NCBI RefSeq assembly: GCF_006716115.1
Contig: NZ_VFOO01000001.1
Coordinates: 1,488,001-1,552,000 of the forward strand
DNA: 64,000 nucleotides
Direction of reading: 5' to 3'
From: Subtercola boreus
Lineage (GTDB): Bacteria > Actinomycetota > Actinomycetes > Actinomycetales > Microbacteriaceae
The position numbers and the translations under genes are program-made. A model generated the notes under the pieces. That model saw nothing but the letters and a program-made list of their open reading frames with translations. It was not told the DNA's origin and ran no database searches. This document shows positions 1 to 64,000 of the stretch, one piece after another (position 1 is the first letter of the stretch; each line of letters begins with the position of its first letter).

Positions 1-794
1 TGTTCGTGGGCGCGGGGCGCGCCGTCGTGGCGGCCGTTCTGGCCGGGATCGTGCTGGCGATCATCCGGCCCCGCCTGCCACGCGGGCGGCAGTGGCTGAG
101 GCTGCTCGTCGTCGCGGCGGGGGTGGTGGCGGGGTTCCCCCTGCTGACCAGCTTCGCGATGCACTCCGCCCCGGCCGCGCACGGTGCGGTGGTCATCGGG
201 GTACTGCCTGCGGCCACGGCCGTCGTCGCCGTGCTGCGGGGCGGGGAGCGGCCCAGCCGGCCGTTCTGGATCGCGAGTATCGCCGGACTCGTCGCCGTCG
301 TCGCCTTCGTCGACGTGAGCGGTGGCGGCTTCAGCGGACTCCAACCCTCCGACCTGCTGCTGCTCGCAGCCGTCGCCCTCGCCGCTGTCGGATACGCGGA
401 GGGCGCACTGCTCGCCCGCGAACTCGGATCCTGGCAGATCATCTGCTGGGCGCTCGTGCTGGCGCTGCCGGTGATGGTGCCGCTGACCCTGCTCGGCGCG
501 TCGCACGGACCTCTCGTCGCCGGGGTCGACGGCTGGCTGGCATTCGCCTATGTCAGCGTGATCAGCCAGTTCCTCGGATTCTTCGTGTGGTACCGGGGCC
601 TCGCGATCGGCCCCATCTCGAATGTGAGCCAGATCCAACTGCTTCAGCCGGTGCTGACCATTGTCTGGGCGGCGCTGTTCTTCGGGGAGCACCTCGAGCC
701 GCTGGTCGTGGCCGCAGCCCTCGTGGTGGTGGCGTGCGCAGGGTTCGCGGTGCGAGCGCGAGGGGCGCGACCGGGGCGGCTCAGCGGACCCTGA
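1..794 (+). CDS. DMT-superfamily (EamA) transporter, 5' end outside window
   Basis: This is an inner-membrane drug/metabolite exporter of the EamA type; the substrate cannot be read from sequence. About 263 residues are visible as a chain of hydrophobic segments. The second EamA repeat ends in the typical pattern of Pro-Ile-Ser, then Gln-Leu-Leu-Gln-Pro-Val, then a short Gly-Glu turn (FFGEHLEP). The frame is open to base 1 and the GTG at 6 falls inside a helix, so the true start lies upstream; full family members have about 290-310 residues. Its stop overlaps the stop of the convergent TetR gene by 14 bases. Confidence 0.85.
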   Translation, partial: FVGAGRAVVAAVLAGIVLAIIRPRLPRGRQWLRLLVVAAGVVAGFPLLTSFAMHSAPAAHGAVVIGVLPAATAVVAVLRGGERPSRPFWIASIAGLVAVVAFVDVSGGGFSGLQPSDLLLLAAVALAAVGYAEGALLARELGSWQIICWALVLALPVMVPLTLLGASHGPLVAGVDGWLAFAYVSVISQFLGFFVWYRGLAIGPISNVSQIQLLQPVLTIVWAALFFGEHLEPLVVAAALVVVACAGFAVRARGARPGRLSGP

Positions 795-1341
795 GCCCCT
801 CGAGCTGCAGGTCGAGCAGTCGCGCGGCGAGCGCTTGGTCCCGCTCGTGGGCGGCGATCAGCGTGATGCCGCCGAGACCGAGCATGATGTCGTCGGCCGG
901 CACGTCAGCCCGGAGGGTGCCGTCGGCAACGGCCGCCGCACGCAGTCGCCCGATGGCGGCACGCAGAACGTCGCGGGAGTGCCCCCGCAGGCCGTCGTGC
1001 GCGCCGAGGATGGCCGGCAGAGCATCCGCCATGCCCTGTTTGGTGAACATGAACTGCACGAAGCCGTCCATCCAGAGCCGGAGCGCCACGAGGGGTGGAT
1101 TCTTCTGGAGCAGGCTGTCGGCAACCGCGCCGAGCCGCTCCGTCTCCGTGCGGTAGACGGCTTCGACGAGGTCGTCGCGGGTGGGGAAGCGACGATAGAC
1201 GGTGCCCACCCCGACACCGGCGGCTCGGGCCACGCCCTTGAGGCTCGTGTCGGCATCACGTTCAGCGAAGAGGCCGGTGGCGACGGTGAGGATGTGGTCG
1301 TGGTTGCCCTGGGCGTCTGAACGCAGTGCACGTGCCGCCAT
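781..1341 (-). CDS. TetR/AcrR family transcriptional regulator
   Basis: This is a one-component repressor of 186 residues. The N-terminal helix-turn-helix covers about residues 12-60 and contains the typical GVGVGTVYRRFPTRDDLVEAV recognition and post-recognition pattern, here with VGTVYRRFP as its core. The C-terminal ligand-binding domain resembles the SbtR/TetR_C group. The ATG at 1341 is chosen because AAGGAGG lies a few bases upstream; a longer open frame upstream lacks such a site. The gene is divergent from the SDR at 1420, with paired operator-like palindromes between them, so it probably controls itself and that SDR. The inducer is unknown. Confidence 0.9.
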   Translation of the reverse strand: MAARALRSDAQGNHDHILTVATGLFAERDADTSLKGVARAAGVGVGTVYRRFPTRDDLVEAVYRTETERLGAVADSLLQKNPPLVALRLWMDGFVQFMFTKQGMADALPAILGAHDGLRGHSRDVLRAAIGRLRAAAVADGTLRADVPADDIMLGLGGITLIAAHERDQALAARLLDLQLEGLRVR

Positions 1342-1351
1342 ACCATCCTCC

Positions 1352-1397
1352 TTGCAAACGGAATTAGTTCCGCTTACAGTTAACCGGAATGAGTTCC
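1352..1397 (+). promoter_or_regulatory. SDR promoter overlapping twin TetR operators
   Basis: Two similar palindromes lie in the divergent gap: CGGAATTAGTTCCG at 1359-1372 and GGAATGAGTTCC at 1386-1397, with centres 26 bp apart. A -35-like TTGCAA (1352-1357), a 17-bp spacer and a -10-like TACAGT (1375-1380) overlap the first site. Occupancy by the TetR protein would block this promoter. The palindromes are directly visible; their assignment to this regulator is inferred. Confidence 0.6.
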
Positions 1398-1419
1398 AGA
1401 TTAGCGCAGAGGAAGCCCC

Positions 1420-2373
1420 ATGACCAACAGCAGAGAACACGCGTTCGGAGCGACCACCACGGCCCGGGAGGTGCTCGCCGGCGTGGACCTCTCGGGGCGG
1501 CGCGCCATCGTGACCGGAGCGGCGTCGGGTATCGGCACCGAGACCGCTCGCGAGCTCTCACGGGCCGGCGCCGAGGTGACCCTCGCGGTGCGGAACGTGC
1601 AGGCCGGGCGCGACGTCGCTGCGGGGATCGCAACATCCACAGGCCGCCCGGCACCTGACGTTCGAGAACTGGACCTCGCCGAACCAGCCTCGGTCGAGAG
1701 GTTTCTCGCCGGGTGGAGCGACGACGTGCACATCCTGGTGAACAATGCCGGGGTGATGGCGACCCCCCTGACGCGCACCTCCGAGGGCTGGGAGCTGCAG
1801 TTCGCCACCAACCACGTCGGCCACTTCCAGCTGGCGCTCGGGCTGCATGACGCGCTCGCCCGCAGCGGGAACGCCCGCGTCGTCGCCGTGAGTTCGGTCG
1901 GGCACGTCAACGGAGGGATCCTGTTCGACGACCCGAACATGCTCCGCCTGCCGTACGACCCGTGGGTCGCCTACAGCCAATCGAAGACGGCGAACATCCT
2001 TTTCGCTGTCGAGGCCGCCCGGCTCTGGCAAAACGACGGCATCGCGGTCAACGCCTGCAATCCCGGCCGCATCTGGAGCACCGGCCTCAGCCGGCACATG
2101 GATGCTCCGCCCGCGGCGTTCGACCCGTCCGGTTCGACGGGGGTCTCAGAGAAGACCGTCGAGCAGGGTGCCGCCACGTCGGTGCTGCTCGCGGCGTCGC
2201 CGGTGGTCGCGGGGGTGACCGGCGCCTACTTCGAGGACTGCCGGGTGGCTGAGCCGTTCGTCGAGGGCGTCCGTCGGGGCGTCGCCGCACATGCGACCGA
2301 CGCCGACTCTGCCGTGCGGTTGTGGGAGCTGACGGCCGGGCTGCTCGCCGACGCGGGGTATGCGGTGCGCTGA
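1420..2373 (+). CDS. Short-chain dehydrogenase/reductase
   Basis: This is an NAD(P)-dependent oxidoreductase of 317 residues, of the classical/extended type close to retinol-dehydrogenase-like SDRs. The cofactor motif TGAASGIG is near residues 33-40, NNAG near 108, and the catalytic Ser is followed by Tyr-Ser-Gln-Ser-Lys (YxxxK) near 187-191. The spacing after the twin operators, and the divergent TetR gene, make it the likely sole target of that regulator. Such pairs often handle electrophilic or solvent-like carbonyl compounds, but the substrate is not deducible here. Confidence 0.88.
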   Translation: MTNSREHAFGATTTAREVLAGVDLSGRRAIVTGAASGIGTETARELSRAGAEVTLAVRNVQAGRDVAAGIATSTGRPAPDVRELDLAEPASVERFLAGWSDDVHILVNNAGVMATPLTRTSEGWELQFATNHVGHFQLALGLHDALARSGNARVVAVSSVGHVNGGILFDDPNMLRLPYDPWVAYSQSKTANILFAVEAARLWQNDGIAVNACNPGRIWSTGLSRHMDAPPAAFDPSGSTGVSEKTVEQGAATSVLLAASPVVAGVTGAYFEDCRVAEPFVEGVRRGVAAHATDADSAVRLWELTAGLLADAGYAVR

Positions 2374-2428
2374 AGGGGAGGCGCGGTGGAGGGAAGGCGC
2401 GGTGAAGGGGATTCCGCGGGCTGCGGCA

Positions 2429-4126
2429 TCAGTCGCCGAGCCCCGCGGCACCCCGCGCTCCGCGCTCAGCACGCAGGAGGTGACGGCGCGCTTTGCCCGC
2501 GTCGTCGCGCACGGGCTCGTCCGTGAACTCGATGCGGCGCGGCCGCTTCTCCGGGTCGAGTCGCGGGCGCAGCCAGTCGAGCAGCTCGACCTCCGTGAGT
2601 GCGTCCGCACCCTCGCGCCGCGGGTCGCGCCCGTTGCCCACCGCAGCACCATCGCGCCGCGCGCCACTCCCGTCGCCCGCCGCAGCACCACCGCGCCGCG
2701 CGCCACCCCCGTCGCGTGCCGCCGCGCTGGCCGCAGCGCCCGCCGGCGCCCCGCCCACGTCGACCAGCGCTGCCACCACCTCGCCGAGGTCGTCGCCGGG
2801 CAGGCCGAACACCACAGCCGAGCGGATGCCCGGGTGCTCCTCGAGCACGGCCTCCACCTCCGCGGGGTAGACATTCGCGCCTCCCGTGATGATGAGGTCG
2901 TCGGCCCGGTCGGCGACATAGAGGTAGCCGTCGGCGTCGAGATGACCGAGGTCCCCCAGGGTGTCCCAGCCGTCCGGCCGCGGCCCCGCGACGCTCCCGC
3001 GGTACGAATAGGTCGGACCACCCGACCGCCTCATCATGATGCGGCCGGTCTCACCCACGGGCAGGGGTGCGTCATCCGGGCCCCAGATCTGCATCTCCGA
3101 GCCTCCGCCGGGCCGTCCGACGGACCCCGGATGCTCGAGCCACTCGCCCCCGGAGATGGTGGTGATGCCCTGCGACTCGGTGCCGGCGTAGACCTCGGTG
3201 ACGCGGTCGGGGCCGATCCAGTCGATCCAGGCGCGCTTCAGCGTGGGCGGGCAGGCCGAGCCGATGTGCAGGATCGAGTCGAGCGAGCTGAGGTCTGCGG
3301 CATCCTTCTCGCGCTGCGGGAGGCGCCAGATCCGGTTCATCATGGTCGGTACGAGGGGCGCCCAGGTGACGCCGTGCCGGCCGACGGCGTCAAGCCACTG
3401 GCGCTCGTCGAAGCGCGGCAGGATGACGAGGGTATGGCCGGTCATCAGCCCGCGCATCGCGTAGGTGAACGGGGCGGAGTGGAACAGCGGCCCTGCCACG
3501 AGCTGCACCGCGTGCGCGGGCACGAACGAAGCGACGCGGCCCTCCGGGTCGATGTGCGCGGAGGCGGCGGCGAGAATCAGTTTCGGACGCCCGGTGCTGC
3601 CGCTGGACGTGGGGGCCTTCCACGAGGCGGCCGCAGCGTCCGGGAGTTCGGCATCGGAGAGGTCGGCGCGCGGCGCGAAGTCCGAGGGGAGGTGGGGCGG
3701 GGCGGCGGATGCCGCGGGCGGGGCGGCCTGCCGCACGGGCCAGCCGGACGGGGCAGCGGGTTCGGCCGACGGGGTGGCCCCCTCGGCAGGCGGGGTGGCG
3801 GGGTCAGGCGGCAGCCCGATCACGAGGGCGGGGCGCGCGAGCGCCAGCACGGCGGCGCGCTCGGCGGGCGGCAGCCGATAGGAGAGTGGCTGAGGCGTGG
3901 CGCCGAGCTTCCAGACCGCGATGCAGCTCTCCACGAAGGCGACCTGGTTCGTGAGGGCGACGGTGACGAGCGAGTCGACGCCGACCCCGAGTTCGGCGTA
4001 GGCGCGGGCCAGCCGGTTCGTGCGGAGGGCGAGTTGCCGCCACGTCAGCGCGGTGGTGTCGTCTCGCACGGCGACGGCGTCGGGATGCTTGGCGGCCAGC
4101 CACGAGATCGCCCGCGAGATCGTCAT
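2429..4126 (-). CDS. AMP-forming acyl-CoA synthetase-like ligase (last gene of the Nit1C operon)
   Basis: This is an adenylate-forming ligase of 565 residues. The P-loop-like TSSGSTGRPK motif, the YAGTESQG region, the DLGHLDADGYLYVADR motif with its catalytic Asp, and a C-terminal DDAGKARR lysine motif are all present. The carboxylate substrate is unknown. Two low-complexity insertions stand out: a Pro/Ala-rich stretch before the P-loop (about residues 145-190), and a Gly/Ala/Arg repeat of 13-residue units in the C-terminal domain. The ATG at 4126 follows the glycosyltransferase stop by 14 bases; an in-frame GTG at 4135 is an alternative. By position it is the distal gene of the nitrogen-starvation operon, but it is not a core Nit1C family. 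Confidence 0.82.
   Translation of the reverse strand: MTISRAISWLAAKHPDAVAVRDDTTALTWRQLALRTNRLARAYAELGVGVDSLVTVALTNQVAFVESCIAVWKLGATPQPLSYRLPPAERAAVLALARPALVIGLPPDPATPPAEGATPSAEPAAPSGWPVRQAAPPAASAAPPHLPSDFAPRADLSDAELPDAAAASWKAPTSSGSTGRPKLILAAASAHIDPEGRVASFVPAHAVQLVAGPLFHSAPFTYAMRGLMTGHTLVILPRFDERQWLDAVGRHGVTWAPLVPTMMNRIWRLPQREKDAADLSSLDSILHIGSACPPTLKRAWIDWIGPDRVTEVYAGTESQGITTISGGEWLEHPGSVGRPGGGSEMQIWGPDDAPLPVGETGRIMMRRSGGPTYSYRGSVAGPRPDGWDTLGDLGHLDADGYLYVADRADDLIITGGANVYPAEVEAVLEEHPGIRSAVVFGLPGDDLGEVVAALVDVGGAPAGAAASAAARDGGGARRGGAAAGDGSGARRDGAAVGNGRDPRREGADALTEVELLDWLRPRLDPEKRPRRIEFTDEPVRDDAGKARRHLLRAERGARGAAGLGD
2641..2718. repeat. 39-bp tandem repeat inside the ligase gene
   Basis: Two adjacent 39-bp units (2641-2679 and 2680-2718), differing at only a few bases, are preceded by a degraded partial copy. 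Because 39 is a multiple of three, each unit adds 13 residues rich in Gly, Ala, Arg and Asp to the C-terminal domain of the ligase without a frameshift. Such arrays can vary in copy number between strains. Confidence 0.75.
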
Positions 4127-4140
4127 CCGCGCCACGGTGG

Positions 4141-5577
4141 TCAGTCCGCGCTCGACGGGCGGCCCGCGGTGGCGGGGCCGGCCGGGGTCGCCGCCGTGGC
4201 GCGGCCGGCCGCGGTGGCCGCCGTGGCGGGGCCAGACGGGGTGGCGGGGCCGGACGGGGTGGGAGCCGCGCCGGGGCCGGGCGCGGGGGCCGCCGTGGCG
4301 GGGCCGGGCGGGGTGGCGGCCGTGGCGAGCAGCATTCGGTACAGGTCGCGGTGGCTCCGGGCGGCGGATGCCCAGCTGTACGTCCGCGCGAGCGCACGCC
4401 CCTGCTCGGGATCCCACTCCGTCGCACTCCCGTCGCCTCGCAGGCTCCCACCATCGCTCGCGCTCGATCGAGTGGGCGAAAGGGGCCCTAAAACGCTGGT
4501 TTTGGGGCCCTTTTCGCCCACTCGATGGTTTGCGGGGGTGGGGGCGAGAGGGAGGGGGGCGCGAGGGAGGCGGGCGGGGGCGCGGAGCGCCAGGAGGGCG
4601 GCCAGCGCGGCGGCGATGCCCGCGACATCCGACGCGTAGGTGACCGCCGCGCCGAACACCTCGCGGAGCACCGGCAGGTCGCGCGCGACCACAGGCACGC
4701 CGGCCGCGAGCGCCTCCATCGCGGCGAGCCCGAAGCCCTCTTTCGTCGAGACGAACGACAGCACGGCGGCACCCGCCACGAGGGACGGCAGGTCGCCGTC
4801 GTCCACGGTCCCGAGCAGCTCGTACGCCACCCCGAGCTCCGCGGCCCGCGCCTCGAACCGCGACCGGTAGTCCGAGTAGTCGAACAACGTCTCGCCGCCC
4901 GCGAATACCAGCCGGGCATCCGGAACCGCGGCCTGCACCCGCGCGAACGCCTCCAGCAGGTCGATGCTGCCCTTGCGTGGTTCGATCCCACCGACCGCGA
5001 GAACGTAGCGCCCGAGCGACTGCTGCCAGCGGGTGACGGCGGCGACAGCGGCCGGATCGGCCGGGGAGGCGGCGGCCTCGAAGCGCGCTGAGTCGACGCC
5101 GTTCGGGATGACCGTGGCGGTGCGCCCCCAGCCGGCCTGCACCTCTCCCGCGACGGCGGCCGACACGCAGACCAGCGCGAGCGGGCGCACGATCGCCCGC
5201 TCGTGGCAGGCGACGAGCTCGGGCGTCGTGAAGGTGTCGAGGTGGTGCACCGTGCGGATCGAGCGGTCGACCGCATTGGCCGAGATGCAGTCCTGGGCGT
5301 GCACGATGTCGTACACCTCGGGGGTGAAGGATGCCCGGAGGCTCTCGATCGAACGGAGGATGCGCTCCCCCACCGTCTCTCCGTCTCGCGCGGCGAACGG
5401 CACGACCCGGAGCCCCACCCGCGGGTCGACCCGGCGGAAGAAGGCCTGGTCGCCGCCGCGCCCGAGGGTCCAGACGTCGACCTGTTCGCCGGCCGCGGCG
5501 AGCGCTTCGGCGAGGGCGAGGGTGTGCACGACGCCGCCGCGCGGCTTGGTCGAGTAGGTGAGCAGCGCGATGCGCAC
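4141..5577 (-). CDS. GT4-family glycosyltransferase, MSMEG_0565-like
   Basis: This is a cytosolic GT-B glycosyltransferase of 478 residues starting with GTG three bases after the upstream nitrilase stop. The N-terminal Rossmann half starts RIALLTYSTKPRGGVVH. The C-terminal half has the GGIEPRKGS nucleotide-site loop and the EGFGLAAMEALAAGVPVVA motif with its E-x7-E pattern. A glycosyltransferase of this family is a regular member of actinobacterial Nit1C clusters; its acceptor is unknown. After about residue 330 the normal fold is interrupted by a Pro/Ala-rich stretch and by about 20 residues encoded by a 60-bp hairpin. A family-like C-terminal helix (RTYSW...RDLYRMLL) then resumes, followed by a Pro/Ala/Thr/Gly-rich tail of about 65 residues. 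Confidence 0.88.
   Translation of the reverse strand: MRIALLTYSTKPRGGVVHTLALAEALAAAGEQVDVWTLGRGGDQAFFRRVDPRVGLRVVPFAARDGETVGERILRSIESLRASFTPEVYDIVHAQDCISANAVDRSIRTVHHLDTFTTPELVACHERAIVRPLALVCVSAAVAGEVQAGWGRTATVIPNGVDSARFEAAASPADPAAVAAVTRWQQSLGRYVLAVGGIEPRKGSIDLLEAFARVQAAVPDARLVFAGGETLFDYSDYRSRFEARAAELGVAYELLGTVDDGDLPSLVAGAAVLSFVSTKEGFGLAAMEALAAGVPVVARDLPVLREVFGAAVTYASDVAGIAAALAALLALRAPARLPRAPLPLAPTPANHRVGEKGPKTSVLGPLSPTRSSASDGGSLRGDGSATEWDPEQGRALARTYSWASAARSHRDLYRMLLATAATPPGPATAAPAPGPGAAPTPSGPATPSGPATAATAAGRATAATPAGPATAGRPSSAD
4163..4325. repeat. GC-rich imperfect tandem repeats encoding the glycosyltransferase tail
   Basis: Degenerate units built on GTGGCGGGGCCGG-type words repeat across this stretch. 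On the - strand they encode a Pro-Ala-Thr-Gly tail at the C terminus of the glycosyltransferase. The composition is far more biased than in the neighbouring coding sequence, which suggests replication-slippage expansion rather than a folded domain. Confidence 0.6.
4467..4526. repeat. 60-bp near-perfect inverted repeat lying in frame inside a gene
   Basis: The arms at 4467-4494 and 4499-4526 are 28 bases each and match at 26 positions around the 4-base loop GCTG. The element spans exactly 60 bases (20 codons), so it keeps the glycosyltransferase frame open. It encodes about residues 351-371, in a region where family members have no such insertion. The core is GTGGGCGAAAGGGGCCC. It looks like a palindromic (REP- or MITE-like) element embedded in a coding sequence. 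No second copy was seen in the window. Confidence 0.85.
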
Positions 5578-5580
5578 GGC

Positions 5581-6507
5581 TCAGACCAGCCCGGCCAGCG
5601 GGACGGATGCCCGGGCGGGCAGATCCGCGGCGACACCAGCGGGCGCACCCACCCCGCCGCCGAGGATCCCCGGGTGGTACGCCCCCACCGCCCGCTCCTG
5701 CAGGTGGTGCAGCTTCCGACGCGCACGCCCGACCTCGTGCTGCACGTCGATGTGCGCCACCGCGAGCGCCCCCTTGTTCCACGTCTTCGCGAGCACGTCG
5801 CCGCCCGGCCCGACCACCTTCGCCTGTCCGAGGAACCGCAGCCCGCCCATCACCCCGGTCTGGTTCGACGAGACGAGGATCACCTGGTTCTCAGCCGCCC
5901 GCGCGCAGTCGTAGAGGTCGAACAGGCGCGACTGTCGATCCTGCGGCAGCCGCTCCGCACGGTTCGTCGTGCTCGCCGGCCACGCCGACAGGCAGGCGAT
6001 GATCTCCGCCCCGTCGAGGGCGAGCGAGCGGGCCGCCTCGGGGAAGGTCTTGTCGTAGTCGATCAGCATGCCGATCCGGCCGACGGGCGTGTCGAAGGCG
6101 GTGAACGAGTCGCCGTGGTCGTACACGAGCGACTCCCCGAGCGGCTGGTGCACCTTGCGATGCACCCCCAGCACCCCGGTCGAGTCGACGCACACGGACG
6201 TGTTGTAGAGGTGCCGGGCATCCGCGACCACGACCTCCTCGGTGAAGGCCAGGCACACCACCATGTCGCCGGCCCACTGGATGATCTGGCTGATCTCCGG
6301 CCCGTCGATCGCCACCGGCGGCGGCAGTTCCGCGGGGTCGGGGCTCGCCAGGCTCGCGAGGTAACCGCCGAGCGTCGCGTCGGGGAAGACCAGCAGGTCG
6401 ACCTCCTGCGAGCGCGCGTCGGCGATGATTCCTTCGATCTTCGGCATCGCGCGATCGATGTCGCGCCCGAAGTGCGCGGCGACGGCGGCCAGCGTGATTT
6501 CTGCCAT
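5581..6507 (-). CDS. Nitrilase-superfamily paralogue lacking catalytic residues
   Basis: This carbon-nitrogen hydrolase fold protein of 308 residues is clearly paralogous to the nitrilase at 8234-9115, sharing for example HRKVHQPLGE, FDTPVGRIG and FPEAARSLALDGAEI. The superfamily uses a Glu-Lys-Cys triad. Here Lys118 is kept, but the Glu position reads Asp43 (FPDATLGGY) and the nucleophile position reads Asp150 (LIDYDKTFPE). The intact paralogue has Glu44, Lys124 and Cys156. The protein is otherwise full length with good codon use, which suggests a retained non-catalytic or altered role, perhaps as a partner subunit. The ATG at 6507 is chosen for homology with the paralogue start; the ribosome site is weak. 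Confidence 0.9.
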   Translation of the reverse strand: MAEITLAAVAAHFGRDIDRAMPKIEGIIADARSQEVDLLVFPDATLGGYLASLASPDPAELPPPVAIDGPEISQIIQWAGDMVVCLAFTEEVVVADARHLYNTSVCVDSTGVLGVHRKVHQPLGESLVYDHGDSFTAFDTPVGRIGMLIDYDKTFPEAARSLALDGAEIIACLSAWPASTTNRAERLPQDRQSRLFDLYDCARAAENQVILVSSNQTGVMGGLRFLGQAKVVGPGGDVLAKTWNKGALAVAHIDVQHEVGRARRKLHHLQERAVGAYHPGILGGGVGAPAGVAADLPARASVPLAGLV

Positions 6508-6538
6508 GGAGTCGAGTGTACGAGCGAGCGGATGCCCG

Positions 6539-7939
6539 TCAGGCTCCCGCTGGGGACGAGACGGTCTGGCGCACCGCCGTCGACTCCTCCGCGTCATCCG
6601 GTGCCGTACCCGCTGGTGCCGCGGCGCCGGCCACCGCAGCCGACCCGCCCAGCGCTCCGCCGATGGCCCCCGCCACGTATTCCGCGTCGCGCGCGATGCC
6701 CGCGAACCGGCCCGATCCCCAGGTGTGCAGCCACGGCAGCCCGAGGAAGTACAGCCCCGGGATCCCGGTCACGCCTCGCGTGTGCGTCGGCTGGCCCAGC
6801 CCGTCGAACACGCCGACCCGGATCCAGCTGTAGTCCGCCCGGTAGCCGATCGACCAGATGATCGTCGAGACCTCGTTGATGGCGAGGTCGAGTTCGGTGG
6901 CTTCGAACGGTGGATGCCACACCGGCACATAAGGCGCCTCGGTGGGTGCCTCGATCCCCTCCCGGGCGATGTAGCGGTCGATGTCGTTCTTGATCGACTC
7001 GGCCACGGAGTCGGCGTAGTCGAGCGAAGCCGCGAGGTTCGGGGCGAACTGCAGCGAGGTGCCGTTGGCGCGCTTCAGGCGGCCGTAGAGCCGCATGCCT
7101 TCGAGCGCGAACTGGCGGAGGTCGATGTCCCGTCCGCCGTCGCGACCGGTGAAGTAGTGGTTCGTCTTCTCGCGCGCAGCGAGCCCGCCGGGCTGGAGCT
7201 GCACGGGGATGTCGTAGACGCCCATCTCGTTCAGCCAGTCGAGGCTGTCGCGGCCCCGGTAGAAACGCGGCGCGCGCGGGGCACCGCCCACCGCGAGGTG
7301 CACTTTCCGGCCCTCGAGGTGCAGGTCCTCCGCGATCTGGGCGCCCGACTGTCCGGTTCCGACGACCAGCACGGCACCGGGCGGCAGTGCGCCGGCGTTC
7401 TTGTACTCCGAGGAGTGCACCTGCGTGATCCACGGGGGCAGGCGTTCGGCCGAGGCCGGGATGATCGGCTTGTGGTACCCGCCGGTGGCGACGATCACGT
7501 TGTCGGCCGTCATCGGGCCGGCCGAGGTGCTGAGCGCGAAACCCCCGGCCGCCCCCTCGGTGAGCTGGTCGACCGACACGTTCTCCCGCACGGGCGCGCC
7601 GAAGAGCTCCGCGTACTCCCGCACGAAGTCGTACACGAGGTCGCGTTTCATGAACCCGTCGGGGTCGTCGCCGGCGTACTCGTGGCCCGGAAGCCGGCAC
7701 TGCCAGTTCGGGGTGACGAGCGTGAAGTTGTCCCAGCGCCCGTCCTTCCATTCGTGCGCGATCGTGCCGCGTTCGAGCAGCACGTGCTCGATTCCCTGCT
7801 GGGTGAGGTGCCAGCTGGCCGAGAGTCCGGCCTGGCCGGCGCCGATGATGACGACGGCGTGGTGCTGAGGGCTGGCAGGGTCGACGGCGGACTCGGTGGT
7901 CACCTCGACGGCTCCGGATGCCCGGCTCTCCCCGCTCAC
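6539..7939 (-). CDS. MSMEG_0569-type flavin-dependent oxidoreductase
   Basis: This is an FMO-like two-dinucleotide-binding flavoprotein of 466 residues. The FAD site VVIIGAGQAGLS lies near the N terminus and the NAD(P)H site VVGTGQSGAQ near the middle, with an ATGGYH hinge between them. Such a flavoprotein is a conserved Nit1C member (NitH in Pseudomonas). The chosen GTG overlaps the preceding stop as GTGA (7936-7939), so translation is probably coupled; the longer open frame upstream is antisense to nothing useful and was not used. An Ala-rich tail of about 45 residues follows the fold. The natural substrate is not established. Confidence 0.9.
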   Translation of the reverse strand: MSGESRASGAVEVTTESAVDPASPQHHAVVIIGAGQAGLSASWHLTQQGIEHVLLERGTIAHEWKDGRWDNFTLVTPNWQCRLPGHEYAGDDPDGFMKRDLVYDFVREYAELFGAPVRENVSVDQLTEGAAGGFALSTSAGPMTADNVIVATGGYHKPIIPASAERLPPWITQVHSSEYKNAGALPPGAVLVVGTGQSGAQIAEDLHLEGRKVHLAVGGAPRAPRFYRGRDSLDWLNEMGVYDIPVQLQPGGLAAREKTNHYFTGRDGGRDIDLRQFALEGMRLYGRLKRANGTSLQFAPNLAASLDYADSVAESIKNDIDRYIAREGIEAPTEAPYVPVWHPPFEATELDLAINEVSTIIWSIGYRADYSWIRVGVFDGLGQPTHTRGVTGIPGLYFLGLPWLHTWGSGRFAGIARDAEYVAGAIGGALGGSAAVAGAAAPAGTAPDDAEESTAVRQTVSSPAGA

Positions 7940-8241
7940 GGGTTCACCCCGAGCGGCGGCACCATCGCGAGAACCTCGACGCGGGCATCCGGTGCCGCGG
8001 CGAAGCGCGACGCAGCCAGCGCGATCTCGCTCTGCTGCTGCCGGGCCGACGTGCATTCGAAACCGTACTTGGCCCGAACCCGTTCGCTTGCCAGGTCGAG
8101 GGCGGTGTTCGTGCGGTTGACGAACTCGGCGAGCGGGTAGCTCTCCCCTGCGAGCAGGTGGTCGTGCATCACGAGCGACGGCGAGTAGCAGTCGGCTACG
8201 CTGCCGTCGGGCCAGCGCACGGTGAACGTCATCTCAGGCAT
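7936..8241 (-). CDS. MSMEG_0570-family nitrogen starvation protein
   Basis: This small protein of 101 residues matches the MSMEG_0570 family. It opens MPEMTFTVRWPDG and holds the conserved YSPS-(V)-x-H-D-x-L...G-x-(S)-Y-P-L-x-E-F pattern and an ERVRAKYGF(E)CTSA segment. No enzymatic function is established; NitG-type small proteins are constant members of Nit1C clusters. The gene overlaps the nitrilase stop by 8 bases and the flavoprotein start by 4 bases, so all three are probably translated together. Confidence 0.88.
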   Translation of the reverse strand: MPEMTFTVRWPDGSVADCYSPSLVMHDHLLAGESYPLAEFVNRTNTALDLASERVRAKYGFECTSARQQQSEIALAASRFAAAPDARVEVLAMVPPLGVNP

Positions 8242-9115
8242 GGGAGACCTCCGATTCGGTCACGCGGTAGGTCGCGGGCATCCGGTCGCGCAGGTGGAAC
8301 ATCGAACGGCGGGCGGTGCCGAGCAGCTCTGTGACGTCGACGGAGGCCACGGCCATCCCGCTCGCCGTGCCCGTCGTGGCGAGGATGTCGCCACCCGGCC
8401 CCACCACCTTCGCGTTCGAGACGAACCGCAGCGACCCGAACGTGCCGCTCTGGTTGGACGCGACCCAGACGATCTGGTTCTCGAGTGCGCGGGCCTGGTC
8501 GAAGAGGTTGAAGCGCTTCGTCCAGCGGTCCTCGCTGAGGTCGTCGCTCGAAGCCGTCTGGGAGGCCGGCCAGGCCGAGATGCACACCACGATCTCCGCG
8601 CCGTCGAGGGCGAGCGAACGCGCCGCCTCGGGGAAGGCCTTGTCGTAGCAGATCAGCAGGCCGATGCGGCCGACGGGGGTGTCGAACGCCTCGAACTCCA
8701 CGCCCGCGGCGTACGACATGTTCTCCCCCAGCGGCTGGTGCACCTTGCGGTGCACCCCGAGCACTCCCGACCCGTCGAGGGCGACAGCCGTGTTGTACCG
8801 GAGGTCGCCGTCGGCTTCGCAGAATCCGACGACCACGACGATGTCGCCCGCCATCGCGATCACCCGCGCGAGCTCCGGCCCATCGAGCCGCAACGCCGGC
8901 GGGAGCGAGTCGGGTCGGCGCTTGAGGGTCTCCGCGACATCCCGCCCACCGCCGAGGCTCGACAGGTACCCGCCGAGGGCCGCTTCCGGCAGGGCGAGGA
9001 GCGCGACGCCCTGGGCCCGTGCCTCGGCGAGCAGTGTGCCGATCAGGTGGTAGTTCTGCTCGAGGTCGCGGCCGAAGTTCTCGGCCACCGCCGCGACGCG
9101 TACGTCGTTGGTCAT
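8234..9115 (-). CDS. Nitrilase / carbon-nitrogen hydrolase with intact triad (NitC-like)
   Basis: This is the Nit1C nitrilase of 293 residues. The Glu44 (LPEAALGGY), Lys124 (HRKVHQPLGE) and Cys156 (LICYDKAFPE) triad is complete. Family members hydrolyse nitriles or amides to release ammonia. In Pseudomonas fluorescens NCIMB 11764 the homologous cluster supports growth on cyanide as nitrogen source. The ATG overlaps the upstream stop as ATGA (9112-9115). Its inactive sister copy lies three genes downstream, so the duplication is inside the operon. Confidence 0.93.
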   Translation of the reverse strand: MTNDVRVAAVAENFGRDLEQNYHLIGTLLAEARAQGVALLALPEAALGGYLSSLGGGRDVAETLKRRPDSLPPALRLDGPELARVIAMAGDIVVVVGFCEADGDLRYNTAVALDGSGVLGVHRKVHQPLGENMSYAAGVEFEAFDTPVGRIGLLICYDKAFPEAARSLALDGAEIVVCISAWPASQTASSDDLSEDRWTKRFNLFDQARALENQIVWVASNQSGTFGSLRFVSNAKVVGPGGDILATTGTASGMAVASVDVTELLGTARRSMFHLRDRMPATYRVTESEVSHA

Positions 9116-10605
9116 GCTCGTCCCAATCCGGTGACCGTGGATTCGACCACGGTCGTCAGTTCTCCGTCAGGCCAGCGCAGGCGGACGCCCCGCTGGTGTG
9201 TCATGGTGCCGCACTCGGCCGAGGCGGCGAGCGGTGGATGCCCGGCGGCGGCCGTGCGCGAAGACGAACCGGCCGCAGCGACGACTCCGGGCATCCCGGG
9301 CATCCGGCTCGCACCCGGTGCGTCGGCCGTGACCATCCCGAACCCCGGGAAGCAGGTCAGCCAGTCGGCCATCCCGGAAGCGCCAGGGCGCGGGATGTCG
9401 GCGACACTCAGCTCGGCCCCGACACCGGATGCCTCGGCCATCATGCCGATCGTGCCGACAAGGCCGGCCATGCTGATGTCCTTCGCGGCAGCGGGCCGGG
9501 CGGTCGGCACCAGCGCACCGAGCGCGCGGAGCTCCTGCCCCGAACGGCCGGACGACGAGTCCCACTGGGAGCCGTCGTACCCGCGCCGCCACCCTCCGCT
9601 GAGGTCGGCGGTCACCGTCACGGCGTGTCCGGCGCGGGCGCCCCCACCCCGCACGGGAGAGTCGGTGCGGCCGAGGGCCGTCACGCTGAGCGACGCCGGC
9701 ACGCCGAGCTGGGTGTGGCCACCGAGCACCGGCACGCCCCACGCTTCCGTCGCCTCCCGGAGCCCGGACAGGATGCGCCGGGCGAACGACGCGTCCCGAG
9801 CACCGAGCGAGTCCAGTACTCCCACAGGGGTCGCCCCCATCGCGCTGATGTCGTTCAGGTTCACCAGGATGGCGCACCAGCCAGCCCACTCGGGGTCGCG
9901 CTCCACCATCGCGGGCAGGATCGCGTCGCACGCGGCGATCACGTCGGTGCCGGGCACGGGCGCGCCGTCGTCGCCGACGTAGTCGGGCCCGCCGAGGGAG
10001 AGCGGATGCGCGTTGACCCAGCCGCCGAACGGGTCGAGCAGCGCCTCCAGGTGCGCCTTCGCTGCGTCGGATGCCCGTTGGATCCGCCCGATCGGCCAGC
10101 GCAGTCGGGCGTGCGTGACACCGGCGACGGTCGTCTCACCGAGTCGTTCCCAGCCGAGCCGCGCGAACATCCGTTCGGCTGCGGGCTGCACCGTGGCCTC
10201 GAACCGCAGCACCCCGCGGGCTTCGGCGTGAGCGCACGCAGCCTGCACGAGAGCAGGGCCGATGCCGAGCTGGCCGCGGGCCGAGCGGGCGACGACCAGG
10301 CGCGATCCCGTCCACCAGCCGAGGTCGGTGTCCGGCGTGGCCGGGGCGAGTCGCACCCCGCCGAGCACGGTGCCGTCGAGGGCCCGCGCGACAAGCACGA
10401 CCGTGCGCGCGTCGAGGTCGAGGTCGTCGAGGTCGTGCCCCTCGAACAGCCCCTGCTCCTCGACGAACGTCTCCCGGCGGAGCACTCTGTACGCCTGCAC
10501 TTCTGCGGCGTCGGCCTCGTGCACCAGGTACGGCACCGGAACGGGACCGGCTCCGGCCAGCGGTGCCCGCGGGGCCCCTGTCAGGAACGGGACGTCGACG
10601 CTCAT
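9112..10605 (-). CDS. GNAT acetyltransferase - AIR synthase-like fusion (MSMEG_0567; sll0786 + sll0787)
   Basis: This two-domain protein has 497 residues. Residues of about 20-175 form a GNAT fold (RRETFVEEQGLFEGHDLDD, then the RGQLGIGPALV acetyl-CoA loop and FARLGWERLGE). Residues from about 185 form a PurM/AIR-synthase-like domain with DAILPAM, NLNDISAMGATPVGVLD and GGHTQLG. In cyanobacteria these are separate genes; the fused form is known from mycobacterial MSMEG_0567. The ATG at 10605 overlaps the radical SAM stop as ATGA. The acetylated substrate and the ATP-dependent reaction in the pathway are unknown. Confidence 0.92.
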   Translation of the reverse strand: MSVDVPFLTGAPRAPLAGAGPVPVPYLVHEADAAEVQAYRVLRRETFVEEQGLFEGHDLDDLDLDARTVVLVARALDGTVLGGVRLAPATPDTDLGWWTGSRLVVARSARGQLGIGPALVQAACAHAEARGVLRFEATVQPAAERMFARLGWERLGETTVAGVTHARLRWPIGRIQRASDAAKAHLEALLDPFGGWVNAHPLSLGGPDYVGDDGAPVPGTDVIAACDAILPAMVERDPEWAGWCAILVNLNDISAMGATPVGVLDSLGARDASFARRILSGLREATEAWGVPVLGGHTQLGVPASLSVTALGRTDSPVRGGGARAGHAVTVTADLSGGWRRGYDGSQWDSSSGRSGQELRALGALVPTARPAAAKDISMAGLVGTIGMMAEASGVGAELSVADIPRPGASGMADWLTCFPGFGMVTADAPGASRMPGMPGVVAAAGSSSRTAAAGHPPLAASAECGTMTHQRGVRLRWPDGELTTVVESTVTGLGRA

Positions 10606-11666
10606 CAGGCACCCGCCGTCTTCAGGATGCTGCACGCACCGCAGGCTGCGCAGCCGGCCTGCTGGTCGGCCCCGTGCATCCCGGCCGCGACCAGCGACGC
10701 TCCGACGCGGCGCGAGATGTCCTCGAGCACGAGCCGGTTCGGCGCGGGAACGTGGTCGACATCGGTCGCGAGGGTGCCCTTCAGCGGCCGGAACGGAACG
10801 ACGAACGGGTACACCCCCATGTCGATGAGTTCCTGCGCGCCGGCCACCATCTCGTCGGGGTCTTCGCCCATCCCGACGAGCAGGTAGGTCGAGACCTGGT
10901 TGTGGCCGAACACGCGAACGGCCTCACGCCAGGCCGCGCGGTACTCGTCGAGGCTGACCGAGCTCTTGCCGGGCATCCACTTCGCCCTGACGTCGTCATC
11001 CATCGACTCGACGTGGATGCCGATCGAGCGCGCCCCCGCCTCGTAGAGGTCGGTGATCGTCTGCAGGTCGCCGGGCGGCTCGCACTGCACCTGGATGGGC
11101 AGGTCGGGCAGCACGGCCCGCACAGCCTTCACGCAGCGTGCGAGATGCTTGGCGCCGCGATCCTTTCCGTTCGAGGTGCCGGTGGTCATCACCATCTGCT
11201 GGATGCCGTCGAGCTCGTATGCCGCGAGCGCCACCTCGGCAATCATCGCGGGCGTCTTGACCGCGATCGTCGAACCCGACCGGAGCGAGGCCTCGATCGC
11301 GCAGAACCGGCAGCGGTCGGTCTCGCCGTACCGGATGCACGTCTGCACGACCGTCGTGGCGAGCACATTCGCGCCGTGCAGCCGCGCGATCTGCTCGTAC
11401 GAGACTCCATCGGCCGTCGACAGGTCGTAGAACTTCGGCCGTGTCACCGGCACGACGTCGAGACCCATGTCCGCGCCATCCAGAAGCAGTCGACCGTTCT
11501 TGACCAGGTACGGACTGTTCGGATTCTGCGGGATGGCCGCCTGCTCGCCACCGAACATCACGTGCGCGTCGTCGCTCGGGCCGGCACCGGCCTGCCGCGT
11601 GACAGGAGCGTCGACCCGGATGCCGCGGATCGCGACATCCACTCGGGTGGAGAGGGCGTTGGACAT
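10605..11666 (-). CDS. MSMEG_0568-family radical SAM protein
   Basis: This predicted radical S-adenosylmethionine enzyme has 353 residues. The iron-sulfur cysteines are C110, C119 and C122 in a C-x8-C-x2-C arrangement (CIRYGETDRCRFC) instead of the usual C-x3-C-x2-C, as is typical of this family. A second Cys cluster (CAACGAC) near the C terminus may hold an auxiliary cluster. A TTGTSNGKDRG motif fits SAM binding. It corresponds to NitD of Nit1C clusters. The gene is separated from the Sll0783-type gene by only 6 bases. Confidence 0.93.
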   Translation of the reverse strand: MSNALSTRVDVAIRGIRVDAPVTRQAGAGPSDDAHVMFGGEQAAIPQNPNSPYLVKNGRLLLDGADMGLDVVPVTRPKFYDLSTADGVSYEQIARLHGANVLATTVVQTCIRYGETDRCRFCAIEASLRSGSTIAVKTPAMIAEVALAAYELDGIQQMVMTTGTSNGKDRGAKHLARCVKAVRAVLPDLPIQVQCEPPGDLQTITDLYEAGARSIGIHVESMDDDVRAKWMPGKSSVSLDEYRAAWREAVRVFGHNQVSTYLLVGMGEDPDEMVAGAQELIDMGVYPFVVPFRPLKGTLATDVDHVPAPNRLVLEDISRRVGASLVAAGMHGADQQAGCAACGACSILKTAGA

Positions 11667-11672
11667 GCCGGC

Positions 11673-12200
11673 CTAGAAGTTGTAGGTCGAGTTGATGATG
11701 GCGCCCTTGCGGGCGTAGTGGATGAGGGCATCCTGAACGTCGAGCGGGTGTGCCGGGATGGCGCCCTCGATCAGGTCCTCCTCGCGGAGGCCGTGCAGCG
11801 ACAGGCCGAACCGGCAGACGAAGACCTTGCCGCCCTCCTTGATGAACGTCTCGAGCGAGCCGTTGATGTTCTGCTCGCCCGGGAACGCGCTGTCGCCGGT
11901 CGTCGGGAAACCGCGGGTCGCCATCGCGTTCATCGCGCCGGGGCCGTAGAAGTAGATCGCCGACTCGAAACCCTTGCGGAGCGCACGGGTCGCCTGCAGG
12001 ATCGCCACGAAACTCACGGATGACTCGTGGGCGATGCCGTGCACGAGGGTGAAGTACGACTGGCCGGGCTCGGCCTGGTAGTCGGGGAAGATCTTGGTCG
12101 ACCCGTAGATGTTGCTGCCCTTCGGGAGCGACGGGTGCGCGATCTCGGCGAGCGACGTGGCGATGTTCTCGGTGATGGTGGTTTCGATGTCGTCTGACAC
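11673..12200 (-). CDS. MSMEG_0572/Sll0783-family nitrogen starvation response protein
   Basis: This is a 175-residue member of the Sll0783/MSMEG_0572 family, an early Nit1C gene. It has a DsrE-like look (LVHGIAHESSVSF...YFYGPGAMNAMATRGFP) and a conserved VFVCRFGLSLHGLREEDLIEG block. Sll0783 is induced by nitrogen starvation in Synechocystis; the molecular function is unknown. Translation starts with GTG, preceded by AGAAGGAG about 8 bases upstream. The gene ends with TAG. Confidence 0.92.
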   Translation of the reverse strand: MSDDIETTITENIATSLAEIAHPSLPKGSNIYGSTKIFPDYQAEPGQSYFTLVHGIAHESSVSFVAILQATRALRKGFESAIYFYGPGAMNAMATRGFPTTGDSAFPGEQNINGSLETFIKEGGKVFVCRFGLSLHGLREEDLIEGAIPAHPLDVQDALIHYARKGAIINSTYNF

Positions 12201-12229
12201 GGTGGTTCTCCTTCTGTTGGGGTGGAGCT

Positions 12230-12269
12230 CAGGCGGGTCGGTGGATCAGGCGGGTCAGTGGATCAGGCG
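12230..12269. repeat. 17-bp tandem repeat in the operon leader gap
   Basis: CAGGCGGGTCGGTGGAT at 12230-12246 is followed at once by a second copy with one change (12247-12263) and a 6-base partial copy. It lies between the amidohydrolase stop and the Sll0783-type gene, just upstream of that gene's ribosome site on the - strand. Confidence 0.75.
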
Positions 12270-12278
12270 TACGCAGTT

Positions 12279-13103
12279 TCAGGAATACAGACGTGCAAAG
12301 TTCTCGCGCAGAAACAGGTCTGCGAGTTCGGTGTCCTTCACCGCGGCGTGCATGCGGGCGTACTCGCCCTCGTGGTCGCCCCACGGGGAATCGCTGGCGA
12401 ACAGGATCCGGTCCTCTCCGAAACCGCGTCGCTCGATCTCCTGCACGAGCCAGCGCGGAGCGAAGCCGATGGTCCAGCTGGTGTCGGTGTAGACCTTCTT
12501 GCCGGCGGCGATCCAGTCGAAGAGCCGGCCGCCGATGAGCTTCATGTTGCCGCTCATACCGCCGCCGAGGTGCACGAGGTGGATCTTGACGTCGTCGCCG
12601 TACTTCTCGACGAGCGTGCCGACCTGGTCGATGTCGGAGGCCCCGCCCGGCGACGTGTGCACGTGCACCACGAGGTCGTGGTCCTTCGCCGTCTGGAAGA
12701 TGCGGTCGAGGGCCGGCACCGACGCTTCGTCGGTTGCACTGCCGCCGAGCAGGAAGCTCGTCTTCAACGCCCGCACGCCCTGCTCCCCCGCCAGCTTCAG
12801 CGCGTTCTCGGTGAGCAGGATGTCCTGCGGCCGGGGCGACACCCAGAGCCCGCAGACGATGCGCTCGTTCTGCTGGGCCGCCTCGATGGCGAGCGGATTC
12901 AGATCGAAGGCCGCCGACGCGACCGGAACACCGTAGTTCGGCAGCACCAGGGCGCGATCGGTCTGTTCGGCATCCACATCGGCCATGAACTCGGCGATCG
13001 TCGCCCGCGCCGTCGTGTCGGGGCTGATGGCAGGCCCGCCGTAGAATGGGTACGCCGGGAGAACACCGATGTGCCGGTGGGCGTCTGAAGTGGTGGGGGC
13101 CAT
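12279..13103 (-). CDS. Amidohydrolase-superfamily protein, first gene of the Nit1C operon
   Basis: This metal-dependent hydrolase of the amidohydrolase-2 type has 274 residues. Visible ligand motifs are an N-terminal H-x-H (DAHRHIG, His9 and His11), VVHVHTSPGG, HLVHLGGGMSGN, and a late Asp in LFASDSPWGDHEGEY. Such a gene accompanies several actinobacterial Nit1C clusters, but its substrate is unknown; decarboxylation or hydrolysis are both family reactions. The ATG at 13103 has no clear Shine-Dalgarno sequence. The upstream region carries the phased GAAAC half-sites, so this is taken as the operon's first gene. Confidence 0.87.
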   Translation of the reverse strand: MAPTTSDAHRHIGVLPAYPFYGGPAISPDTTARATIAEFMADVDAEQTDRALVLPNYGVPVASAAFDLNPLAIEAAQQNERIVCGLWVSPRPQDILLTENALKLAGEQGVRALKTSFLLGGSATDEASVPALDRIFQTAKDHDLVVHVHTSPGGASDIDQVGTLVEKYGDDVKIHLVHLGGGMSGNMKLIGGRLFDWIAAGKKVYTDTSWTIGFAPRWLVQEIERRGFGEDRILFASDSPWGDHEGEYARMHAAVKDTELADLFLRENFARLYS

Positions 13104-13126
13104 GCAGTCAAGTCAAAGTCGCGGCT

Positions 13127-13164
13127 GTTTCGGCTTGGTTTCATGCGGAATACGGTCGTGTTTC
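13127..13164 (-). promoter_or_regulatory. Phased GAAAC half-sites, possible GlnR box
   Basis: Reading toward the Nit1C operon, GAAAC occurs at 13164-13160, 13142-13138 and 13131-13127, with GTATT at 13153-13149. All four sit on an 11-bp period. Actinobacterial GlnR sites alternate GTnAC and GAAAC half-sites on the same period. This fits nitrogen control of the operon, but binding is inferred. Confidence 0.5.
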
Positions 13165-13273
13165 GGGGAGGCCTGCCGTGTGAACACTTGGTGCATCGGC
13201 GATCGGCGACAATAGAGATGAACCGGCTGCGCACCTCCGCGGGCCCGGCACCCCGTCGCTCGAGGAGAGATCC

Positions 13274-14098
13274 ATGCCCCAGAGAACTGTCGTCATCACC
13301 GGTGCGAGCGACGGTATCGGCGCCGCAGCCGCCCGGGCCCTGAAGCGGCGCGGAGACGACGTCGTGATCGTGGGGCGCTCCCCCGCCAAGACCAAGGCCG
13401 TCGCCGACGAGCTCGCGGTCCCCTTCTACGTCGCCGACTTCGCGAAGCTCGACGACGTGCGGGTTCTGGCCGCATCGCTGCTCGAGAACCACGACCGCAT
13501 CGACGTGCTCGCCAACAACGCGGGCGGGCTCATGTCGGCCCGCGAAGAGACCGTCGACGGGTTCGAGAAGACGATGCAGGTGAACCATCTGGCACCGTTC
13601 CTGCTGACGAACCTGCTGCTCGAACGCCTCGAGCACTCCAAAGGCGTGGTCATCAACACGGCGAGCATCGCGAACAGCCTCTACGGCAAGATCGACATCG
13701 ACGACCTCAACCTGGAGAAGAAGTACCGCCCGAACCTCGCCTACGGCAACGCGAAACTGGCGAACATCCTGTTCACCCGGGAGCTGCAGAAGCGGCACGG
13801 AAGCGCCGGGATCCGCGCTGCGGCATTCCACCCCGGAATCGTCGGCACCAGCTTCGCAGCCGGCTCCACGTCGAACCTCCGTTTCGTCTACCGCACCGTG
13901 CTCGGCCGCCTGATGATGAGCCCCGAGAAGGGCAGCGACACCCTGGTCTGGCTGGCGACCACCGAGCCCGGCGCCGACTGGGTGCCGGGCGAGTACTACG
14001 AGCGCCGCAAGATCCAGAAGGCGACGAAGCAGGCCTACGACCCGGCCCTGGCGGCCGCCCTGTGGGACGCGAGCGAGCGGATGACCGGCCTGGCCTGA
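13274..14098 (+). CDS. Short-chain dehydrogenase/reductase
   Basis: This NAD(P)-dependent SDR has 274 residues. The N-terminal TGASDGIG cofactor loop, ANNAGG, a TASIAN serine region and Y-G-N-A-K (YxxxK) are all in order, followed by the FHPGIVGTSF loop typical of WWOX/retinol-dehydrogenase-like SDRs. The start has a GAGGAGAG ribosome site. It stands alone, divergent from the Nit1C operon and convergent with the ligase at 14131. Its substrate cannot be inferred. Confidence 0.88.
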   Translation: MPQRTVVITGASDGIGAAAARALKRRGDDVVIVGRSPAKTKAVADELAVPFYVADFAKLDDVRVLAASLLENHDRIDVLANNAGGLMSAREETVDGFEKTMQVNHLAPFLLTNLLLERLEHSKGVVINTASIANSLYGKIDIDDLNLEKKYRPNLAYGNAKLANILFTRELQKRHGSAGIRAAAFHPGIVGTSFAAGSTSNLRFVYRTVLGRLMMSPEKGSDTLVWLATTEPGADWVPGEYYERRKIQKATKQAYDPALAAALWDASERMTGLA

Positions 14099-14130
14099 CG
14101 CGCCTGCTCACCGTGCGGGTCGTCGAAGAA

Positions 14131-15687
14131 TCAGCGGCGGTGCCCCATGGTGATACGCAACTTGTTCTTCTGCACTTTACCGCTCGCAGTGCGCGGGAGC
14201 TCGTCGACGACTTCCAAGGTTTTCGGAATTTTGTACCGGGCGAGTCGTTCGCGCAGATGAGCATCGAAACGGTCGCGGTCGAAGGTCACGCCTTCGACAA
14301 TCACGAGCACGGCGTGCGGCACTTCGCCCCATCGATCATCGGGGAGGCCGATCACGGCCGCTGCCGTGACCTCCTCGAGTTCGAGGATCGCGTTCTCCAC
14401 TTCAGCGGAGTAGATGTTCTCGCCCCCCGAGATGATCATGTCCTTCATCCGGTCGGCGATGTACAGGAAGCCGTCTGCATCGACGTAGCCGGCATCTCCG
14501 GTGTGCAGCCAGCCATCTGACGTGTATAGCGCCGCCGAGTCTTCAGGCCGGTTCCAGTAGCCCGGCACAGCATTCGGCCCCGAGACTTGGATCTCGCCTC
14601 GACCACCGACGTCAAGGGCGCGACCATCGCCGTCGGCGATGCGGATGTCGGTGAAGAAGTGCGGAAGGCCGACCGAACCTGCCTTCGACCGGGAAAAACG
14701 CGGCTGCAGGGATGTCGCCCCGGGAGCCGTCTCAGTCATTCCGTAGCCCTGTGAAAACGAGAGCCCGCGTACCTCGAACGCGTCAAGCACCCGGGCGGGC
14801 ACGGCGGAACCACCACACGTCAGGCTACGTAGGCTGGACAGGTCGGCCTCGTTCCAGGCAGGATGCTCGCACATGAGCTGGAAGGTCGTCGGTACGCCGC
14901 TGAGGAGAGTTATGCGCTCATCCCGCACGAGTACGAGCGCTCGTCCTGGATCGAATTTCTCTTCGATGATCACAGTGCCCCCTTTGAGCAGGGTGCTGAA
15001 ACATCCCATTCCGAGCGCTGCGACGTGAAACAGCGGTGCGACCATGAGCGCCCGTTCCGTACTGGTGATGTCGTAGTCGACCAGCACGTTGTAGGTGTTC
15101 CAGGTGATGTTTCCGTGCGTCAGCAAGGCCCCTTTCGGGCGCCCTGTCGTACCTGAGGTGTAGATGATCATGGCGGGGTCATCGAGACCTACCTCAAGAT
15201 CAGGGTGGAACTTCGACGGCTGGGCGAGAACGCTTTCGAATTGCTCAGCGTTCTCGAGGTGCTCGACCTCGGTCTGGTTCGGCGTACTTCCCTCGTCGAC
15301 CACGATGCTGGTGACAGGCCCACAGAGGTAGAGCGCCGAGACGGCGAGTGATTCGAGACTGCCCGCTACGACCAGGACCGTGGCGCCGGAGTCGTTGATG
15401 CAGTGAGCAAGCTCGACGGGGGCGAGGCGTGTGTTCAACGGCACGAAAATCAGACCGGCGACCCCACAGGCGAACAGTGTCTCCAGGAAGGCGGGATGGT
15501 TGTTCCCGAGATAGGCGACGCGGTCGCCCGGAGCGAGACCGCGGTCCATCAGCGCGACGGCGAACGCATCCACCCGCTCGGCCAACTCGTCATAGGTGGT
15601 GGCATGACCCCGGTGTATGAGCGCGTCGGCCCCCGCCGACTTGACCCGTCGGCGATGTATCCACGAGCCCACGCCCTGATTCTTCAT
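14131..15687 (-). CDS. couL: Hydroxycinnamoyl-CoA ligase-like AMP-forming acyl-CoA synthetase (CouL-like)
   Basis: This adenylate-forming CoA ligase has 518 residues. It has the complete YTSGTTGRPKGALLTH P-loop, GYGMTE, GDAGYVDADGFLYIADRMKDMIISGGENIYSAEVE, and the PRTASGKVQKN catalytic lysine motif; each is intact. As the last gene of an operon with couN-, couO- and couM-like genes and a vanillyl-alcohol-oxidase-type enzyme, it most likely activates ferulate or p-coumarate to the CoA thioester. A GAAGAGGA ribosome site precedes the ATG. The couL assignment rests on context, because the family alone does not fix the acyl group. Confidence 0.8.
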   Translation of the reverse strand: MKNQGVGSWIHRRRVKSAGADALIHRGHATTYDELAERVDAFAVALMDRGLAPGDRVAYLGNNHPAFLETLFACGVAGLIFVPLNTRLAPVELAHCINDSGATVLVVAGSLESLAVSALYLCGPVTSIVVDEGSTPNQTEVEHLENAEQFESVLAQPSKFHPDLEVGLDDPAMIIYTSGTTGRPKGALLTHGNITWNTYNVLVDYDITSTERALMVAPLFHVAALGMGCFSTLLKGGTVIIEEKFDPGRALVLVRDERITLLSGVPTTFQLMCEHPAWNEADLSSLRSLTCGGSAVPARVLDAFEVRGLSFSQGYGMTETAPGATSLQPRFSRSKAGSVGLPHFFTDIRIADGDGRALDVGGRGEIQVSGPNAVPGYWNRPEDSAALYTSDGWLHTGDAGYVDADGFLYIADRMKDMIISGGENIYSAEVENAILELEEVTAAAVIGLPDDRWGEVPHAVLVIVEGVTFDRDRFDAHLRERLARYKIPKTLEVVDELPRTASGKVQKNKLRITMGHRR

Positions 15688-15724
15688 CGAATCCTCTTCC
15701 GATCCCTGCCCGGAGTTCCGGGGG

Positions 15725-16180
15725 TCAGGCGTAGAAGCGGCAGAGGAATGTCACGACGACTGCTGGTCGCGTGCTTCCCTCCGCCTCGATGATCGCGTCG
15801 ATGGTGATCTGTACCCCGTCCTTCACATCGGTGATCTCGGTGATTGTGGCCGTCATCCGCAGACGCGATCCGACGGGCACCGGTGAGGTGAACCGCACCC
15901 GATCGAGCCCGTAGTTGACCTTCGAACGCACTCCGTCGACGTCGAGCAGCTCCCCCCAGAACGGGATCAGCAGCGAGAGCGTGAGAAAACCGTGCGCGAT
16001 GGTGGTGCCGAAGGGGCCGTCGGCGGCGCGGACCGGATCGACGTGAATCCACTGGTCATCGCCTGTCGCCACAGCGAACTGGTCGATGCGTTCCTGTGTG
16101 ATCTCCAACCATCCGGTGTGGCCGAGGTTGGTACCGACCAGTGAGGGAAGGTTTTCCAGGGTGACGACTGTGTTACTCAT
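15725..16180 (-). CDS. couM: MaoC-type (R)-enoyl-CoA hydratase (CouM-like)
   Basis: This hotdog-fold hydratase has 151 residues. The hydratase-2 motif shows Asp41 and His46 (ATGDDQWIHVDP) followed by FGTTIAHGFLTLSL. It is expected to add water across the hydroxycinnamoyl-CoA double bond. It overlaps the upstream amidohydrolase gene by 8 bases. The order dehydrogenase - amidohydrolase - hydratase matches couNOM of Rhodococcus jostii RHA1. Confidence 0.82.
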   Translation of the reverse strand: MSNTVVTLENLPSLVGTNLGHTGWLEITQERIDQFAVATGDDQWIHVDPVRAADGPFGTTIAHGFLTLSLLIPFWGELLDVDGVRSKVNYGLDRVRFTSPVPVGSRLRMTATITEITDVKDGVQITIDAIIEAEGSTRPAVVVTFLCRFYA

Positions 16181-17060
16181 GAGTGCTCCTCAGGCCGAGC
16201 AGGCGCACGGCATTCTGTTTGGTGATCAGGGGCCGAACTTCGGCTTTGAGGTCGAGTTCGGAGAAATCTGCGAGCCAGCGGTCGGGGCTGATCAGAGGGA
16301 AATCCGACCCGAACAGAACCTTCTCCTTGAGAAGTGAGTTCGCCGCTCGCACCAGCTGGGCAGGGAAGTATTTCGGACTCCAGCCCGAGAGGTCGATGTA
16401 GACGTTCGACTTGTGCGTGGCGACAGAGATCGCCTCGTCCTGCCAGGGCACCGACGGATGCGCCATGATGATGCTGAGCGCGGGGAAAGTCGCGGCGACG
16501 ACGTCGAGCAGCATCGGGTTGGAGAGCGCGAGTCGGAGACCGCGACCGCCGGGAGTGCCCGCACCGATGCCCGTCTGCCCGGTATGGAAGAGCGCCGGCA
16601 CGCCCAGCTGTTCTATCGCCGCCCAGAGGGGGAAGAACCGCTCGTCGCTCGGGTCGAACCCCTGCATCGTCGGATGGAACTTGAACCCACGCGCCCCGTG
16701 CCCGGTGACGAGCTCCTCGGCGATCCCGACCGCATCCGCCCTGTTCGGGTCGACCGATCCGAACGGAATGAGCACATCATTGTTCCGCGCGGCGCCCTCG
16801 ATCACTTCGACGCTGGAGATCGGTGGATGCGAAAGGTTCTGCTCGGCATCCACCGTGAACACGACCGCTGCCATGCGGCGAACCCGGTAGTAGTCGGCGA
16901 TGGCGTCCAGGGTCGGCACCATGCCGTCGGTGCGGAAGTATTTCGCTGCAGCCTCGGCCAGATCGGCCGGCAGTGCCGAGTGGCCGTCTTCGGCGACCTC
17001 GATGTGCACGTGCGTGTCGATGGCCTCGATTGTGTCGAGGTCGATCGCAGACGAGTACAT
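16173..17060 (-). CDS. couO: Amidohydrolase-family beta-ketoacyl-CoA hydrolase (CouO-like)
   Basis: This amidohydrolase-2 fold protein has 295 residues. Metal ligands expected in the family are visible: His17 and His19 (DTHVH), His159 (LFHTGQ), His201 (MAHPS) and Asp253 (LFGSDFPL). RHA1 CouO is an amidohydrolase that replaces thiolase plus thioesterase, cleaving the beta-keto intermediate to a hydroxybenzoate and acetyl-CoA. Its Asp257 is needed for metal binding, and Asp253 here is the likely equivalent. The start overlaps the SDR stop as ATGA. Confidence 0.82.
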   Translation of the reverse strand: MYSSAIDLDTIEAIDTHVHIEVAEDGHSALPADLAEAAAKYFRTDGMVPTLDAIADYYRVRRMAAVVFTVDAEQNLSHPPISSVEVIEGAARNNDVLIPFGSVDPNRADAVGIAEELVTGHGARGFKFHPTMQGFDPSDERFFPLWAAIEQLGVPALFHTGQTGIGAGTPGGRGLRLALSNPMLLDVVAATFPALSIIMAHPSVPWQDEAISVATHKSNVYIDLSGWSPKYFPAQLVRAANSLLKEKVLFGSDFPLISPDRWLADFSELDLKAEVRPLITKQNAVRLLGLRSTHE

Positions 17061-17995
17061 CAGCCGACTTTCTCAGGCTGCAGTTCGGTCGGGAGGGCGG
17101 GGAACTCGTCGCCGACCGTCTGCAGGTTCGCGGCGAGAACCGGGGCGAAGTCGGCCTCGAGGGCCTCGAGCGACCAGCCACCGTTGTGGTACTCGGTCAC
17201 GATGGCCTCAGGGTGCGTCCAGACCTGCACCCTGTCGCCGCCGACGCCGATCACCTGACCGGTGACGGACGCTGCGACGTCTGTTGCGAGGAACGCTACG
17301 ACCGGCGCGACATCGGCGCTGGTTCCGAAACCGAGCTCCTTGCGGTAGAAGTCGGGCATCGGCTCGCCGCGGTCTTCCGCGTCGATGGCGGCAGCGAAGT
17401 AGGGAACGGTGCGCGTCATTGCGGTCGCAGCGACCGGGATGACCGCGTTGACGGTGACACCGGAGCGCTTCATCTCCAGGCTCCAGGTGCGCACCATACC
17501 GACAATGCCCGCCTTCGCTGCCGCATAGTTGGTCTGCCCGAAGTTTCCGCGCTGCCCGGTCGGCGAGCCGATCGCGATGATGCGACCCGCGACGCCGTTC
17601 TCCTTGAAATGGCCGAATGCTTCGCGAACGCACGTGAAGGTCCCCCGCAGGTGCACCCCGATGACAGTGTCGAAGTCGTCGTCGGTCATCTTCAGGATGG
17701 ACTTGTCACGCAGAACGCCTGCGTTGGTCACGAGAATGTCGAGGCGACCGAACGCCTCGACAGCCCGTGCGACCAGCTTGGCTGCGACCTCGGCCGTGCC
17801 GACCGGCGCCACGACTGCTGTCGCCGACCCGCCCGCAGCGACGATGCTCGCAACAGCCTCGTCTGCGACGGCCTGGTCGACGTCGTTGATGACGACCGAT
17901 GCCCCGTGACGGGCGAGTTCCTGAGCGTAGGCGAGGCCGAGGCCGCGCCCACTCCCGGTCACGATGGCGACCTTGCCGGTCAACTGCTGGGTCAT
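17060..17995 (-). CDS. couN: SDR, 3-hydroxyacyl-CoA dehydrogenase type (CouN-like)
   Basis: This SDR has 311 residues, resembling the dehydrogenase half of multifunctional beta-oxidation enzymes. It has TGSGRGLGLAYA, VTNAGV, an AIGSPTGQRGN serine region and YAAAK, plus the longer C-terminal lid of that group. It is expected to oxidise the beta-hydroxyacyl-CoA made by the MaoC hydratase. It is translationally coupled to the CouO-like gene through ATGA. The position immediately upstream of couO and couM supports the name. Confidence 0.82.
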   Translation of the reverse strand: MTQQLTGKVAIVTGSGRGLGLAYAQELARHGASVVINDVDQAVADEAVASIVAAGGSATAVVAPVGTAEVAAKLVARAVEAFGRLDILVTNAGVLRDKSILKMTDDDFDTVIGVHLRGTFTCVREAFGHFKENGVAGRIIAIGSPTGQRGNFGQTNYAAAKAGIVGMVRTWSLEMKRSGVTVNAVIPVAATAMTRTVPYFAAAIDAEDRGEPMPDFYRKELGFGTSADVAPVVAFLATDVAASVTGQVIGVGGDRVQVWTHPEAIVTEYHNGGWSLEALEADFAPVLAANLQTVGDEFPALPTELQPEKVG

Positions 17996-18066
17996 GATGG
18001 ATCCTTCTTTCGGTGATGCGTGACGTGATCGTGTGACGACGTGCTGCCGGCCGGCTGCCGACGCGG

Positions 18067-19686
18067 TCAGAGGCCGCGCCCGCGCAGTCGCGCCGGCCAG
18101 ATGCCCGACTTGCCGGGGTTGATGATGCCGTTCGGGTCGAGGGCGTCTTTGATCTTCTCGTTGAACCGGCGCTGGGCGTGGTTGTTCCAGCTGTAGGTCT
18201 CCGCCACCTGGTCGCCCAGTGCGTTGTGGGCACGGTACTCGCCGTAGCCGTCCCGTGCACCGTCAGCGATGAGTTGCTGGGTCAGCGCCAGGGTCTCGGC
18301 CTTGGATGCTTCGTCTTTCGTGTTGTAGAGCAGAAGCGAGATGTGGTGCATCTCCCGCAGGCCGATGATGAATTGCGCCGCATAGTCCTTCACATATTCG
18401 TCGGCAAGCGACTTCACGGCTTTGAACTGCCGGGCCGCGTCCTCCCCGTCAGGAGCGGAGATCGGGGAGAAGAAGAAGTGACCGGCGTTCGGAATCCAGT
18501 TGAAGACATTGGCCTCCTCGGTCGTGGGTACACCGGTGTTGATCTTGTGGCGGTCGTGGAGAGTGTGTGCCCCGCGGTCGTCTGCCGTGTGCGGGCGGGT
18601 GTCGGTCGTGTAGAACTTTGCCCCCGGGATCTGGCTGAACGCGCCTTCGATGATCGACAGGTACATGTCGATGATGGGCGGCGGCCCGTACACGGTGCCG
18701 TAGAAGTTCCAATAGCCGAGGTTCAGCTCCTTCTGCATGGTCTTGATCACGTCGTCAGGGATGGGCCCATCGCCCGTGTACCACTCCTCCCGGGTTGAGA
18801 CTTGGGCGGCGTCGAGAAAGATGTTGCGCAGCACCGGCACGTTCTGCAGAGGGGCCATGTTGATGCGCAGCGGCAGGACTGTGTCGATGATCGCCTGGAT
18901 GTCGTCGGCGTTCTCGAACGTGATCTGGAAGGTCTGAGCGGCGGGCGGGGGCTGCATGAGCTGGATGCCGAGCTTCGTGACGATTCCGTAGTTCGACTGC
19001 TCGAACATGTTGTCCGGGGACGGCCCGAAGCCCGGTGCGAACAACTGCCAGGCGTTGCTGCCCGGCAGCCCACCGAGGCCCGTGCGCAGCAGATCGCCGT
19101 CGGGCAGCACGACTTCGAGTCCGCACTTCCACATCGAATGATTGCCGTAGGGCGTGTACCCGACACCGCGGTCCATTGTGTTGCCGACGATGCTGCCCCA
19201 CGCGAGGTCGGGCGCGTCGATCCAGAGGTTCAGTTTGTGTTCCTGGATGTAGTCGTACAGGTCGTAGTAGGTGACACCCGGCTCGACGAGTGCGTAGCCG
19301 TACTTGTCGTTGACCTCGAGGATCCTGTTCATGCGAGCGCCGAGGTGCAGCACGACGGAGCCCGCTGTGCGAGGAGCCGAGCCCCCGTATCCGAGGTTCT
19401 TGCCGGTCGACACGGCGTGTACCGGGATGAGGTACTCGTTGGCGATGCGGACAATCGCCTGCACTTCCTCGGTCGTTCCGGGAACGAGGACGGCGCTCGG
19501 CGCGAAGTCGGCGTCGTTCGGGGTGACCGGGAAGGCGTCGTAATACGGGCGGACGGTCTCATCAGTGTCGAAGACGTGCTGGGCGCCGATGGCGTCGCGG
19601 AATGCTTCGAGCGCTTTCTCGAACTGTTCTGCAGTGACATCCGGCGGCAGTACTCGACTGGTGGGACGGGTTTCGATGTCAGTCAT
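18067..19686 (-). CDS. Vanillyl-alcohol-oxidase-family flavoenzyme (eugenol oxidase-like)
   Basis: This FAD enzyme has 539 residues, of the VAO/PCMH type that acts on para-substituted phenols. The FAD domain has STGKNLGYGG and PGVTYYDLYDY. Residues equivalent to the VAO phenolate pocket are present: Tyr100 (GYGGSAPR), and Tyr484 and Arg485 (GEYRAH). Asp160 fits the catalytic acid (DAPDL). His403 (NAGHFFFSP) fits the covalent FAD histidine. The ending DPNGIINPGKSGIWP is diagnostic. It probably converts eugenol or a related 4-alkyl/allylphenol to the cinnamyl alcohol. AAAGGAG precedes the ATG. Confidence 0.9.
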   Translation of the reverse strand: MTDIETRPTSRVLPPDVTAEQFEKALEAFRDAIGAQHVFDTDETVRPYYDAFPVTPNDADFAPSAVLVPGTTEEVQAIVRIANEYLIPVHAVSTGKNLGYGGSAPRTAGSVVLHLGARMNRILEVNDKYGYALVEPGVTYYDLYDYIQEHKLNLWIDAPDLAWGSIVGNTMDRGVGYTPYGNHSMWKCGLEVVLPDGDLLRTGLGGLPGSNAWQLFAPGFGPSPDNMFEQSNYGIVTKLGIQLMQPPPAAQTFQITFENADDIQAIIDTVLPLRINMAPLQNVPVLRNIFLDAAQVSTREEWYTGDGPIPDDVIKTMQKELNLGYWNFYGTVYGPPPIIDMYLSIIEGAFSQIPGAKFYTTDTRPHTADDRGAHTLHDRHKINTGVPTTEEANVFNWIPNAGHFFFSPISAPDGEDAARQFKAVKSLADEYVKDYAAQFIIGLREMHHISLLLYNTKDEASKAETLALTQQLIADGARDGYGEYRAHNALGDQVAETYSWNNHAQRRFNEKIKDALDPNGIINPGKSGIWPARLRGRGL

Positions 19687-19716
19687 TTTTTAGCTCCTTT
19701 GCTGGGGTTGAATGAA

Positions 19717-20823
19717 TCAGAAGACGATGACGGGTTTGACAGTGGCGCCGGAGTGCATGTCGTGCGCGGCCTGTTCGATGTCATCGAGTGAGTAGTTCTT
19801 GATGAGTTTCTCGAGCGGTAGCTTGCCGTCGGTGTGGAGCTGCACCAGCCGCGGAATGAGTTCCTGTGGCCAGCTGTCGCCCATGGTGACGCCGACGAGG
19901 CGTTTGCCGGGCAGGATTCCCTGAATGTCCACGGCGATCTCGGTGCCGGGTGGCGGGGCACCGCAGACGGCGACGGTGCCGCCGATCCCCAAGGCGTCGA
20001 TCGCGTTGCGCGCCACCCGGGGGCTGCCTGTCGTGTCGAGGGCGAAGTCGAGCCCCCGACCATCCGTGATCTGCGCGATCCGCGCCACGGCATCCTCGGT
20101 CGAGCCGTTGATGGTGTGCGTTGCACCGAGATCCCCAGCAAGGGCAAGACGCCCTTCGACGATGTCGACAGCGATGACCACCGCCGCCTCAGACAGGTGG
20201 GCGGCGATGATGCCGGACAGGCCGACGGCGCCGGTTCCGAAGACCGCGACCGTCGACCCCTTCGTGACGCCGAGCACGTTCCAGATGGATCCGAAACCGG
20301 TCTGCACGCCACAGCCGAGCGGGGCGAGCACGGCGAGATCGGCGGAGGCGTCGACCTTCGTCACGCTGCGTTCGTCTGCAATCGCATATTCGGCGAACGA
20401 CGACTGGCCGAAGAAGTGGGATCCGAGATCGGCACCGCCGCGATGGGCTGTGGCCGTACCGTCCCATCGGGAACCCATGAAGATGTTCCTCGGCAGCCAG
20501 GTGGTGCAGTACGCCGGGTGGTCCGAGAGGCAGCTCTCGCAGGCGCCGCACGAGGTGAAGCTCAACAGCACCTTGTCTTCGACGGAGACGGACGTGACGG
20601 CCGAGCCGATTCTCTCTACGATCCCCGCGCCCTCGTGACCCAGGATGCCCGGCATGGGGAACGGCAATGCCCCTGCCTTGACCCCGAGGTCGGTGTGGCA
20701 GAGTCCGGTCGCAACCATCCTGACGAGGACCTCGTCGGCACGGGGCTCATCGAGCTCGACGTCCTGCACGACGAATGCTTCGTTCGGGGCGGGCAGCACC
20801 GCGGCGCGCGCCATGGTCGTCAT
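19717..20823 (-). CDS. Zinc-dependent aryl/cinnamyl alcohol dehydrogenase
   Basis: This medium-chain dehydrogenase has 368 residues. The catalytic zinc site (GLCHTD and GHEGAG), the structural zinc cysteines (CGACESCLSDHPAYC) and the FGTGAVGLSG NAD site are all present. Sequence style matches aryl-alcohol dehydrogenases. In this operon it should oxidise coniferyl alcohol, the product of a eugenol oxidase, to coniferaldehyde. ATG at 20823 overlaps the aldehyde dehydrogenase stop (ATGA); a second in-frame ATG three codons later is possible. Confidence 0.88.
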   Translation of the reverse strand: MTTMARAAVLPAPNEAFVVQDVELDEPRADEVLVRMVATGLCHTDLGVKAGALPFPMPGILGHEGAGIVERIGSAVTSVSVEDKVLLSFTSCGACESCLSDHPAYCTTWLPRNIFMGSRWDGTATAHRGGADLGSHFFGQSSFAEYAIADERSVTKVDASADLAVLAPLGCGVQTGFGSIWNVLGVTKGSTVAVFGTGAVGLSGIIAAHLSEAAVVIAVDIVEGRLALAGDLGATHTINGSTEDAVARIAQITDGRGLDFALDTTGSPRVARNAIDALGIGGTVAVCGAPPPGTEIAVDIQGILPGKRLVGVTMGDSWPQELIPRLVQLHTDGKLPLEKLIKNYSLDDIEQAAHDMHSGATVKPVIVF

Positions 20824-22322
20824 GCGTGGGCCTCGCCGGTAGAAATGACGACGGACTTCGTTCGGGTGTAGGAGTGCAGCGATTCCGGCCCGTACTCACG
20901 ACCCCACCCCGAGTCCTTGACACCGCCAAAGGGAATCGCCGGGTCGAGCAGGGCCCAGGCGTTCACCCAGACGATGCCGGCCTCGAGCTGTGCTGCAACG
21001 CGGTGGGCGCGGGCGATGCTTCCGGTCTGGAGCCCTGCAGCCAACCCGAAGGCCGTGCTGTTGGCCAAGCGGATCGCTTCCTCCTCGGTGTCGAACGGCT
21101 GGACGGTCAGTACAGGGCCGAAGATCTCCTCCTGCACGGCGGAGTCGTCGTTGGGCAGGCCCGCGATCACGGTTGGCTTGTAGTAGTAGCCGCCGTCCAG
21201 GTCGAGGCGTTCGCCGCCGACCACGACATCGCCTCCGCGTTTGCGGGCTTCGGAGACGATCGCCTCGATCTTGTGCAGTTGGTCGAGGCTCGCCAGGGGT
21301 CCGATGACCGTTGCGGGGTCGGTCGGAGAACCGATCGGAACGCCCGCGACGGCCTGCGAGAGGATGCCCACGACGGTGTCGTAGATCGGCCGTTCGACCA
21401 GTAGTCGCGGCCCGGCCATGCAGAACTGGCCGGCGTTGAAGACGAATGCGCCGATGATGGTACCGATCGCCTGGTCGAGATCGGCGTCTGCGAAGAGGAT
21501 GTTCGCGGCGTTCCCGCCGAGTTCCGCCGTCACGGGCTTCAGCGTCTCGCCGGCGAGTGCCGCCACGTGTCGGCCCACTTCGGTCGATCCGGTGAACGCG
21601 ACCTTGTTCACGCCAGGATGCGCAACCAGCCTGTCGCCGAGTGCCGACCCGGATCCGGTGATCAGGTTGAAGACACCGTCTGGCACCCCTGCATCGGCGA
21701 GAATCTGCGCCATGATCAGAGCGCTCAGTGGAGTGTCGCTGGCGGGCTTGTGCACGATTGTGTTGCCGGCGGCCAGCGCCGGTGCGATCTTCGTGCTCGA
21801 CAGAATAAGGGGAAAGTTGAAGGGGCTGATGGCCGCAACGACACCGAGGGGCTCCCGGCGCGTGTACGCGAAAGCCGGTAGCGGAGTCTCGCGAGTGCTT
21901 CCATCCAAATGCTGAGCGAGGCTTGCGACGTACTCGTACTGGTCCGCAGCCGTATTGACATCAACGACATGCGCGAACGTGATGGGCTTACCGACGTCGG
22001 TGCTCTCGGCGAAAGCCAGTTCGTCGGCACGCTCTCGGATGAGCTGCGAAACCCGGTGCAGGATGCGCGACCGCTCCCGGCCGGAAAGCCCGGACCAGAT
22101 CCCGTTGTCGAACGCCGCGCGAGCCGCTGCGACCGCCGCATCGACGTCGCCTTCCGTCGCCCACGCCACACTCGATATGACCTCGGCTGTTGCAGGGTTG
22201 ATGACGTCGCGACGAGCTCCATCGGAACTCTCGGTCCAGGCTCCGCCGATGAACAGCTGGCCCGGCCGGAACGGTGACGGTCCGGAGCCTCGGCGGCCTG
22301 TCTGTGGTTCGGTGATGGTCAT
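20820..22322 (-). CDS. Aldehyde dehydrogenase, first gene of the eugenol/cou operon
   Basis: This NAD(P)-dependent aldehyde dehydrogenase has 500 residues. The SPFNFP region, FTGSTEVGR, the Glu of ELGGNAAN and the catalytic Cys of NAGQFCMAG are intact. It is expected to turn coniferaldehyde into ferulate, which the downstream ligase would activate. The ATG at 22322 is preferred over a TTG two codons upstream because GAGAGG sits about 8 bases before the ATG. The operon promoter lies in the divergent gap with the AraC gene. Confidence 0.9.
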   Translation of the reverse strand: MTITEPQTGRRGSGPSPFRPGQLFIGGAWTESSDGARRDVINPATAEVISSVAWATEGDVDAAVAAARAAFDNGIWSGLSGRERSRILHRVSQLIRERADELAFAESTDVGKPITFAHVVDVNTAADQYEYVASLAQHLDGSTRETPLPAFAYTRREPLGVVAAISPFNFPLILSSTKIAPALAAGNTIVHKPASDTPLSALIMAQILADAGVPDGVFNLITGSGSALGDRLVAHPGVNKVAFTGSTEVGRHVAALAGETLKPVTAELGGNAANILFADADLDQAIGTIIGAFVFNAGQFCMAGPRLLVERPIYDTVVGILSQAVAGVPIGSPTDPATVIGPLASLDQLHKIEAIVSEARKRGGDVVVGGERLDLDGGYYYKPTVIAGLPNDDSAVQEEIFGPVLTVQPFDTEEEAIRLANSTAFGLAAGLQTGSIARAHRVAAQLEAGIVWVNAWALLDPAIPFGGVKDSGWGREYGPESLHSYTRTKSVVISTGEAHA

Positions 22323-22398
22323 CGCCAAGTCCTCTCATCGTTGAGATCGAGCGGCACTTCTGTGCTCGTGCAATCGGTCTGGGGGTTGTGCAGCGATT

Positions 22399-22413
22399 AT
22401 CAGGTTTACTGAT
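22399..22413. promoter_or_regulatory. Inverted repeat in the eugenol-operon / AraC divergent gap
   Basis: ATCAG, five bases, then CTGAT form a small palindrome, flanked by a direct repeat of GATTAT at 22395-22400 and 22411-22416 (16 bp apart). It sits about 80-95 bases upstream of both divergent start codons. It is a candidate binding site for the AraC or MarR regulator encoded next door. Confidence 0.45.
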
Positions 22414-22446
22414 TATTCGGCGTTCCGCGCCGTTACCGGGAACCTC

Positions 22447-22477
22447 TTCGCAATCTGGATAGTCCAGCGATTGCGAA
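22447..22477. promoter_or_regulatory. Bulged hairpin/operator upstream of the AraC gene
   Basis: TTCGCAATC (22447-22455) and GATTGCGAA (22469-22477) are perfect inverted repeats; between them CTGGA-TAG-TCCAG continues the dyad with a two-base bulge. It lies 28 bases before the AraC start. It could be an autoregulatory site or a leader hairpin. Confidence 0.5.
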
Positions 22478-22505
22478 AAGACTCCAGCCAGGTGAGGATG
22501 TGATC

Positions 22506-23519
22506 GTGGGCGACATCGAAGTTGCGGGAACGACAGGGTCTGGAATCCAGGCGCCCTCTCTGCTTGTGCAGACAGGAGTCGTCGACGAGGCCCTCTTCGT
22601 GGGCGGCCAGGTCTACCACCCCCACACCCTCAGACTGCTTGACCGAAGTCGCCCATTCTCCATGAAGCTGCAGGCTGCCGCCGTCGGCCCCATCACCTTC
22701 GGCTGGCTTGAATACAGCAGTGAAGTTCACATCGAAACGCGCGAGCTCGGCACCGCCTACCAAATAAACGTGCCCGTCATCGGCTCCCTGGCGATGACAT
22801 TCGGCGATCGCGCAGCGATCGGAAATCCTCGGCGGGCGGTCATCCACGGTCCAAACCGCCCGACCACCGTGAGGGGATGGTCCCAACCGACCCGGATGCT
22901 TGGCCTGAAGATCGAACGCACCGCGGTTGAGCAGGAGCTCACCGCCATCATTGGTCGTGATCTCGACGGTCCGATCACCTTCGCCGACGCCCTCGACCTC
23001 GACGACACTGTCGCCAGGGAATGGTGGATGCTCGTGCAACTCCTCGTGCATCGTCTTCGCTATCCGGACTCGCTGGCTCGCCACGACATCATGGCCGAAT
23101 CGATCACCCAAGGCGTGATCAGGGGATTGCTGCTCGCGGCACAACACGACTACTCCGACGAGATACCCGGCACCGATCGGGTCACAGCCGAGTCCCGAGC
23201 TGTACGCAGGGCAGTCGACTTCATTCGGGAAAATGTCGCCCTGCCGATCACCCTCGCCCAAATCGCTGCGTACGCAAACGTGGGCGTGAGATCGCTGCAG
23301 CTCGGCTTCCAACAAGTGATGAGAACGACTCCGACAACGTATCTGCGCGACGTGCGGATGCAGCGTGCGAGAGAGGAACTTCTGGAATCTCAACCCGGAG
23401 ACAACCAGATCGCCGAAATCGCGGCGAAATGGGGCTTCGCCCACCCCGGGCGCTTCGCGGTCAACTACGCTTCGACGTTCGGCGAACACCCATCAGAAAC
23501 CCTCCGCCGAGTGCATTGA
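22506..23519 (+). CDS. AraC-family transcriptional regulator
   Basis: This DNA-binding protein has 337 residues. An N-terminal cupin-like ligand domain of the AraC_binding_2 type (about residues 20-190) is followed by two helix-turn-helix motifs (about 230-330): ITLAQIAAYANVGVRSLQLGFQ and IAEIAAKWGFAHPGRFAVNYAS, the latter with the usual FGEHPSETLR end. The GTG at 22506 is preferred because AGGTGAGG ends 8 bases upstream; the GTG at 22500 would be too close. Being divergent from the eugenol/cou operon, it is the likely activator of that operon in response to a phenolic inducer. Confidence 0.87.
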   Translation: MGDIEVAGTTGSGIQAPSLLVQTGVVDEALFVGGQVYHPHTLRLLDRSRPFSMKLQAAAVGPITFGWLEYSSEVHIETRELGTAYQINVPVIGSLAMTFGDRAAIGNPRRAVIHGPNRPTTVRGWSQPTRMLGLKIERTAVEQELTAIIGRDLDGPITFADALDLDDTVAREWWMLVQLLVHRLRYPDSLARHDIMAESITQGVIRGLLLAAQHDYSDEIPGTDRVTAESRAVRRAVDFIRENVALPITLAQIAAYANVGVRSLQLGFQQVMRTTPTTYLRDVRMQRAREELLESQPGDNQIAEIAAKWGFAHPGRFAVNYASTFGEHPSETLRRVH

Positions 23520-23523
23520 TTTC

Positions 23524-23544
23524 GCCCGAGACAATCGATCGGGC
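23524..23544. terminator. Possible shared terminator of AraC and MarR genes
   Basis: GCCCGA and TCGGGC pair across nine bases between the convergent stop codons. The stem is short, and no clear T-run follows on either side. Confidence 0.35.
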
Positions 23545-23547
23545 AGA

Positions 23548-24012
23548 TCAGCCCCGCCGAATCGCCTCCAACGCGATCCTGCACTCCTGCAGTGAAGACC
23601 GCAACCGTCCTTTGTCGTCGTCGTTCAGCGCCTGAAGCATCGATGCCTCGAGCGAGGCGACCGGGCCACGCAAGGAGTCGACCACCCGCTTGCCTTCGTC
23701 GGTCAGTGAGAGCAGGAAGTGCTTACGGTTGGCGATGTCCGCCTCACGACGAACTAAGCCTCGATCAGCCAGGTAGCTGATCATCTGTGCCATGGTCTGC
23801 GCACGAACGAAAGAGTTCCGGGCCAGCGCCGCAGCTGTGACTCGAGGCTGCCTTTCCAGCACGGTGAGCGCGGTGTACTGCAACGATGTGAGTTCGGCCG
23901 TACCCACGATCTGGTCGAGCAAGTGCCGTACCGCGAGCTCCACCTCTTTCACGAGGTACAGCATGGTCACGGTGGGCTCCGGCTCGGAGCGCTCATCCCT
24001 GTGAATGTTCAT
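23548..24012 (-). CDS. MarR-family transcriptional regulator
   Basis: This winged-helix repressor has 154 residues. The core is LTSLQYTALTVLERQP, then AALARNSFVRAQTMAQMISYLADRGLVRRE with the wing ANRKHFLLSLTDEGKRV. In RHA1 the hydroxycinnamate genes are controlled by CouR, a MarR protein that senses the CoA thioester. This gene's place beside the operon suggests the same role, though it lies beyond the AraC gene. Its start codon is followed upstream by a 240-base gap that could hold its promoter. Confidence 0.85.
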   Translation of the reverse strand: MNIHRDERSEPEPTVTMLYLVKEVELAVRHLLDQIVGTAELTSLQYTALTVLERQPRVTAAALARNSFVRAQTMAQMISYLADRGLVRREADIANRKHFLLSLTDEGKRVVDSLRGPVASLEASMLQALNDDDKGRLRSSLQECRIALEAIRRG

Positions 24013-24163
24013 CAGTTCATTATCTGGGGCGCCGCCGAGCTCTACCGCGCCGACTCACATCTCAGCACCCCACCCAGTGCGCTTGCCATCAGGATGCAGA
24101 CACCGAACAGTGCAACGAGCAGCATCCGAAGGAACACATCTACAGACCCTGTCACGGTTGAAG

Positions 24164-24203
24164 CATATCGAAGATCGCGCGATATGTATTGTTATTCGAT
24201 ATG
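24164..24203. promoter_or_regulatory. CGATATG inverted and direct repeats upstream of a small-protein cluster
   Basis: CATATCGAA (24164-24172) is perfectly inverted as TTCGATATG (24195-24203), and a third CGATATG lies at 24180-24186. The stretch is AT-rich against a GC-rich background and ends about 50 bases before the GTG at 24251. It looks like a promoter with a repressor site. The rest of 24013-24250 shows no gene. Confidence 0.45.
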
Positions 24204-24250
24204 TTACGGTCATCGGAGCAGCACAGGTGAAGCCTCAGGAGGAGGGTCTA

Positions 24251-24889
24251 GTGGACGACGAGCAGGCAGGGTCGATGGCTCTGCGAGCTTGGAGCGCGGT
24301 GTCCGGGCGCGTTGGCGCGGGCATCGTCGCCGCAGCGGGCGGCTTGTTCTCTCTGGCGGTGTTCGCAGCCGTGTCTGAGGCGCAGCGCAGATCCGTCGTC
24401 CTCTGGCTGGGCTGGACGGGCACGACCAAGCTGAAGGCCGCCGCCGTCGCCGTGGTGGTCGTCTGCGGCATCGTCGCGGTCGCGTGCTTCGGGTTCGCGC
24501 TCAACAGTCGTGTTCCCTGGCGGGTGCTTCGACTCGTCGGCTCTGTCGTGCTGTTCGGCGTCTTGATCGTGGGAGGAGGCGCGGCGCTCCTCGTGACGTT
24601 CGTCTCCGCTGTGGTGACGGGGCCGACGAAATATCACGCCTTCTCATCGCCCGACGGCCAGACCATCGTGCTGATCACCGAAGACGACTGGGGGCACGGC
24701 CAGATCGCCGAGCAGGTCTGGGGGCCTCTCTATGCCGTCGGCACGGTGTACTCCGCCGACGACTACTACCTACCCGTCGCTGCTGGCACCTTCTCAACCG
24801 CCTGGACACCCACCACTTTCACCCTCACCTACCAGACCGATGCAGACACTCCCGGAATCCGTACCGCAACAATCGACCTCGACCGCTGA
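24251..24889 (+). CDS. Membrane protein of unknown function
   Basis: I do not recognise this protein of 212 residues. Three hydrophobic segments (about residues 17-40, 55-78 and 85-110) precede a C-terminal extracytoplasmic domain with a YHAFSSPDGQTIVLITEDDWG start. GTG at 24251 is chosen because AGGAGGAGGG lies just upstream; the open frame further upstream covers the promoter-like repeats. It heads a run of three small + strand genes that may form an operon with the lipoprotein and VanZ-like genes. Confidence 0.7.
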   Translation: MDDEQAGSMALRAWSAVSGRVGAGIVAAAGGLFSLAVFAAVSEAQRRSVVLWLGWTGTTKLKAAAVAVVVVCGIVAVACFGFALNSRVPWRVLRLVGSVVLFGVLIVGGGAALLVTFVSAVVTGPTKYHAFSSPDGQTIVLITEDDWGHGQIAEQVWGPLYAVGTVYSADDYYLPVAAGTFSTAWTPTTFTLTYQTDADTPGIRTATIDLDR

Positions 24890-24899
24890 GCGGCCACAA

Positions 24900-25307
24900 A
24901 TGACTCGCATCCTTCACCGAACCAGACGCCCTCCACCCAGACGAGCCGGCGTTGTCCATCTCGCTGCCGTCATGGCGGCCCCGACCGGTTGCGCGACCGA
25001 GTACCACGGCTACGAAAGCGGAATCGACGGCGGAGGCGCGATCCTCTATGACGTCAACTCAGTGGGCCGGATGGCGTCATTCTCGATCTTCATCGCTTCT
25101 GGCCCGCGCCCGAACACCGCCGCAGATGACGGTCACGCCTACCGCGGCCCCAGCGAGGTCTACACCTGCTACGCGATCGCCGTCGACTTCGGATCCGAAC
25201 TCCCACCCTCCACAGACCGAACGGTCTTCACAGGGTGCCCGCCCACCCTCGTCAGCCAACTCGCCGACGATGCCGTCTTCGCCAGCGCCGAGGTCTTCGA
25301 CGGATGA
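24900..25307 (+). CDS. Putative small lipoprotein
   Basis: This secreted or lipid-anchored protein of 135 residues has unknown function. It starts with a basic region (TRILHRTRRPPPRRAG), a short hydrophobic stretch and a PTGC lipobox-like Cys near residue 31. The mature part has two further cysteines. The ATG lies 10 bases after the preceding stop, so co-expression is likely. The hydrophobic stretch is short for a signal peptide, so export is uncertain. Confidence 0.55.
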   Translation: MTRILHRTRRPPPRRAGVVHLAAVMAAPTGCATEYHGYESGIDGGGAILYDVNSVGRMASFSIFIASGPRPNTAADDGHAYRGPSEVYTCYAIAVDFGSELPPSTDRTVFTGCPPTLVSQLADDAVFASAEVFDG

Positions 25308-25332
25308 ACCCGCAACCGAGAGAGCGGATCGC

Positions 25333-25902
25333 GTGACCGCAGTGGACGTGATCCTTTCCATCGCGGACCGCTTCGGGGGCGTAATTGTCGTGGCGCTGCT
25401 GGTGGGCTTTCCCCTCGGCGCCGCCGTTGCCGAAGGAGTGAGCCGGCATCGTGCACGTGTCGGGTGGCCCGCGTGGTGGGCGAGGCGATCTGCGGTCTCG
25501 GAGGTCGGCATCGTACTCGGCACCGCGCCCTGGGTGTGGATGATCATGACTCCCACCGACGGACCTGGCGGAGTTCAGCTGACCCCATTCCGCGACCTCG
25601 CCGATGTTCTGGGAGGAGGAGACGCCATCGTTCAGCTCGTCGGGAACCTTCTCGTCTTCGCGGCCCTCGGCGCACTTCTCCCCGTGCGTTTACGTCTCGG
25701 CCCTCCCCCGACGGTCATGCTCGTCATATTCCTCGTCGCCGCGTCGATGTCAGCCGTGCTCGAAGGCCTGCAACTCTTCCTAGGCCTCGGACGCGTTGCT
25801 TCCATCGACGACGTAATCGTCAATGCTTCTGGCGCTGCACTAGCGTCACTCGTATCAATCAGATGGTGGCGTAGTCGCGGATCAGCAACACTGGCGGCCT
25901 GA
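25333..25902 (+). CDS. VanZ-like family membrane protein
   Basis: This membrane protein has 189 residues and four to five transmembrane segments. The VanZ-like signature is seen as PFRDLAD..., NLLVFAALGALLP, then EGLQLFLGLGRVASIDDVIVNASGA near the C terminus. VanZ-like proteins are linked to low-level teicoplanin resistance in enterococci, but most bacterial members have unknown roles. The GTG at 25333 follows a GAGAGAGCGG stretch. Confidence 0.78.
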   Translation: MTAVDVILSIADRFGGVIVVALLVGFPLGAAVAEGVSRHRARVGWPAWWARRSAVSEVGIVLGTAPWVWMIMTPTDGPGGVQLTPFRDLADVLGGGDAIVQLVGNLLVFAALGALLPVRLRLGPPPTVMLVIFLVAASMSAVLEGLQLFLGLGRVASIDDVIVNASGAALASLVSIRWWRSRGSATLAA

Positions 25903-25932
25903 TAGGAGACATCGTCCCGCAGAGGGTCCGTG

Positions 25933-26247
25933 TCATGGGGTCGCGTCGCCAGCGATCTCTCGAAGCGCCGCAAGGTGGGTCTGCCAGGCAGTGCGACCCG
26001 GGCGAGTGAGAGTGAGCGAAGTGCGCGGCATCTTCCCGACGAAGGACTTGCCAACGGACACGTAACCGGCGGCTTCAAGCAACGAAACCTGCTTGCTCAG
26101 CGCCGAATCGGTGATCTCGACCGCGTCCCGAACCTCCCTGAAACCGAGCGTGCCCGCGCGATCCAACGCTGCGATGATGGAGAACCGCACCGGGTTGTGC
26201 AAGACATCATTGAGCCGGTGCCTGGGGTGCTGTTCGGTGACGCTCAC
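25933..26247 (-). CDS. Winged-helix transcriptional regulator
   Basis: This small DNA-binding protein of 104 residues is of the HTH_34/ArsR-like type. The fold reads NPVRFSIIAALDRAGTLGFREVRDAVEITDSALSKQVSLLEAAGYV, then a wing with RTSLTLTRPGRTAW. GTG overlaps the stop of the membrane protein gene upstream as GTGA. Such two-gene units often have the regulator controlling its own membrane partner. Confidence 0.82.
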   Translation of the reverse strand: MSVTEQHPRHRLNDVLHNPVRFSIIAALDRAGTLGFREVRDAVEITDSALSKQVSLLEAAGYVSVGKSFVGKMPRTSLTLTRPGRTAWQTHLAALREIAGDATP

Positions 26248-26675
26248 GGGCGCGCCTCGCGAGCCGCGCACCCGACCGAAACGGCAAGAATCAGCCCGGA
26301 CGTGATCGCCTGCGGGACAACGGCCCCATGAGCCCCGATCATCACGGTAAGCGCTGCGGCATAGGTGACGAACCAGCTCGCAATGTATGCGGTCCAACGC
26401 CGGCTCCGAGAGAAAGCAGACCTGCCTCGGATCGAGATCATGAAGAACATCAGAACCGCGAACGTTGCTGTCAGCGTCCCGAAATACGCCAAACCGAAAG
26501 CGTCCCCGGTGGTCATCCCCATCGCGAGGGTTCCCATCGACGTCGCCACCCCCAGAGCAAGTATGAACGAGATGTACGGCCACCTCGTCGCGTTGTGAGC
26601 TGACCTGCTCAACCGATCAGCACGATCAAGCAAGAGCTGGGCCTCCGTAGCGGTGATGGTGGGCGTGGTGTCCAT
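26244..26675 (-). CDS. Four-helix membrane protein, unknown function
   Basis: This 143-residue protein has four hydrophobic segments (about residues 33-52, 60-80, 92-110 and 115-135). It starts with a soluble helix (TEAQLLLDRADRLSR). Proteins of this shape occur next to PadR/ArsR-like regulators in actinobacteria; no activity is known to me. It is translationally coupled to the regulator at 25933. Confidence 0.7.
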   Translation of the reverse strand: MDTTPTITATEAQLLLDRADRLSRSAHNATRWPYISFILALGVATSMGTLAMGMTTGDAFGLAYFGTLTATFAVLMFFMISIRGRSAFSRSRRWTAYIASWFVTYAAALTVMIGAHGAVVPQAITSGLILAVSVGCAAREARP

Positions 26676-26830
26676 AATGTTCCTTCCGGCTGTCCCTATC
26701 CTTGCAACAACTTTCCATTAATGCAAGTACTTCCCCGCTCCCGTATCTGCATTCGGGCTCGACAAACCCCTTCCGAAGCATCGCGTAGGCACATTGCCTT
26801 CCGCCCTCACACCGGTCGGTTGAAAGCCTG

Positions 26831-26855
26831 CTCTGCTCTGCTCTGCTCTGCTCTG
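26831..26855. repeat. Pentanucleotide microsatellite (CTCTG)5
   Basis: Five perfect CTCTG units, with a further partial unit on the left (26828-26830), lie about 50-70 bases upstream of the epimerase start. The surrounding gap 26676-26901 shows no other feature beyond this repeat. Its unit length is not a multiple of three, so a change in copy number would alter promoter or leader spacing. Confidence 0.85.
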
Positions 26856-26901
26856 AGCAGAATCCAGCCCGGTGAGCGGCTTCTTCGTGTTGGCTGGCCC
26901 T

Positions 26902-27867
26902 ATGCGAAGAATATTGATCCTCGGGGGAACGGGCTGGCTTGGCCAGGAGATCGCCCGAGAAGCAGTTGCGACCAGAGCCGAGGTGGTCTGTCTGGCCCGC
27001 GGCATCTCCGGCGCCGTGCCTGAAGGCGCAGTCCTCATCCGAGCTGACAGGGGAATACCGGGTGCGTACGACCAGCTGGACGGCGACTGGGATGACGTGA
27101 TCGAACTCAGTCACGACCTGGAGCTCGTCGAGTCTGCCCTCGAAGCGTTGGCGGTCAGAGCCCGCCATTGGACTCTCGTGTCAACGGTCTCCGTGTACGC
27201 ACGCAATGACGAGCAGGACGCCGACGAATCAGCCGAACTCGTCGAACCGCTCGCCGGGGGTGACTACGGCGCCGCCAAGGTCGCTGCGGAAGGAGCGACG
27301 GCTCGATGGACGAGCGACCGGCTACTGATCGTACGGCCTGGCCTGATCGCCGGCCCTGGGGATCCAAGTGATCGCTTCGGCTATTGGCCCGCCCGCCTAG
27401 CGCGGGGCGGGAACGTTCTCGCACCAACCACCGCCGGCCGCTCCGTTCAAGTCATCGACGTGACTGACCTGGCGCATTTCATCGTGCAGGCAGGTCACAA
27501 CCAGTTTGCCGGGACGGTCAACGCGGTCGGCGATCAGCATCCGATGGAATCATTCTTCACAACCGTGGCCGACGTTGCCGGGTTCGACGGAGACATTCAC
27601 CACGCCGACGATGAGTGGCTTGGCGAGCACGACGTCAAATTCTGGGCGGGGCCGCGTTCCCTACCGCTTTGGCTTCCTCTTTCCGATGCGGCGTTCGCGG
27701 GAAGAAGCAATGCAGCATTCCGGGCGGCCGGAGGCGTCCTTCGGTCTCTCCGCGACACCGTCAGCAGGACACTTCAGGACGAGATCGCTCGTGGCATGGA
27801 CCGGCAGCGGCGCTCGGGGCTGACCCCTCACGAGGAATCCGACCTGCTTGCTGAACACGATCGTTAG
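26902..27867 (+). CDS. NAD-dependent epimerase/dehydratase-like protein
   Basis: This extended-SDR-like protein has 321 residues. It opens RRILILGGTGWLGQEIA, and has STVSVYA and a Y-G-A-A-K motif (YxxxK) followed by RPGLIAGPGDPSDRFGYWPARLARGG. The latter pattern is typical of the NAD-epimerase group that includes atypical reductases. The ATG at 26902 places the Rossmann loop at the N terminus; a GTG ten codons upstream is less likely. It appears monocistronic. Confidence 0.82.
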   Translation: MRRILILGGTGWLGQEIAREAVATRAEVVCLARGISGAVPEGAVLIRADRGIPGAYDQLDGDWDDVIELSHDLELVESALEALAVRARHWTLVSTVSVYARNDEQDADESAELVEPLAGGDYGAAKVAAEGATARWTSDRLLIVRPGLIAGPGDPSDRFGYWPARLARGGNVLAPTTAGRSVQVIDVTDLAHFIVQAGHNQFAGTVNAVGDQHPMESFFTTVADVAGFDGDIHHADDEWLGEHDVKFWAGPRSLPLWLPLSDAAFAGRSNAAFRAAGGVLRSLRDTVSRTLQDEIARGMDRQRRSGLTPHEESDLLAEHDR

Positions 27868-27922
27868 GGCTCTGCTATTGCATGGATGGTCGTTCCGCCG
27901 AGGCCACACCTAGCATTGACGG

Positions 27923-28507
27923 ATGCTTGAGCAATTGAACCTGGTAGAGGGCATCGATATGCGTCTCCTGGGTCTCGGCGATGCCAAGGAACTAGCGGCA
28001 GCCTACTCGCGCAATCGCGACCATCTGCGACGGTGGGAGCCCAGCCGACAGGATGCCTTCTTCACCGAGGCCTGGCAGTTCGAAGACATCGCTCAGAGGA
28101 TCGCGTCGAGCGATGCGGGCAACGGGTATTCCTTCGGTCTGTTCGATGGGGCAGCTGTCGTCGGAAGGTTCACTCTCGCTGGAATTGTGCGAGGCCCATT
28201 TCAGAGCGCTGGACTGGGGTACTGGGTGGATGGAGATTACGCGGGCAGAGGGCTTGCTACGGCGACTGTGAGAACGATCATCGGGATGGCCCGCGATGAC
28301 CTCGGGCTGCACCGGATCGAAGCCAGCACCCTCCCGGACAATCGCCCCTCCCAGCGGGTGCTCCTCAACGCAGGCTTCCAGAAGGTGGGAATGGCCCCGC
28401 AGTACCTGAAGATCGCCGGGGTTTGGCAGGACCACAACCTCTACCAGACAATTCTTCACGACCAGAGGCCCCTGAAGACGGTCACTTTCCTCGCCCGCCA
28501 CACCTAG
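27923..28507 (+). CDS. GNAT acetyltransferase, RimJ/RimL type
   Basis: This acetyl-CoA-dependent acyltransferase has 194 residues. The RimJ/RimL-like pattern is clear: LRRWEPSR, YSFGLFDGAAVVGRFTLAGI, LGYWVDGDYAGRGLAT with the acetyl-CoA loop, then LHRIEASTLPDNRPSQRVLLNAGF. Members acetylate the N termini of ribosomal proteins or detoxify amino compounds; the acceptor is unknown here. Confidence 0.88.
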   Translation: MLEQLNLVEGIDMRLLGLGDAKELAAAYSRNRDHLRRWEPSRQDAFFTEAWQFEDIAQRIASSDAGNGYSFGLFDGAAVVGRFTLAGIVRGPFQSAGLGYWVDGDYAGRGLATATVRTIIGMARDDLGLHRIEASTLPDNRPSQRVLLNAGFQKVGMAPQYLKIAGVWQDHNLYQTILHDQRPLKTVTFLARHT

Positions 28508-28561
28508 CCCTCTCAATCACCTTCGTTGGGGCTGGTCGAGGGTAGTGGGAGGATCTTGGGT

Positions 28562-29338
28562 ATGCCGGGAGGAAATGATGACGAGTTCTCTGTGCTGCGG
28601 AACAGGGCCTACGGGCCCGCCGCCGACATCCACAACGACCCCGTCGCTCTAGGCCGACTTCGCGATCTCGAGGGCAATGGGAAGCGGCACGAGATCGAGG
28701 CGCAGCCTGGCACGTTCACAGAGCCAGCAGCAGAGCGTCACGACCCGGCCGCCCTGATTGAAGACGAACCGTCAGGACATTCGGATGAGCGGGGCAGGGC
28801 GTGGCCGGAAAAGGTCTACCGGGCCATCCGTGGCGCTCGACGGTCGACGGTGCTCACCGGTGCCGGGCTCATTGTCATCATCGTGATGGTGTTGACGGCA
28901 GTGGTTCTTGTACAGAGGGTGCAGGTCGATCCGCTTCAGACGGGCGCGACCCAAGTCGCACGATTGCAACTCGACGACGGGTATCAGACCCCTGCTTTCC
29001 TCTCTGCCGGCGCGGGTGAGGTGATCGGATTCCAGCAGTTCCACGGACTCCGGACAGTGGTGACGACCCCCGGGTTCTTCACCATCGGCGGTAGCCCGAA
29101 CGATCCATGCCTCAGCATCTTCTCCGAGGCCGACATGCGCGCTGCATCCTCCGGCTCATTCTCCGGTCAGGCGGTCGGCGGATGCGCCGCCGGCGAGTTC
29201 CCCGCGATCGTTCAGTTCAGGCCCGATGCGGACGGATACCCCGACGACCTCCGTACCGCGTTCCCAGGCCCCGCCGCCCTGCAGTTCGTCTGTGACCAGG
29301 CCAACAATGAGGTCGTCGTCTTCGCCCAGACCAGGTGA
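28562..29338 (+). CDS. Single-span membrane protein, unknown function
   Basis: I do not recognise this protein of 258 residues. A hydrophilic cytoplasmic N-terminal part of about 95 residues is followed by one transmembrane helix (VLTGAGLIVIIVMVLTAVVL) and an extracellular domain with two or three cysteines. The ATG at 28562 is preferred over an earlier GTG-like start because GGGAGGA lies upstream. No neighbour suggests a role. Confidence 0.65.
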   Translation: MPGGNDDEFSVLRNRAYGPAADIHNDPVALGRLRDLEGNGKRHEIEAQPGTFTEPAAERHDPAALIEDEPSGHSDERGRAWPEKVYRAIRGARRSTVLTGAGLIVIIVMVLTAVVLVQRVQVDPLQTGATQVARLQLDDGYQTPAFLSAGAGEVIGFQQFHGLRTVVTTPGFFTIGGSPNDPCLSIFSEADMRAASSGSFSGQAVGGCAAGEFPAIVQFRPDADGYPDDLRTAFPGPAALQFVCDQANNEVVVFAQTR

Positions 29339-29584
29339 ATCCTTTTCGGCGGCGACAACGGCGGCGAGGGCGGCGATGACCATCGCGACCAGTGACGTCG
29401 AGCCAGTGGGGGCGAGGTCCGCCTGGTCGGAGGACAACGGAGACGCGGACGCAGCCCAGGCTGGTGCTGCGACAGTGTCGACGAGCAGGGCCAGCGCTGT
29501 GCGGCTGCCGCTCGGCCGCAGGATAGAGCCTCTAGCGGACAGGGCCTGAAGAGGGCCTTCTGAGCCCGCGCTAGCCTGACGTCT
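29339..29584. other. Gene-free interval
   Basis: No convincing gene is seen. On the - strand an open stretch reads as a short signal-like hydrophobic segment and a LAPTG-like motif followed by a hydrophobic run, reminiscent of a sortase sorting signal. However, it has no start site and runs on through the gene at 28562, so it is at best a remnant. Confidence 0.4.
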
Positions 29585-30373
29585 ATGACATCGGTTGAGC
29601 AGTACCTCCACGCCTACGACGAACAGTTGCGAACGGACGCCGAAACGCCGAGCGCCGTCAGCGTGACCCGCCTGGGTCCGTTGCGTCTCGTGACTTTCGC
29701 CGGGGGCCGCGGATTCATCACCTACCGCGACCTGGGCGATGCTGATGCCGGCGAAATCGCCGAGCTCGTTGTCACCGGCCTGAAGCACTTCCAGGTCGAC
29801 CCCGAGATCACGCGGGTCGAGTGGAAGACCCGTGGGCACGATCGCGCGCCGGGACTCGGAGAAGCCCTGATCGCCAGCGGGTTCGAACCGGACGAGCCCG
29901 AGTCCATCATGATCGGCCCCCTGGAAGCGCTCTGCGAAGGAGTTCCCGTGCCCGACGGCGTGACAGTGCGACGTGTTGTCGGCGAGGGTGAGGTGCGAGC
30001 GATGAGCGCGATGGTCGACGAAGCGTTCGGCGAGAGCGTCGACACCCGCCTCGCGGATGCCCTGATCGCCCGTCTGGGGCGCGGTGACGGCATGGAGCTC
30101 TGGGTGGCGGAGACCGATGGTGCGATGGTCTGCGGTGGCCGGCTCGAACCGGTCCCGGGAACAGACTTCGTCGGCATCTGGGGCGGTGCGACGCTTCCGG
30201 CGTACCGCGGTCGGGGAATCTACCGAGCACTGACGGCCGCGAGAGCCCGATCGGCGATTGAGAGCGGCAAGAAGCTCGTTCACAGCGATTCGACCGAAGA
30301 CTCCAGGCCCATCCTAGAGCGGTCCGGGCTCGTCAAGGTCTCCACAACCACACCGTTCAACTGGACCCGCTGA
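29585..30373 (+). CDS. GNAT-family acetyltransferase
   Basis: This acetyltransferase has 262 residues in a two-lobed arrangement. The N-terminal half is degenerate (ITYRDLGDADAGEIAELV). The C-terminal half has the GNAT acetyl-CoA loop (WGGATLPAYRGRGIYRALTAARAR), followed by the usual late beta-strand region ending in FNWTR. The substrate is unknown. It stands alone. Confidence 0.85.
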   Translation: MTSVEQYLHAYDEQLRTDAETPSAVSVTRLGPLRLVTFAGGRGFITYRDLGDADAGEIAELVVTGLKHFQVDPEITRVEWKTRGHDRAPGLGEALIASGFEPDEPESIMIGPLEALCEGVPVPDGVTVRRVVGEGEVRAMSAMVDEAFGESVDTRLADALIARLGRGDGMELWVAETDGAMVCGGRLEPVPGTDFVGIWGGATLPAYRGRGIYRALTAARARSAIESGKKLVHSDSTEDSRPILERSGLVKVSTTTPFNWTR

Positions 30374-30424
30374 CGTCTGGTGCACCCCCGACCCGATTCT
30401 GGGGCAGCTGAAGGGTGCGGCCCG

Positions 30425-30964
30425 TCAGTGGAAGTCGGTGCTGGGGATGACGGTGGCGAAGCTGCCGTCGAGGGCTGCCATGAACGCGGCGTGCACGCTC
30501 GCTCCCGGAACCGTGGTGCCGCCGAGGCTCAGGTCGGGTGCGGCGCAGGCGTCGGAGATCACCGTGCAGGCGAAGCCGAGTTCATGGGCGGCTCTGGTGG
30601 TGGAATCGATGCACAAGCTGCTCATCATGCCGACGATCACCAGCTCGGTGACTCCCGCGTCGTCGAGGATGCCCTGCAATCCTGTGTCGATGAAACTGTT
30701 CGGTCTGTGCTTTTCCAGAACAGTCTCACCGTCGACGGGTGCGACACTCGGGTGGAAGCCCGTGCCGGGTGTTCTCGGCCGGAAGAAGGTCGCATCGGGC
30801 TCCGTTGCGACGTGGAAGATGTGCACGACGGGTTCGCCCGATACGCGGAACGATTCGAGAACCGTGCTCGCGGCCGCAGCCGCGGCGTCGGGTTCGACGA
30901 GAGGGAACGCGCCTCCGGGAAAGTAGTCGAGTTGGATGTCAACGAGAAGAAGAGCACGGGCCAT
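30425..30964 (-). CDS. Isochorismatase-family cysteine hydrolase
   Basis: This hydrolase of 179 residues has the Asp-Lys-Cys triad: the Asp of LLLVDIQLDYF, the Lys of LEKHRPNSF and the Cys of GMMSSLCIDST, which is preceded by the expected cis-peptide region. Family reactions include nicotinamidase and isochorismatase-like amide or ether hydrolysis. The ATG at 30964 follows TGGAGG; a much longer upstream open frame runs antisense to the F420 enzyme and was not used. Confidence 0.88.
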   Translation of the reverse strand: MARALLLVDIQLDYFPGGAFPLVEPDAAAAAASTVLESFRVSGEPVVHIFHVATEPDATFFRPRTPGTGFHPSVAPVDGETVLEKHRPNSFIDTGLQGILDDAGVTELVIVGMMSSLCIDSTTRAAHELGFACTVISDACAAPDLSLGGTTVPGASVHAAFMAALDGSFATVIPSTDFH

Positions 30965-31088
30965 GCCTCCAGTATGAGACAGCACCAGCGTCGGAGCGAA
31001 CAGGGCGCCGCCTGCGCGAGGGTATCCTCGGATCATCCGTGCCGACGAGGAATCGTGGCCGCGGACACCTTTCGACCAAGGAGCCACG

Positions 31089-31481
31089 ATGACCCTCCCC
31101 GACACCCTGCTCGACCTGTTGCAGAAGCCCAGTCCGTGCTTTCTCTCCACCATCATGGCTGACGGCTCTCCGCAGGTGACGGAGACGTGGGTCGACACCG
31201 ACGGGGAGCACATCATCATCAATACCGTGGTCGGCTTCGTGAAGGTGCGGAATGTCGAGCGCGACCCGCGGGTGGCTGTGGCGATCCAGGATCCTGAGAA
31301 CCCGTTCCGGTACATCCAGGTGCGCGGCGAGGTGATCGCCATGACGACGGACGGCGGCGCGGAGAGCATCGAGGCGTTGTCGCAGAAGTACACCGGCCAG
31401 CCCTACCCCTGGTACGGCGGCCGTGACCAGCAGCGCGTCATCCTGACCATCGAAGCGAAGAGCATCAGCGGACAGGGCTGA
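31089..31481 (+). CDS. PPOX-class F420-dependent oxidoreductase
   Basis: This split-barrel flavin/deazaflavin protein has 130 residues. The fold is seen as CFLSTIMADGSPQVTETWVDTDGEHIIINTVVGFVKVRNVERDPRVAVAI, with cores such as VRNVERDPRV, ending IQVRGEVI and RVILTIEAKSI. This group uses the actinobacterial cofactor F420. An AAGGAGCC site precedes the ATG. Confidence 0.88.
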   Translation: MTLPDTLLDLLQKPSPCFLSTIMADGSPQVTETWVDTDGEHIIINTVVGFVKVRNVERDPRVAVAIQDPENPFRYIQVRGEVIAMTTDGGAESIEALSQKYTGQPYPWYGGRDQQRVILTIEAKSISGQG

Positions 31482-31526
31482 CGCCTGCGCTGGCGCACCT
31501 CGCCTCGCGGCACCGGGGTGTCGAAG

Positions 31527-31892
31527 CTAGGTGCTCAGGTCGATGACGGCGAGGAGCACGATGACCACGACGAGCGCCGCGGTGAGCGCCAGCAGCCCGA
31601 CGCTCGGCACGAGGGACTGGCCCGCCCGCCTCCGCCCGGGCAGGGAGACCACGATACGGATGGCGAAGCCCAGCAGCGCGACGAGCAGGGCTCCAGCGAG
31701 CACGTAGGCGACCGTACCGGCGATGTGCGGTGCGCCGAGGTAGCCGAGCAGCAGGGCGCCGAGGTACAGGATGCCCGCCGTGATCATGCCCGCAAACGTG
31801 CGGGTGCCGACATCCCGCCAGAACTTCTCCTCCCGGAACTACTCCATGGGCCACCGCCACGGTTTCCAGGTGCGCTCTTCACTGTCGCTCAT
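31527..31892 (-). pseudogene. Small membrane protein gene interrupted by an amber codon
   Basis: The frame starting with ATG at 31892 encodes 17 residues (MSDSEERTWKPWRWPME) and then hits TAG at 31841-31839. Beyond it the same frame continues without interruption as FREEKFWRDVGTRTFAG, then three hydrophobic segments, to the stop at 31527. Joined, it would be a 121-residue three-helix membrane protein with a single nonsense codon, probably from TAC or TGG. The in-frame ATG at 31787 could still give an 86-residue fragment lacking the soluble start. Function is unknown. Confidence 0.65.
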
Positions 31893-31965
31893 CGGCCCAG
31901 ACTAGCCAACTCGTGAGAGCGGGAATCGTCGCTCGTGGACAGGTGCGGCCGAGCCGCGCCTGCGA

Positions 31966-32202
31966 TCAGCTCGCCGGCAGGTCGGCGTAGGCGCGCTTCA
32001 CGCCGTTGTACCAGTCGAGCGACTTCTTCGGGTGCATCCATCGACCCTTCATCGCATCGCGAGCCGCGGCGTGGGTCTCGTCACCCGACTTCACGGCTTC
32101 TCTGAGGTGCTTGTCCTGGGCTTTGATGATCTCGTCAGCCGTCGCGGCGCGGTGCTCGAGTTCGCACGGGCCGCCGAGGTCCTGGCAGGTCATGGTCTTC
32201 AT
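31966..32202 (-). CDS. DUF1059-type small protein
   Basis: This 78-residue protein resembles the DUF1059 group, predicted to bind metal. It reads KTMTCQDLGGPCELEHRAATADEIIKAQDKHLREAV in pieces, with two cysteines and a histidine as potential ligands, and ends with a WYNGVKRAYADLP helix. AGGAGGAG lies just upstream of the ATG. It follows the sigma factor gene by 34 bases and may be cotranscribed with it. Confidence 0.8.
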   Translation of the reverse strand: MKTMTCQDLGGPCELEHRAATADEIIKAQDKHLREAVKSGDETHAAARDAMKGRWMHPKKSLDWYNGVKRAYADLPAS

Positions 32203-32236
32203 CGTGTTCTCCTCCTGCCGTCGCGGTCGACGGCTT

Positions 32237-33133
32237 CTACTCCAGTGACGTCGGGGAGGGAGAGAATGTGACATCGTTCTTCGCGCGGCGGACGACGCCC
32301 TGCAGCACCTCGGGTTCGGCCCGGAACATGATCGACTGAACGACTCCGTCGACGACGGTGAAGTCGAAGACGACCCTGGCGACGCCACGGAGGAACCAGG
32401 CGAAGCCGGGCCGACCGGCGACGAGAACGGGAAGCGCCGCATGGGCGCTGCCGTTGAAGAACGCCGCAACCTCCTCCCTGCCCTCGATCTGCCGGGGTGT
32501 ACCCGCCACGATCGCGGCCGCGTCGGCGCTCACGCTGGCCCCGGGAGCGAGAAGGGACAGGAGACGCACAAGGTCGCTGCCGCGCGCAGCGGCCATGAAG
32601 GCGTCGACGACCTGCTGGTCGGAGATGGGCCCGCCCGGCTCTGCGTCAGCGATCTTGGCCCGTGCGCGCGAGGCGAGCTTGCGCGCTGCAGCCGGCCCAC
32701 GCTCGAGGATCTCGCCGATGGTGTCGAAGTCGAATCCGAACGACTCGTGGAGCACGAGGGCGACCCGTTCGTTCGGGCTGAGCCGGTCGATCACCACGTG
32801 CAACGCCTGGCCGACAGCTTCGCGCTGCTCAGCCGAATGCGCCGGATCGGGCGCGCCCCCTGCTGTAGCGTCGCGATCCTGGGACGGGATCGGAGTGCTG
32901 CCCTCATCCGCCGGAACGGGCACCGGCACCCGGGACCGCAGGCGATCGATGCACAGCCGAGTGGTCACTGTGGTGAGCCAACCGGGCAGGTTCTCGATCA
33001 CAGCCGTGTTCTCGTTCAGCCGCAGCCACGTCCGCTGCACAATGTCTTCGGCTTCGTGGCGGTCATCGAGAATGCGCGCCGCAATGGCAACCAGCCGGCC
33101 ACGCTGCTGCTCGAACTCGTCCGCCTCCGCCAC
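32237..33133 (-). CDS. ECF41/SigJ-type RNA polymerase sigma factor
   Basis: This sigma-70 family protein has 298 residues. Region 2 reads LVAIAARILDDRHEAEDIVQRTWLRL and region 4 reads LSPNERVALVLHESFGFDFDTIGEIL. A C-terminal SnoaL-like domain (about residues 180-298: DAFMAAARGSDLVRLLSLLAP) is fused on. In ECF41 sigma factors this extension modulates activity and replaces an anti-sigma factor. The start codon is GTG. Targets are unknown. Confidence 0.9.
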   Translation of the reverse strand: MAEADEFEQQRGRLVAIAARILDDRHEAEDIVQRTWLRLNENTAVIENLPGWLTTVTTRLCIDRLRSRVPVPVPADEGSTPIPSQDRDATAGGAPDPAHSAEQREAVGQALHVVIDRLSPNERVALVLHESFGFDFDTIGEILERGPAAARKLASRARAKIADAEPGGPISDQQVVDAFMAAARGSDLVRLLSLLAPGASVSADAAAIVAGTPRQIEGREEVAAFFNGSAHAALPVLVAGRPGFAWFLRGVARVVFDFTVVDGVVQSIMFRAEPEVLQGVVRRAKNDVTFSPSPTSLE

Positions 33134-33215
33134 GGCCTCACCCTACGCCAGACCCGACCGGAATCGGCGGGTCCTGGCGGGAGGTGAGGTGCAGGGGTCT
33201 CTGGCGAACCGCGAG

Positions 33216-33524
33216 TCAGTGGCTCTCGTCGAGCGCGATGAGCGCGCCGTTCCAGCTGTACTTCGTGATCGCGTCGACGAACGTCGCTCCGCTGTCTCCG
33301 CGGCCGATCTGCTCGCCGGATTCCTCGTCGAACAGAGCGACGGTGTGACCGGGATCCGGCTTGCCGCTGGTGATCTCGAATTCGACGCGCACGTCGTGCC
33401 CACCGAGCTTCCCCAGCACGGTGCTCCTGTCCTCGCCGTCCTTGGTGCTCGTCGTGACGAGAGGACCGCCTCCGTGGGCAGCCAGGGCCTCGTTGATGTG
33501 GCTGACAAGTGTGCTCGTGTTCAC
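33216..33524 (-). CDS. Conserved small protein, unknown function
   Basis: I do not recognise this 102-residue soluble protein. It opens VNTSTLVSHINEALAAHGGG and ends with TKYSWNGALIALDESH. The GTG at 33524 is preferred because AGAAGGAT lies about 7 bases upstream; a further 62 codons of open frame upstream cover palindromic promoter-like DNA. It is rich in acidic residues with no membrane segment. Confidence 0.65.
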   Translation of the reverse strand: MNTSTLVSHINEALAAHGGGPLVTTSTKDGEDRSTVLGKLGGHDVRVEFEITSGKPDPGHTVALFDEESGEQIGRGDSGATFVDAITKYSWNGALIALDESH

Positions 33525-33647
33525 GGTGATCCTTCTCTCGGGATGCATCAGCGCGCTCTGCGGGACAACATCACCGTACCGATCGCGCCCGGCCCGGGGC
33601 GACGGGTTGATTTCCGCCGCCCCTCTGTGCAGGTGCTGCGCCACCGC

Positions 33648-33726
33648 GAATCGATTCGATAGGACGCTAAGTGCTCTGAGCGCGCGGATTTCCAGCAGTT
33701 TGCGTCCCATCGAATCGATTCGATGC
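33648..33726. promoter_or_regulatory. Two copies of a perfect CGAATCGATTCG palindrome
   Basis: CGAATCGATTCG occurs at 33648-33659 and again at 33712-33723, 64 bp apart. The second copy is extended to an 18-base perfect palindrome, CATCGAATCGATTCGATG, at 33709-33726. Both lie upstream of the gene starting at 33524 and downstream of the LLM gene. They look like paired operators for a dimeric repressor that is not encoded nearby. The rest of 33525-33749 shows a CG-repeat run next to the LLM stop. Confidence 0.55.
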
Positions 33727-33749
33727 AGGGGCGCGCGCGCGGGGGCGCG

Positions 33750-34823
33750 CTAGCGGACGAGGGCCGCGCGCGACTCGGCGAGCAGCTCCTCGACGCGAGG
33801 CACCACCTGGGTGCCGTAGAGCTCGATGTTCCGCATCATGTTCTCGTGCGGGAGCGTGCCGGCGCTGTACTTCAGGTCGAAACGGTTGGCCCCGAGCACC
33901 TCGATCGTCGCGGCGATCTTCTTCGCGACCGTCTCGGGCGACCCCACGTAGATCGCACCGTTCGGCGTCGCCTCGCCCTCGAACTGCTGGCGGGTGAGGG
34001 GCGGCCAGCCCCGGCTCGCGCCGATCCGCGCGTGCATCAACTGGTAGTGCGGGAAGAACTCTTCCTTGGCCTGTTCGTCGGTCTCGGCGATGTAGCCGGG
34101 CGAATGCACACCGATGGCCTGCATCGGCAGTTCGAGCTGAGTGATGGCCCGCTTGTACAGGTCGACGTAGGGCGCGAAGCGAGCGGATGCCCCACCGATG
34201 ATCGCGAGCATCATGGGCAGCCCGTAGCGGGCGGTGCGCACAACCGACTCGGGGCTTCCACCCACGCCGACCCAGGTGCGGAGAGCTCCGCTCTCGGTGA
34301 CGGGGTACACCGACTGGTTGTCGAGCGGCGCACGGGTGGTGCCGCTCCAGGTGACCGGCTTCTCCTTCAGAAGTTCGGAGAACAGCTCCAGCTTCTCTTC
34401 GAAGAGCTTCTCGTAGTCGCCGAGGTCGTACCCGAAGAGCGGGAACGATTCGGTGAACGACCCCCGGCCGAGAATGACCTCGGCACGACCATCCGACACC
34501 GCATCGAGCGTCGAGAAGCGCTGGAACACGCGCACCGGGTCGTCGGAGCTGAGTACAGTGACAGCCGAGCCGAGGTGGATGTTCGTGGTGCGACCCGCGA
34601 TGGCGGCGAGCACGACATCGGGGGCGGAGACCGCGAAGTCCTCGCGGTGATGCTCACCCACGCCGAAGAAGCTGAGGCCGACCTGATCGGCGAGCACACC
34701 CTCCTCGACCACATTGCGGATCACCTGGGCCTGCGAGACGGCTTCACCATTGGGGGCGTTCGTCACGTCCCCGAAGGTGTCGAGCCCGAATTCGATTCGA
34801 TCTGTTCCCACTGCTTCGGTCAT
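33750..34823 (-). CDS. LLM-class flavin-dependent oxidoreductase
   Basis: This luciferase-like monooxygenase-fold protein has 357 residues. Typical landmarks are LSFFGVGEHHREDFAVSAP, TTNIHLGSAVTVLSSDDPVRV, GRAEVILGRGSFTESFPLF and TWVGVGGSPESV. Members use FMN or F420; the substrate is unknown. The ATG at 34823 is chosen over one 12 codons upstream because it matches the usual N terminus of the family. Confidence 0.88.
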   Translation of the reverse strand: MTEAVGTDRIEFGLDTFGDVTNAPNGEAVSQAQVIRNVVEEGVLADQVGLSFFGVGEHHREDFAVSAPDVVLAAIAGRTTNIHLGSAVTVLSSDDPVRVFQRFSTLDAVSDGRAEVILGRGSFTESFPLFGYDLGDYEKLFEEKLELFSELLKEKPVTWSGTTRAPLDNQSVYPVTESGALRTWVGVGGSPESVVRTARYGLPMMLAIIGGASARFAPYVDLYKRAITQLELPMQAIGVHSPGYIAETDEQAKEEFFPHYQLMHARIGASRGWPPLTRQQFEGEATPNGAIYVGSPETVAKKIAATIEVLGANRFDLKYSAGTLPHENMMRNIELYGTQVVPRVEELLAESRAALVR

Positions 34824-34870
34824 GACGAAACCCTGCCATCCTTTGTCTCTGCTTCTCACAGTCTATGCGT

Positions 34871-34885
34871 TTGTATACAGTACAA
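34871..34885. promoter_or_regulatory. TTGTA-N5-TACAA dyad between LLM and LCP genes
   Basis: TTGTATACAGTACAA is an inverted repeat with 5-base arms in the 147-base divergent gap. It also contains a -10-like TATACA. It may regulate either neighbour; nothing ties it to a specific protein. Confidence 0.4.
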
Positions 34886-34970
34886 CCATGCTGGCGGCTG
34901 AGTATTCCCGGCACCGAAGACCGCCAATTCGGCGGAACTGCCGGGTCGCTCAGGCTTTGGACAGCACCCC

Positions 34971-36449
34971 GTGTCTATGCTCGCTCCGATGACTTCTGCC
35001 ACCACACCCCGCCGCATCCTGACGCCCGAACAGCGCCGGCGCCGGCGCCGTCGACAGGTCGCCACCCGGTGGCTCGTCATCGCCGTCGTGCTCGCGGTGG
35101 TCGCGACGGGCGGTTACGTGGTCTACAACTACCAGCGGTTCGTCGGCGGAATCAACCACATCGACGCGATTCCGGGCGGCACGAACACGACCGGCAAAGA
35201 CCAGAACATCCTTCTCGTCGGCGACGACCACCGACCCGACAACGCGACTCCCGAACAACTCGCCCAGCTCGGCACCGAGGATGACGGCGGCGGAACGAGC
35301 ACCGACACGATGATCGTCGTGCACCTGCCGGCCGACGGCAGCTCAGCCACAATGATCTCCCTGCCCCGCGACTCGTGGGTCGACATCCCGGGTTACGGCC
35401 AGGACAAGCTGAACTCGGCTTTCATCCACGGGGTCGAGGCCGGCGGGAACGACTCAGCCGGGGCGCAACTGCTGATCACGACCATCCAGAACCTGACCGG
35501 GCTGACGATCGACCACTTCGTGCGGGTGTCGCTGCTCGGGTTCTACAACGTGGTCGACGCACTCGGTCCGGTGCAGGTGTGCCTGAACGAGGCGGTGGAC
35601 GATCCGTTCTCGGCGATCGACCTGCCCGCTGGCGTCTCGTCGCTGAACGCGTCGCAGGCCCTCTCGTTCGTTCGCCAACGCCACGGACTGCCGAACGGCG
35701 ACCTCGATCGCCAGGTTCGACAGCAGTACTTCCTCTCGGTCGAGGCGCGTCAGATCCTCTCGGCCGGCACCCTGCTCAACCCGGTCAAACTCGGCAGCGT
35801 GCTCGACGCCATCAGCGCGTCGGTCGAGACCGATCCGGGGCTCAACATCATCGACCTCGCCACGCAGATGCGCGGGCTGAGCGCCGACAAGATCCGTTCG
35901 GCGACGATCCCGATCACCGGCACGCCGACGATCGAGGTCGACGGCTCCGACGTGTCGATCGTCGCTGTCGACACCGAGGCGATGCCAGGGTTCATCGCCG
36001 GAATCCTCGGCACCGGGTCTCCGGATGCTCCCGCCACCGCTTCGGCTTACGACTCCGCCCCGGCGTCGGCGCCGGGCGACGTCACCGTGACCGTACTCAA
36101 CGGCAGCGACGCCGACGGTATCGCGGGCGTGGCCACGGACGCGCTGGCCGGCTACGGGTTCAGCACGGGAGAGCCCGCGTCGGCCGCCGAGTCGCGGGCG
36201 ACCACGGTCATCCAGTACCCGGCTGGCAAGGAGGGCGATGCGAAGGCGGTCGCCGCCTACCTCCCGGGTGCCGCCGTCGAGGTGTCAGCCGACGTGAGCG
36301 ACGTGACGGTCATCCTGGGTTCGGACGGTATCGCCGTCACCGACCCGGCGGTCGCGGAATCCGCCGACCCGGTTGCCCCCGTCGAGACCCCGACACCGGC
36401 CCCCTCGACGCCGGGCACCAGTTACGCACAGGGCGCCTGCATCAACTGA
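34971..36449 (+). CDS. LCP (LytR-CpsA-Psr) family cell-wall polymer ligase
   Basis: This membrane-anchored enzyme has 492 residues. A basic cytoplasmic start and one helix (WLVIAVVLAVVATGGYVVY) precede the LCP domain (about residues 75-270), with NILLVGDDHR, the STDTMIVVHL and ISLPRDSWVDIPGYGQDKLNSAF blocks, and SFVRQRHGLPNGDLDRQVRQQ. A LytR_C-type domain (VTVTVLNGSDADGIAG) follows. LCP enzymes transfer glycopolymers, such as teichoic acid or arabinogalactan-like chains, to peptidoglycan. The start is uncertain: GTG at 34971, or ATG at 34977 or 34989. Confidence 0.9.
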   Translation: MSMLAPMTSATTPRRILTPEQRRRRRRRQVATRWLVIAVVLAVVATGGYVVYNYQRFVGGINHIDAIPGGTNTTGKDQNILLVGDDHRPDNATPEQLAQLGTEDDGGGTSTDTMIVVHLPADGSSATMISLPRDSWVDIPGYGQDKLNSAFIHGVEAGGNDSAGAQLLITTIQNLTGLTIDHFVRVSLLGFYNVVDALGPVQVCLNEAVDDPFSAIDLPAGVSSLNASQALSFVRQRHGLPNGDLDRQVRQQYFLSVEARQILSAGTLLNPVKLGSVLDAISASVETDPGLNIIDLATQMRGLSADKIRSATIPITGTPTIEVDGSDVSIVAVDTEAMPGFIAGILGTGSPDAPATASAYDSAPASAPGDVTVTVLNGSDADGIAGVATDALAGYGFSTGEPASAAESRATTVIQYPAGKEGDAKAVAAYLPGAAVEVSADVSDVTVILGSDGIAVTDPAVAESADPVAPVETPTPAPSTPGTSYAQGACIN

Positions 36450-36572
36450 CGCCGCTGGGGCGGAACCCCCGCGCTCTTGGCCTTCGCCCGCCCGAGAGCG
36501 CATGATGGAGGAGGCGTCCGAACGTGGCAAGGCGTGAGGCCGCCGTCGACAACTCAACGATGAGGCGGCAGC

Positions 36573-37406
36573 GTGACACTGGTATCAGCCACACATTCCC
36601 CGACGCACTCGGCGACAGTCTCCTCACTGGCCGAGGAGCTGGCCGGCGAGTTCCGGCTCCGGCCCCTGCTCGAGAAGATCCTCACGAGTGCGGTGCGCCT
36701 CCTCCAGTGCCACAGCGGTTCGATCTGCACCATCGATGGCCCCTCCGGCACGTACCGCAAAGAGGTCGACCTCGACGTGCACTGCCAGGCCGGGCAGGTG
36801 TTCCAGCTGAGCGAAGGGGTCACCGGGGCCGTCAACAGAGCCGGCGGATTCGTCTCGTTCGACCGCTACGCCGATGTTCCGCGAGGCCATGTCGGGGCCG
36901 ATGACGAACGATACAACAGCCCGGTCATCGGCGTTCCCCTCACTCACAACGGCGAGCTGATCGGAGCTTTCATCGTGTTCGGGATGCCCGGGAGCCACTT
37001 GTTCCTCGAGTCGGATGCCGAACTGCTCACCCATTTCGCCACCCACGCCGCCATTGCCATCGTGAACTCCCGACTGCACAGCCTGGAGCTCGACCGCGCC
37101 GTGACCGCCGCGCTCACCGGCCACTACGCAGGAGCCGGCCAGGACCAGCCCGACGCCGGCACCGATCCGAACCGAGGCCGCGGGCTGTCGGCCCCCCACC
37201 GCCTCACGACCCGCGAGAACGAGGTGCTGCAGCTGGTCATCCGGGGCCTGCCCGACAAGATCATCGCGCACCGGCTCGGAATCTCCGCCAAGACCGTGGA
37301 GAAGCACGTGGGCACCATCCTGCGGAAGACCGGTGCACGCAACCGCACCATGCTCGCCGCACGCACCGACCCCGAGCGCCTGGGCTATGGGGGAAATCCC
37401 GCATAG
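36573..37406 (+). CDS. GAF-domain LuxR-type transcriptional regulator
   Basis: This regulator has 277 residues. An N-terminal GAF sensor (about residues 20-165, with ILTSAVRLLQCHSGSICTID and VIGVPLTHNGELIGAFIVFG) is followed by a short linker and a LuxR helix-turn-helix (LTTRENEVLQLVIRGLPDKIIAHRLGISAKTVEKHVGTILRKTG). It starts with GTG and lies 52 bases upstream of the aldolase gene, so it probably belongs to and controls the aldolase-HAD-DhaLK operon. The ligand is unknown. Confidence 0.87.
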   Translation: MTLVSATHSPTHSATVSSLAEELAGEFRLRPLLEKILTSAVRLLQCHSGSICTIDGPSGTYRKEVDLDVHCQAGQVFQLSEGVTGAVNRAGGFVSFDRYADVPRGHVGADDERYNSPVIGVPLTHNGELIGAFIVFGMPGSHLFLESDAELLTHFATHAAIAIVNSRLHSLELDRAVTAALTGHYAGAGQDQPDAGTDPNRGRGLSAPHRLTTRENEVLQLVIRGLPDKIIAHRLGISAKTVEKHVGTILRKTGARNRTMLAARTDPERLGYGGNPA

Positions 37407-37458
37407 CGGCGTCCCGACGCCCCTGCCTACAGTCGGAGGGCGACAGGAGGAGCGACAC

Positions 37459-38319
37459 GTGAGCGTTGTAGCGTTGAAAGAGATCGTCGACCGGGCATTC
37501 GCCGAGCGGTACGGCGTGCCCGCCATCAACATCGTGAACGACCTGACCTTGGAATCCGTTCTGCAGGCTGCCGTCGACACTCGCAGCCCACTGATCGTGC
37601 AGACCTCGGTGAAGACGGTGCGCGCCATCGGAGCGAAGGTGCTGTTCTCGATGTGGACGTCGATGACCGACGGCATCGAAGTTCCGGTGAGCCTGCACCT
37701 CGACCACTGCCCCTACCGGGAGGTGATCAGCGAGTGCCTGCAACTCGGCTGGAACTCGGTTCTCTTCGACGCCTCTGAACTGCCGGTGGCGGAGAACCAG
37801 CGGCAGACCATCGAAGTGGTCGCCGAGGCACGTCGCTACGGGGCGCATGTCGAGGGAGAGATCGAGTCGATCACGGGAGTGGAAGACGGCATCGGGTCGG
37901 ACACCGAATCCAAACGCCAGTCGCTGGAGGTGTCGCTGGCGTTCATCGAAGCGACCGGCATCGACGTCTTCGCTCCTTCCATCGGCAACGCCCACGGTGT
38001 CTACGCGAAGGAGCCCGAGCTCGACTTCAACAAGGTGTCCGAGCTGGTCGAGGCGCACCCGATCCCTATCGCCCTGCATGGGGGCAGCGGGATGACCGAC
38101 TCCCAGTTCCGCGATCTGATAGCGCGCGGCTGCGCCAAAGTGAACATCTCGACCTCCCTCAAGATGGTCTTCATGCAGTCGACGCTCGCCAGTCTCGAAC
38201 GTGCACGCGACACAGGCAAATGGGATCCGCCCACCCTGTTCGGCGACGTCTCCCGGGCGGTCGTCGACCTCACCTCCGGCCTCGCCCACACGTTCGGCAG
38301 CGCCGGAAAAGCCTGGTGA
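37459..38319 (+). CDS. Class II fructose-bisphosphate aldolase-family protein
   Basis: This zinc-dependent ketose-bisphosphate aldolase has 286 residues, of the GatY/KbaY/FbaA family. Visible motifs are SLHLDHC with the catalytic Asp and zinc His, HVEGEIESI, GNAHGVY and ALHGGSGM. It cleaves or forms a ketose phosphate with dihydroxyacetone phosphate; the aldehyde partner is unknown. AGGAGG precedes the GTG start. Only four bases separate it from the HAD gene. Confidence 0.9.
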   Translation: MSVVALKEIVDRAFAERYGVPAINIVNDLTLESVLQAAVDTRSPLIVQTSVKTVRAIGAKVLFSMWTSMTDGIEVPVSLHLDHCPYREVISECLQLGWNSVLFDASELPVAENQRQTIEVVAEARRYGAHVEGEIESITGVEDGIGSDTESKRQSLEVSLAFIEATGIDVFAPSIGNAHGVYAKEPELDFNKVSELVEAHPIPIALHGGSGMTDSQFRDLIARGCAKVNISTSLKMVFMQSTLASLERARDTGKWDPPTLFGDVSRAVVDLTSGLAHTFGSAGKAW

Positions 38320-38323
38320 CCGG

Positions 38324-39154
38324 ATGCCCGCCCTTCTCTTCGACTGCGACGGAGTGCTCGCCGACACCGAACGGTTCGGTCATCTCCCCGCGTTCAATCA
38401 GATGTTCGAGGAATTCGGTCTGCCCGTGCACTGGTCGGAGGCCGACTATGCCGAAAAAGTGCTGATCGGCGGAGGCAAGGAGCGCATAGCGAGCACGCTG
38501 ACGCCGGAATTCGTGGCCCAGAACGGCCTACCGGCTGACCCGGGTGAGCGCGCGGCCCTCGTGGCGCGGTGGCACCGGCGGAAGACGGAGATCTACACCG
38601 GGCTCGTGGCGGCGGGGGCGATGCCGGCCCGCCCGGGTATCGACAGACTGGCCCGTGAGGCGGCCGAGCGGGGCTTCACCCTGGCCGTCGCCTCGACATC
38701 GGCCGAGCCCGCCGTTCGCGCGGTACTCGAACACGCGGTGGGAACGGAGCGTGCGGGCGCGTTCACCATCTTCGCCGGGGACATCGTTCCCGCGAAGAAA
38801 CCCGCACCCGACATCTACCTGCACGCCCTCGATGCACTGTCACTCGACGCGAGCGACGCGGTGGTCATCGAGGACAGCGCGAACGGACTCGCCGCAGCCC
38901 GGGCCGCGGGGCTCACGACGATTGTGACGGTGTCGAGCTTCACGGCCGACGAGGACTTCTCAGGCGCCTCACTCGTCGTCAGTTCGCTGGGCGACCCGTC
39001 GCCGGGTGAACAGCTGACGATTCTGGATGCCCGTGCCGGAGTCCGGCCGCAGGGCTTCGTCACACTCGACGACGTGGTCGCGGTGCTGCACGCCGCAACG
39101 ACCACCCCCACCGACCCTTCCACCACCTCGCCCGACCAGGAGGTTCGACCATGA
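38324..39154 (+). CDS. HAD-superfamily phosphatase, CbbY-like
   Basis: This sugar-phosphate phosphatase or mutase has 276 residues. HAD motif I is FDCDGVLADTE with both Asp residues, motif II lies at VASTSAEP, the Lys at PAKKPAPDIY and motif IV at VIEDSANGLAAARAAGL. The cap resembles CbbY, which removes xylulose-1,5-bisphosphate. A C-terminal extension of about 30 residues is Thr/Pro-rich. It overlaps the DhaL start as ATGA. It may remove dead-end phosphates made by the aldolase. Confidence 0.87.
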   Translation: MPALLFDCDGVLADTERFGHLPAFNQMFEEFGLPVHWSEADYAEKVLIGGGKERIASTLTPEFVAQNGLPADPGERAALVARWHRRKTEIYTGLVAAGAMPARPGIDRLAREAAERGFTLAVASTSAEPAVRAVLEHAVGTERAGAFTIFAGDIVPAKKPAPDIYLHALDALSLDASDAVVIEDSANGLAAARAAGLTTIVTVSSFTADEDFSGASLVVSSLGDPSPGEQLTILDARAGVRPQGFVTLDDVVAVLHAATTTPTDPSTTSPDQEVRP

Positions 39155-39858
39155 CAGACTCCCCCACCGACCAGACTGCGAGCCTCAGTCCTTCACACGA
39201 CGGTCCGAGCGCAGATCCGCAGCCCGACCACGATCTGAGGGCGGCCGAACTCGTTGTGCGCACCATCTCCGAGGAGGCCATCGCGCAGGAGAAGTACTTC
39301 GGGGACCTCGACTCCGTCGTCGGCGACGGCGATTTCGGGTACTCGCTCGCCCGCGGTTTCGAATTCGTGCTCGCCGAATGGGACGACATCGACCGCGCCG
39401 ACGCAGGCGCCTTCCTCAGCAAGGTCGCCACGATGATCACCGGCCACATCGGCGGCACCTCGGGCCCCCTCTGGGGCACCGCATTCCTCCGGGCGGGTAC
39501 CCGGCTCAAAGGCCAATCCGACCTCGGGACCGCCGACGTCGTCGATGCCCTCCGCGGAGCGATCGAGGGCATCAAGAAACGCGGAAAGTCCGATGTCGGC
39601 GACAAGACCCTGCTCGACGCGCTGGTACCGGCGGTCGATGCACTCGAAGCCTCTTTCGCCTCGGGCGACGACACCCGCACAGCTCTCGCCGCCATGGCCA
39701 CGACGGCCCGCAGTTCCGCCGAGGCTACGAGCACCCTCGAAGCGCGACGAGGCAGGGCGAGCTACAGCGGAGAACGCAGCATCGGCTCCGTCGATGCGGG
39801 CGCCGTGGGCGTCGCCGTCCTCATCGAGAAAGTCGCCAGCATCTGGCCGGCGCCCTGA
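39151..39858 (+). CDS. dhaL: Dihydroxyacetone kinase ADP/ATP-binding subunit (DhaL/DAK2)
   Basis: This DAK2-domain protein has 235 residues. The acidic metal-binding motif reads LDSVVGDGDFG. The phosphate lid GGTSGPLWG and the late DAGAVG motif complete the nucleotide site. It starts with a disordered Asp/Ser/Pro-rich stretch of about 30 residues. It should work with the DhaK at 39958. Whether it uses a PTS phosphate donor through DhaM or free ATP cannot be told; no dhaM lies in the window. Confidence 0.87.
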   Translation: MTDSPTDQTASLSPSHDGPSADPQPDHDLRAAELVVRTISEEAIAQEKYFGDLDSVVGDGDFGYSLARGFEFVLAEWDDIDRADAGAFLSKVATMITGHIGGTSGPLWGTAFLRAGTRLKGQSDLGTADVVDALRGAIEGIKKRGKSDVGDKTLLDALVPAVDALEASFASGDDTRTALAAMATTARSSAEATSTLEARRGRASYSGERSIGSVDAGAVGVAVLIEKVASIWPAP

Positions 39859-39957
39859 CAGCTGCCGATCATCCCGTTCGATCACGACCCGCACCACCCT
39901 CAATACCCGCACCGCCCGCTTGATCCGCAGCACCCTCACAGAGACGTGGAGAAGACC

Positions 39958-40953
39958 ATGAAGAAGTTCGTCAACGACCCGAAGCAGTTCGTTCCCGAGA
40001 TGCTGCAGGGCATCGCCCTCGCCAACCCCGACACATTGCGGTACGTGCCGGCCTACAACCTCATCCACCGAGCGGATGCGCCGAACAACAACAAGGTGAC
40101 GATCATCCAGGGCTCCGGATCCGGTCATGAGCCGGCGCATGTCATGACGGTCGGGCGCGGGATGCTCGACGGAGCCTGCCCCGGCGACGTCTTCGCCGCA
40201 CCACCGCTCGACTTCATCACCGAGACGGTGAAACTGCTCGCGAGCGAGAAGGGCGTGCTGCTTCTGGTGAACAACTACACCGGTGACCGGATGGCGTTCG
40301 AGATGGCCGAGGAGGTCGCCGAGGCCGACGGCCTGAAGGTGCGCACGCTGTTCATCGACGATGACGTCTCAGTGAAGGACTCCACCTACACCGTCGGTCG
40401 CCGCGGCGTCGCGGGCAACTTCTTCGTGATGAAAGCGGTCGGTGCCGCCGCCGAGAACGGAGCCGACCTGGACGAGCTCGTTCGCATCGGCGAGAAGGTC
40501 AACTCGGTGACCCGCACGATGGGCATCGCGCTGACCGCGTGTACGCCGCCCGCCAAGGGGTCGCCACTGTTCGAGCTCGGAGACGACGAGATCGAGATCG
40601 GAGTCGGCATCCACGGAGAGCCGGGCCGCCGCCGCGCCAAGTGGATGCCCGCGAACGACATCGCCGATGAACTGCTCGAGGCGATCCTTCCCGACCTGCC
40701 GTTCGAGAGCGGCGACCGGCTCGCGGTCATGGTCAACGGGCTGGGCGGCACACCGATCAGCGAGCTCTACCTGCTCTACGGCATCGTTCACCAGAAGCTG
40801 GCCGACAAGGGCTTCATGGTCGGTCGCAACTACGTCGGGGAGTACTGCACCTCGCTCGATATGGCGGGTGCGTCTCTCACCCTCGTGAAGCTCGACGAGG
40901 AGGTCGAGGCGCTACTCGCCGAGCCGGCAGAGATCGCGGTGCGTATCTTCTGA
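39958..40953 (+). CDS. dhaK: Dihydroxyacetone kinase substrate-binding subunit (DhaK)
   Basis: This DAK1-domain protein has 331 residues. GSGSGHEPAH is the substrate loop and His219 (GVGIHGEPG) is the residue that binds the ketose covalently. A PVFAAPP-like region (FAAPPLDF) and NNYTGD are also present. The ATG at 39958 is preferred since GGAGAAG is just upstream; an earlier GTG would be buried in that site. It forms triose (or another ketose) phosphate with DhaL. The 99-base gap from dhaL holds Pro/His-codon-like CA-rich DNA and nothing else. Confidence 0.88.
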   Translation: MKKFVNDPKQFVPEMLQGIALANPDTLRYVPAYNLIHRADAPNNNKVTIIQGSGSGHEPAHVMTVGRGMLDGACPGDVFAAPPLDFITETVKLLASEKGVLLLVNNYTGDRMAFEMAEEVAEADGLKVRTLFIDDDVSVKDSTYTVGRRGVAGNFFVMKAVGAAAENGADLDELVRIGEKVNSVTRTMGIALTACTPPAKGSPLFELGDDEIEIGVGIHGEPGRRRAKWMPANDIADELLEAILPDLPFESGDRLAVMVNGLGGTPISELYLLYGIVHQKLADKGFMVGRNYVGEYCTSLDMAGASLTLVKLDEEVEALLAEPAEIAVRIF

Positions 40954-40967
40954 GAGGGCCTGCCGCC

Positions 40968-40997
40968 GACCCGGGCTGCCGCCAGCGCGCCCGGGTC
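40968..40997. terminator. Bidirectional terminator hairpin after dhaK
   Basis: GACCCGGGC (40968-40976) and GCCCGGGTC (40989-40997) are perfect 9-base arms around 12 bases, placed between the dhaK stop and the stop of the convergent gene, which it overlaps. There is no T-run, as is common in high-GC actinobacteria. Confidence 0.6.
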
Positions 40998-41673
40998 AGG
41001 CTGCAGCAACATACTGGCGCCCGCCGACGGCGAGGTCGACACACAGCCCGAGCAGGAGGTCGCGCTGCTCTTCGGCGACGGGGCCGACCAGCACCAGCCG
41101 CGTACCGAGGATGCGGATCGGTAGGCTGCCGCCGCGCGGTGTGCCCTCACTGACAAGCGCCCCCAGACCCTCGGTCGCCAGGGCGAGACCAAAGCCGAGC
41201 ACCTCCCCCGGGCTGATGTCCCACCCGGAGGAGGCGAGGATCACGTCGACCCGGGCCACAGTTGCACCTCCGTCGCCGCGGACGAGCATCCGCCGCACAT
41301 CCGCAGTGCTGGCGCGGTCGGGATCGGGTTCGATCGTGTACAGCACGACACCGCCCGCACCCGTCACCGTCGTGGTCGCGCCGCAGCTGACCGTGGCGAC
41401 CGTCGACCCCCGGCGCTCGATCGTGGACGGGGAGTTGTAGCCGCTGGCGGTCACGACCCGTTCACCCTCCCTCGTCTGCATCAGGTGCCGCCCCGGCCCG
41501 TGGTTGCGGAGGCCCAGCGCGATGGCGAACCTGCCCCCGAACCCGCCCGCCCCGCCCTGGCGGACCGTGGCCACCGGATCGCCCGGCGCGTCGACGAACG
41601 TCATCGTCAGCGCATTGGTGAATCGCCGGCCCACCCGGCCGACGATCACGGTGGGTTCTCCTGTAGTCTCCAT
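40996..41673 (-). CDS. Conserved protein, unknown function
   Basis: I do not firmly recognise this 225-residue protein. It is rich in beta-strand-like segments with repeated Gly and Val, lacks a signal peptide, and ends with a hydrophobic helix (DLLLGLCVDLAVGG). The strand-rich pattern recalls LURP-one/scramblase-like folds, but that is only an impression. The gene is convergent with dhaK and divergent from the ArsR gene. The start is GTG- or ATG-like at 41673. Confidence 0.6.
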   Translation of the reverse strand: METTGEPTVIVGRVGRRFTNALTMTFVDAPGDPVATVRQGGAGGFGGRFAIALGLRNHGPGRHLMQTREGERVVTASGYNSPSTIERRGSTVATVSCGATTTVTGAGGVVLYTIEPDPDRASTADVRRMLVRGDGGATVARVDVILASSGWDISPGEVLGFGLALATEGLGALVSEGTPRGGSLPIRILGTRLVLVGPVAEEQRDLLLGLCVDLAVGGRQYVAAA

Positions 41674-41746
41674 GAATCGAGCTTACCTCATACGTGAAGT
41701 ATCGTCACTGTTGATTTCGCCATGAACAGATTGAATCTTAGCTAGC

Positions 41747-41760
41747 GTGCTAATTAGCAC
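41747..41760. promoter_or_regulatory. Perfect palindrome, likely ArsR operator
   Basis: GTGCTAATTAGCAC is a perfect 14-base palindrome ending 18 bases before the ArsR start codon. AT-rich DNA with a TGTGCTATTTT stretch (41762-41772), a plausible -10, lies between them. This is a typical layout for autorepression by an ArsR dimer. Confidence 0.6.
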
Positions 41761-41778
41761 CTGTGCTATTTTGCGAGT

Positions 41779-42186
41779 ATGCAAGAAGCCGTGAGTGACA
41801 TCTTCTCCGCCCTGGCGCACCCGACGAGGCGGCAGATCCTCCAGGATCTGCGAGACGGGGAGCTCGCCGCCGGCGACATCGCCGCCCGGTTCCAGGCGTC
41901 GGGGCCGACGATCTCCCGGCACCTCTCGGTGCTGAAGGCGGCCGGGCTGGTGACCGAGCGCCGGGACTCGAACCGCATCCTGTACTCGCTGGTCGGCGAA
42001 CGGCTGGCGCTCTCTGTCGGCGACTTCCTGTCGAGCGTCTGCCCCGAGCAGATCGTGCTGCGGAGCATCCGCAAGCCGTCGAAGAAGTCGAAGCCGTCGG
42101 GCGGCAAGGGCGCGAAGGCGTCCACAGCGAAGCCGGCCGCTATGAAGCCAGCCACGGTGAAGGCAGCGAAGGCGGCGACCGCATGA
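41779..42186 (+). CDS. ArsR-family regulator with Lys/Ala-rich tail
   Basis: This winged-helix regulator has 135 residues. The fold runs from residues 1 to 90: SDIFSALAHPTRRQILQDLRDGELAAGDIA, then SGPTISRHLSVLKAAGLV and a wing RDSNRILYSL. No metal-binding Cys pair is seen in the usual positions, so it is probably not a metal sensor. Residues of about 98-135 form a Lys/Ala/Pro-rich tail like that of histone H1-like proteins, which could add nonspecific DNA contacts. It is coupled to the DUF2071 gene by ATGA. Confidence 0.88.
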   Translation: MQEAVSDIFSALAHPTRRQILQDLRDGELAAGDIAARFQASGPTISRHLSVLKAAGLVTERRDSNRILYSLVGERLALSVGDFLSSVCPEQIVLRSIRKPSKKSKPSGGKGAKASTAKPAAMKPATVKAAKAATA

Positions 42187-42968
42187 AGCTCCGGATGCCC
42201 GACCTCTCCGCCACGATCGAACGCCGCCTGCTCGTCAACTACCGCGTCGACCCCGCGGTCGCCCTTGCCCTGCTCCCCCCAGGGCTCCGCCCACAGCTCG
42301 TCGACGGGAGCGCCGTAGCCGGAATCTGCCTGATCCGCCTCGGCGACCTGCGGCCGGCGCGCGTGCGGCCCCGCATCGGATGGCGCGCCGAGAACGCCGC
42401 CCACCGCATAGCCGTCGAATGGGACACCCCTGGCGGACCCGCTTCCGGCGTGTACATTCCCGAGCGACACAGCGCTTCGTGGCTGGCAGTCGCGGCGGGC
42501 GAACGCGTGTTCCCGGGCATCCACCGGCACGCCCGGTTCACGAGCGACGAGTCTGCCGGGCGGATGCACGTGAGCATGCGCTCGACGGGGATGACCGTCG
42601 ACGTCGAGGTCGCGGTGGATGATCGGGCTGAGCCCGGCGCGAAGGCGGGTTGCCGGGCATCCGGAGCCTGGCGGAGCTCGCTGTTCCCGAGCCTCGACGA
42701 TGCGTCGGAGTTCTTCCGGGCCGGGAGCACCGGCTGGTCGCCGACGCGTGATGGCGCGTTGCAGGGATTGACGCTGGCGACCACCGATTGGCGCATCGAA
42801 GGCGGAACGCCGCTCGCGGTGCGGTCGAGCTACTTCGATGCCCTGCCGGCCGGATCCGCCGTGCTCGACAGCGTTCTCGTGATGCGGAATGTGCCCGTGA
42901 CGTGGAGCGTACCGGCGCTGCCGCTCAGCGCGGGTCGGGCAGCCAGCCCGGCACCAGCAACTCCCTGA
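42183..42968 (+). CDS. DUF2071-family protein
   Basis: This 261-residue protein matches the DUF2071 (YqjF-like) group, which has an acetoacetate-decarboxylase-like beta fold. It opens with ATIERRLLVNYRVDPAVALALLPPGLRPQLVDGSAVAGICL. It also has a YIPERHSASWLAV segment and a YFDALPAGSAVLDSVLVMRNVPVTW end (both partly quoted). The function is unknown. ArsR-DUF2071 pairs recur in actinobacteria. Its 3' end overlaps the LacI gene by 44 bases in the opposite direction. Confidence 0.82.
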   Translation: MKLRMPDLSATIERRLLVNYRVDPAVALALLPPGLRPQLVDGSAVAGICLIRLGDLRPARVRPRIGWRAENAAHRIAVEWDTPGGPASGVYIPERHSASWLAVAAGERVFPGIHRHARFTSDESAGRMHVSMRSTGMTVDVEVAVDDRAEPGAKAGCRASGAWRSSLFPSLDDASEFFRAGSTGWSPTRDGALQGLTLATTDWRIEGGTPLAVRSSYFDALPAGSAVLDSVLVMRNVPVTWSVPALPLSAGRAASPAPATP

Positions 42969-44058
42969 CCACGAGGCGCGGGGTGATGAGGCGGTGCCGC
43001 GGGTCGGTGGGTGACGCGTCGACAGCCGCAGCACCACCGCCCGCCGCCCCGGGCGCCGCGCCGACGCCATCAGTGGACCCGGCAGCCCCGGCACCCTCGG
43101 CACTACCGGCACCCTCGGCGCCCACACCGTGCAGCAACTCCAGCACCGCCGCCGCCACCTCAGCGAGCGGCTGCTCCACACTCGTGAGCCCGACCGCGGC
43201 CGCAACAGGCGTGTTGTCGTAGCCGAAAACCGGCAGCCGCTCCGGGTTGTTCATCAGCGCCCCGAGCGCCAGGGAGTCGCTCGCGCAGACCACGGCCTCG
43301 AGGTCCGGCACGCGGCGGCGGAGTTCGAGCATCGCCTGTCCGCCCGCCACGACCGTGTCGCTCGCCGACACCTGCAGTGCCTCGAGCAGGGCGGGATCGG
43401 TGATTCCCGCGGCCGCCATCTGCGCCTGCCACCCGCGCCGCCGGTCATCCCCCGTTCCCGAACCGGGCGGCCAGCCGATGTAGCCGACCCGCCGCGCGCC
43501 GGTGGCCAGGGCGTGGCCGGTGGAGGCCCGGAGACCGGCCGATCCGTCGACATCGACCCACAGGTGCCGGGCATCGGTCATGTCGTCGATGCCCCACGGC
43601 CGCCCGAAGGTCACGAAGGAGTGCCCGTTCTCGATCAGCCATTCCGTGCGGGGGTCGCCGTAGAACGTCGAGGTGAGCACGAAGGCGTCGACGTCGGCCC
43701 CGTCGAGCAGCCGGCCGAACTGGGTGATCTCGTCTTCGGGACTGTCTGCGGTGAAGATCAGGATGCGGAGGCCCCTGCCCGCGGCCTGCTCCGTGAGCGC
43801 GTGCAGGAAGCGGTCGAGCACCGACCCCGAGATGCCGTCGGTCATCGGGTCGAGCCGGATACCGATCGTCGAACTCTTGCGCGTGCGGAGCCGCCGGGCT
43901 GAGGCGTGCGGACGGTAGGCGAGCCGCGCGATGACCTCCTCGACCCGCTCCCGGGTGTCGGGCCGCACGATGCCCGGAGTGTTGAGCACGTTCGACACCG
44001 TCTGGCGGGAGACGCCGGCGGCCTCGGCCACGTCGGAGATGGTCGCAACACGTTTCAT
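42925..44058 (-). CDS. LacI-family transcriptional repressor
   Basis: This repressor has 377 residues. The N-terminal helix-turn-helix and hinge are ATISDVAEAAGVSRQTVSNVL and ASARRLRTRKSSTIGIR, then the periplasmic-binding-like core. An unusual Gly/Ala-rich insertion of about 40 residues lies just before the last strand (RHRLITPRLVVRELL). AGGAGG precedes the ATG. It is divergent from the ABC sugar importer operon, and a palindrome of LacI type lies between them. The inducer is probably an oligosaccharide taken up by that importer. Confidence 0.9.
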   Translation of the reverse strand: MKRVATISDVAEAAGVSRQTVSNVLNTPGIVRPDTRERVEEVIARLAYRPHASARRLRTRKSSTIGIRLDPMTDGISGSVLDRFLHALTEQAAGRGLRILIFTADSPEDEITQFGRLLDGADVDAFVLTSTFYGDPRTEWLIENGHSFVTFGRPWGIDDMTDARHLWVDVDGSAGLRASTGHALATGARRVGYIGWPPGSGTGDDRRRGWQAQMAAAGITDPALLEALQVSASDTVVAGGQAMLELRRRVPDLEAVVCASDSLALGALMNNPERLPVFGYDNTPVAAAVGLTSVEQPLAEVAAAVLELLHGVGAEGAGSAEGAGAAGSTDGVGAAPGAAGGGAAAVDASPTDPRHRLITPRLVVRELLVPGWLPDPR

Positions 44059-44151
44059 CGGGCTCCTCCTCGACCGGATCGCACTCCGCCGCCCACAGGA
44101 TGCTCCGATGCCCCAGCTTAGAACGATCCAACCCCCAATCTCCACAGCTGC

Positions 44152-44238
44152 TTGACAACCCCAAAAGTCGGCGGTTACCGTGATCGTAGCCAATTTGATC
44201 GATCAAATCGACACACAGCCGTGCTTCGACCGATCAAA
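44152..44238 (+). promoter_or_regulatory. ABC importer promoter with two LacI-type operators
   Basis: A -35 TTGACA lies at 44152-44157 with a weak -10-like TACCGT at 44176-44181. The perfect palindrome ATTTGATCGATCAAAT is at 44193-44208, and a weaker copy TTCGACCGATCAAA at 44225-44238. The two centres are 31 bp apart, three helical turns, so two repressor dimers could sit on one face. AAGGAG then precedes the first gene. Confidence 0.65.
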
Positions 44239-44252
44239 CCCAAGGAGACATC

Positions 44253-45497
44253 ATGCAGAGAAGCACGAAGAGATGGCTGGCGCTCGGCGCCGTCATCGCC
44301 GCCGGATCCCTCGCCCTCACCGGCTGTAGCGGATCGAGTTTCGACAGCGGAGCCGGTTCCAGCCAGAACGCCTCGGCCCCGCTCACCGTCCTGATCGGCT
44401 CGAGCGGTGACGCCGAGACGAAGGCCGTCACCGATGCCGTGGCCTCGTGGTCGTCGTCGTCGGGAACCCAGGCCACGGTCACCGCGGCCAGCGACCTGAA
44501 CCAGCAGCTCAGCCAGGGTTTCGCCTCCGGCAAACCCGCCGACGTGTTCTACGTGTCGACGGATGCCCTCGCAGGGTACGCCGCGAACGGCTCCCTGCTC
44601 GCCTACGGTGACAAGCTGGCCAACAAAGACGACTTCTACCCGACGCTCGTGAAGTCGTTCACCTACGACGGCCAGTTCTACTGCGCCCCCAAGGACTTCT
44701 CGACCCTCGGCCTCGTCATCAACAAGGACCTCTGGGCACAGGCCGGCCTGACGGATGCCGACGTCCCGACCACGTGGGACCAGCTCAGTGCCGTGGCCCA
44801 GAAGCTGACCACCGCCGACCACGCCGGCCTGTCGTTCTCGCCCGAGTACGCCCGGGTCGGCGCCTTCATGGCTGAGGCAGGCGGAGGGCTCGTCGACGCC
44901 GACGGCACTGCTGCGACGGCCAACTCCGACGCGAGCGTCGCCGGGCTCAGCTACGTCAAGAGCCTGCTCACCAGCGGAGCCGCCAAGTACTCCTCCACTC
45001 TCGGTGCCGGCTGGGGCGGAGAGGCCTTCGGCAAGGGGCTCGCCGCGATGACCATCGAAGGCAACTGGATCACCGGGGCCATGAAGGCCGACTACCCGAA
45101 CGTCAACTACATGGTCGCCGAGCTCCCGGCCGGCACGGCGGGCCAGGGCACGCTCCAGTTCTCGAACTGCTGGGGCATCGCCGCCGACAGCCCGAACCAG
45201 GATGCCGCACTCAAGCTCGTCGAACAGCTGACCTCCACCGAGCAGCAGCTGACGTTCGCCGAGGCCTTCGGTGTCATGCCGTCGGTGCAGTCGGCTGCCG
45301 CGGAGTGGAAGAGCGCCAACCCGGCGCTCGCTCCCTTCCTCGACTCCGCGACGTTCGCGACGGGTGTGCCGACCGCCCAGGGCTCCGCCGATGTGATCAA
45401 GGATCTGAACTCGCAGCTCGAATCGCTCGAGACCTCCGACCCGAAGGCGATCCTCGATTCCACTCAGAAGAATCTCGAAGCGGTCGTCGGAAAGTAG
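44253..45497 (+). CDS. ABC sugar transporter substrate-binding lipoprotein
   Basis: This extracellular solute receptor has 414 residues. The signal peptide ends in a lipobox with Cys near residue 25 (LALTGCSGSS). The mature part matches family-1 sugar-binding proteins (FASGKPADVFYVSTDALAGY, EGNWITGAMKADYPNVNYMVAELPAG, and an internal WGIAADSPNQDAALKLVEQL). It delivers a sugar, probably a malto- or other gluco-oligosaccharide given the debranching-type enzyme downstream, to the permeases. Confidence 0.92.
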   Translation: MQRSTKRWLALGAVIAAGSLALTGCSGSSFDSGAGSSQNASAPLTVLIGSSGDAETKAVTDAVASWSSSSGTQATVTAASDLNQQLSQGFASGKPADVFYVSTDALAGYAANGSLLAYGDKLANKDDFYPTLVKSFTYDGQFYCAPKDFSTLGLVINKDLWAQAGLTDADVPTTWDQLSAVAQKLTTADHAGLSFSPEYARVGAFMAEAGGGLVDADGTAATANSDASVAGLSYVKSLLTSGAAKYSSTLGAGWGGEAFGKGLAAMTIEGNWITGAMKADYPNVNYMVAELPAGTAGQGTLQFSNCWGIAADSPNQDAALKLVEQLTSTEQQLTFAEAFGVMPSVQSAAAEWKSANPALAPFLDSATFATGVPTAQGSADVIKDLNSQLESLETSDPKAILDSTQKNLEAVVGK

Positions 45498-45499
45498 CC

Positions 45500-46603
45500 A
45501 TGACAGCCGTCACGAACAGGCCCTCCCTCGCCCGCCGGCGGTCGCGTATCGCCGGCCGGGAGGGGGTCGCCGGGTGGTTGTTCACCGCCCCGATGATCGT
45601 CATCCTCGGACTCTTCCTCGTGATTCCGGTGGGCATGGCGCTCTGGGTGAGCTTCTCCGACTGGACCGGTCGCGGCAGTCCCTTCTCCGGCAGCGTCGGC
45701 TTCGTCGGCGCGGACAACTACAACACGCTGCTGAGCGGAGGCGGGCTGGCCGAACGCGATTTCGGCATCTCGCTCCGCAACAACGGCTGGTACGTGCTGC
45801 TGGTCGTTCCGCTGCAGACCGCACTGTCGCTGTTCCTGGCGGTGCTGGTCAACCGGGCAGTACTGAAGGGGCGTGGGTTCTTCCGCACGGCGTTCTACTT
45901 CCCCTCGGTCACCAGCTCCGTGGCGATCACCGTGCTCTGGCTCTTCCTGTTCGGGGCCACCGGTGCCGTCAACAAGGTGCTCTCCTACTTCGGCGTGAAC
46001 GGGCCGAACTGGTTCCAGGATCCCTCCGGCATCGTGCACAACCTCCTCGGAGCGGTCGGCATCACGACGGGGCCGGCCATCCTCACCGAGAACACCGCGC
46101 TCGGCGTCTCGCTCTGGGACTGGCTCGCTGGTCCATCCGTCGCCATGTCCGCCTTCGTGCTGATGGCCGTGTTCACGACCAGCGGCACCTTCATGCTGCT
46201 GTTCATCGCGGCGCTCCAGAACCTCAGCGGCGAAACCCAGGAGGCGGCGATGATGGACGGCGCGAACGGCTGGCAGCGCTTCTGGCGCATCACCCTGCCA
46301 CAGCTAAAGCCGACGCTGTTCACGGTGCTCACCCTCGGCATCATCGGCACCTGGCAGATCTTCGACCAGATCTACACCGGCACCCAGGGAGGGCCCGGCA
46401 AGACGACCGTCACCCCCGCCTACCTCTCCTATACCTCGGCGTTCAACAACCAGCAGTGGGGGCAGGGCTCCGCGATCGCCTTCATCCTGTTCGTGATCAT
46501 CGTCGTGCTCACCCTGCTGCAACGTTTCGTGCTGCGCGACAGGGCCGTGTCGAAGAGAAGGCTGCGGGCCTACGGGATCGCGGTGAAGGGGATGGAACGA
46601 TGA
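45500..46603 (+). CDS. ABC sugar transporter permease, MalF type
   Basis: This inner-membrane permease has 367 residues and six main helices. The cytoplasmic EAA loop that docks the ATPase reads GETQEAAMMDGANGWQRFWRITLPQLKP. The start lies two bases after the binding-protein stop, and the end overlaps the second permease (ATGA). No ATPase gene is present in the operon, so a shared MsmK-like ATPase elsewhere is expected. Confidence 0.92.
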   Translation: MTAVTNRPSLARRRSRIAGREGVAGWLFTAPMIVILGLFLVIPVGMALWVSFSDWTGRGSPFSGSVGFVGADNYNTLLSGGGLAERDFGISLRNNGWYVLLVVPLQTALSLFLAVLVNRAVLKGRGFFRTAFYFPSVTSSVAITVLWLFLFGATGAVNKVLSYFGVNGPNWFQDPSGIVHNLLGAVGITTGPAILTENTALGVSLWDWLAGPSVAMSAFVLMAVFTTSGTFMLLFIAALQNLSGETQEAAMMDGANGWQRFWRITLPQLKPTLFTVLTLGIIGTWQIFDQIYTGTQGGPGKTTVTPAYLSYTSAFNNQQWGQGSAIAFILFVIIVVLTLLQRFVLRDRAVSKRRLRAYGIAVKGMER

Positions 46604-47475
46604 CCGCGGCAACCACCTCTTCCCGCAGGGCCGGCGGGCCGAGGCCCGGTGCGGCACTCGCTGCGAAGTCGCTGCTCTACGCCCTGCTCATCGCCATCGC
46701 GGTGGTCTACATCTTCCCGTTCCTCATCAACGTGGCGACGTCGTTCAAGACCGATGCGGATGCGGCGAGCGACCCGCTCGCCCTCCTCCCCCAGACCATC
46801 ACGACGGCGGCCTACGAGCGGCTGTTCCTGAACTCCGATTTTCCGGTCTGGTTCAAGAATTCGTTCATCGTGACGATCTTCGTGACCGCAGGCCGGGTCT
46901 TCTTCGACTCGCTCGCCGGCTACGCCCTCGCCCGCCTCCGCTACCGCGGTCGCAACGTGGTGTTCGCGGCTCTCATCGCGGTGATGGCCGTGCCGAACGT
47001 GGTGCTGCTCATCCCGAAGTTCCTCGTCATCAACCAGCTCGGCATGTACGACTCGTACGCCGGTATGATCATCCCTCTGCTCGCTGACGCCGCCGGCATC
47101 TTCATCATGAAGAACTTCTTCGAATCGATCCCGGCCAGTGTCGAGGAGCAGGCGAAGATCGACGGCGCAGGCGTCTTCCGCACCTTCTGGTCGATCGTGC
47201 TCCCGATGGCCCGGCCCGCGCTCATCACGATCATCATCCTGTCGTTCCAGGGTTCGTGGAACGAGCTGTCCCACTTCATCATCTCGACCCAGTCACCCGA
47301 CCTCACCACCCTCACCAAGGGTGTGGCGTCGCTCGCCAGCGGCCAGCTCAGCCAGGGCTCCCAGTACCCGCTGAAACTGGCGGCCGCCGCGATCATGACG
47401 GTGCCGGTCGCGGTCGTGTTCTTCATCTTCCAGCGGCGCATCCTGAATGCCAGCGACGGGGCGGTCAAGGAATGA
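46600..47475 (+). CDS. ABC sugar transporter permease, MalG type
   Basis: This second permease has 291 residues and six helices. The EAA loop reads PASVEEQAKIDGAGVFRTFWSIVLPMARPA. Its N terminus is Arg/Gly/Pro-rich before the first helix. It is coupled by ATGA to both neighbours. Together with the MalF-type subunit it forms the transmembrane channel of the importer. Confidence 0.92.
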   Translation: MTAATTSSRRAGGPRPGAALAAKSLLYALLIAIAVVYIFPFLINVATSFKTDADAASDPLALLPQTITTAAYERLFLNSDFPVWFKNSFIVTIFVTAGRVFFDSLAGYALARLRYRGRNVVFAALIAVMAVPNVVLLIPKFLVINQLGMYDSYAGMIIPLLADAAGIFIMKNFFESIPASVEEQAKIDGAGVFRTFWSIVLPMARPALITIIILSFQGSWNELSHFIISTQSPDLTTLTKGVASLASGQLSQGSQYPLKLAAAAIMTVPVAVVFFIFQRRILNASDGAVKE

Positions 47476-49817
47476 CGATCACCCCCTCCCCCGCCCCGCC
47501 CTCCGCCCGATCATCCGAACGTCAGGACGACACCATCTCTCCCACCGCCTCAGGGCCCGCCGCCTCCGAGCCCGCCGCCTCCGAGCCCGTCGCTTCAGAA
47601 CCCGTCGACTCAGTGCCCGCGCCGCCCCCACTCCAGCCGCACCCGCCGCTCCAGCCGCTCCTGGCCGGCGAACTCGTCGTCTTCAGCGCGCCGACGCAGG
47701 TCTGGTCGGCCGACGACGGGAGCATCGGGAGCCGGCCCATCCACGGCATCTACCACTCCGATCTCCGGCTGTTCAGCGAGCTCGCCGTGACCGTCGCCGG
47801 GGAGGTGCCCGAGCACATCTCCACCGCGCGGGACGGTGCGCGATCGGCCACCTTCACCGCTCTCCTCCGCGGGCTCGACGACAGCGGAGCCGACCCCCGC
47901 GTGCGGCTCGACCGTCACCGCACGGTTCTGGATGGCCGAGTCACCGAGACGCTCACCCTCAGCTCGGCGCTCCGCACCCCGATCGACACGACACTGACGG
48001 TGACCCTCCGGCCCGACTTCTCGGAGATGCAGGCGGTGAAGGCCGGGCTCGCTGCGGCGGATGCACGCGGCGGGGTCGGAGGCACCACGAACCCGCCGAC
48101 GACGAACTCCGAGGGTCACGTCGTCTTCGAGGCCGGCACGGCCCGCGCAGTGCTCACCGCGGCTGGCGCCACGATCAGTGCCCCCGCGGGTGCCACCGGC
48201 ACAGCCACCACCGGCGCCACCATTGGCGCCGCCGCGGACGCCACCGCCACCGCCACCGCCACCGCCACCTGGAGCGTGCACATCGCCCCGGGCGCTTCGA
48301 CCACCCTCAGCTTCAGCCTCGACCTCAGCGACAGTGCGGCTGTGGTGGCCGGGGCGAGCGAACCCACGGCGAACACAGCCGAGACGAGCAGCGAGAAGCC
48401 GAGCATCCGGAGCGGCGACTCGCGCCTCGCCCTCTGGCTGACCACCGCCCTCGACGATCTCGACGCCCTGCGGATGGTGACGCGCGATCATCCCGACGAG
48501 CCGTTCCTGGCCGCCGGCTCACCCTGGTTCTTCACCCTGTTCGGTCGCGACTCGATCTGGGCCGCCCGCTTCCTGCTGCCCTTCGGCACCGAGTTGGCCG
48601 GCTCCACCCTGAAGGTGCTCGCGCGCATCCAGGGCACCCGCGAGATCGCCGGGACCGCCGAACAGCCGGGCAAGATCATGCACGAACTCCGCGCCACCGA
48701 ACTGCTGATCCCGGGCGAAGACGTCGCGCTCCCGCCGCTCTACTACGGCACCGTCGATGCGACCGCGCTGTGGGTCATCCTGCTGCACGATGCGTGGACC
48801 TGGGGCCTCGACGACGACACGGTGCGCGCGCTCCTGCCGAACCTGCGGGCGGCCCTGGCCTGGATGCGCGACTACGGCGACAGCGACGGCGACGGTTTTC
48901 TCGAATACGTCGACAGCACGGGGCACGGCCTCGCGAACCAGGGCTGGAAGGACTCCGGCGACTCGATCCAGTGGCGGGACGGACGGCTCGCCGAGGGTCC
49001 GATCGCGCTCTGCGAGGTGCAGGGGTACGCATACGAGGCCGCCGTCGGGGGCGCCCGGTTGCTCGAACATTTCGCTGCGGCGCCCGGCGAGTCTGCCGCC
49101 GCTGAGGCCGGCGAGGCCAGTGAGGCTGACGATGCCACCGAGGCCGCAGAATGGCGCGCCTGGGCCGCAGCCCTCAAGCAGCGCTTCGCCGAACGGTTCT
49201 GGATCGAGTCCCCCGACGGCCCCTACCCCGCCGTCGCGCTCGACGCCTCGAAACAGCGCGTCGACACCGTCACCAGCAACATCGGGCACCTGCTCGGCAC
49301 CGGCATCGTCACCCCCGACCAGGCCCGTCTGATCGCCGGGCGCCTCGTCTCCCCCGAACTCAGTTCCGGCTACGGCCTCCGCACCCTCTCGACCGACTCG
49401 GTGGGCTACTGGCCGCTCAGCTACCACGGTGGATCCGTCTGGGCCCACGACACGGCCATCGCCGTCGCCGGGCTGGCGCGCGAGGGGCTCGGCCGAGAAG
49501 CCTCCGTGCTCATCGAGGGTCTGCTCGCCGGCGCCGAGGGCTTCGGCTACCGGATGCCCGAACTGCACTCCGGCGACCCGCTGGCCACCACGGGCCGCCC
49601 CGTGCCGTACCCCGCCGCGTGCCGCCCCCAGGCCTGGTCGGCCGCAGCGGCGGTGAGTGTTCTGCAAGCGGCCCTCGGCCTGGTTCCGGATGCCCGTTCG
49701 GGCACCCTCGCCGCGAACCCGATCACGCCCGCCGTCGCCGGTTCCCTGCACGTCACCGGCCTCCGCGTCGGGAGCCGCAGCCACACCGTCAGCACAGGGG
49801 CCGAACCCTCGTCCTGA
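47472..49817 (+). CDS. Glycogen-debranching-type amylo-alpha-1,6-glucosidase family protein
   Basis: This large protein has 781 residues and no signal peptide. A disordered start with repeated A-S-E-P units (about residues 25-60) precedes the N-terminal GDE domain (VFSAPTQVWSADDGSIGS, IHGIYHSDLRLFSELAV). A low-complexity Ala/Thr linker follows, then the (alpha/alpha)6 catalytic part with GSPWFFTLFGRDSIWAARFLLPFG, NQGWKDSGDSI and WPLSYHGGSVWAHDTAIAVAGL. It probably trims glucosyl or rhamnosyl-like branches of the imported sugar in the cytosol. It is coupled to the permease by ATGA. Confidence 0.87.
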   Translation: MTITPSPAPPSARSSERQDDTISPTASGPAASEPAASEPVASEPVDSVPAPPPLQPHPPLQPLLAGELVVFSAPTQVWSADDGSIGSRPIHGIYHSDLRLFSELAVTVAGEVPEHISTARDGARSATFTALLRGLDDSGADPRVRLDRHRTVLDGRVTETLTLSSALRTPIDTTLTVTLRPDFSEMQAVKAGLAAADARGGVGGTTNPPTTNSEGHVVFEAGTARAVLTAAGATISAPAGATGTATTGATIGAAADATATATATATWSVHIAPGASTTLSFSLDLSDSAAVVAGASEPTANTAETSSEKPSIRSGDSRLALWLTTALDDLDALRMVTRDHPDEPFLAAGSPWFFTLFGRDSIWAARFLLPFGTELAGSTLKVLARIQGTREIAGTAEQPGKIMHELRATELLIPGEDVALPPLYYGTVDATALWVILLHDAWTWGLDDDTVRALLPNLRAALAWMRDYGDSDGDGFLEYVDSTGHGLANQGWKDSGDSIQWRDGRLAEGPIALCEVQGYAYEAAVGGARLLEHFAAAPGESAAAEAGEASEADDATEAAEWRAWAAALKQRFAERFWIESPDGPYPAVALDASKQRVDTVTSNIGHLLGTGIVTPDQARLIAGRLVSPELSSGYGLRTLSTDSVGYWPLSYHGGSVWAHDTAIAVAGLAREGLGREASVLIEGLLAGAEGFGYRMPELHSGDPLATTGRPVPYPAACRPQAWSAAAAVSVLQAALGLVPDARSGTLAANPITPAVAGSLHVTGLRVGSRSHTVSTGAEPSS

Positions 49818-49818
49818 T

Positions 49819-49876
49819 CGCGGGTGGGCCGGCCAGCCCACTCGCGGCCAGCCGATGCGGCGCTGATGCGGCTGGC
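49819..49876. terminator. Two hairpins between convergent genes
   Basis: The first stem has 11-base arms with one mismatch (49819-49829 and 49836-49846, core GTGGGC/GCCCAC). The second has perfect arms GCCAGCCG (49847-49854) and CGGCTGGC (49869-49876). They fill the gap between the glycosidase stop and the carboxypeptidase stop, and probably end transcription from both sides. Confidence 0.6.
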
Positions 49877-49885
49877 GGAGCAGCG

Positions 49886-51196
49886 TCAGCCGGCGGCGGC
49901 GAGAGACAGCGGCGCCGTCAGTGTCGCGCCGCCGACCACGAAGGTCGCCTGCCCGACCGTCGCCTGCCCGACGGACGCGCCCGACGTGGCACGCGCGCCC
50001 GTCGAACCCGCCGATGCTGCTGCCACGGTGTCGGAGGGCAGGTCATCCAGAGCCACCGTCGACGTCACCGCCTCGTCGCCGAACACGACCGCTGACAGGG
50101 GGGCCGTCGCCACCGCGTCGACCACCCGCCCGTCGGAGAGCGTGTAGGTGCCGAACACCTGCCCCGCCTCCGCGAGCTGCACCTGGGCGAGACCCGCCCG
50201 GGCGCTGGCGAGCAGCGCGCGGGTCGATGCGAAGCGCGCATCCAGTGACGGCGTCGCCAGCACCACCGCCACCAGCGTCACCGGCTGGGCGCCCACCGGC
50301 ACGACCGCCGAGGTCAGCAGGGTGAAGCCGGCGTAGCTCGTCGACCCGGTCTTCAGCCCGTCGACCCCGTCTTCGCCGAGCAGGATGTTCTGGTTCGCGA
50401 TCGTGCCGAGATCGGGCTGGTCGTAGGTCGGCATGCCGGCGATCGCGACGAGCGCCGGGTTCGCGTGCGCGAGCGCCGCCACGTGCAGGAGGTCGGCCGT
50501 CGAGCTGGCGCTGCCCGGGTCCAGCCCGCTCGCATCGGCGAGCGTCGTCTGGGTGAGACCGTTCGCGGCCAGCCACGCGCGGGCCGCGGCCAGGTAGGCG
50601 TCTTCGGACCCGAACGCCCAGCGCGCCACGGACTCCGCGTAGTTGTTCGCGCTGGTCAGCAGGGTGATGGCGAGCGCATCGTGCAGGGTCACCTGCTGGC
50701 CGGAGTACATGGGTTCGGTGAACTGGTCCTCGGCCTCGACCTCCTCGGTGACATCGAGGTCGGCTTGGCCGAGCGTGATCGTCGGGCCCTGGTCGGCGCC
50801 GTCGGCCAACGGATGCTCGCCCAGCACCACGAGCGCCGTGATCACCTTCGTGATGCTCGCGATCGGCCGCGTGCCGGTGTCGCCGCCCTGTCCGAGTACG
50901 CGCACACTCCCGTCGGGCGCAGCGATCCCCACCGCTCCCGCCCCCACCTCCGGGAACTGCAGCGCGGCGGCCGCTCCCACCGGCACGTCGGCTGCCGTCG
51001 CCACGCCGACCACCGCAGCCGCGGTCGCCGCACTCGTCGCCGTCGCGCCTGACCCTCCCGCCGTGCACCCGGCGAGCAGCACCGCCATCGCGGCCGCCAC
51101 CGCAGCGGCCCCCGCAGCCCCGCGCCGCCCCCGCGCAATCTGACCGCGCCCCTTCAGCTCCTGACGCCGGTCACTGTGCCCGAGGATCGACTTCAC
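49886..51196 (-). CDS. D-alanyl-D-alanine carboxypeptidase (PBP5-like), lipoprotein
   Basis: This serine peptidase of the DacA/SxxK family has 436 residues and trims peptidoglycan stem peptides. The start is GTG; a hydrophobic segment ends with the lipobox LLAGC near residue 44. Motifs are S-I-T-K (IASITKVITALVVL), S-A-N (LLTSANNYAESVA) and K-T-G (GLKTGSTSYAGFTLL). An Ala/Gly-rich N-terminal linker and a C-terminal domain rich in Ala, Val and Thr flank the catalytic core. It appears monocistronic. Confidence 0.9.
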   Translation of the reverse strand: MKSILGHSDRRQELKGRGQIARGRRGAAGAAAVAAAMAVLLAGCTAGGSGATATSAATAAAVVGVATAADVPVGAAAALQFPEVGAGAVGIAAPDGSVRVLGQGGDTGTRPIASITKVITALVVLGEHPLADGADQGPTITLGQADLDVTEEVEAEDQFTEPMYSGQQVTLHDALAITLLTSANNYAESVARWAFGSEDAYLAAARAWLAANGLTQTTLADASGLDPGSASSTADLLHVAALAHANPALVAIAGMPTYDQPDLGTIANQNILLGEDGVDGLKTGSTSYAGFTLLTSAVVPVGAQPVTLVAVVLATPSLDARFASTRALLASARAGLAQVQLAEAGQVFGTYTLSDGRVVDAVATAPLSAVVFGDEAVTSTVALDDLPSDTVAAASAGSTGARATSGASVGQATVGQATFVVGGATLTAPLSLAAAG

Positions 51197-51231
51197 CCCG
51201 AAAGTCTACGTCGGCACGTCGAGTCCAGAAG

Positions 51232-51275
51232 TGCCCCCGGCGCGCCAACACTTTCTCATTCCGTCCGGGGCTCAC
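51232..51275. repeat. Hairpin repeat, copy 1
   Basis: A 44-base element starting GCCCCCGGCGCGCCAAC and ending GTCCGGGGCTCAC, with self-complementary ends (GCCCCCGG / CCGGGGC). A close second copy lies 112 bases further on in the same orientation. The gap between copies (51276-51341) is AT-rich with a -10-like TATACT. Confidence 0.75.
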
Positions 51276-51343
51276 TGTGGCATTCACGCAGGCATCCATA
51301 AGATGATATTTAATCATATACTGCCGGAGTGGCAAAAAAAATT

Positions 51344-51385
51344 GCCCCGGCGCGCCAACGCTTTCACGTTTCGTCCGGGGCTTAC
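51344..51385. repeat. Hairpin repeat, copy 2
   Basis: This is a second copy of the element at 51232: GCCCCGGCGCGCCAAC, then a variable CTTTC-rich loop, then CGTCCGGGGCTTAC. The ends pair as GCCCCGG / CCGGGGC. The loop differs from copy 1 at several positions while the stem and the GGCGCGCCAAC word are kept. Confidence 0.75.
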
Positions 51386-51435
51386 CTCTCAAGCTTAGCA
51401 AACCTCATAATCCAGATGCAACCGGAACGAGTTTC

Positions 51436-52092
51436 GTGAGTACCGTCGACAACATCGAGGCCACTCTCGGACCAGAACGCTTCGCAACCTATCTCCTTGC
51501 ATGCCGCGGAGACGCACTACGCGCTTCGCGGCTCTATGCCTGGAACGTCGAGGCATCCGGAAGCCTCTGGGGTAGCTTCCATATCCTGGAAGTGGCAACT
51601 CGGAATGCCATGTGCCGAGCACTGCGCGAGCATTTTGGGCAAGCCGATTGGTGGCAGTTGGCGCCACTGACCAAGGAGGATCGTCGCCGAGTCGACTCCG
51701 TGACAGGGGTTCTTCGGACACGACATAAGAAAGCACCTGTCGCTGGGCAGGTCATTGCCGAACTGACACTGGGATTCTGAACGGGTCTCGTCGCAAACAA
51801 GTACCACGCGAATCTGTGGCAACCATCGCTCTCAGACGTCTTCCGCGACTTCCCCGGCCGCCGAGCGGAGGTGCACTCAGGCTTGGAACGTCTGAGGAAA
51901 CTCCGAAATCGGGTCGCACACCACGAGCCCGTCATTGGGCGAGATCTGTACTTCGATCATGCTCTACTACTCACGCTCCTTGCGGCAGTCGCACCGGAAG
52001 CAGAACGACTCGTCAGAGCGCGATCACGGGTCCCTCAGATCCTGGGAGGACGCGAGGCTACCCTGGCCGGCGACCGCTCCGTGCAATTCTGA
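51436..52092 (+). pseudogene. Abi-family protein gene broken by one opal codon
   Basis: The frame reads 114 residues (SLWGSFHILEVATRNAMCRALREHFG..., IAELTLGF) and then TGA at 51778-51780. It continues uninterrupted in the same frame as TGLVANKYHANLWQPSLSDVFRDFPGRR and LRKLRNRVAHHEPV to the stop at 52092. Intact Abi-like proteins have a Trp after the LTLGF motif, so a TGG-to-TGA change explains the break. The joined protein would have 218 residues. The RNRVAHHEP motif recalls the R-x4-6-H signature of HEPN ribonucleases. The second half alone has an internal GTG at 51871. Confidence 0.75.
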
Positions 52093-52111
52093 GCGGCGCC
52101 TCTGAGGCGGG

Positions 52112-53524
52112 CTACTCCGTCACGTCGCGCGACCAGCCGTGCGGGCCCTGCGAGCCGGCCGGGTACTCCTCGAGGGGCACGTCGCCGCGCTTCCAAGCGT
52201 TCACCACCGGTGCGACGATCCGCCAGCACGTCTCGGCGACGTCGCCCCGGATCGAGAGGGTCGGGTCGTTGCCCAGAACACCGCGCATCACTTCGCCGTA
52301 GGCCGTCAGCGGCGAGGGCTCGAGGGTCGTCGCCAGGTCGTGGCGCGCGAGGCTGAACGGATCCCCGTCACCGTTCAACGTCAGCTCGAAGGTGAGGGTC
52401 GGCGGGCGCAGCCCGACGACGATCCGCTCCGGCGACGCCGACCCGGTCAGGCCCGACGGCACGAAACCGACCGGCTTCAGCGTCAGCACGACCTGCTTCA
52501 CCGGCTCACCGATCGCCTTGCCCGACCGCAGCACGAACGGAACCCCCGACCAGCGCCGGGTGTTCACCTCGACCACCATCTCGGCGAGCGTCTCGGTCTC
52601 CCGCGAGGGATCCACGCCCTCCTCCGATGCGTAGGCCGGCATCTTCCGCGTTCCCACGGTGCCGGCCCCGTAGCGCGCCCGGCGGCTGACGGCATCCGTT
52701 CCCGGCAGCATCGGCGCGCCCGACCAGACCGAGGTCGCCCGCAGCACCGCCGCCGTCGCCGCCCGGAAGTCGACGGGATCGACCCGCGTCGGCGCCTCCA
52801 TCGCCACGATCGACAGCACCTGCAGCAGGTGCGACTGCAGCATGTCGATCAGGGCACCCGACGTGTCGTAGTACCCGGCACGCCCCTCCAGCCCCAGGTC
52901 TTCGTCGTAGATGATCTCGACCTTCTCGACGTTCTGGTTGTTCCAGATCGGCTCGACGAGCCGGTTCACGAACCGGAGGCCCAGGATGTTGAGCACCGTC
53001 GACATGCCGAGGAAGTGGTCGACCCGGTGGATCTGCTCCTCGGGCACCAGTTTCAGCAGGTGCCGGTTGAGCGTGGCGGCACTCCGCGAGTCCGACCCGA
53101 AGGGCTTCTCGAGGGCGAACACCGTCCCGTCGGGCAGGTCGACCGAAGCCATCGTCTGGATGACCTTCGAGACGATCGCGGGAGGCAGGGCGAAGTAGAT
53201 CACCAGCGAACCCTCGACGCTCCCGAGGATGCTCATGAGATCATCCTTCGACGTCGGATCACCGACCACGTACTCGGCGGACTCGATGAGGGCCCGCGCC
53301 GTGGCACCCTTCGCCTCGACCCCGTCGAATGCCGTCTTCACCGTCTTCTGCCACTCGTCGCGGCTCCGCTCCGACCGGCCGGAACCGATGATGCGAAGAC
53401 CCGAGATCAGGTCGCGGTCGGCTTCCACTCCCCCGCCCACCAGGCTGCCGAGGCCCGGCAGCAGGAGTCGTTCGGTGAGGTCACCGCTGGCACCGAGAAT
53501 GAGGAGGGTCTTCGACGTCGTCAT
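52112..53524 (-). CDS. zwf: Glucose-6-phosphate 1-dehydrogenase
   Basis: This first enzyme of the oxidative pentose phosphate pathway has 470 residues. The NADP site is LLILGASGDLTERLLLPGL, the catalytic region is IHRVDHFLGM, and the later EPIWNN and RAGYYDTSGALIDMLQSHLLQ blocks are all in order. The ATG at 53524 is chosen because it sits at the Rossmann start; a much longer open frame upstream runs antisense to the exporter gene. Here it stands apart from tal, tkt or opcA genes, so it may be a second, stand-alone copy. Confidence 0.93.
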   Translation of the reverse strand: MTTSKTLLILGASGDLTERLLLPGLGSLVGGGVEADRDLISGLRIIGSGRSERSRDEWQKTVKTAFDGVEAKGATARALIESAEYVVGDPTSKDDLMSILGSVEGSLVIYFALPPAIVSKVIQTMASVDLPDGTVFALEKPFGSDSRSAATLNRHLLKLVPEEQIHRVDHFLGMSTVLNILGLRFVNRLVEPIWNNQNVEKVEIIYDEDLGLEGRAGYYDTSGALIDMLQSHLLQVLSIVAMEAPTRVDPVDFRAATAAVLRATSVWSGAPMLPGTDAVSRRARYGAGTVGTRKMPAYASEEGVDPSRETETLAEMVVEVNTRRWSGVPFVLRSGKAIGEPVKQVVLTLKPVGFVPSGLTGSASPERIVVGLRPPTLTFELTLNGDGDPFSLARHDLATTLEPSPLTAYGEVMRGVLGNDPTLSIRGDVAETCWRIVAPVVNAWKRGDVPLEEYPAGSQGPHGWSRDVTE

Positions 53525-53665
53525 ACTTCGAGCGTACTTCCCGGAGCGCCGGCCCGGCCGGGGCCTGCGAACCCGGCGCCCGTCGGTTACCCTGTAGCCC
53601 GGCCGCCGGGCGAAGTTGTGTGACGGCAAGGAAATATCCGACAGCGCCCCATACTTGAGGTACTC

Positions 53666-55123
53666 ATGAGCACGAAGAGCGAACCGGGCACGAACCCGCA
53701 CAGGCACGGCGTCGGTTTCCGCTCCGAACGGGGGCCGCTCCTCGTCGCGCTGATGCTCGCCACCGGCCTGGTCGCGATCGACGCGACCATCCTCGCCACC
53801 TCCGTGCCCTCGATCGTCGGTGATCTCGGGGACTTCTCGCAGTTCCCCTGGCTGTTCTCGATCTACCTGCTCGCCCAGGCGGTCTCGGTGCCGGTCTACG
53901 CGAAACTCAGCGACACGCTGGGTCGGAAGCCGCTGATCCTGTTCGGCATCGGCCTGTTCCTTCTCGGCTCGATCCTCTGCGGCCTGGCCTGGAGCATGCC
54001 GGCGCTCATCGTGTTCCGCGTCATCCAGGGCCTCGGTGCAGGGGCGGTCCAGCCGATCGCCGTCACCATCGCCGGCGACATCTACACCGTGGAGGAGCGC
54101 GCCAAGGTGCAGGGCTATCTCGCGAGCGTCTGGGCCATCGCCTCGGTGGCCGGACCCCTGCTCGGCGGGCTGTTCTCCGAGTTCCTGTCCTGGCGCTGGA
54201 TCTTCTTCGTCAACATCCCGCTCTGCATTGTTGCGGGGTGGATGATCGTGACCCACTTCCACGAGAAGATCGAGAAGACGAAGCACCGCATCGACTACGC
54301 GGGCTCAGCCGTTCTCACCGTGGCGCTCAGCGCCCTCATCCTCGCCGTGCTCGAAGGCGGGGAAGCCTGGGCGTGGGACTCCCCCGCGAGCATCGGCGCC
54401 TTCGCCTTCGGCGGGCTGATGCTCGTCGTGTTCGTCTTCGTCGAGCGGCACGCAGCGGAGCCCGTGCTGCCGCTCTGGGTTTTCTCCCGCCGACTGCTCC
54501 TGACCACCACCCTGATCTCGCTCGGGGTCGGGGCGATCCTCCTCGGTGTGACCTCCTTCGTGCCGACCTTCCTCGAGGGCGCCCTGCACATCACTCCGCT
54601 CGTCTCGGGCCTCGCCGTCGCCGCGATCACGCTGGGCTGGCCGCTCGCCGCCTCGCAGTCGGGCCGCCTGTATCTCCGGATCGGGTTCAAGCGCACCATC
54701 CTGATCGGAATGGTGCTGGCCGTTCTCGGAGCGCTCAGCCTCTCGTTCACCGCCGGGCGACCCGACCTCCTCGTCGTCGCTGCCAGCTGTTTCGTGATCG
54801 GCCTCGGCCTCGGCCTCGTCGCCACACCCTCCCTCATCGCCGCCCAGTCGAGCGTTCCCTGGGAGGAGCGCGGCGTGGTCACCGGCACCAACTTCTTCGC
54901 CCGTTCGATCGGCAGCGCGGTCGGGGTGGCCGTGTTCGGTGCCATCGCGAACGGCATCTACGCCGGGCACCCGGGGGGCGAGAGCGATCCGGCCACGGTC
55001 GCGGTGGCCTCCGGTGCCGCCTTCGTCGCGGTGCTGGTGTGCGCCGTCGCCACCGTCGCCGCTGCGGCTGCGATGCCGGATGCCCGACTGCGCTCCGACG
55101 GACGCGTGGCCACTGCGGGTTAG
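53666..55123 (+). CDS. MFS transporter, DHA2 (EmrB/QacA-like) family
   Basis: This drug:proton antiporter has 485 residues and about 14 transmembrane helices. Family marks are the Asp in helix 1 (LVAIDATILATSVPSI), motif A (KLSDTLGRKPLILFG), the RVIQGLGAGAVQP motif B and the antiporter motif C (SVAGPLLGGLFSE). The substrates are unknown. GAGG precedes the ATG. The 141-base gap to zwf holds both promoters. Confidence 0.9.
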   Translation: MSTKSEPGTNPHRHGVGFRSERGPLLVALMLATGLVAIDATILATSVPSIVGDLGDFSQFPWLFSIYLLAQAVSVPVYAKLSDTLGRKPLILFGIGLFLLGSILCGLAWSMPALIVFRVIQGLGAGAVQPIAVTIAGDIYTVEERAKVQGYLASVWAIASVAGPLLGGLFSEFLSWRWIFFVNIPLCIVAGWMIVTHFHEKIEKTKHRIDYAGSAVLTVALSALILAVLEGGEAWAWDSPASIGAFAFGGLMLVVFVFVERHAAEPVLPLWVFSRRLLLTTTLISLGVGAILLGVTSFVPTFLEGALHITPLVSGLAVAAITLGWPLAASQSGRLYLRIGFKRTILIGMVLAVLGALSLSFTAGRPDLLVVAASCFVIGLGLGLVATPSLIAAQSSVPWEERGVVTGTNFFARSIGSAVGVAVFGAIANGIYAGHPGGESDPATVAVASGAAFVAVLVCAVATVAAAAAMPDARLRSDGRVATAG

Positions 55124-55253
55124 AGCCCGTCCGCGTCGTCTGCATCATCGGGTTGACCGGCTCCCTGACGGTGACGTCGCCGGCCTCATCGCGTGCGCTG
55201 ACCGCCCGCTCATGATAATCTCTCATTTTCTGCTGAGCTGCGAGAGGTGTCCT

Positions 55254-56180
55254 ATGGCGAAAGTGCCCCGGTCCACGACAGAGGAGCCGGTCCCCGTCGG
55301 TCACGATGGCGTGCGGGTCGACATCACCGAATCCACCGCTGCATCTCTTCCGGGCGGCGCCGGGTTGGCTCTGTGCGCTCTTCTGCTTTTGGTGGGGATG
55401 ATCATCCTGACCCTGTTCACCAGGGCGGCGGAAGGTTTCGTCTTCCTGCTCGTTGCCGGAATCCTTCTGGTCGCCACGTCCTTCGTCGTCGTGCAGCCGG
55501 GCCAGACCAAGGTCGTCCAGTTCTTCGGTCGCTACATCGGCACGGTGCGACGAACGGGCCTCTCTGTCGTCGTGCCCCTATCGACGCGGCGGAACGTGAG
55601 CGTTCGCGTGCGTAACTTCGAGACCAGCCGCCTCAAAGTCAACGACGCAGACGGGAGTCCAGTCGAAATCGCGGCGATCGTCGTGTGGCAGGTGGCCGAC
55701 ACGTCGAAGGCGACCTACGCCGTCGACAACTACGTCGACTTCGTGTCGGTTCAGGCAGAGTCGGCTCTTCGCCACATCGCCACCACGCACCCTTACGACG
55801 GCTCGGAATCAGGCGGCACCTCACTCCGCGGATCGACCGACCAGGTGGCCGATGAACTGGCGCACGAGGTGGCGGTGCGGGTGTCCCTCGCCGGCGTGGA
55901 GATCATCGAGGTGCGCATCAGCCACCTCGCATACGCAGCGGAGATCGCCCAGGCGATGCTTCGTCGCCAACAGGCGAATGCCGTCGTCGCTGCTCGGAAA
56001 CGCATCGTCGAGGGTGCCGTCGGCATGGTCGGAATGGCACTCACTGAGCTCAGGGAGCAGAACATCGTGGAACTCGACAGCAGGGCCACGGCCACGATGG
56101 TGGGCAATCTCATGGTCGTGCTGTGCAGTGATCAGCCCGCGTCGCCCGTCATCACCACCGGAACGATCCCTGAGAAGTGA
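55254..56180 (+). CDS. SPFH/band-7 domain membrane protein
   Basis: This membrane-scaffold-type protein has 308 residues. Two adjacent N-terminal helices (about residues 37-80) are followed by a band-7 domain ([31 protein letters not shown] ... [13 protein letters not shown]) and a coiled-coil part ([29 protein letters not shown]). SPFH proteins form rings or platforms in the membrane and often recruit proteases. GAGAGG precedes the ATG at 55254. It has no NfeD-like partner next to it. Confidence 0.87.
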
Positions 56181-56192
56181 TCGCCCCCGCCG

Positions 56193-56576
56193 TCACAAGC
56201 CGTCCAGACCTTCCTCCGTCTTGTCGGCCGATTCGGCGTCCGGCTCCTGGTGGTGGCGTCGCCGACGGTCCTCCTCGAACTCCGGCAGGAACGTCAGCAC
56301 GAACAGCATGATCAGCAGCGCGAAGATGATCAGCGCTGCCAACAGGTCGCTCAGCTGGAACGGGTAGACCCTGCCGTCGATCGACAACACGAGCACCGTC
56401 TCGATTAGCGCGAAGACGATGAAGAACACCCCCATCAGGGTGCGCGTGCGCCGCTGGTTGTTGCCGCGCTTGTGGATCTTGGTCCGCCGAAGTTCCACCA
56501 TCAGGGCGAGCAGGATGATCGGCAGGATCTGCGACAGGGCCGTGGCGGTGTCGATGTCGAAAAGCCTGATGATCAT
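56193..56576 (-). CDS. Small membrane protein, unknown function
   Basis: This 127-residue protein has three hydrophobic segments (about residues 12-28, 45-65 and 75-98), a basic loop (RRTKIHKRGNNQRRTR) and an acidic, His/Arg-rich tail. I do not recognise the family. It is convergent with the SPFH gene, 12 bases away, and divergent from the AcoR-like regulator. Confidence 0.65.
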   Translation of the reverse strand: MIIRLFDIDTATALSQILPIILLALMVELRRTKIHKRGNNQRRTRTLMGVFFIVFALIETVLVLSIDGRVYPFQLSDLLAALIIFALLIMLFVLTFLPEFEEDRRRRHHQEPDAESADKTEEGLDGL

Positions 56577-56686
56577 GCGAAAACCCTACTGGCAGCGCGG
56601 CCTGCCGTTTTCTCAGGCGCGGCCCGTGTGTTGCGCGTATTCTGAGAACCTCCCCACCCGGGCAGATCAGCGACGATCGGAGCACA

Positions 56687-57994
56687 GTGGCCGGCAGCGG
56701 TTATCCCGACACACGCGGCCTCACCGAGCGGGCGCACGACGTGATCGTCGGCACCGGGCTCTCGCACGTAGCCGGCGTGCGCCGCCTCGTCGAGGAGTCC
56801 TGGCAGCGGTCGCTCCAGTCGAACCTCGACCCCGACCGCCTGGCCCCCGCGTTCGACCTCGACGACGAGGCGCTCCGCCAGTATCGCAGTGAGCACCCGC
56901 TCGCGCTGGTGCTGCCGGTCATCCACCGCCTGCTGATCGCGCACACCTTCGAACGCGGCCTCATTGTCGCGATCGGCGACCAGGCCGGCCGGCTGCTCTG
57001 GATCGATGGCGACCGCGACCTCCGTCGCCGCGCCGAGGGCATGGCCTTTGTCGAGGGTGCCAACTGGTCGGAGCGGGTCGTCGGCACGAGCGCGCCCGGC
57101 ACCGCGCTGGCGCTCGACCACAGCATCCAGATCGGCGGGGCGGAGCACTTCAACCGTATCGTGCACCCGTGGAGCTGCACAGCGGTGCCGGTGCACGACC
57201 CGTCCTCGGGCGATGTGCTCGGCGTCATCGACATCACCGGCGGCGACGATGCCGTCTCCCCCGTCACCCTGCCCCTGCTCGAAGCTGCGGTGGCTGCCGC
57301 TGAAGCGGAGCTGCGCATCCACCAGCTGACGCCCGCGCGGTCGCACCGCACACCGCGGCCCGCCGCCCCCTCTCCCGTGCAGCAGCGGGTGACGGATGCC
57401 CCGCTCCTCAGTGTGCTCGGCCGGGAGGTCGCACGGCTCGACTTCGGCGGTCGCAGCATCGAGTTGAGCGCGCGGCACTCCGAGATCCTGACCCTGCTCG
57501 CCTGGAACCGGCACGGGCTGTCGGCCGAGCAACTCGCCCAGAAGCTCTATATCGCCGACAACTCGGTTGCCACGCTCCGGGCCGAGATGGTGCGCCTCCG
57601 GGCGGTGCTCGTCGACCTCGACCCTTCCCTCGAGCCGCTCTCGCGGCCCTACCGCCTGCCGGTGCCGTTCGAGCTCGACGCGCACCGCGTGCTGGCCTTC
57701 CTCGAGCGCGGCGCCCACCGCGTGGCCCTCGGTGCGTACGCGGGCGAGGTGCTCGCGGGGTCGAAGGCACCCGGTGTCGTCGAGATCCGGCGCGAGGTGA
57801 GCGCCAACGTGCGCGAGTCGCTGCTGACGGATGCCTCGGCCGACGTTCTGCTGGGCTACGCCCGCTCCGACGAGTGCGCCTATGACCGCGACGTCTGGCT
57901 GGCCTGCCTGAGACGCCTGCCCGCGCATTCGCCGAAACGGGCATCCGTGGTCTCGCGGATCGAGCACATCGAGGCGGAACTCGCGGGGCCCTGA
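56687..57994 (+). CDS. AcoR-like GAF-domain transcriptional regulator
   Basis: This regulator has 435 residues. The N-terminal part matches AcoR-type sensors (VRRLVEESWQRSL, HPLALVLPVIHRLL, a GAF domain with EGANWSERVVGTSAPGTALAL and EHFNRIVHPWSCTAVPVHDP). It lacks the AAA+ sigma-54 domain; a C-terminal helix-turn-helix region (SARHSEILTLLAWNRHGLSAEQLAQKLY) takes its place. In actinobacteria this form sits beside ExaC/AldB-type aldehyde dehydrogenases, as here, and activates them in response to alcohols or acetoin-like compounds. The start is GTG. Confidence 0.87.
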   Translation: MAGSGYPDTRGLTERAHDVIVGTGLSHVAGVRRLVEESWQRSLQSNLDPDRLAPAFDLDDEALRQYRSEHPLALVLPVIHRLLIAHTFERGLIVAIGDQAGRLLWIDGDRDLRRRAEGMAFVEGANWSERVVGTSAPGTALALDHSIQIGGAEHFNRIVHPWSCTAVPVHDPSSGDVLGVIDITGGDDAVSPVTLPLLEAAVAAAEAELRIHQLTPARSHRTPRPAAPSPVQQRVTDAPLLSVLGREVARLDFGGRSIELSARHSEILTLLAWNRHGLSAEQLAQKLYIADNSVATLRAEMVRLRAVLVDLDPSLEPLSRPYRLPVPFELDAHRVLAFLERGAHRVALGAYAGEVLAGSKAPGVVEIRREVSANVRESLLTDASADVLLGYARSDECAYDRDVWLACLRRLPAHSPKRASVVSRIEHIEAELAGP

Positions 57995-58010
57995 GCGACC
58001 GCGGCTGCTC

Positions 58011-58038
58011 GCAATCTTTCGCAACCTGCCCGCAACCT
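58011..58038 (+). promoter_or_regulatory. Three phased CGCAAYC repeats upstream of the aldehyde dehydrogenase
   Basis: CGCAATC (58011-58017), CGCAACC (58021-58027) and CGCAACC (58032-58038) recur every 10-11 bp in the gap between the regulator and its presumed target. The phasing puts them on one face of the helix, as expected for an activator such as the AcoR-like protein. Binding is inferred. Confidence 0.5.
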
Positions 58039-58113
58039 TCCCCTGCGTAACGTCAGGCTCGGAGGACGCATCCGTGCCTCCTGAGAAGACAACGACGTCG
58101 AAGGATCACCGAA

Positions 58114-59637
<1,524 letters not shown>

Positions 59638-59644
59638 ACCGCCG

Positions 59645-60055
59645 ATGCCTGTCGATGCCGCGGTGACGCTCCCGCATGAGACGCAGTCGCGCGTCGCGCT
59701 GGCCGATGTCAGCGTCTCGCTTCTGCGAAAGCTGTGGGAGCAGTACGGCCCGCTGATGTTCCACCAGTCGGGTGGATGCTGCGACGGCAGTTCCCCGATG
59801 TGCTACCCGGCCGGGGACTTCATCACCTCCGACGCCGACGTGCTCCTCGGAGTGCTCGACATCGCCCCGGCCGGTGGCGCCTCGCAACCGATCGACTTCT
59901 GGATGTCGGCCGAGCAGTTCGCATACTGGAGCCACACCCACCTCACGATCGACGTGGTGAAGGGTCGCGGCAGCGGATTCTCGGTGGAGGCGCCGGAGGG
60001 CGTGCGGTTCCTGATCCGCTCGAAACTGATGGATTCGGCACTCCCCTTCGAGTAA
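59645..60055 (+). CDS. DUF779-family protein
   Basis: This 136-residue protein matches the DUF779 group. Its landmark is the cysteine-rich HQSGGCCDGSSPMCYP, followed by FWMSAEQFAYWSHTHLTIDVVKGRGSGFS (partly quoted) and the SLEAPEG-like VEAPEGVRFL. DUF779 genes are almost always beside ExaC-type aldehyde dehydrogenases. The three Cys may bind metal, and a role in maturation or redox protection of the enzyme has been supposed but not shown. Confidence 0.87.
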   Translation: MPVDAAVTLPHETQSRVALADVSVSLLRKLWEQYGPLMFHQSGGCCDGSSPMCYPAGDFITSDADVLLGVLDIAPAGGASQPIDFWMSAEQFAYWSHTHLTIDVVKGRGSGFSVEAPEGVRFLIRSKLMDSALPFE

Positions 60056-60075
60056 CCGCGTCCCTCCCGTCACCG

Positions 60076-60138
60076 AATCGGCGGCCACAGCCCGATCCTC
60101 CGCGCTATCTGCGCCGGATCCGGCTGGGGCCGCCGATT
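60076..60138. repeat. 63-bp imperfect palindrome
   Basis: Arms of 23 bases (60076-60098 and 60116-60138) pair at 21 positions around a 17-base loop. The outer 11 bases, AATCGGCGGCC and GGCCGCCGATT, are perfect. It lies 20 bases after the DUF779 stop. The stem is much longer than a normal terminator. It could serve as one, or be a palindromic mobile-element remnant like the hairpin at 4467, with which it shares size but not sequence. Confidence 0.8.
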
Positions 60139-60194
60139 GCGTTCTGTGCCACCCCGGCCGCAGCGCGTCTCAACTCAGCGCGGCTCGGCGGGGC

Positions 60195-60587
60195 TCAGCC
60201 CCACACCACCCGCAGACCGCCGAGCTCGGCGAAGGCGCGATCAGCGGTCACGAGCACAGCGTTCTCGACGATCGCCTGGGCGGCGAGCATCCGGTCGAAC
60301 GGATCGCGGTGCGCCCAGTCGAGTTGGGCGGTCACCAGCGCATGCTCGGTCGTGACCGGCAACTCGGTCGCCCTCAACGTCTCCAGATGGTGCGGCAAGG
60401 CGGCGAGGAACGGCCCCGCTTCCGGAAAGTGGCCCTTTCGGAACTTGATCCCGAGCTCCAACGGCGTGACGGCCGACACCAAGACCGCGTTCTTGATGTC
60501 TGCGAGCAGTTCTCGTGCCGCGAAAGGGATCCGGTCTGGTTCTCGGATCGCCCAATATGCCGCATGGGTGTCGAGCAAAAGGCGCAT
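60195..60587 (-). CDS. PIN-domain toxin (VapC-like)
   Basis: This PIN ribonuclease has 130 residues. Acidic residues typical of the active site are seen in RLLLDTHAAYW (Asp), SAVTPLELGIK (Glu), RDPFDRMLAAQA (Asp) and VTADRAF (Asp). The ATG at 60587 overlaps the antitoxin stop as ATGA. The T-P-L-E-L-G-I-K pattern matches the type II toxin group paired with Phd-type antitoxins. It should cleave a specific RNA when released from the antitoxin. Confidence 0.9.
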   Translation of the reverse strand: MRLLLDTHAAYWAIREPDRIPFAARELLADIKNAVLVSAVTPLELGIKFRKGHFPEAGPFLAALPHHLETLRATELPVTTEHALVTAQLDWAHRDPFDRMLAAQAIVENAVLVTADRAFAELGGLRVVWG

Positions 60588-60817
60588 CACGCCCCCCACT
60601 CGGCGAGCTCTTCTTCGGTCATCGGCTCCCAGAACGACTCGGGCAAGGGCGGACCCGGGGCAAATCCGAGCTCCCGTCGGGGCGCAGGCTCGACCGGCCG
60701 CAGCGTCGCGATGGGCTTTCCGCCACGGGCCAGGATGAATTCCTCCCCGCGCTCCACCCGGCTCAGGATCTCCGACAGTCGTGTCTTGGCATCCTGCACA
60801 TTCAGCATCTCGGTCAT
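60587..60817 (-). CDS. Phd/YefM-type antitoxin
   Basis: This 76-residue antitoxin has the Phd start MTEMLNVQDAKTRLSEILSRVERGEEFILARGGKPIATLRPV (partly quoted; DNA-binding part) and a short C-terminal toxin-binding tail (PLPESFWEPMTEEELAEWG). The ATG at 60817 lies one base after a 24-base palindrome that is the likely operator. It is coupled to the PIN toxin through ATGA. An upstream ATG nine codons earlier would place the operator inside the gene. Confidence 0.9.
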   Translation of the reverse strand: MTEMLNVQDAKTRLSEILSRVERGEEFILARGGKPIATLRPVEPAPRRELGFAPGPPLPESFWEPMTEEELAEWGA

Positions 60818-60841
60818 GTTGACCAACTCTAGTTGGTCAAC
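60818..60841. promoter_or_regulatory. Antitoxin operator palindrome
   Basis: GTTGACCAAC (60818-60827) and GTTGGTCAAC (60832-60841) are perfect 10-base arms around TCTA, touching the antitoxin start codon. This position fits autorepression of the toxin-antitoxin operon, perhaps with a leaderless or very short leader transcript. Confidence 0.75.
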
Positions 60842-61184
60842 CATCACTCCCACCAGAACCGCCAGAGGTGCGATCCGACCAGTCGTGGCACATACGGCCT
60901 CGGTCCATCCGAGCTCGGCCAGGCAGTCGGAGGGTTTCGCTGCCGGAATCAGCGCCGGCCTCGCGCCTTCGAAGCCAGCACCGTCGTGATCATCACAGCC
61001 GACGAGGCGCAGAAACGCTTCGTCGTCCCTCTCATCACCGATGGTCAGCTCTCCGGACCGATCCCGCACGATCTCGGTAGCAGAGCAGGCCGCCACGGTG
61101 AACTGTGTACACAGGCGCCAATCACGCAGTTGGGGAGGAGAAGAGCGCGAGCGGAGCGGAGCGGCGCGGCGCTACGCTGAGCAG
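60842..61184. other. Gap without a supported gene
   Basis: Both strands are open over long stretches, but no start with a ribosome site and no family is recognised. A + strand segment around 60980-61060 reads STVVIITADEAQKRFVVPLITDG, which looks protein-like and may be a gene remnant. The last 50 bases are a purine-rich GAGCGG repeat run before the next GTG start. Confidence 0.4.
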
Positions 61185-62528
61185 GTGTTCTCGATCCTGT
61201 CCCGCACACTCCAGCTCGTGGCGGCCCGCTGGCCGCAGCTGCTGGCGTGGTACCTCGCGGGCTGGCTCGCGCGGTACCTGCTGATCGAGCTCGCCGCGTT
61301 CTTCGGGGCCACCAGCGCCCTCGTCGGCCTGATGATCATGCCGCTCGCCATCCTGGCCCGCCTCGGCAGCTACATCGCCATGTTCCTGACGCTCCGGCCG
61401 GCGCTCCCCGGCTTCGTGAGCCTCCGCGAGCGCGGCGAGGACGCGGTCGACCGCACCACGAGCGGCCGAGCATCCGGCCCGCGAACGCGCCTGTACGACA
61501 TCCTGCTGGTGACCATCCTCCCGTTCTTCGCGTTCTACGCCGCCTGGCAGCTGCTCGCCGACGACACCCAGCAGTACGCTCAGGCGGCCCTGAAGAACAT
61601 CAACTTCTTCGACGGCGCGCACTCCGGAGGTGTGCTCGCGATCGAGGTCAGCCCGTACTCGATCGGCGCGATCGTCGTCGCGTTCGCCGGCCGCTTCCTC
61701 ATCAAGCGCTACAGCGACAGGCTCCCGCGCTGGACGAACCTGGTCGCCGTCTACCTCGAAGCCGTCTGGGTCTACCTGACGCTCTTCCTCATCACGACCT
61801 ACCAGCAGGACTTCCAGACCTGGCTCGCCGACCGCCAGGCGATGCGCTGGCTCGACGATCTGCGGCAGAGCATCGTCGGATTCTTCTCGCCCTTCGAGAC
61901 GATCTACGCCGCTGTGCAGTGGGCGATCAACGAGACCGGCGGACTGGTGCTGCTGCCGCTCGCCTGGCTCACCCTCGCCGGCATCGTCTACGGGCGGGCG
62001 CTCGTGGCCCCGCGGTTCCGTCTGAGGGAGCCGCGCCTCCGCGCCTACGAGACGGCCCGGCAGCGTTTCGACGCCCTCCCGACGTTCGTCAGTTCCCGCC
62101 TGAAGGATCTCGGCTCGGACTGGGCCGGCCGCTGGCGCCCCTTCGCGGATGCCCTGCTGCTCATCTGGCGCGCAGGAGTCGTGCCCATGGGGATCTTCAT
62201 CCTCGCGTACACCGTGCTCCAGAGCGCCACCGCCTGGCTCGACCTCGCGGGCGTGCGGCTCATCGGCCCGCACGACCTCAACTCGTGGTGGATGAACTTC
62301 GACCAGCTGCTCAGCTTCGTCGTCGATGTCATCGTCGAACCGCTGCGGCTCTGCCTCGTGGCGGCGGCCTACAACTTCTGCCTGGTCGCGCTCGGCGAGC
62401 GGCGCGAGGTGGCGGCTGCGGCGGATGCCGCGGGCACGGCTGCCGCGGGCACGGCGGCGGCTGGCACGGCCGCGGCGCAGCCTGCGGGCACGTCCGCTCC
62501 GGATGCCGCGGGCACCCCTACAGCCTGA
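61185..62528 (+). CDS. Multi-span membrane protein, unknown function
   Basis: This 447-residue protein has about eight hydrophobic segments and two amphipathic regions. It opens VFSILSRTLQLVAARWPQLLAWYLAGWLARYLL, where the GTG follows GAGCAG; a longer reading upstream crosses a low-complexity run. The C terminus is a repeated A-A-G-T tail of about 40 residues. I do not recognise the family. It is convergent with the gene at 62518, overlapping by 11 bases. Confidence 0.7.
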   Translation: MFSILSRTLQLVAARWPQLLAWYLAGWLARYLLIELAAFFGATSALVGLMIMPLAILARLGSYIAMFLTLRPALPGFVSLRERGEDAVDRTTSGRASGPRTRLYDILLVTILPFFAFYAAWQLLADDTQQYAQAALKNINFFDGAHSGGVLAIEVSPYSIGAIVVAFAGRFLIKRYSDRLPRWTNLVAVYLEAVWVYLTLFLITTYQQDFQTWLADRQAMRWLDDLRQSIVGFFSPFETIYAAVQWAINETGGLVLLPLAWLTLAGIVYGRALVAPRFRLREPRLRAYETARQRFDALPTFVSSRLKDLGSDWAGRWRPFADALLLIWRAGVVPMGIFILAYTVLQSATAWLDLAGVRLIGPHDLNSWWMNFDQLLSFVVDVIVEPLRLCLVAAAYNFCLVALGERREVAAAADAAGTAAAGTAAAGTAAAQPAGTSAPDAAGTPTA

Positions 62529-63072
62529 GCGAGAGGTACCGCGGCAGTTGGTCGCCCACCTCGAGGTGCATTGCGAGTGCGCTGTCGACCGTGCTCGGGA
62601 TCACGAACAGCGCCTCGAGCTGGTATGGCGAAGTGAGGTCGGTCGTGCATCCGGACTCCACGCCCTCCGCACCCTCATAGTCGATCGGGTCGAAGGCGGC
62701 ATCGCCCCAGTTCCGGGCCAGCTCGCCGCCGCCCTGTTCCTCGAGGCGCAGCTCGCAGTAGGGCGACGCGCCGTTCTCGTCGAGCTCGCGCGGGGTGACG
62801 TCGACCGTGACGACCACGAGGTCGCTGCCGGCAGGCAGGCGCGCGGCCTCCCCCTCCGGGCTCGTGGACGCGATGCGCCGGGTGCTGTCGACCCGCCAGC
62901 CGGTACCGGCGAAGTCGGCCTCCGCGCCGGAGTCGACGACCACGGGCTGGCTCGGCCTGCTCGAGTAGTACCGCACCCATTCGTTCGAGAACGTCACGCC
63001 GAGCGTCGCCGGCACGAGCACCACGACGGCGACGAGGGCGATCGCGTTCCGGCGCAGCCAGCCCCCGGTCAT
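62518..63072 (-). CDS. Membrane-anchored extracellular protein, unknown function
   Basis: This 184-residue protein has one N-terminal helix (NAIALVAVVVLVPATLGVTF) and an extracytoplasmic beta-rich domain with two cysteines (SPYCELRL and ESGCTTDL) that may form a disulfide. It is coupled to the gene upstream by a 4-base overlap (63069-63072), so the two products probably act together. Confidence 0.7.
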   Translation of the reverse strand: MTGGWLRRNAIALVAVVVLVPATLGVTFSNEWVRYYSSRPSQPVVVDSGAEADFAGTGWRVDSTRRIASTSPEGEAARLPAGSDLVVVTVDVTPRELDENGASPYCELRLEEQGGGELARNWGDAAFDPIDYEGAEGVESGCTTDLTSPYQLEALFVIPSTVDSALAMHLEVGDQLPRYLSLRL

Positions 63073-63749
63073 CCGATGCCCCAGACCGGCTTGTCAGTGG
63101 TGACGGAGGCCTCGCGTGGCAGGGCGGCCAGGTCGATCGGAACCACGACCATCGAATCGGTGCGCGGATCGTCGTTCGCCGCCAGCTGGATCTCGGCCCC
63201 GCGGGCGTCGTCCCCCGCCACCGCATCCTCCGGAACCTCGAACATCAGCGGCCCGGTCTGCGGCAGCCCGACGCTCAGCACCGCACCCTCGATGGTGGCC
63301 TGGTCCGGGCGTTCGGATGCTCCGTAGAGCGTGTCGCCGATCTTCAGTTGCGCGGTGCCGAGGCTGACCCCGTAGTCGGTGAGCACGGCCTCGACACGGG
63401 CATCCACGACCACCCAGACGCCCGAGGTCTCCCCCGACCATCCGTTGCTCGCGGTCACCGCGTCGGCGACCCGCACGTCGGTGACGGTCGCCTGGATGTT
63501 GCGTCCCGTCAGCGTCTGGCCGACCGGGCCGGTCACGGGGATGGCGGCCTGCCACTGCTCCTCGGTGGGCGCGGTGTGCAGCACGATGCCGGCGACGACG
63601 AGGAAGACGACGAGCAGGGCACCGTTCAGCACATGCCGCCAGGGCGGGGTGCGAGGCTTGGCGGGTGTGGTGGCGCCTTCTGCGGCGAGGGTCTCGGCAC
63701 CGGATGTCGCGCCAGCACCCTCACGTGCGGCCGGGGTCTCGCCGCTCAC
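63069..63749 (-). CDS. Membrane-anchored DUF4352-like extracellular protein
   Basis: This 226-residue protein has a disordered Ala/Thr/Pro N terminus, one helix (VLNGALLVVFLVVAGIVL) and a beta-sandwich-like domain (VGQTLTGRNIQATVTDVRVADAVTAS, GVWVVVDARVEAVLTDYGVSLGTAQLKIGD, partly quoted). This is like DUF4352 proteins of Gram-positive envelopes. The GTG overlaps the upstream stop as GTGA. It is the middle gene of a three-gene envelope operon. Confidence 0.72.
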   Translation of the reverse strand: MSGETPAAREGAGATSGAETLAAEGATTPAKPRTPPWRHVLNGALLVVFLVVAGIVLHTAPTEEQWQAAIPVTGPVGQTLTGRNIQATVTDVRVADAVTASNGWSGETSGVWVVVDARVEAVLTDYGVSLGTAQLKIGDTLYGASERPDQATIEGAVLSVGLPQTGPLMFEVPEDAVAGDDARGAEIQLAANDDPRTDSMVVVPIDLAALPREASVTTDKPVWGIG

Positions 63750-64000
63750 GATGTCGGCTCCGCGGTCGGGGTCGGACTCGCAGCCGGGCCCGTGTTCGCG
63801 CCCTGGTCCGTGTTCGCACTCTGGTCCGTGTTCGCGCCTGCGCCCACATCCTTCAGCGGAACCGTCGCGAATGCCGCCAGGTACGGATCCTCGTACCGGG
63901 CGCCGAAGGTGACGAACCCGCCCGCCGCGTACACCTTGTCGTAGATGTCGACCCGCACGTCACCCGGGCCGACCGTCGCGGTGTCCGCGACCTGCCAGAC
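63746..64000 (-). CDS. C-terminal part of an upstream gene, cut by the window end
   Basis: The frame is open to base 64000, and about 84 residues are visible, starting VWQVADTATVGPGDVRVDIYD. After a GARYEDPYLAAFATV segment the protein ends in a tail of repeated A-N-T-D-Q units and a Pro/Thr-rich end. The family cannot be named from this part. The GTG at 63958 is internal to the domain and is not the start. It is coupled to the DUF4352-like gene by GTGA. Confidence 0.6.
   Translation of the reverse strand, partial: VWQVADTATVGPGDVRVDIYDKVYAAGGFVTFGARYEDPYLAAFATVPLKDVGAGANTDQSANTDQGANTGPAASPTPTAEPTS
63790..63840. repeat. 18-bp tandem repeat encoding a hexapeptide tail
   Basis: CCGTGTTCGCGCCCTGGT (63790-63807) is followed by a close copy (63808-63825) and a partial third. 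On the - strand each unit gives one A-N-T-D-Q-S/G hexapeptide near the C terminus of the truncated gene. Confidence 0.75.

Follow-up and report, generated by a model that had tools for sequence, protein, structure and literature searches.

In a conserved family of actinobacterial nitrilase-superfamily paralogues, the Cys nucleophile appears to have been replaced by Asp once, long ago. This Asp-type family is real, widespread, old and conserved, and one of its members lies in the window, the 64,000-nucleotide stretch of the Subtercola boreus genome analysed here, together with a Cys-type paralogue. The function of the Asp copy is probably not that of the textbook enzyme; the reading preferred here, with a probability of roughly 0.55, is that it would be a non-hydrolysing, ligand-binding paralogue serving the active amidase, either as a partner subunit or as a ligand-responsive regulator. 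A natural, widespread and strictly conserved Cys-to-Asp family within a textbook superfamily of Cys hydrolases offers a clean case for asking why a dead-looking active site is kept. No described Cys-less nitrilase family was found in the literature searched, which lay mostly outside subscription journals.

Both genes belong to an operon-like row on one strand, which consists, from its first gene onward, of the following:

11673 to 12200, minus strand: MSMEG_0572/Sll0783-family nitrogen starvation response protein, first gene of the cluster (TIGR04044, 249.2 bits, cut-off 109.85).
10605 to 11666, minus strand: MSMEG_0568-family radical SAM protein (TIGR04043, 500.7 bits, cut-off 303.7).
9112 to 10635, minus strand: GNAT and AIR-synthase-like (AIRS) protein of the MSMEG_0567 family (TIGR04050, 438 bits, cut-off 312.2; TIGR04045, 98.2 bits, cut-off 68.45).
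8234 to 9115, minus strand: Cys-type C-N hydrolase, the Cys copy (293 aa; E44, K124, E131, C156).
7936 to 8241, minus strand: MSMEG_0570-family nitrogen starvation response protein (TIGR04042, 130.3 bits, cut-off 79.85).
6539 to 8056, minus strand: MSMEG_0569-family flavin-dependent oxidoreductase (TIGR04046, 644.8 bits, cut-off 498.35; true start uncertain, domain from near 7858).
5581 to 6507, minus strand: Asp-type nitrilase-fold paralogue, the Asp copy (308 aa; D43, K118, E125, D150; PF00795).
4141 to 5577, minus strand: MSMEG_0565-family glycosyltransferase, directly downstream of the Asp copy (TIGR04047, 435.4 bits, cut-off 259.85).

For all cluster genes except the two hydrolases, the family models score above their NCBIfam cut-offs. 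At this level, all six companion families of Nit1C are present, and the Sll0783-type, radical SAM, GNAT, AIRS, 0570-type and flavin oxidoreductase genes are shared with Nit1C (PMC1199592) and with the Pseudomonas nitBCDEFGH genes (PMC11049912), a match made partly from the descriptions available in those sources. Nit1C was defined with subfamily-1 nitrilases (Podar 2005, PMC1199592), and in this respect the window differs: the subfamily-1 (Nit6803/Sll0784) nitrilase is lacking from the cluster, which has two amidase-like C-N hydrolases instead. TIGR04048, the model for Nit1-type nitrilases, gives the two hydrolases 36 and 39.3 bits against a cut-off of 502.6, and scores so far under the cut-off rule out a true Nit1 identity for either. 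Judged by these profile scores, the partner of the Asp copy is an amidase-like C-N hydrolase, not a Nit1 nitrilase. The cut-off of the same model is passed by none of 197 sampled genomes of the class, the nearest being one at 484 bits, and a match at E 1e-60 is absent from the window's own genome. An earlier note on this DNA had described a Nit1C operon with an active nitrilase; neither the name of the cluster nor that of the active partner holds as worded, and the cluster is best called Nit1C-like without Nit1, because its C-N hydrolases are amidase-like. Its gene content identifies it as the Nit1C-like "gpr" type of Mycobacterium smegmatis, the actinobacterial counterpart of Nit1C: the gene families are the same as those of the gpr operon MSMEG_0565-0572 (PMC6039565), and all eight gene types of that set, with its two C-N hydrolases, are found in the window. 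A search with a GlnR-type consensus gave no match at 12200-12300 and 36 matches overall against 33.3 expected from shuffles.

Regarding the equivalents in M. smegmatis, the cluster of Mycolicibacterium stellerae (L121) is informative, with the order 0572, Cys copy, 0570, oxidoreductase, radical SAM, 0567, Asp copy, glycosyltransferase. Because this order fits MSMEG_0572 down to MSMEG_0565 one to one, gene order alone suggests that MSMEG_0571 is the probable equivalent of the Cys copy and MSMEG_0566 that of the Asp copy. MSMEG_0566 is named an aliphatic amidase in PMC6039565, the accessible part of which makes no mention of a missing Cys. If the inference from gene order is right, the amidase label that papers give to genes of the MSMEG_0566 type is a misnomer, and the actinobacterial versions of Nit1C use an amidase-like pair, or the Cys one alone, compared with one nitrilase in other bacteria. 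The M. smegmatis operon, both hydrolase genes included, is reported to be induced on nitrogen starvation under GlnR (PMC4222082, PMC4617892, PMC6039565); the values given for the rise on nitrogen starvation or limitation are 48.04 for msmeg_0571 and 8.94 for msmeg_0566 (PMC4222082), with 4.06 and 2.96, respectively, in PMC4617892. A mutant lacking the whole operon is described as sensitive to peroxide, with a reduced NADPH/NADP ratio when starved of nitrogen (PMC6039565), and a Synechocystis sll0783 mutant fails to raise NADPH/NADP and likewise has a lower ratio in this condition (PMC3901256).

The Asp-type reading frame runs from an ATG at 6507 to a stop at 5581 on the minus strand, which the earlier note did not name, and encodes 308 aa. 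It and the minus-strand frame at 9115-8234 have 52% identity (148/285 aligned columns) and are, as that note had stated, full-length paralogues in one operon. Its membership of the nitrilase superfamily is apparent from both the domain profile and the fold. PF00795 (CN_hydrolase) scores 113.4 bits in a profile search (cut-off 23.2), and the AlphaFold2 model (pLDDT 90.4, pTM 0.88) has an ordinary nitrilase-superfamily fold, with TM values of 0.71-0.80 by query length to superfamily structures among the 50 matches listed. Among those matches, the best structural ones are D-carbamoylase and N-carbamoylputrescine amidohydrolase entries, and these two enzymes and the PH0642-type amidases (5h8i, 6lcg, 1j31) are among the closest solved relatives listed by sequence and fold. 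All three are known as Cys enzymes. In contrast, the Asp copy has no Cys where those amidases have theirs. Several structure titles name engineered C-to-A or C-to-S variants, and 6ypa, a related amidase entry, is titled "C146A variant".

The catalytic Glu-Lys-Cys triad of the superfamily is complete in the Cys copy, where the codons are GAA for E44, AAG for K124, GAG for E131 and TGC for C156. The Asp copy reads D-K-D at the same positions, with GAC for D43, AAG for K118 and GAC for D150; in a profile alignment with the Pyrococcus structure 3ivz, Asp43 falls on a Glu and Asp150 on a Cys. Codons and alignment thus agree with the assignment made in the earlier note, which overlooked E125 (GAG), the second catalytic Glu and fourth catalytic residue, retained in the Asp copy. 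Since the codons at the nucleophile position are TGC and GAC, the change from Cys to Asp amounts to two base changes, as had been pointed out.

A second nitrilase-fold gene was sought in relatives and the triad columns were aligned, as the earlier note had proposed, giving 113 distinct Asp-type orthologues. Proteins were extracted from the window and from loci L033-L122 and L153-L199 (253 in total, 238 distinct, of which 113 are Asp-type and 125 Cys-type) and assigned to a type by the better of two profiles, whose scores lie 48 to over 200 bits apart in the loci listed. Among relatives, an Asp-copy orthologue of at least 59% identity is present in 7 of 99 genomes, the window's own included; in 49 of 394 sampled genomes of the class, a profile search gave matches with E values of 1e-50 or below; and from a genome-collection scan the best 80 of 471 relatives were taken, a set biased because some of its members were found by a search pattern containing Asp150. 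Position 150 is Asp in 112 of the 113 distinct Asp-type proteins, Ser in one and Cys in none, and both Lys118 and Glu125 are found in 113/113. Among distinct Asp-type proteins retrieved independently of that search pattern, Asp150 is likewise present in 36 of 36 (one from the window, two from plasmids, six from relatives and 27 distinct ones from the class sample). Position 43 is occupied by Asp in 103 of the 113, by Gly in seven, by Tyr in two and by Gln in one. For the 125 distinct Cys-type proteins, Lys, the second Glu and Cys are found in 125/125 and the first Glu in 123, the two rows without it being L170, which runs off the contig end, and L197, which matches only from profile position 61. 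The sole Asp-type member with Ser at position 150 is that of L116 (7989-8816), where the Cys copy is intact. Two Rhodococcus plasmids, fetched from four strong matches, have the cluster order of the window; among 50,697 phage records, weak matches only were obtained, in six.

The Asp type forms one group on every tree built, with support of 93, 39 and 97. The value of 39 belongs to a tree from which positions 43 and 150 were removed along with the adjacent columns, with eight outgroup rows after two long ones were dropped; the Asp/Cys split thus persists when these columns are removed. The value of 97 belongs to a tree that retains the catalytic columns and also includes relatives from other classes that carry the Cys. 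Because the ten outgroup hydrolases carry Glu and Cys, and because five Cys-bearing proteins from other classes of the phylum (G574, G594, G614) branch outside the Asp group, Cys is the ancestral state, the exact root being unsure. A tree of Asp-type proteins only has four changes at position 43 and one at position 150.

Selection on the two copies was compared through dN/dS. In the closest pair, with Subtercola boreus (L035), the Asp copy has 0.074 and its Cys-type paralogue 0.075; with a second strain (L037) the values are 0.084 and 0.129, and with the more distant Marisediminicola (L057) 0.277 and 0.273, the Asp copy of L045 being left out since its match ran over a stop codon. The description of a conserved non-Cys paralogue under purifying selection is therefore upheld, with Asp150 in 112/113 and dN/dS of 0.07-0.08 in the two closest pairs. 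Catalytic residues have been lost in a conserved family under selection, which is one of the marks of a pseudoenzyme. In L037, a Subtercola boreus relative, a repeat rich in Gly, Pro, Ala and Thr is inserted in frame into the Asp copy (7607-8533), at about residue 96 of the window's protein.

Beyond the triad, H12, D150, T154, R183, Q192, L195, A205, T217, Q228, K245 and L266 are near-fixed in the Asp type and rare in the Cys type. Seven of these sites (T154, R183, Q192, L195, A205, T217 and Q228) are near-invariant in the Asp type and common to less than 10% of Cys copies, and the column of L195 holds Arg in 123/123 Cys copies. Lys118, Glu125, Asp152, Lys153, Trp176, Arg191, Asn207 and Asn215 are common to both types. 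We read this pattern as a pocket that would have been both maintained and retuned in the Asp type.

The distribution of the genes was followed in the 49 genomes with matches (of 394). Thirty-three carry the Asp copy, in 32 cases together with the Cys copy, and 16 carry the Cys copy alone. Only in G125 does the Asp-type copy (L183, 5842-6702) stand by itself, with D, K, E and D kept; neither a Cys copy nor a radical SAM gene was found in that genome. Five tested genomes have no Cys gene at the Asp locus; four of them have a Cys-type profile match of 486-506 bits elsewhere, judged by profile score only, and the fifth, G125, has none. These five exclude L095, one more locus without a Cys gene on the examined stretch. 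The glycosyltransferase directly follows the Asp gene in 115 of 121 loci holding the latter, and the full gene order of the window recurs in 73 of 138 ordered loci, some contigs being counted twice. In partial distance correlations over 72 loci and 21 gene pairs, the oxidoreductase and the radical SAM protein give the highest value (0.44), the Asp copy and the oxidoreductase the second (0.32), and the Asp and Cys copies 0.14. Mutual information between the Asp and Cys copies shows no excess: 20 of 73,980 position pairs exceed Z 6, the second-lowest rate among eight gene pairs in what is a weak test (105 loci, Neff 54).

Taking these results together, the preferred reading is that the Asp copy would no longer perform thioester (Cys) hydrolysis. 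The thioester route usual in the superfamily depends on the Cys thiolate and is closed in its absence, and drift of the first acid, seen in the four changes at position 43, is expected if Cys-type hydrolysis is gone. The pocket, in which Lys118 and Asp150 are fixed, may bind a ligand, whether the substrate or product of the pathway or a related amine, acid or amide; by such binding the Asp copy would serve the active amidase under nitrogen starvation. The service could be that of a partner subunit setting specificity or activity, or that of a ligand-responsive regulator. Paralogous nitrilase-fold subunits acting together are described for sorghum NIT4A/NIT4B (PMC5154151) and for mixed plant nitrilase helices, in which inactive C182A subunits steer the specificity of active ones (PMC6214922). 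These plant systems differ in that they are branch-1 nitrilases whose inactive subunits are laboratory mutants and not a natural Cys-less family. Against the preferred reading stand the solitary Asp copy in G125, the closer agreement of Asp-copy distances with the oxidoreductase than with the Cys copy, and the lack of excess mutual information between the two hydrolases.

A further point against the preferred reading is that complete fixation of Asp at the site of the nucleophile is also what one would see for a new catalytic residue. The Asp copy would then be an active enzyme with a Cys-independent Asp chemistry that evolved once in actinobacteria, in which Asp150 acts as nucleophile or as acid/base with the help of Lys118 and Glu125, and it would catalyse a separate step of the Nit1C-like pathway. 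The fixation of these three residues, the new near-invariant sites and the retention of the solitary copy in G125 without a Cys partner are all consistent with this possibility, which is nevertheless doubtful: with Gly, Tyr or Gln at position 43 in 10/113 there is no fixed general base there, and the drift at this position argues mildly against it. Literature searches showed no Asp-nucleophile member of the superfamily, and we know of none.

A heteromer of the Asp and Cys copies, proposed in the earlier note, is plausible but finds no support in coevolution, where the Asp-Cys pair rises no higher than other operon pairs. In its strict form, the Asp copy would be a structural subunit of the active amidase assembly whose own pocket is unimportant. 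The near-obligate dependence on the Cys copy speaks for such a role, as do the direct adjacency of the two genes in some loci (e.g. L110, L166, L171, L176, L178-L181) and the heteromeric complexes of sorghum NIT4A/NIT4B (PMC5154151). However, strictly kept Lys118, Glu125 and Asp150 and a set of new near-invariant sites are needless for a mere scaffold, the Asp copy is missing from 16 genomes with the Cys copy, and G125 has the reverse; a purely structural subunit is therefore unlikely. Asp-Cys coevolution as a sign of contact was rejected, there being no excess over other operon gene pairs in this test of weak power.

A role of the Asp copy as partner or sensor of the MSMEG_0569 flavin oxidoreductase instead of the amidase is very improbable. 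The association itself is conspicuous: counted above its family cut-off, the oxidoreductase is present in 31/33 genomes with the Asp copy and in 2/16 without it (31 with both, 2 and 2 with a single one, 14 with neither), its distances rank second of the 21 pairs, and its gene lies directly upstream of the Asp gene in the widely shared window order. On a radical SAM tree of 44 rows, from which five of the 49 genomes were omitted for want of a radical SAM protein on the examined stretch, the Asp copy nevertheless changes three times and the oxidoreductase twice, and their link comes down to one shared event, so that it was not taken as main evidence. Each gene also occurs without the other: the oxidoreductase in G070 and G134 and in loci L041 (G073), L226 (G594) and L228 (G574), and the Asp copy in G119 and G125; L052, L078, L080, L090 and L096 are Asp loci with no oxidoreductase on the examined stretch.

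Simple decay, for which the earlier note had named Cys-150 orthologues, relaxed selection and frameshifts as signs, is ruled out along with sequencing error by 113 distinct orthologues, with Cys in none, that form one group and by the low dN/dS of the two closest pairs.

Two further forms of the cluster were observed. In family f36, twelve reduced clusters (L185-L190, L192-L194, L196, L198 and L199) consist of 0572, radical SAM, 0567, Cys copy and glycosyltransferase, with no Asp copy, 0570 or oxidoreductase on the examined stretch. In other classes of the phylum, L226 and L228 hold Nit1C-like clusters with the Cys copy, the 0570 type and the oxidoreductase, and neither an Asp copy nor a glycosyltransferase was detected on the stretch examined. 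In the window, an Amidohydro_2 gene (13103-12279) lies just upstream of the first gene of the cluster, and the cluster lies between two minus-strand genes of the AMP-binding, acyl-CoA synthetase-like kind, at about 4093-2750 and 15687-14131.
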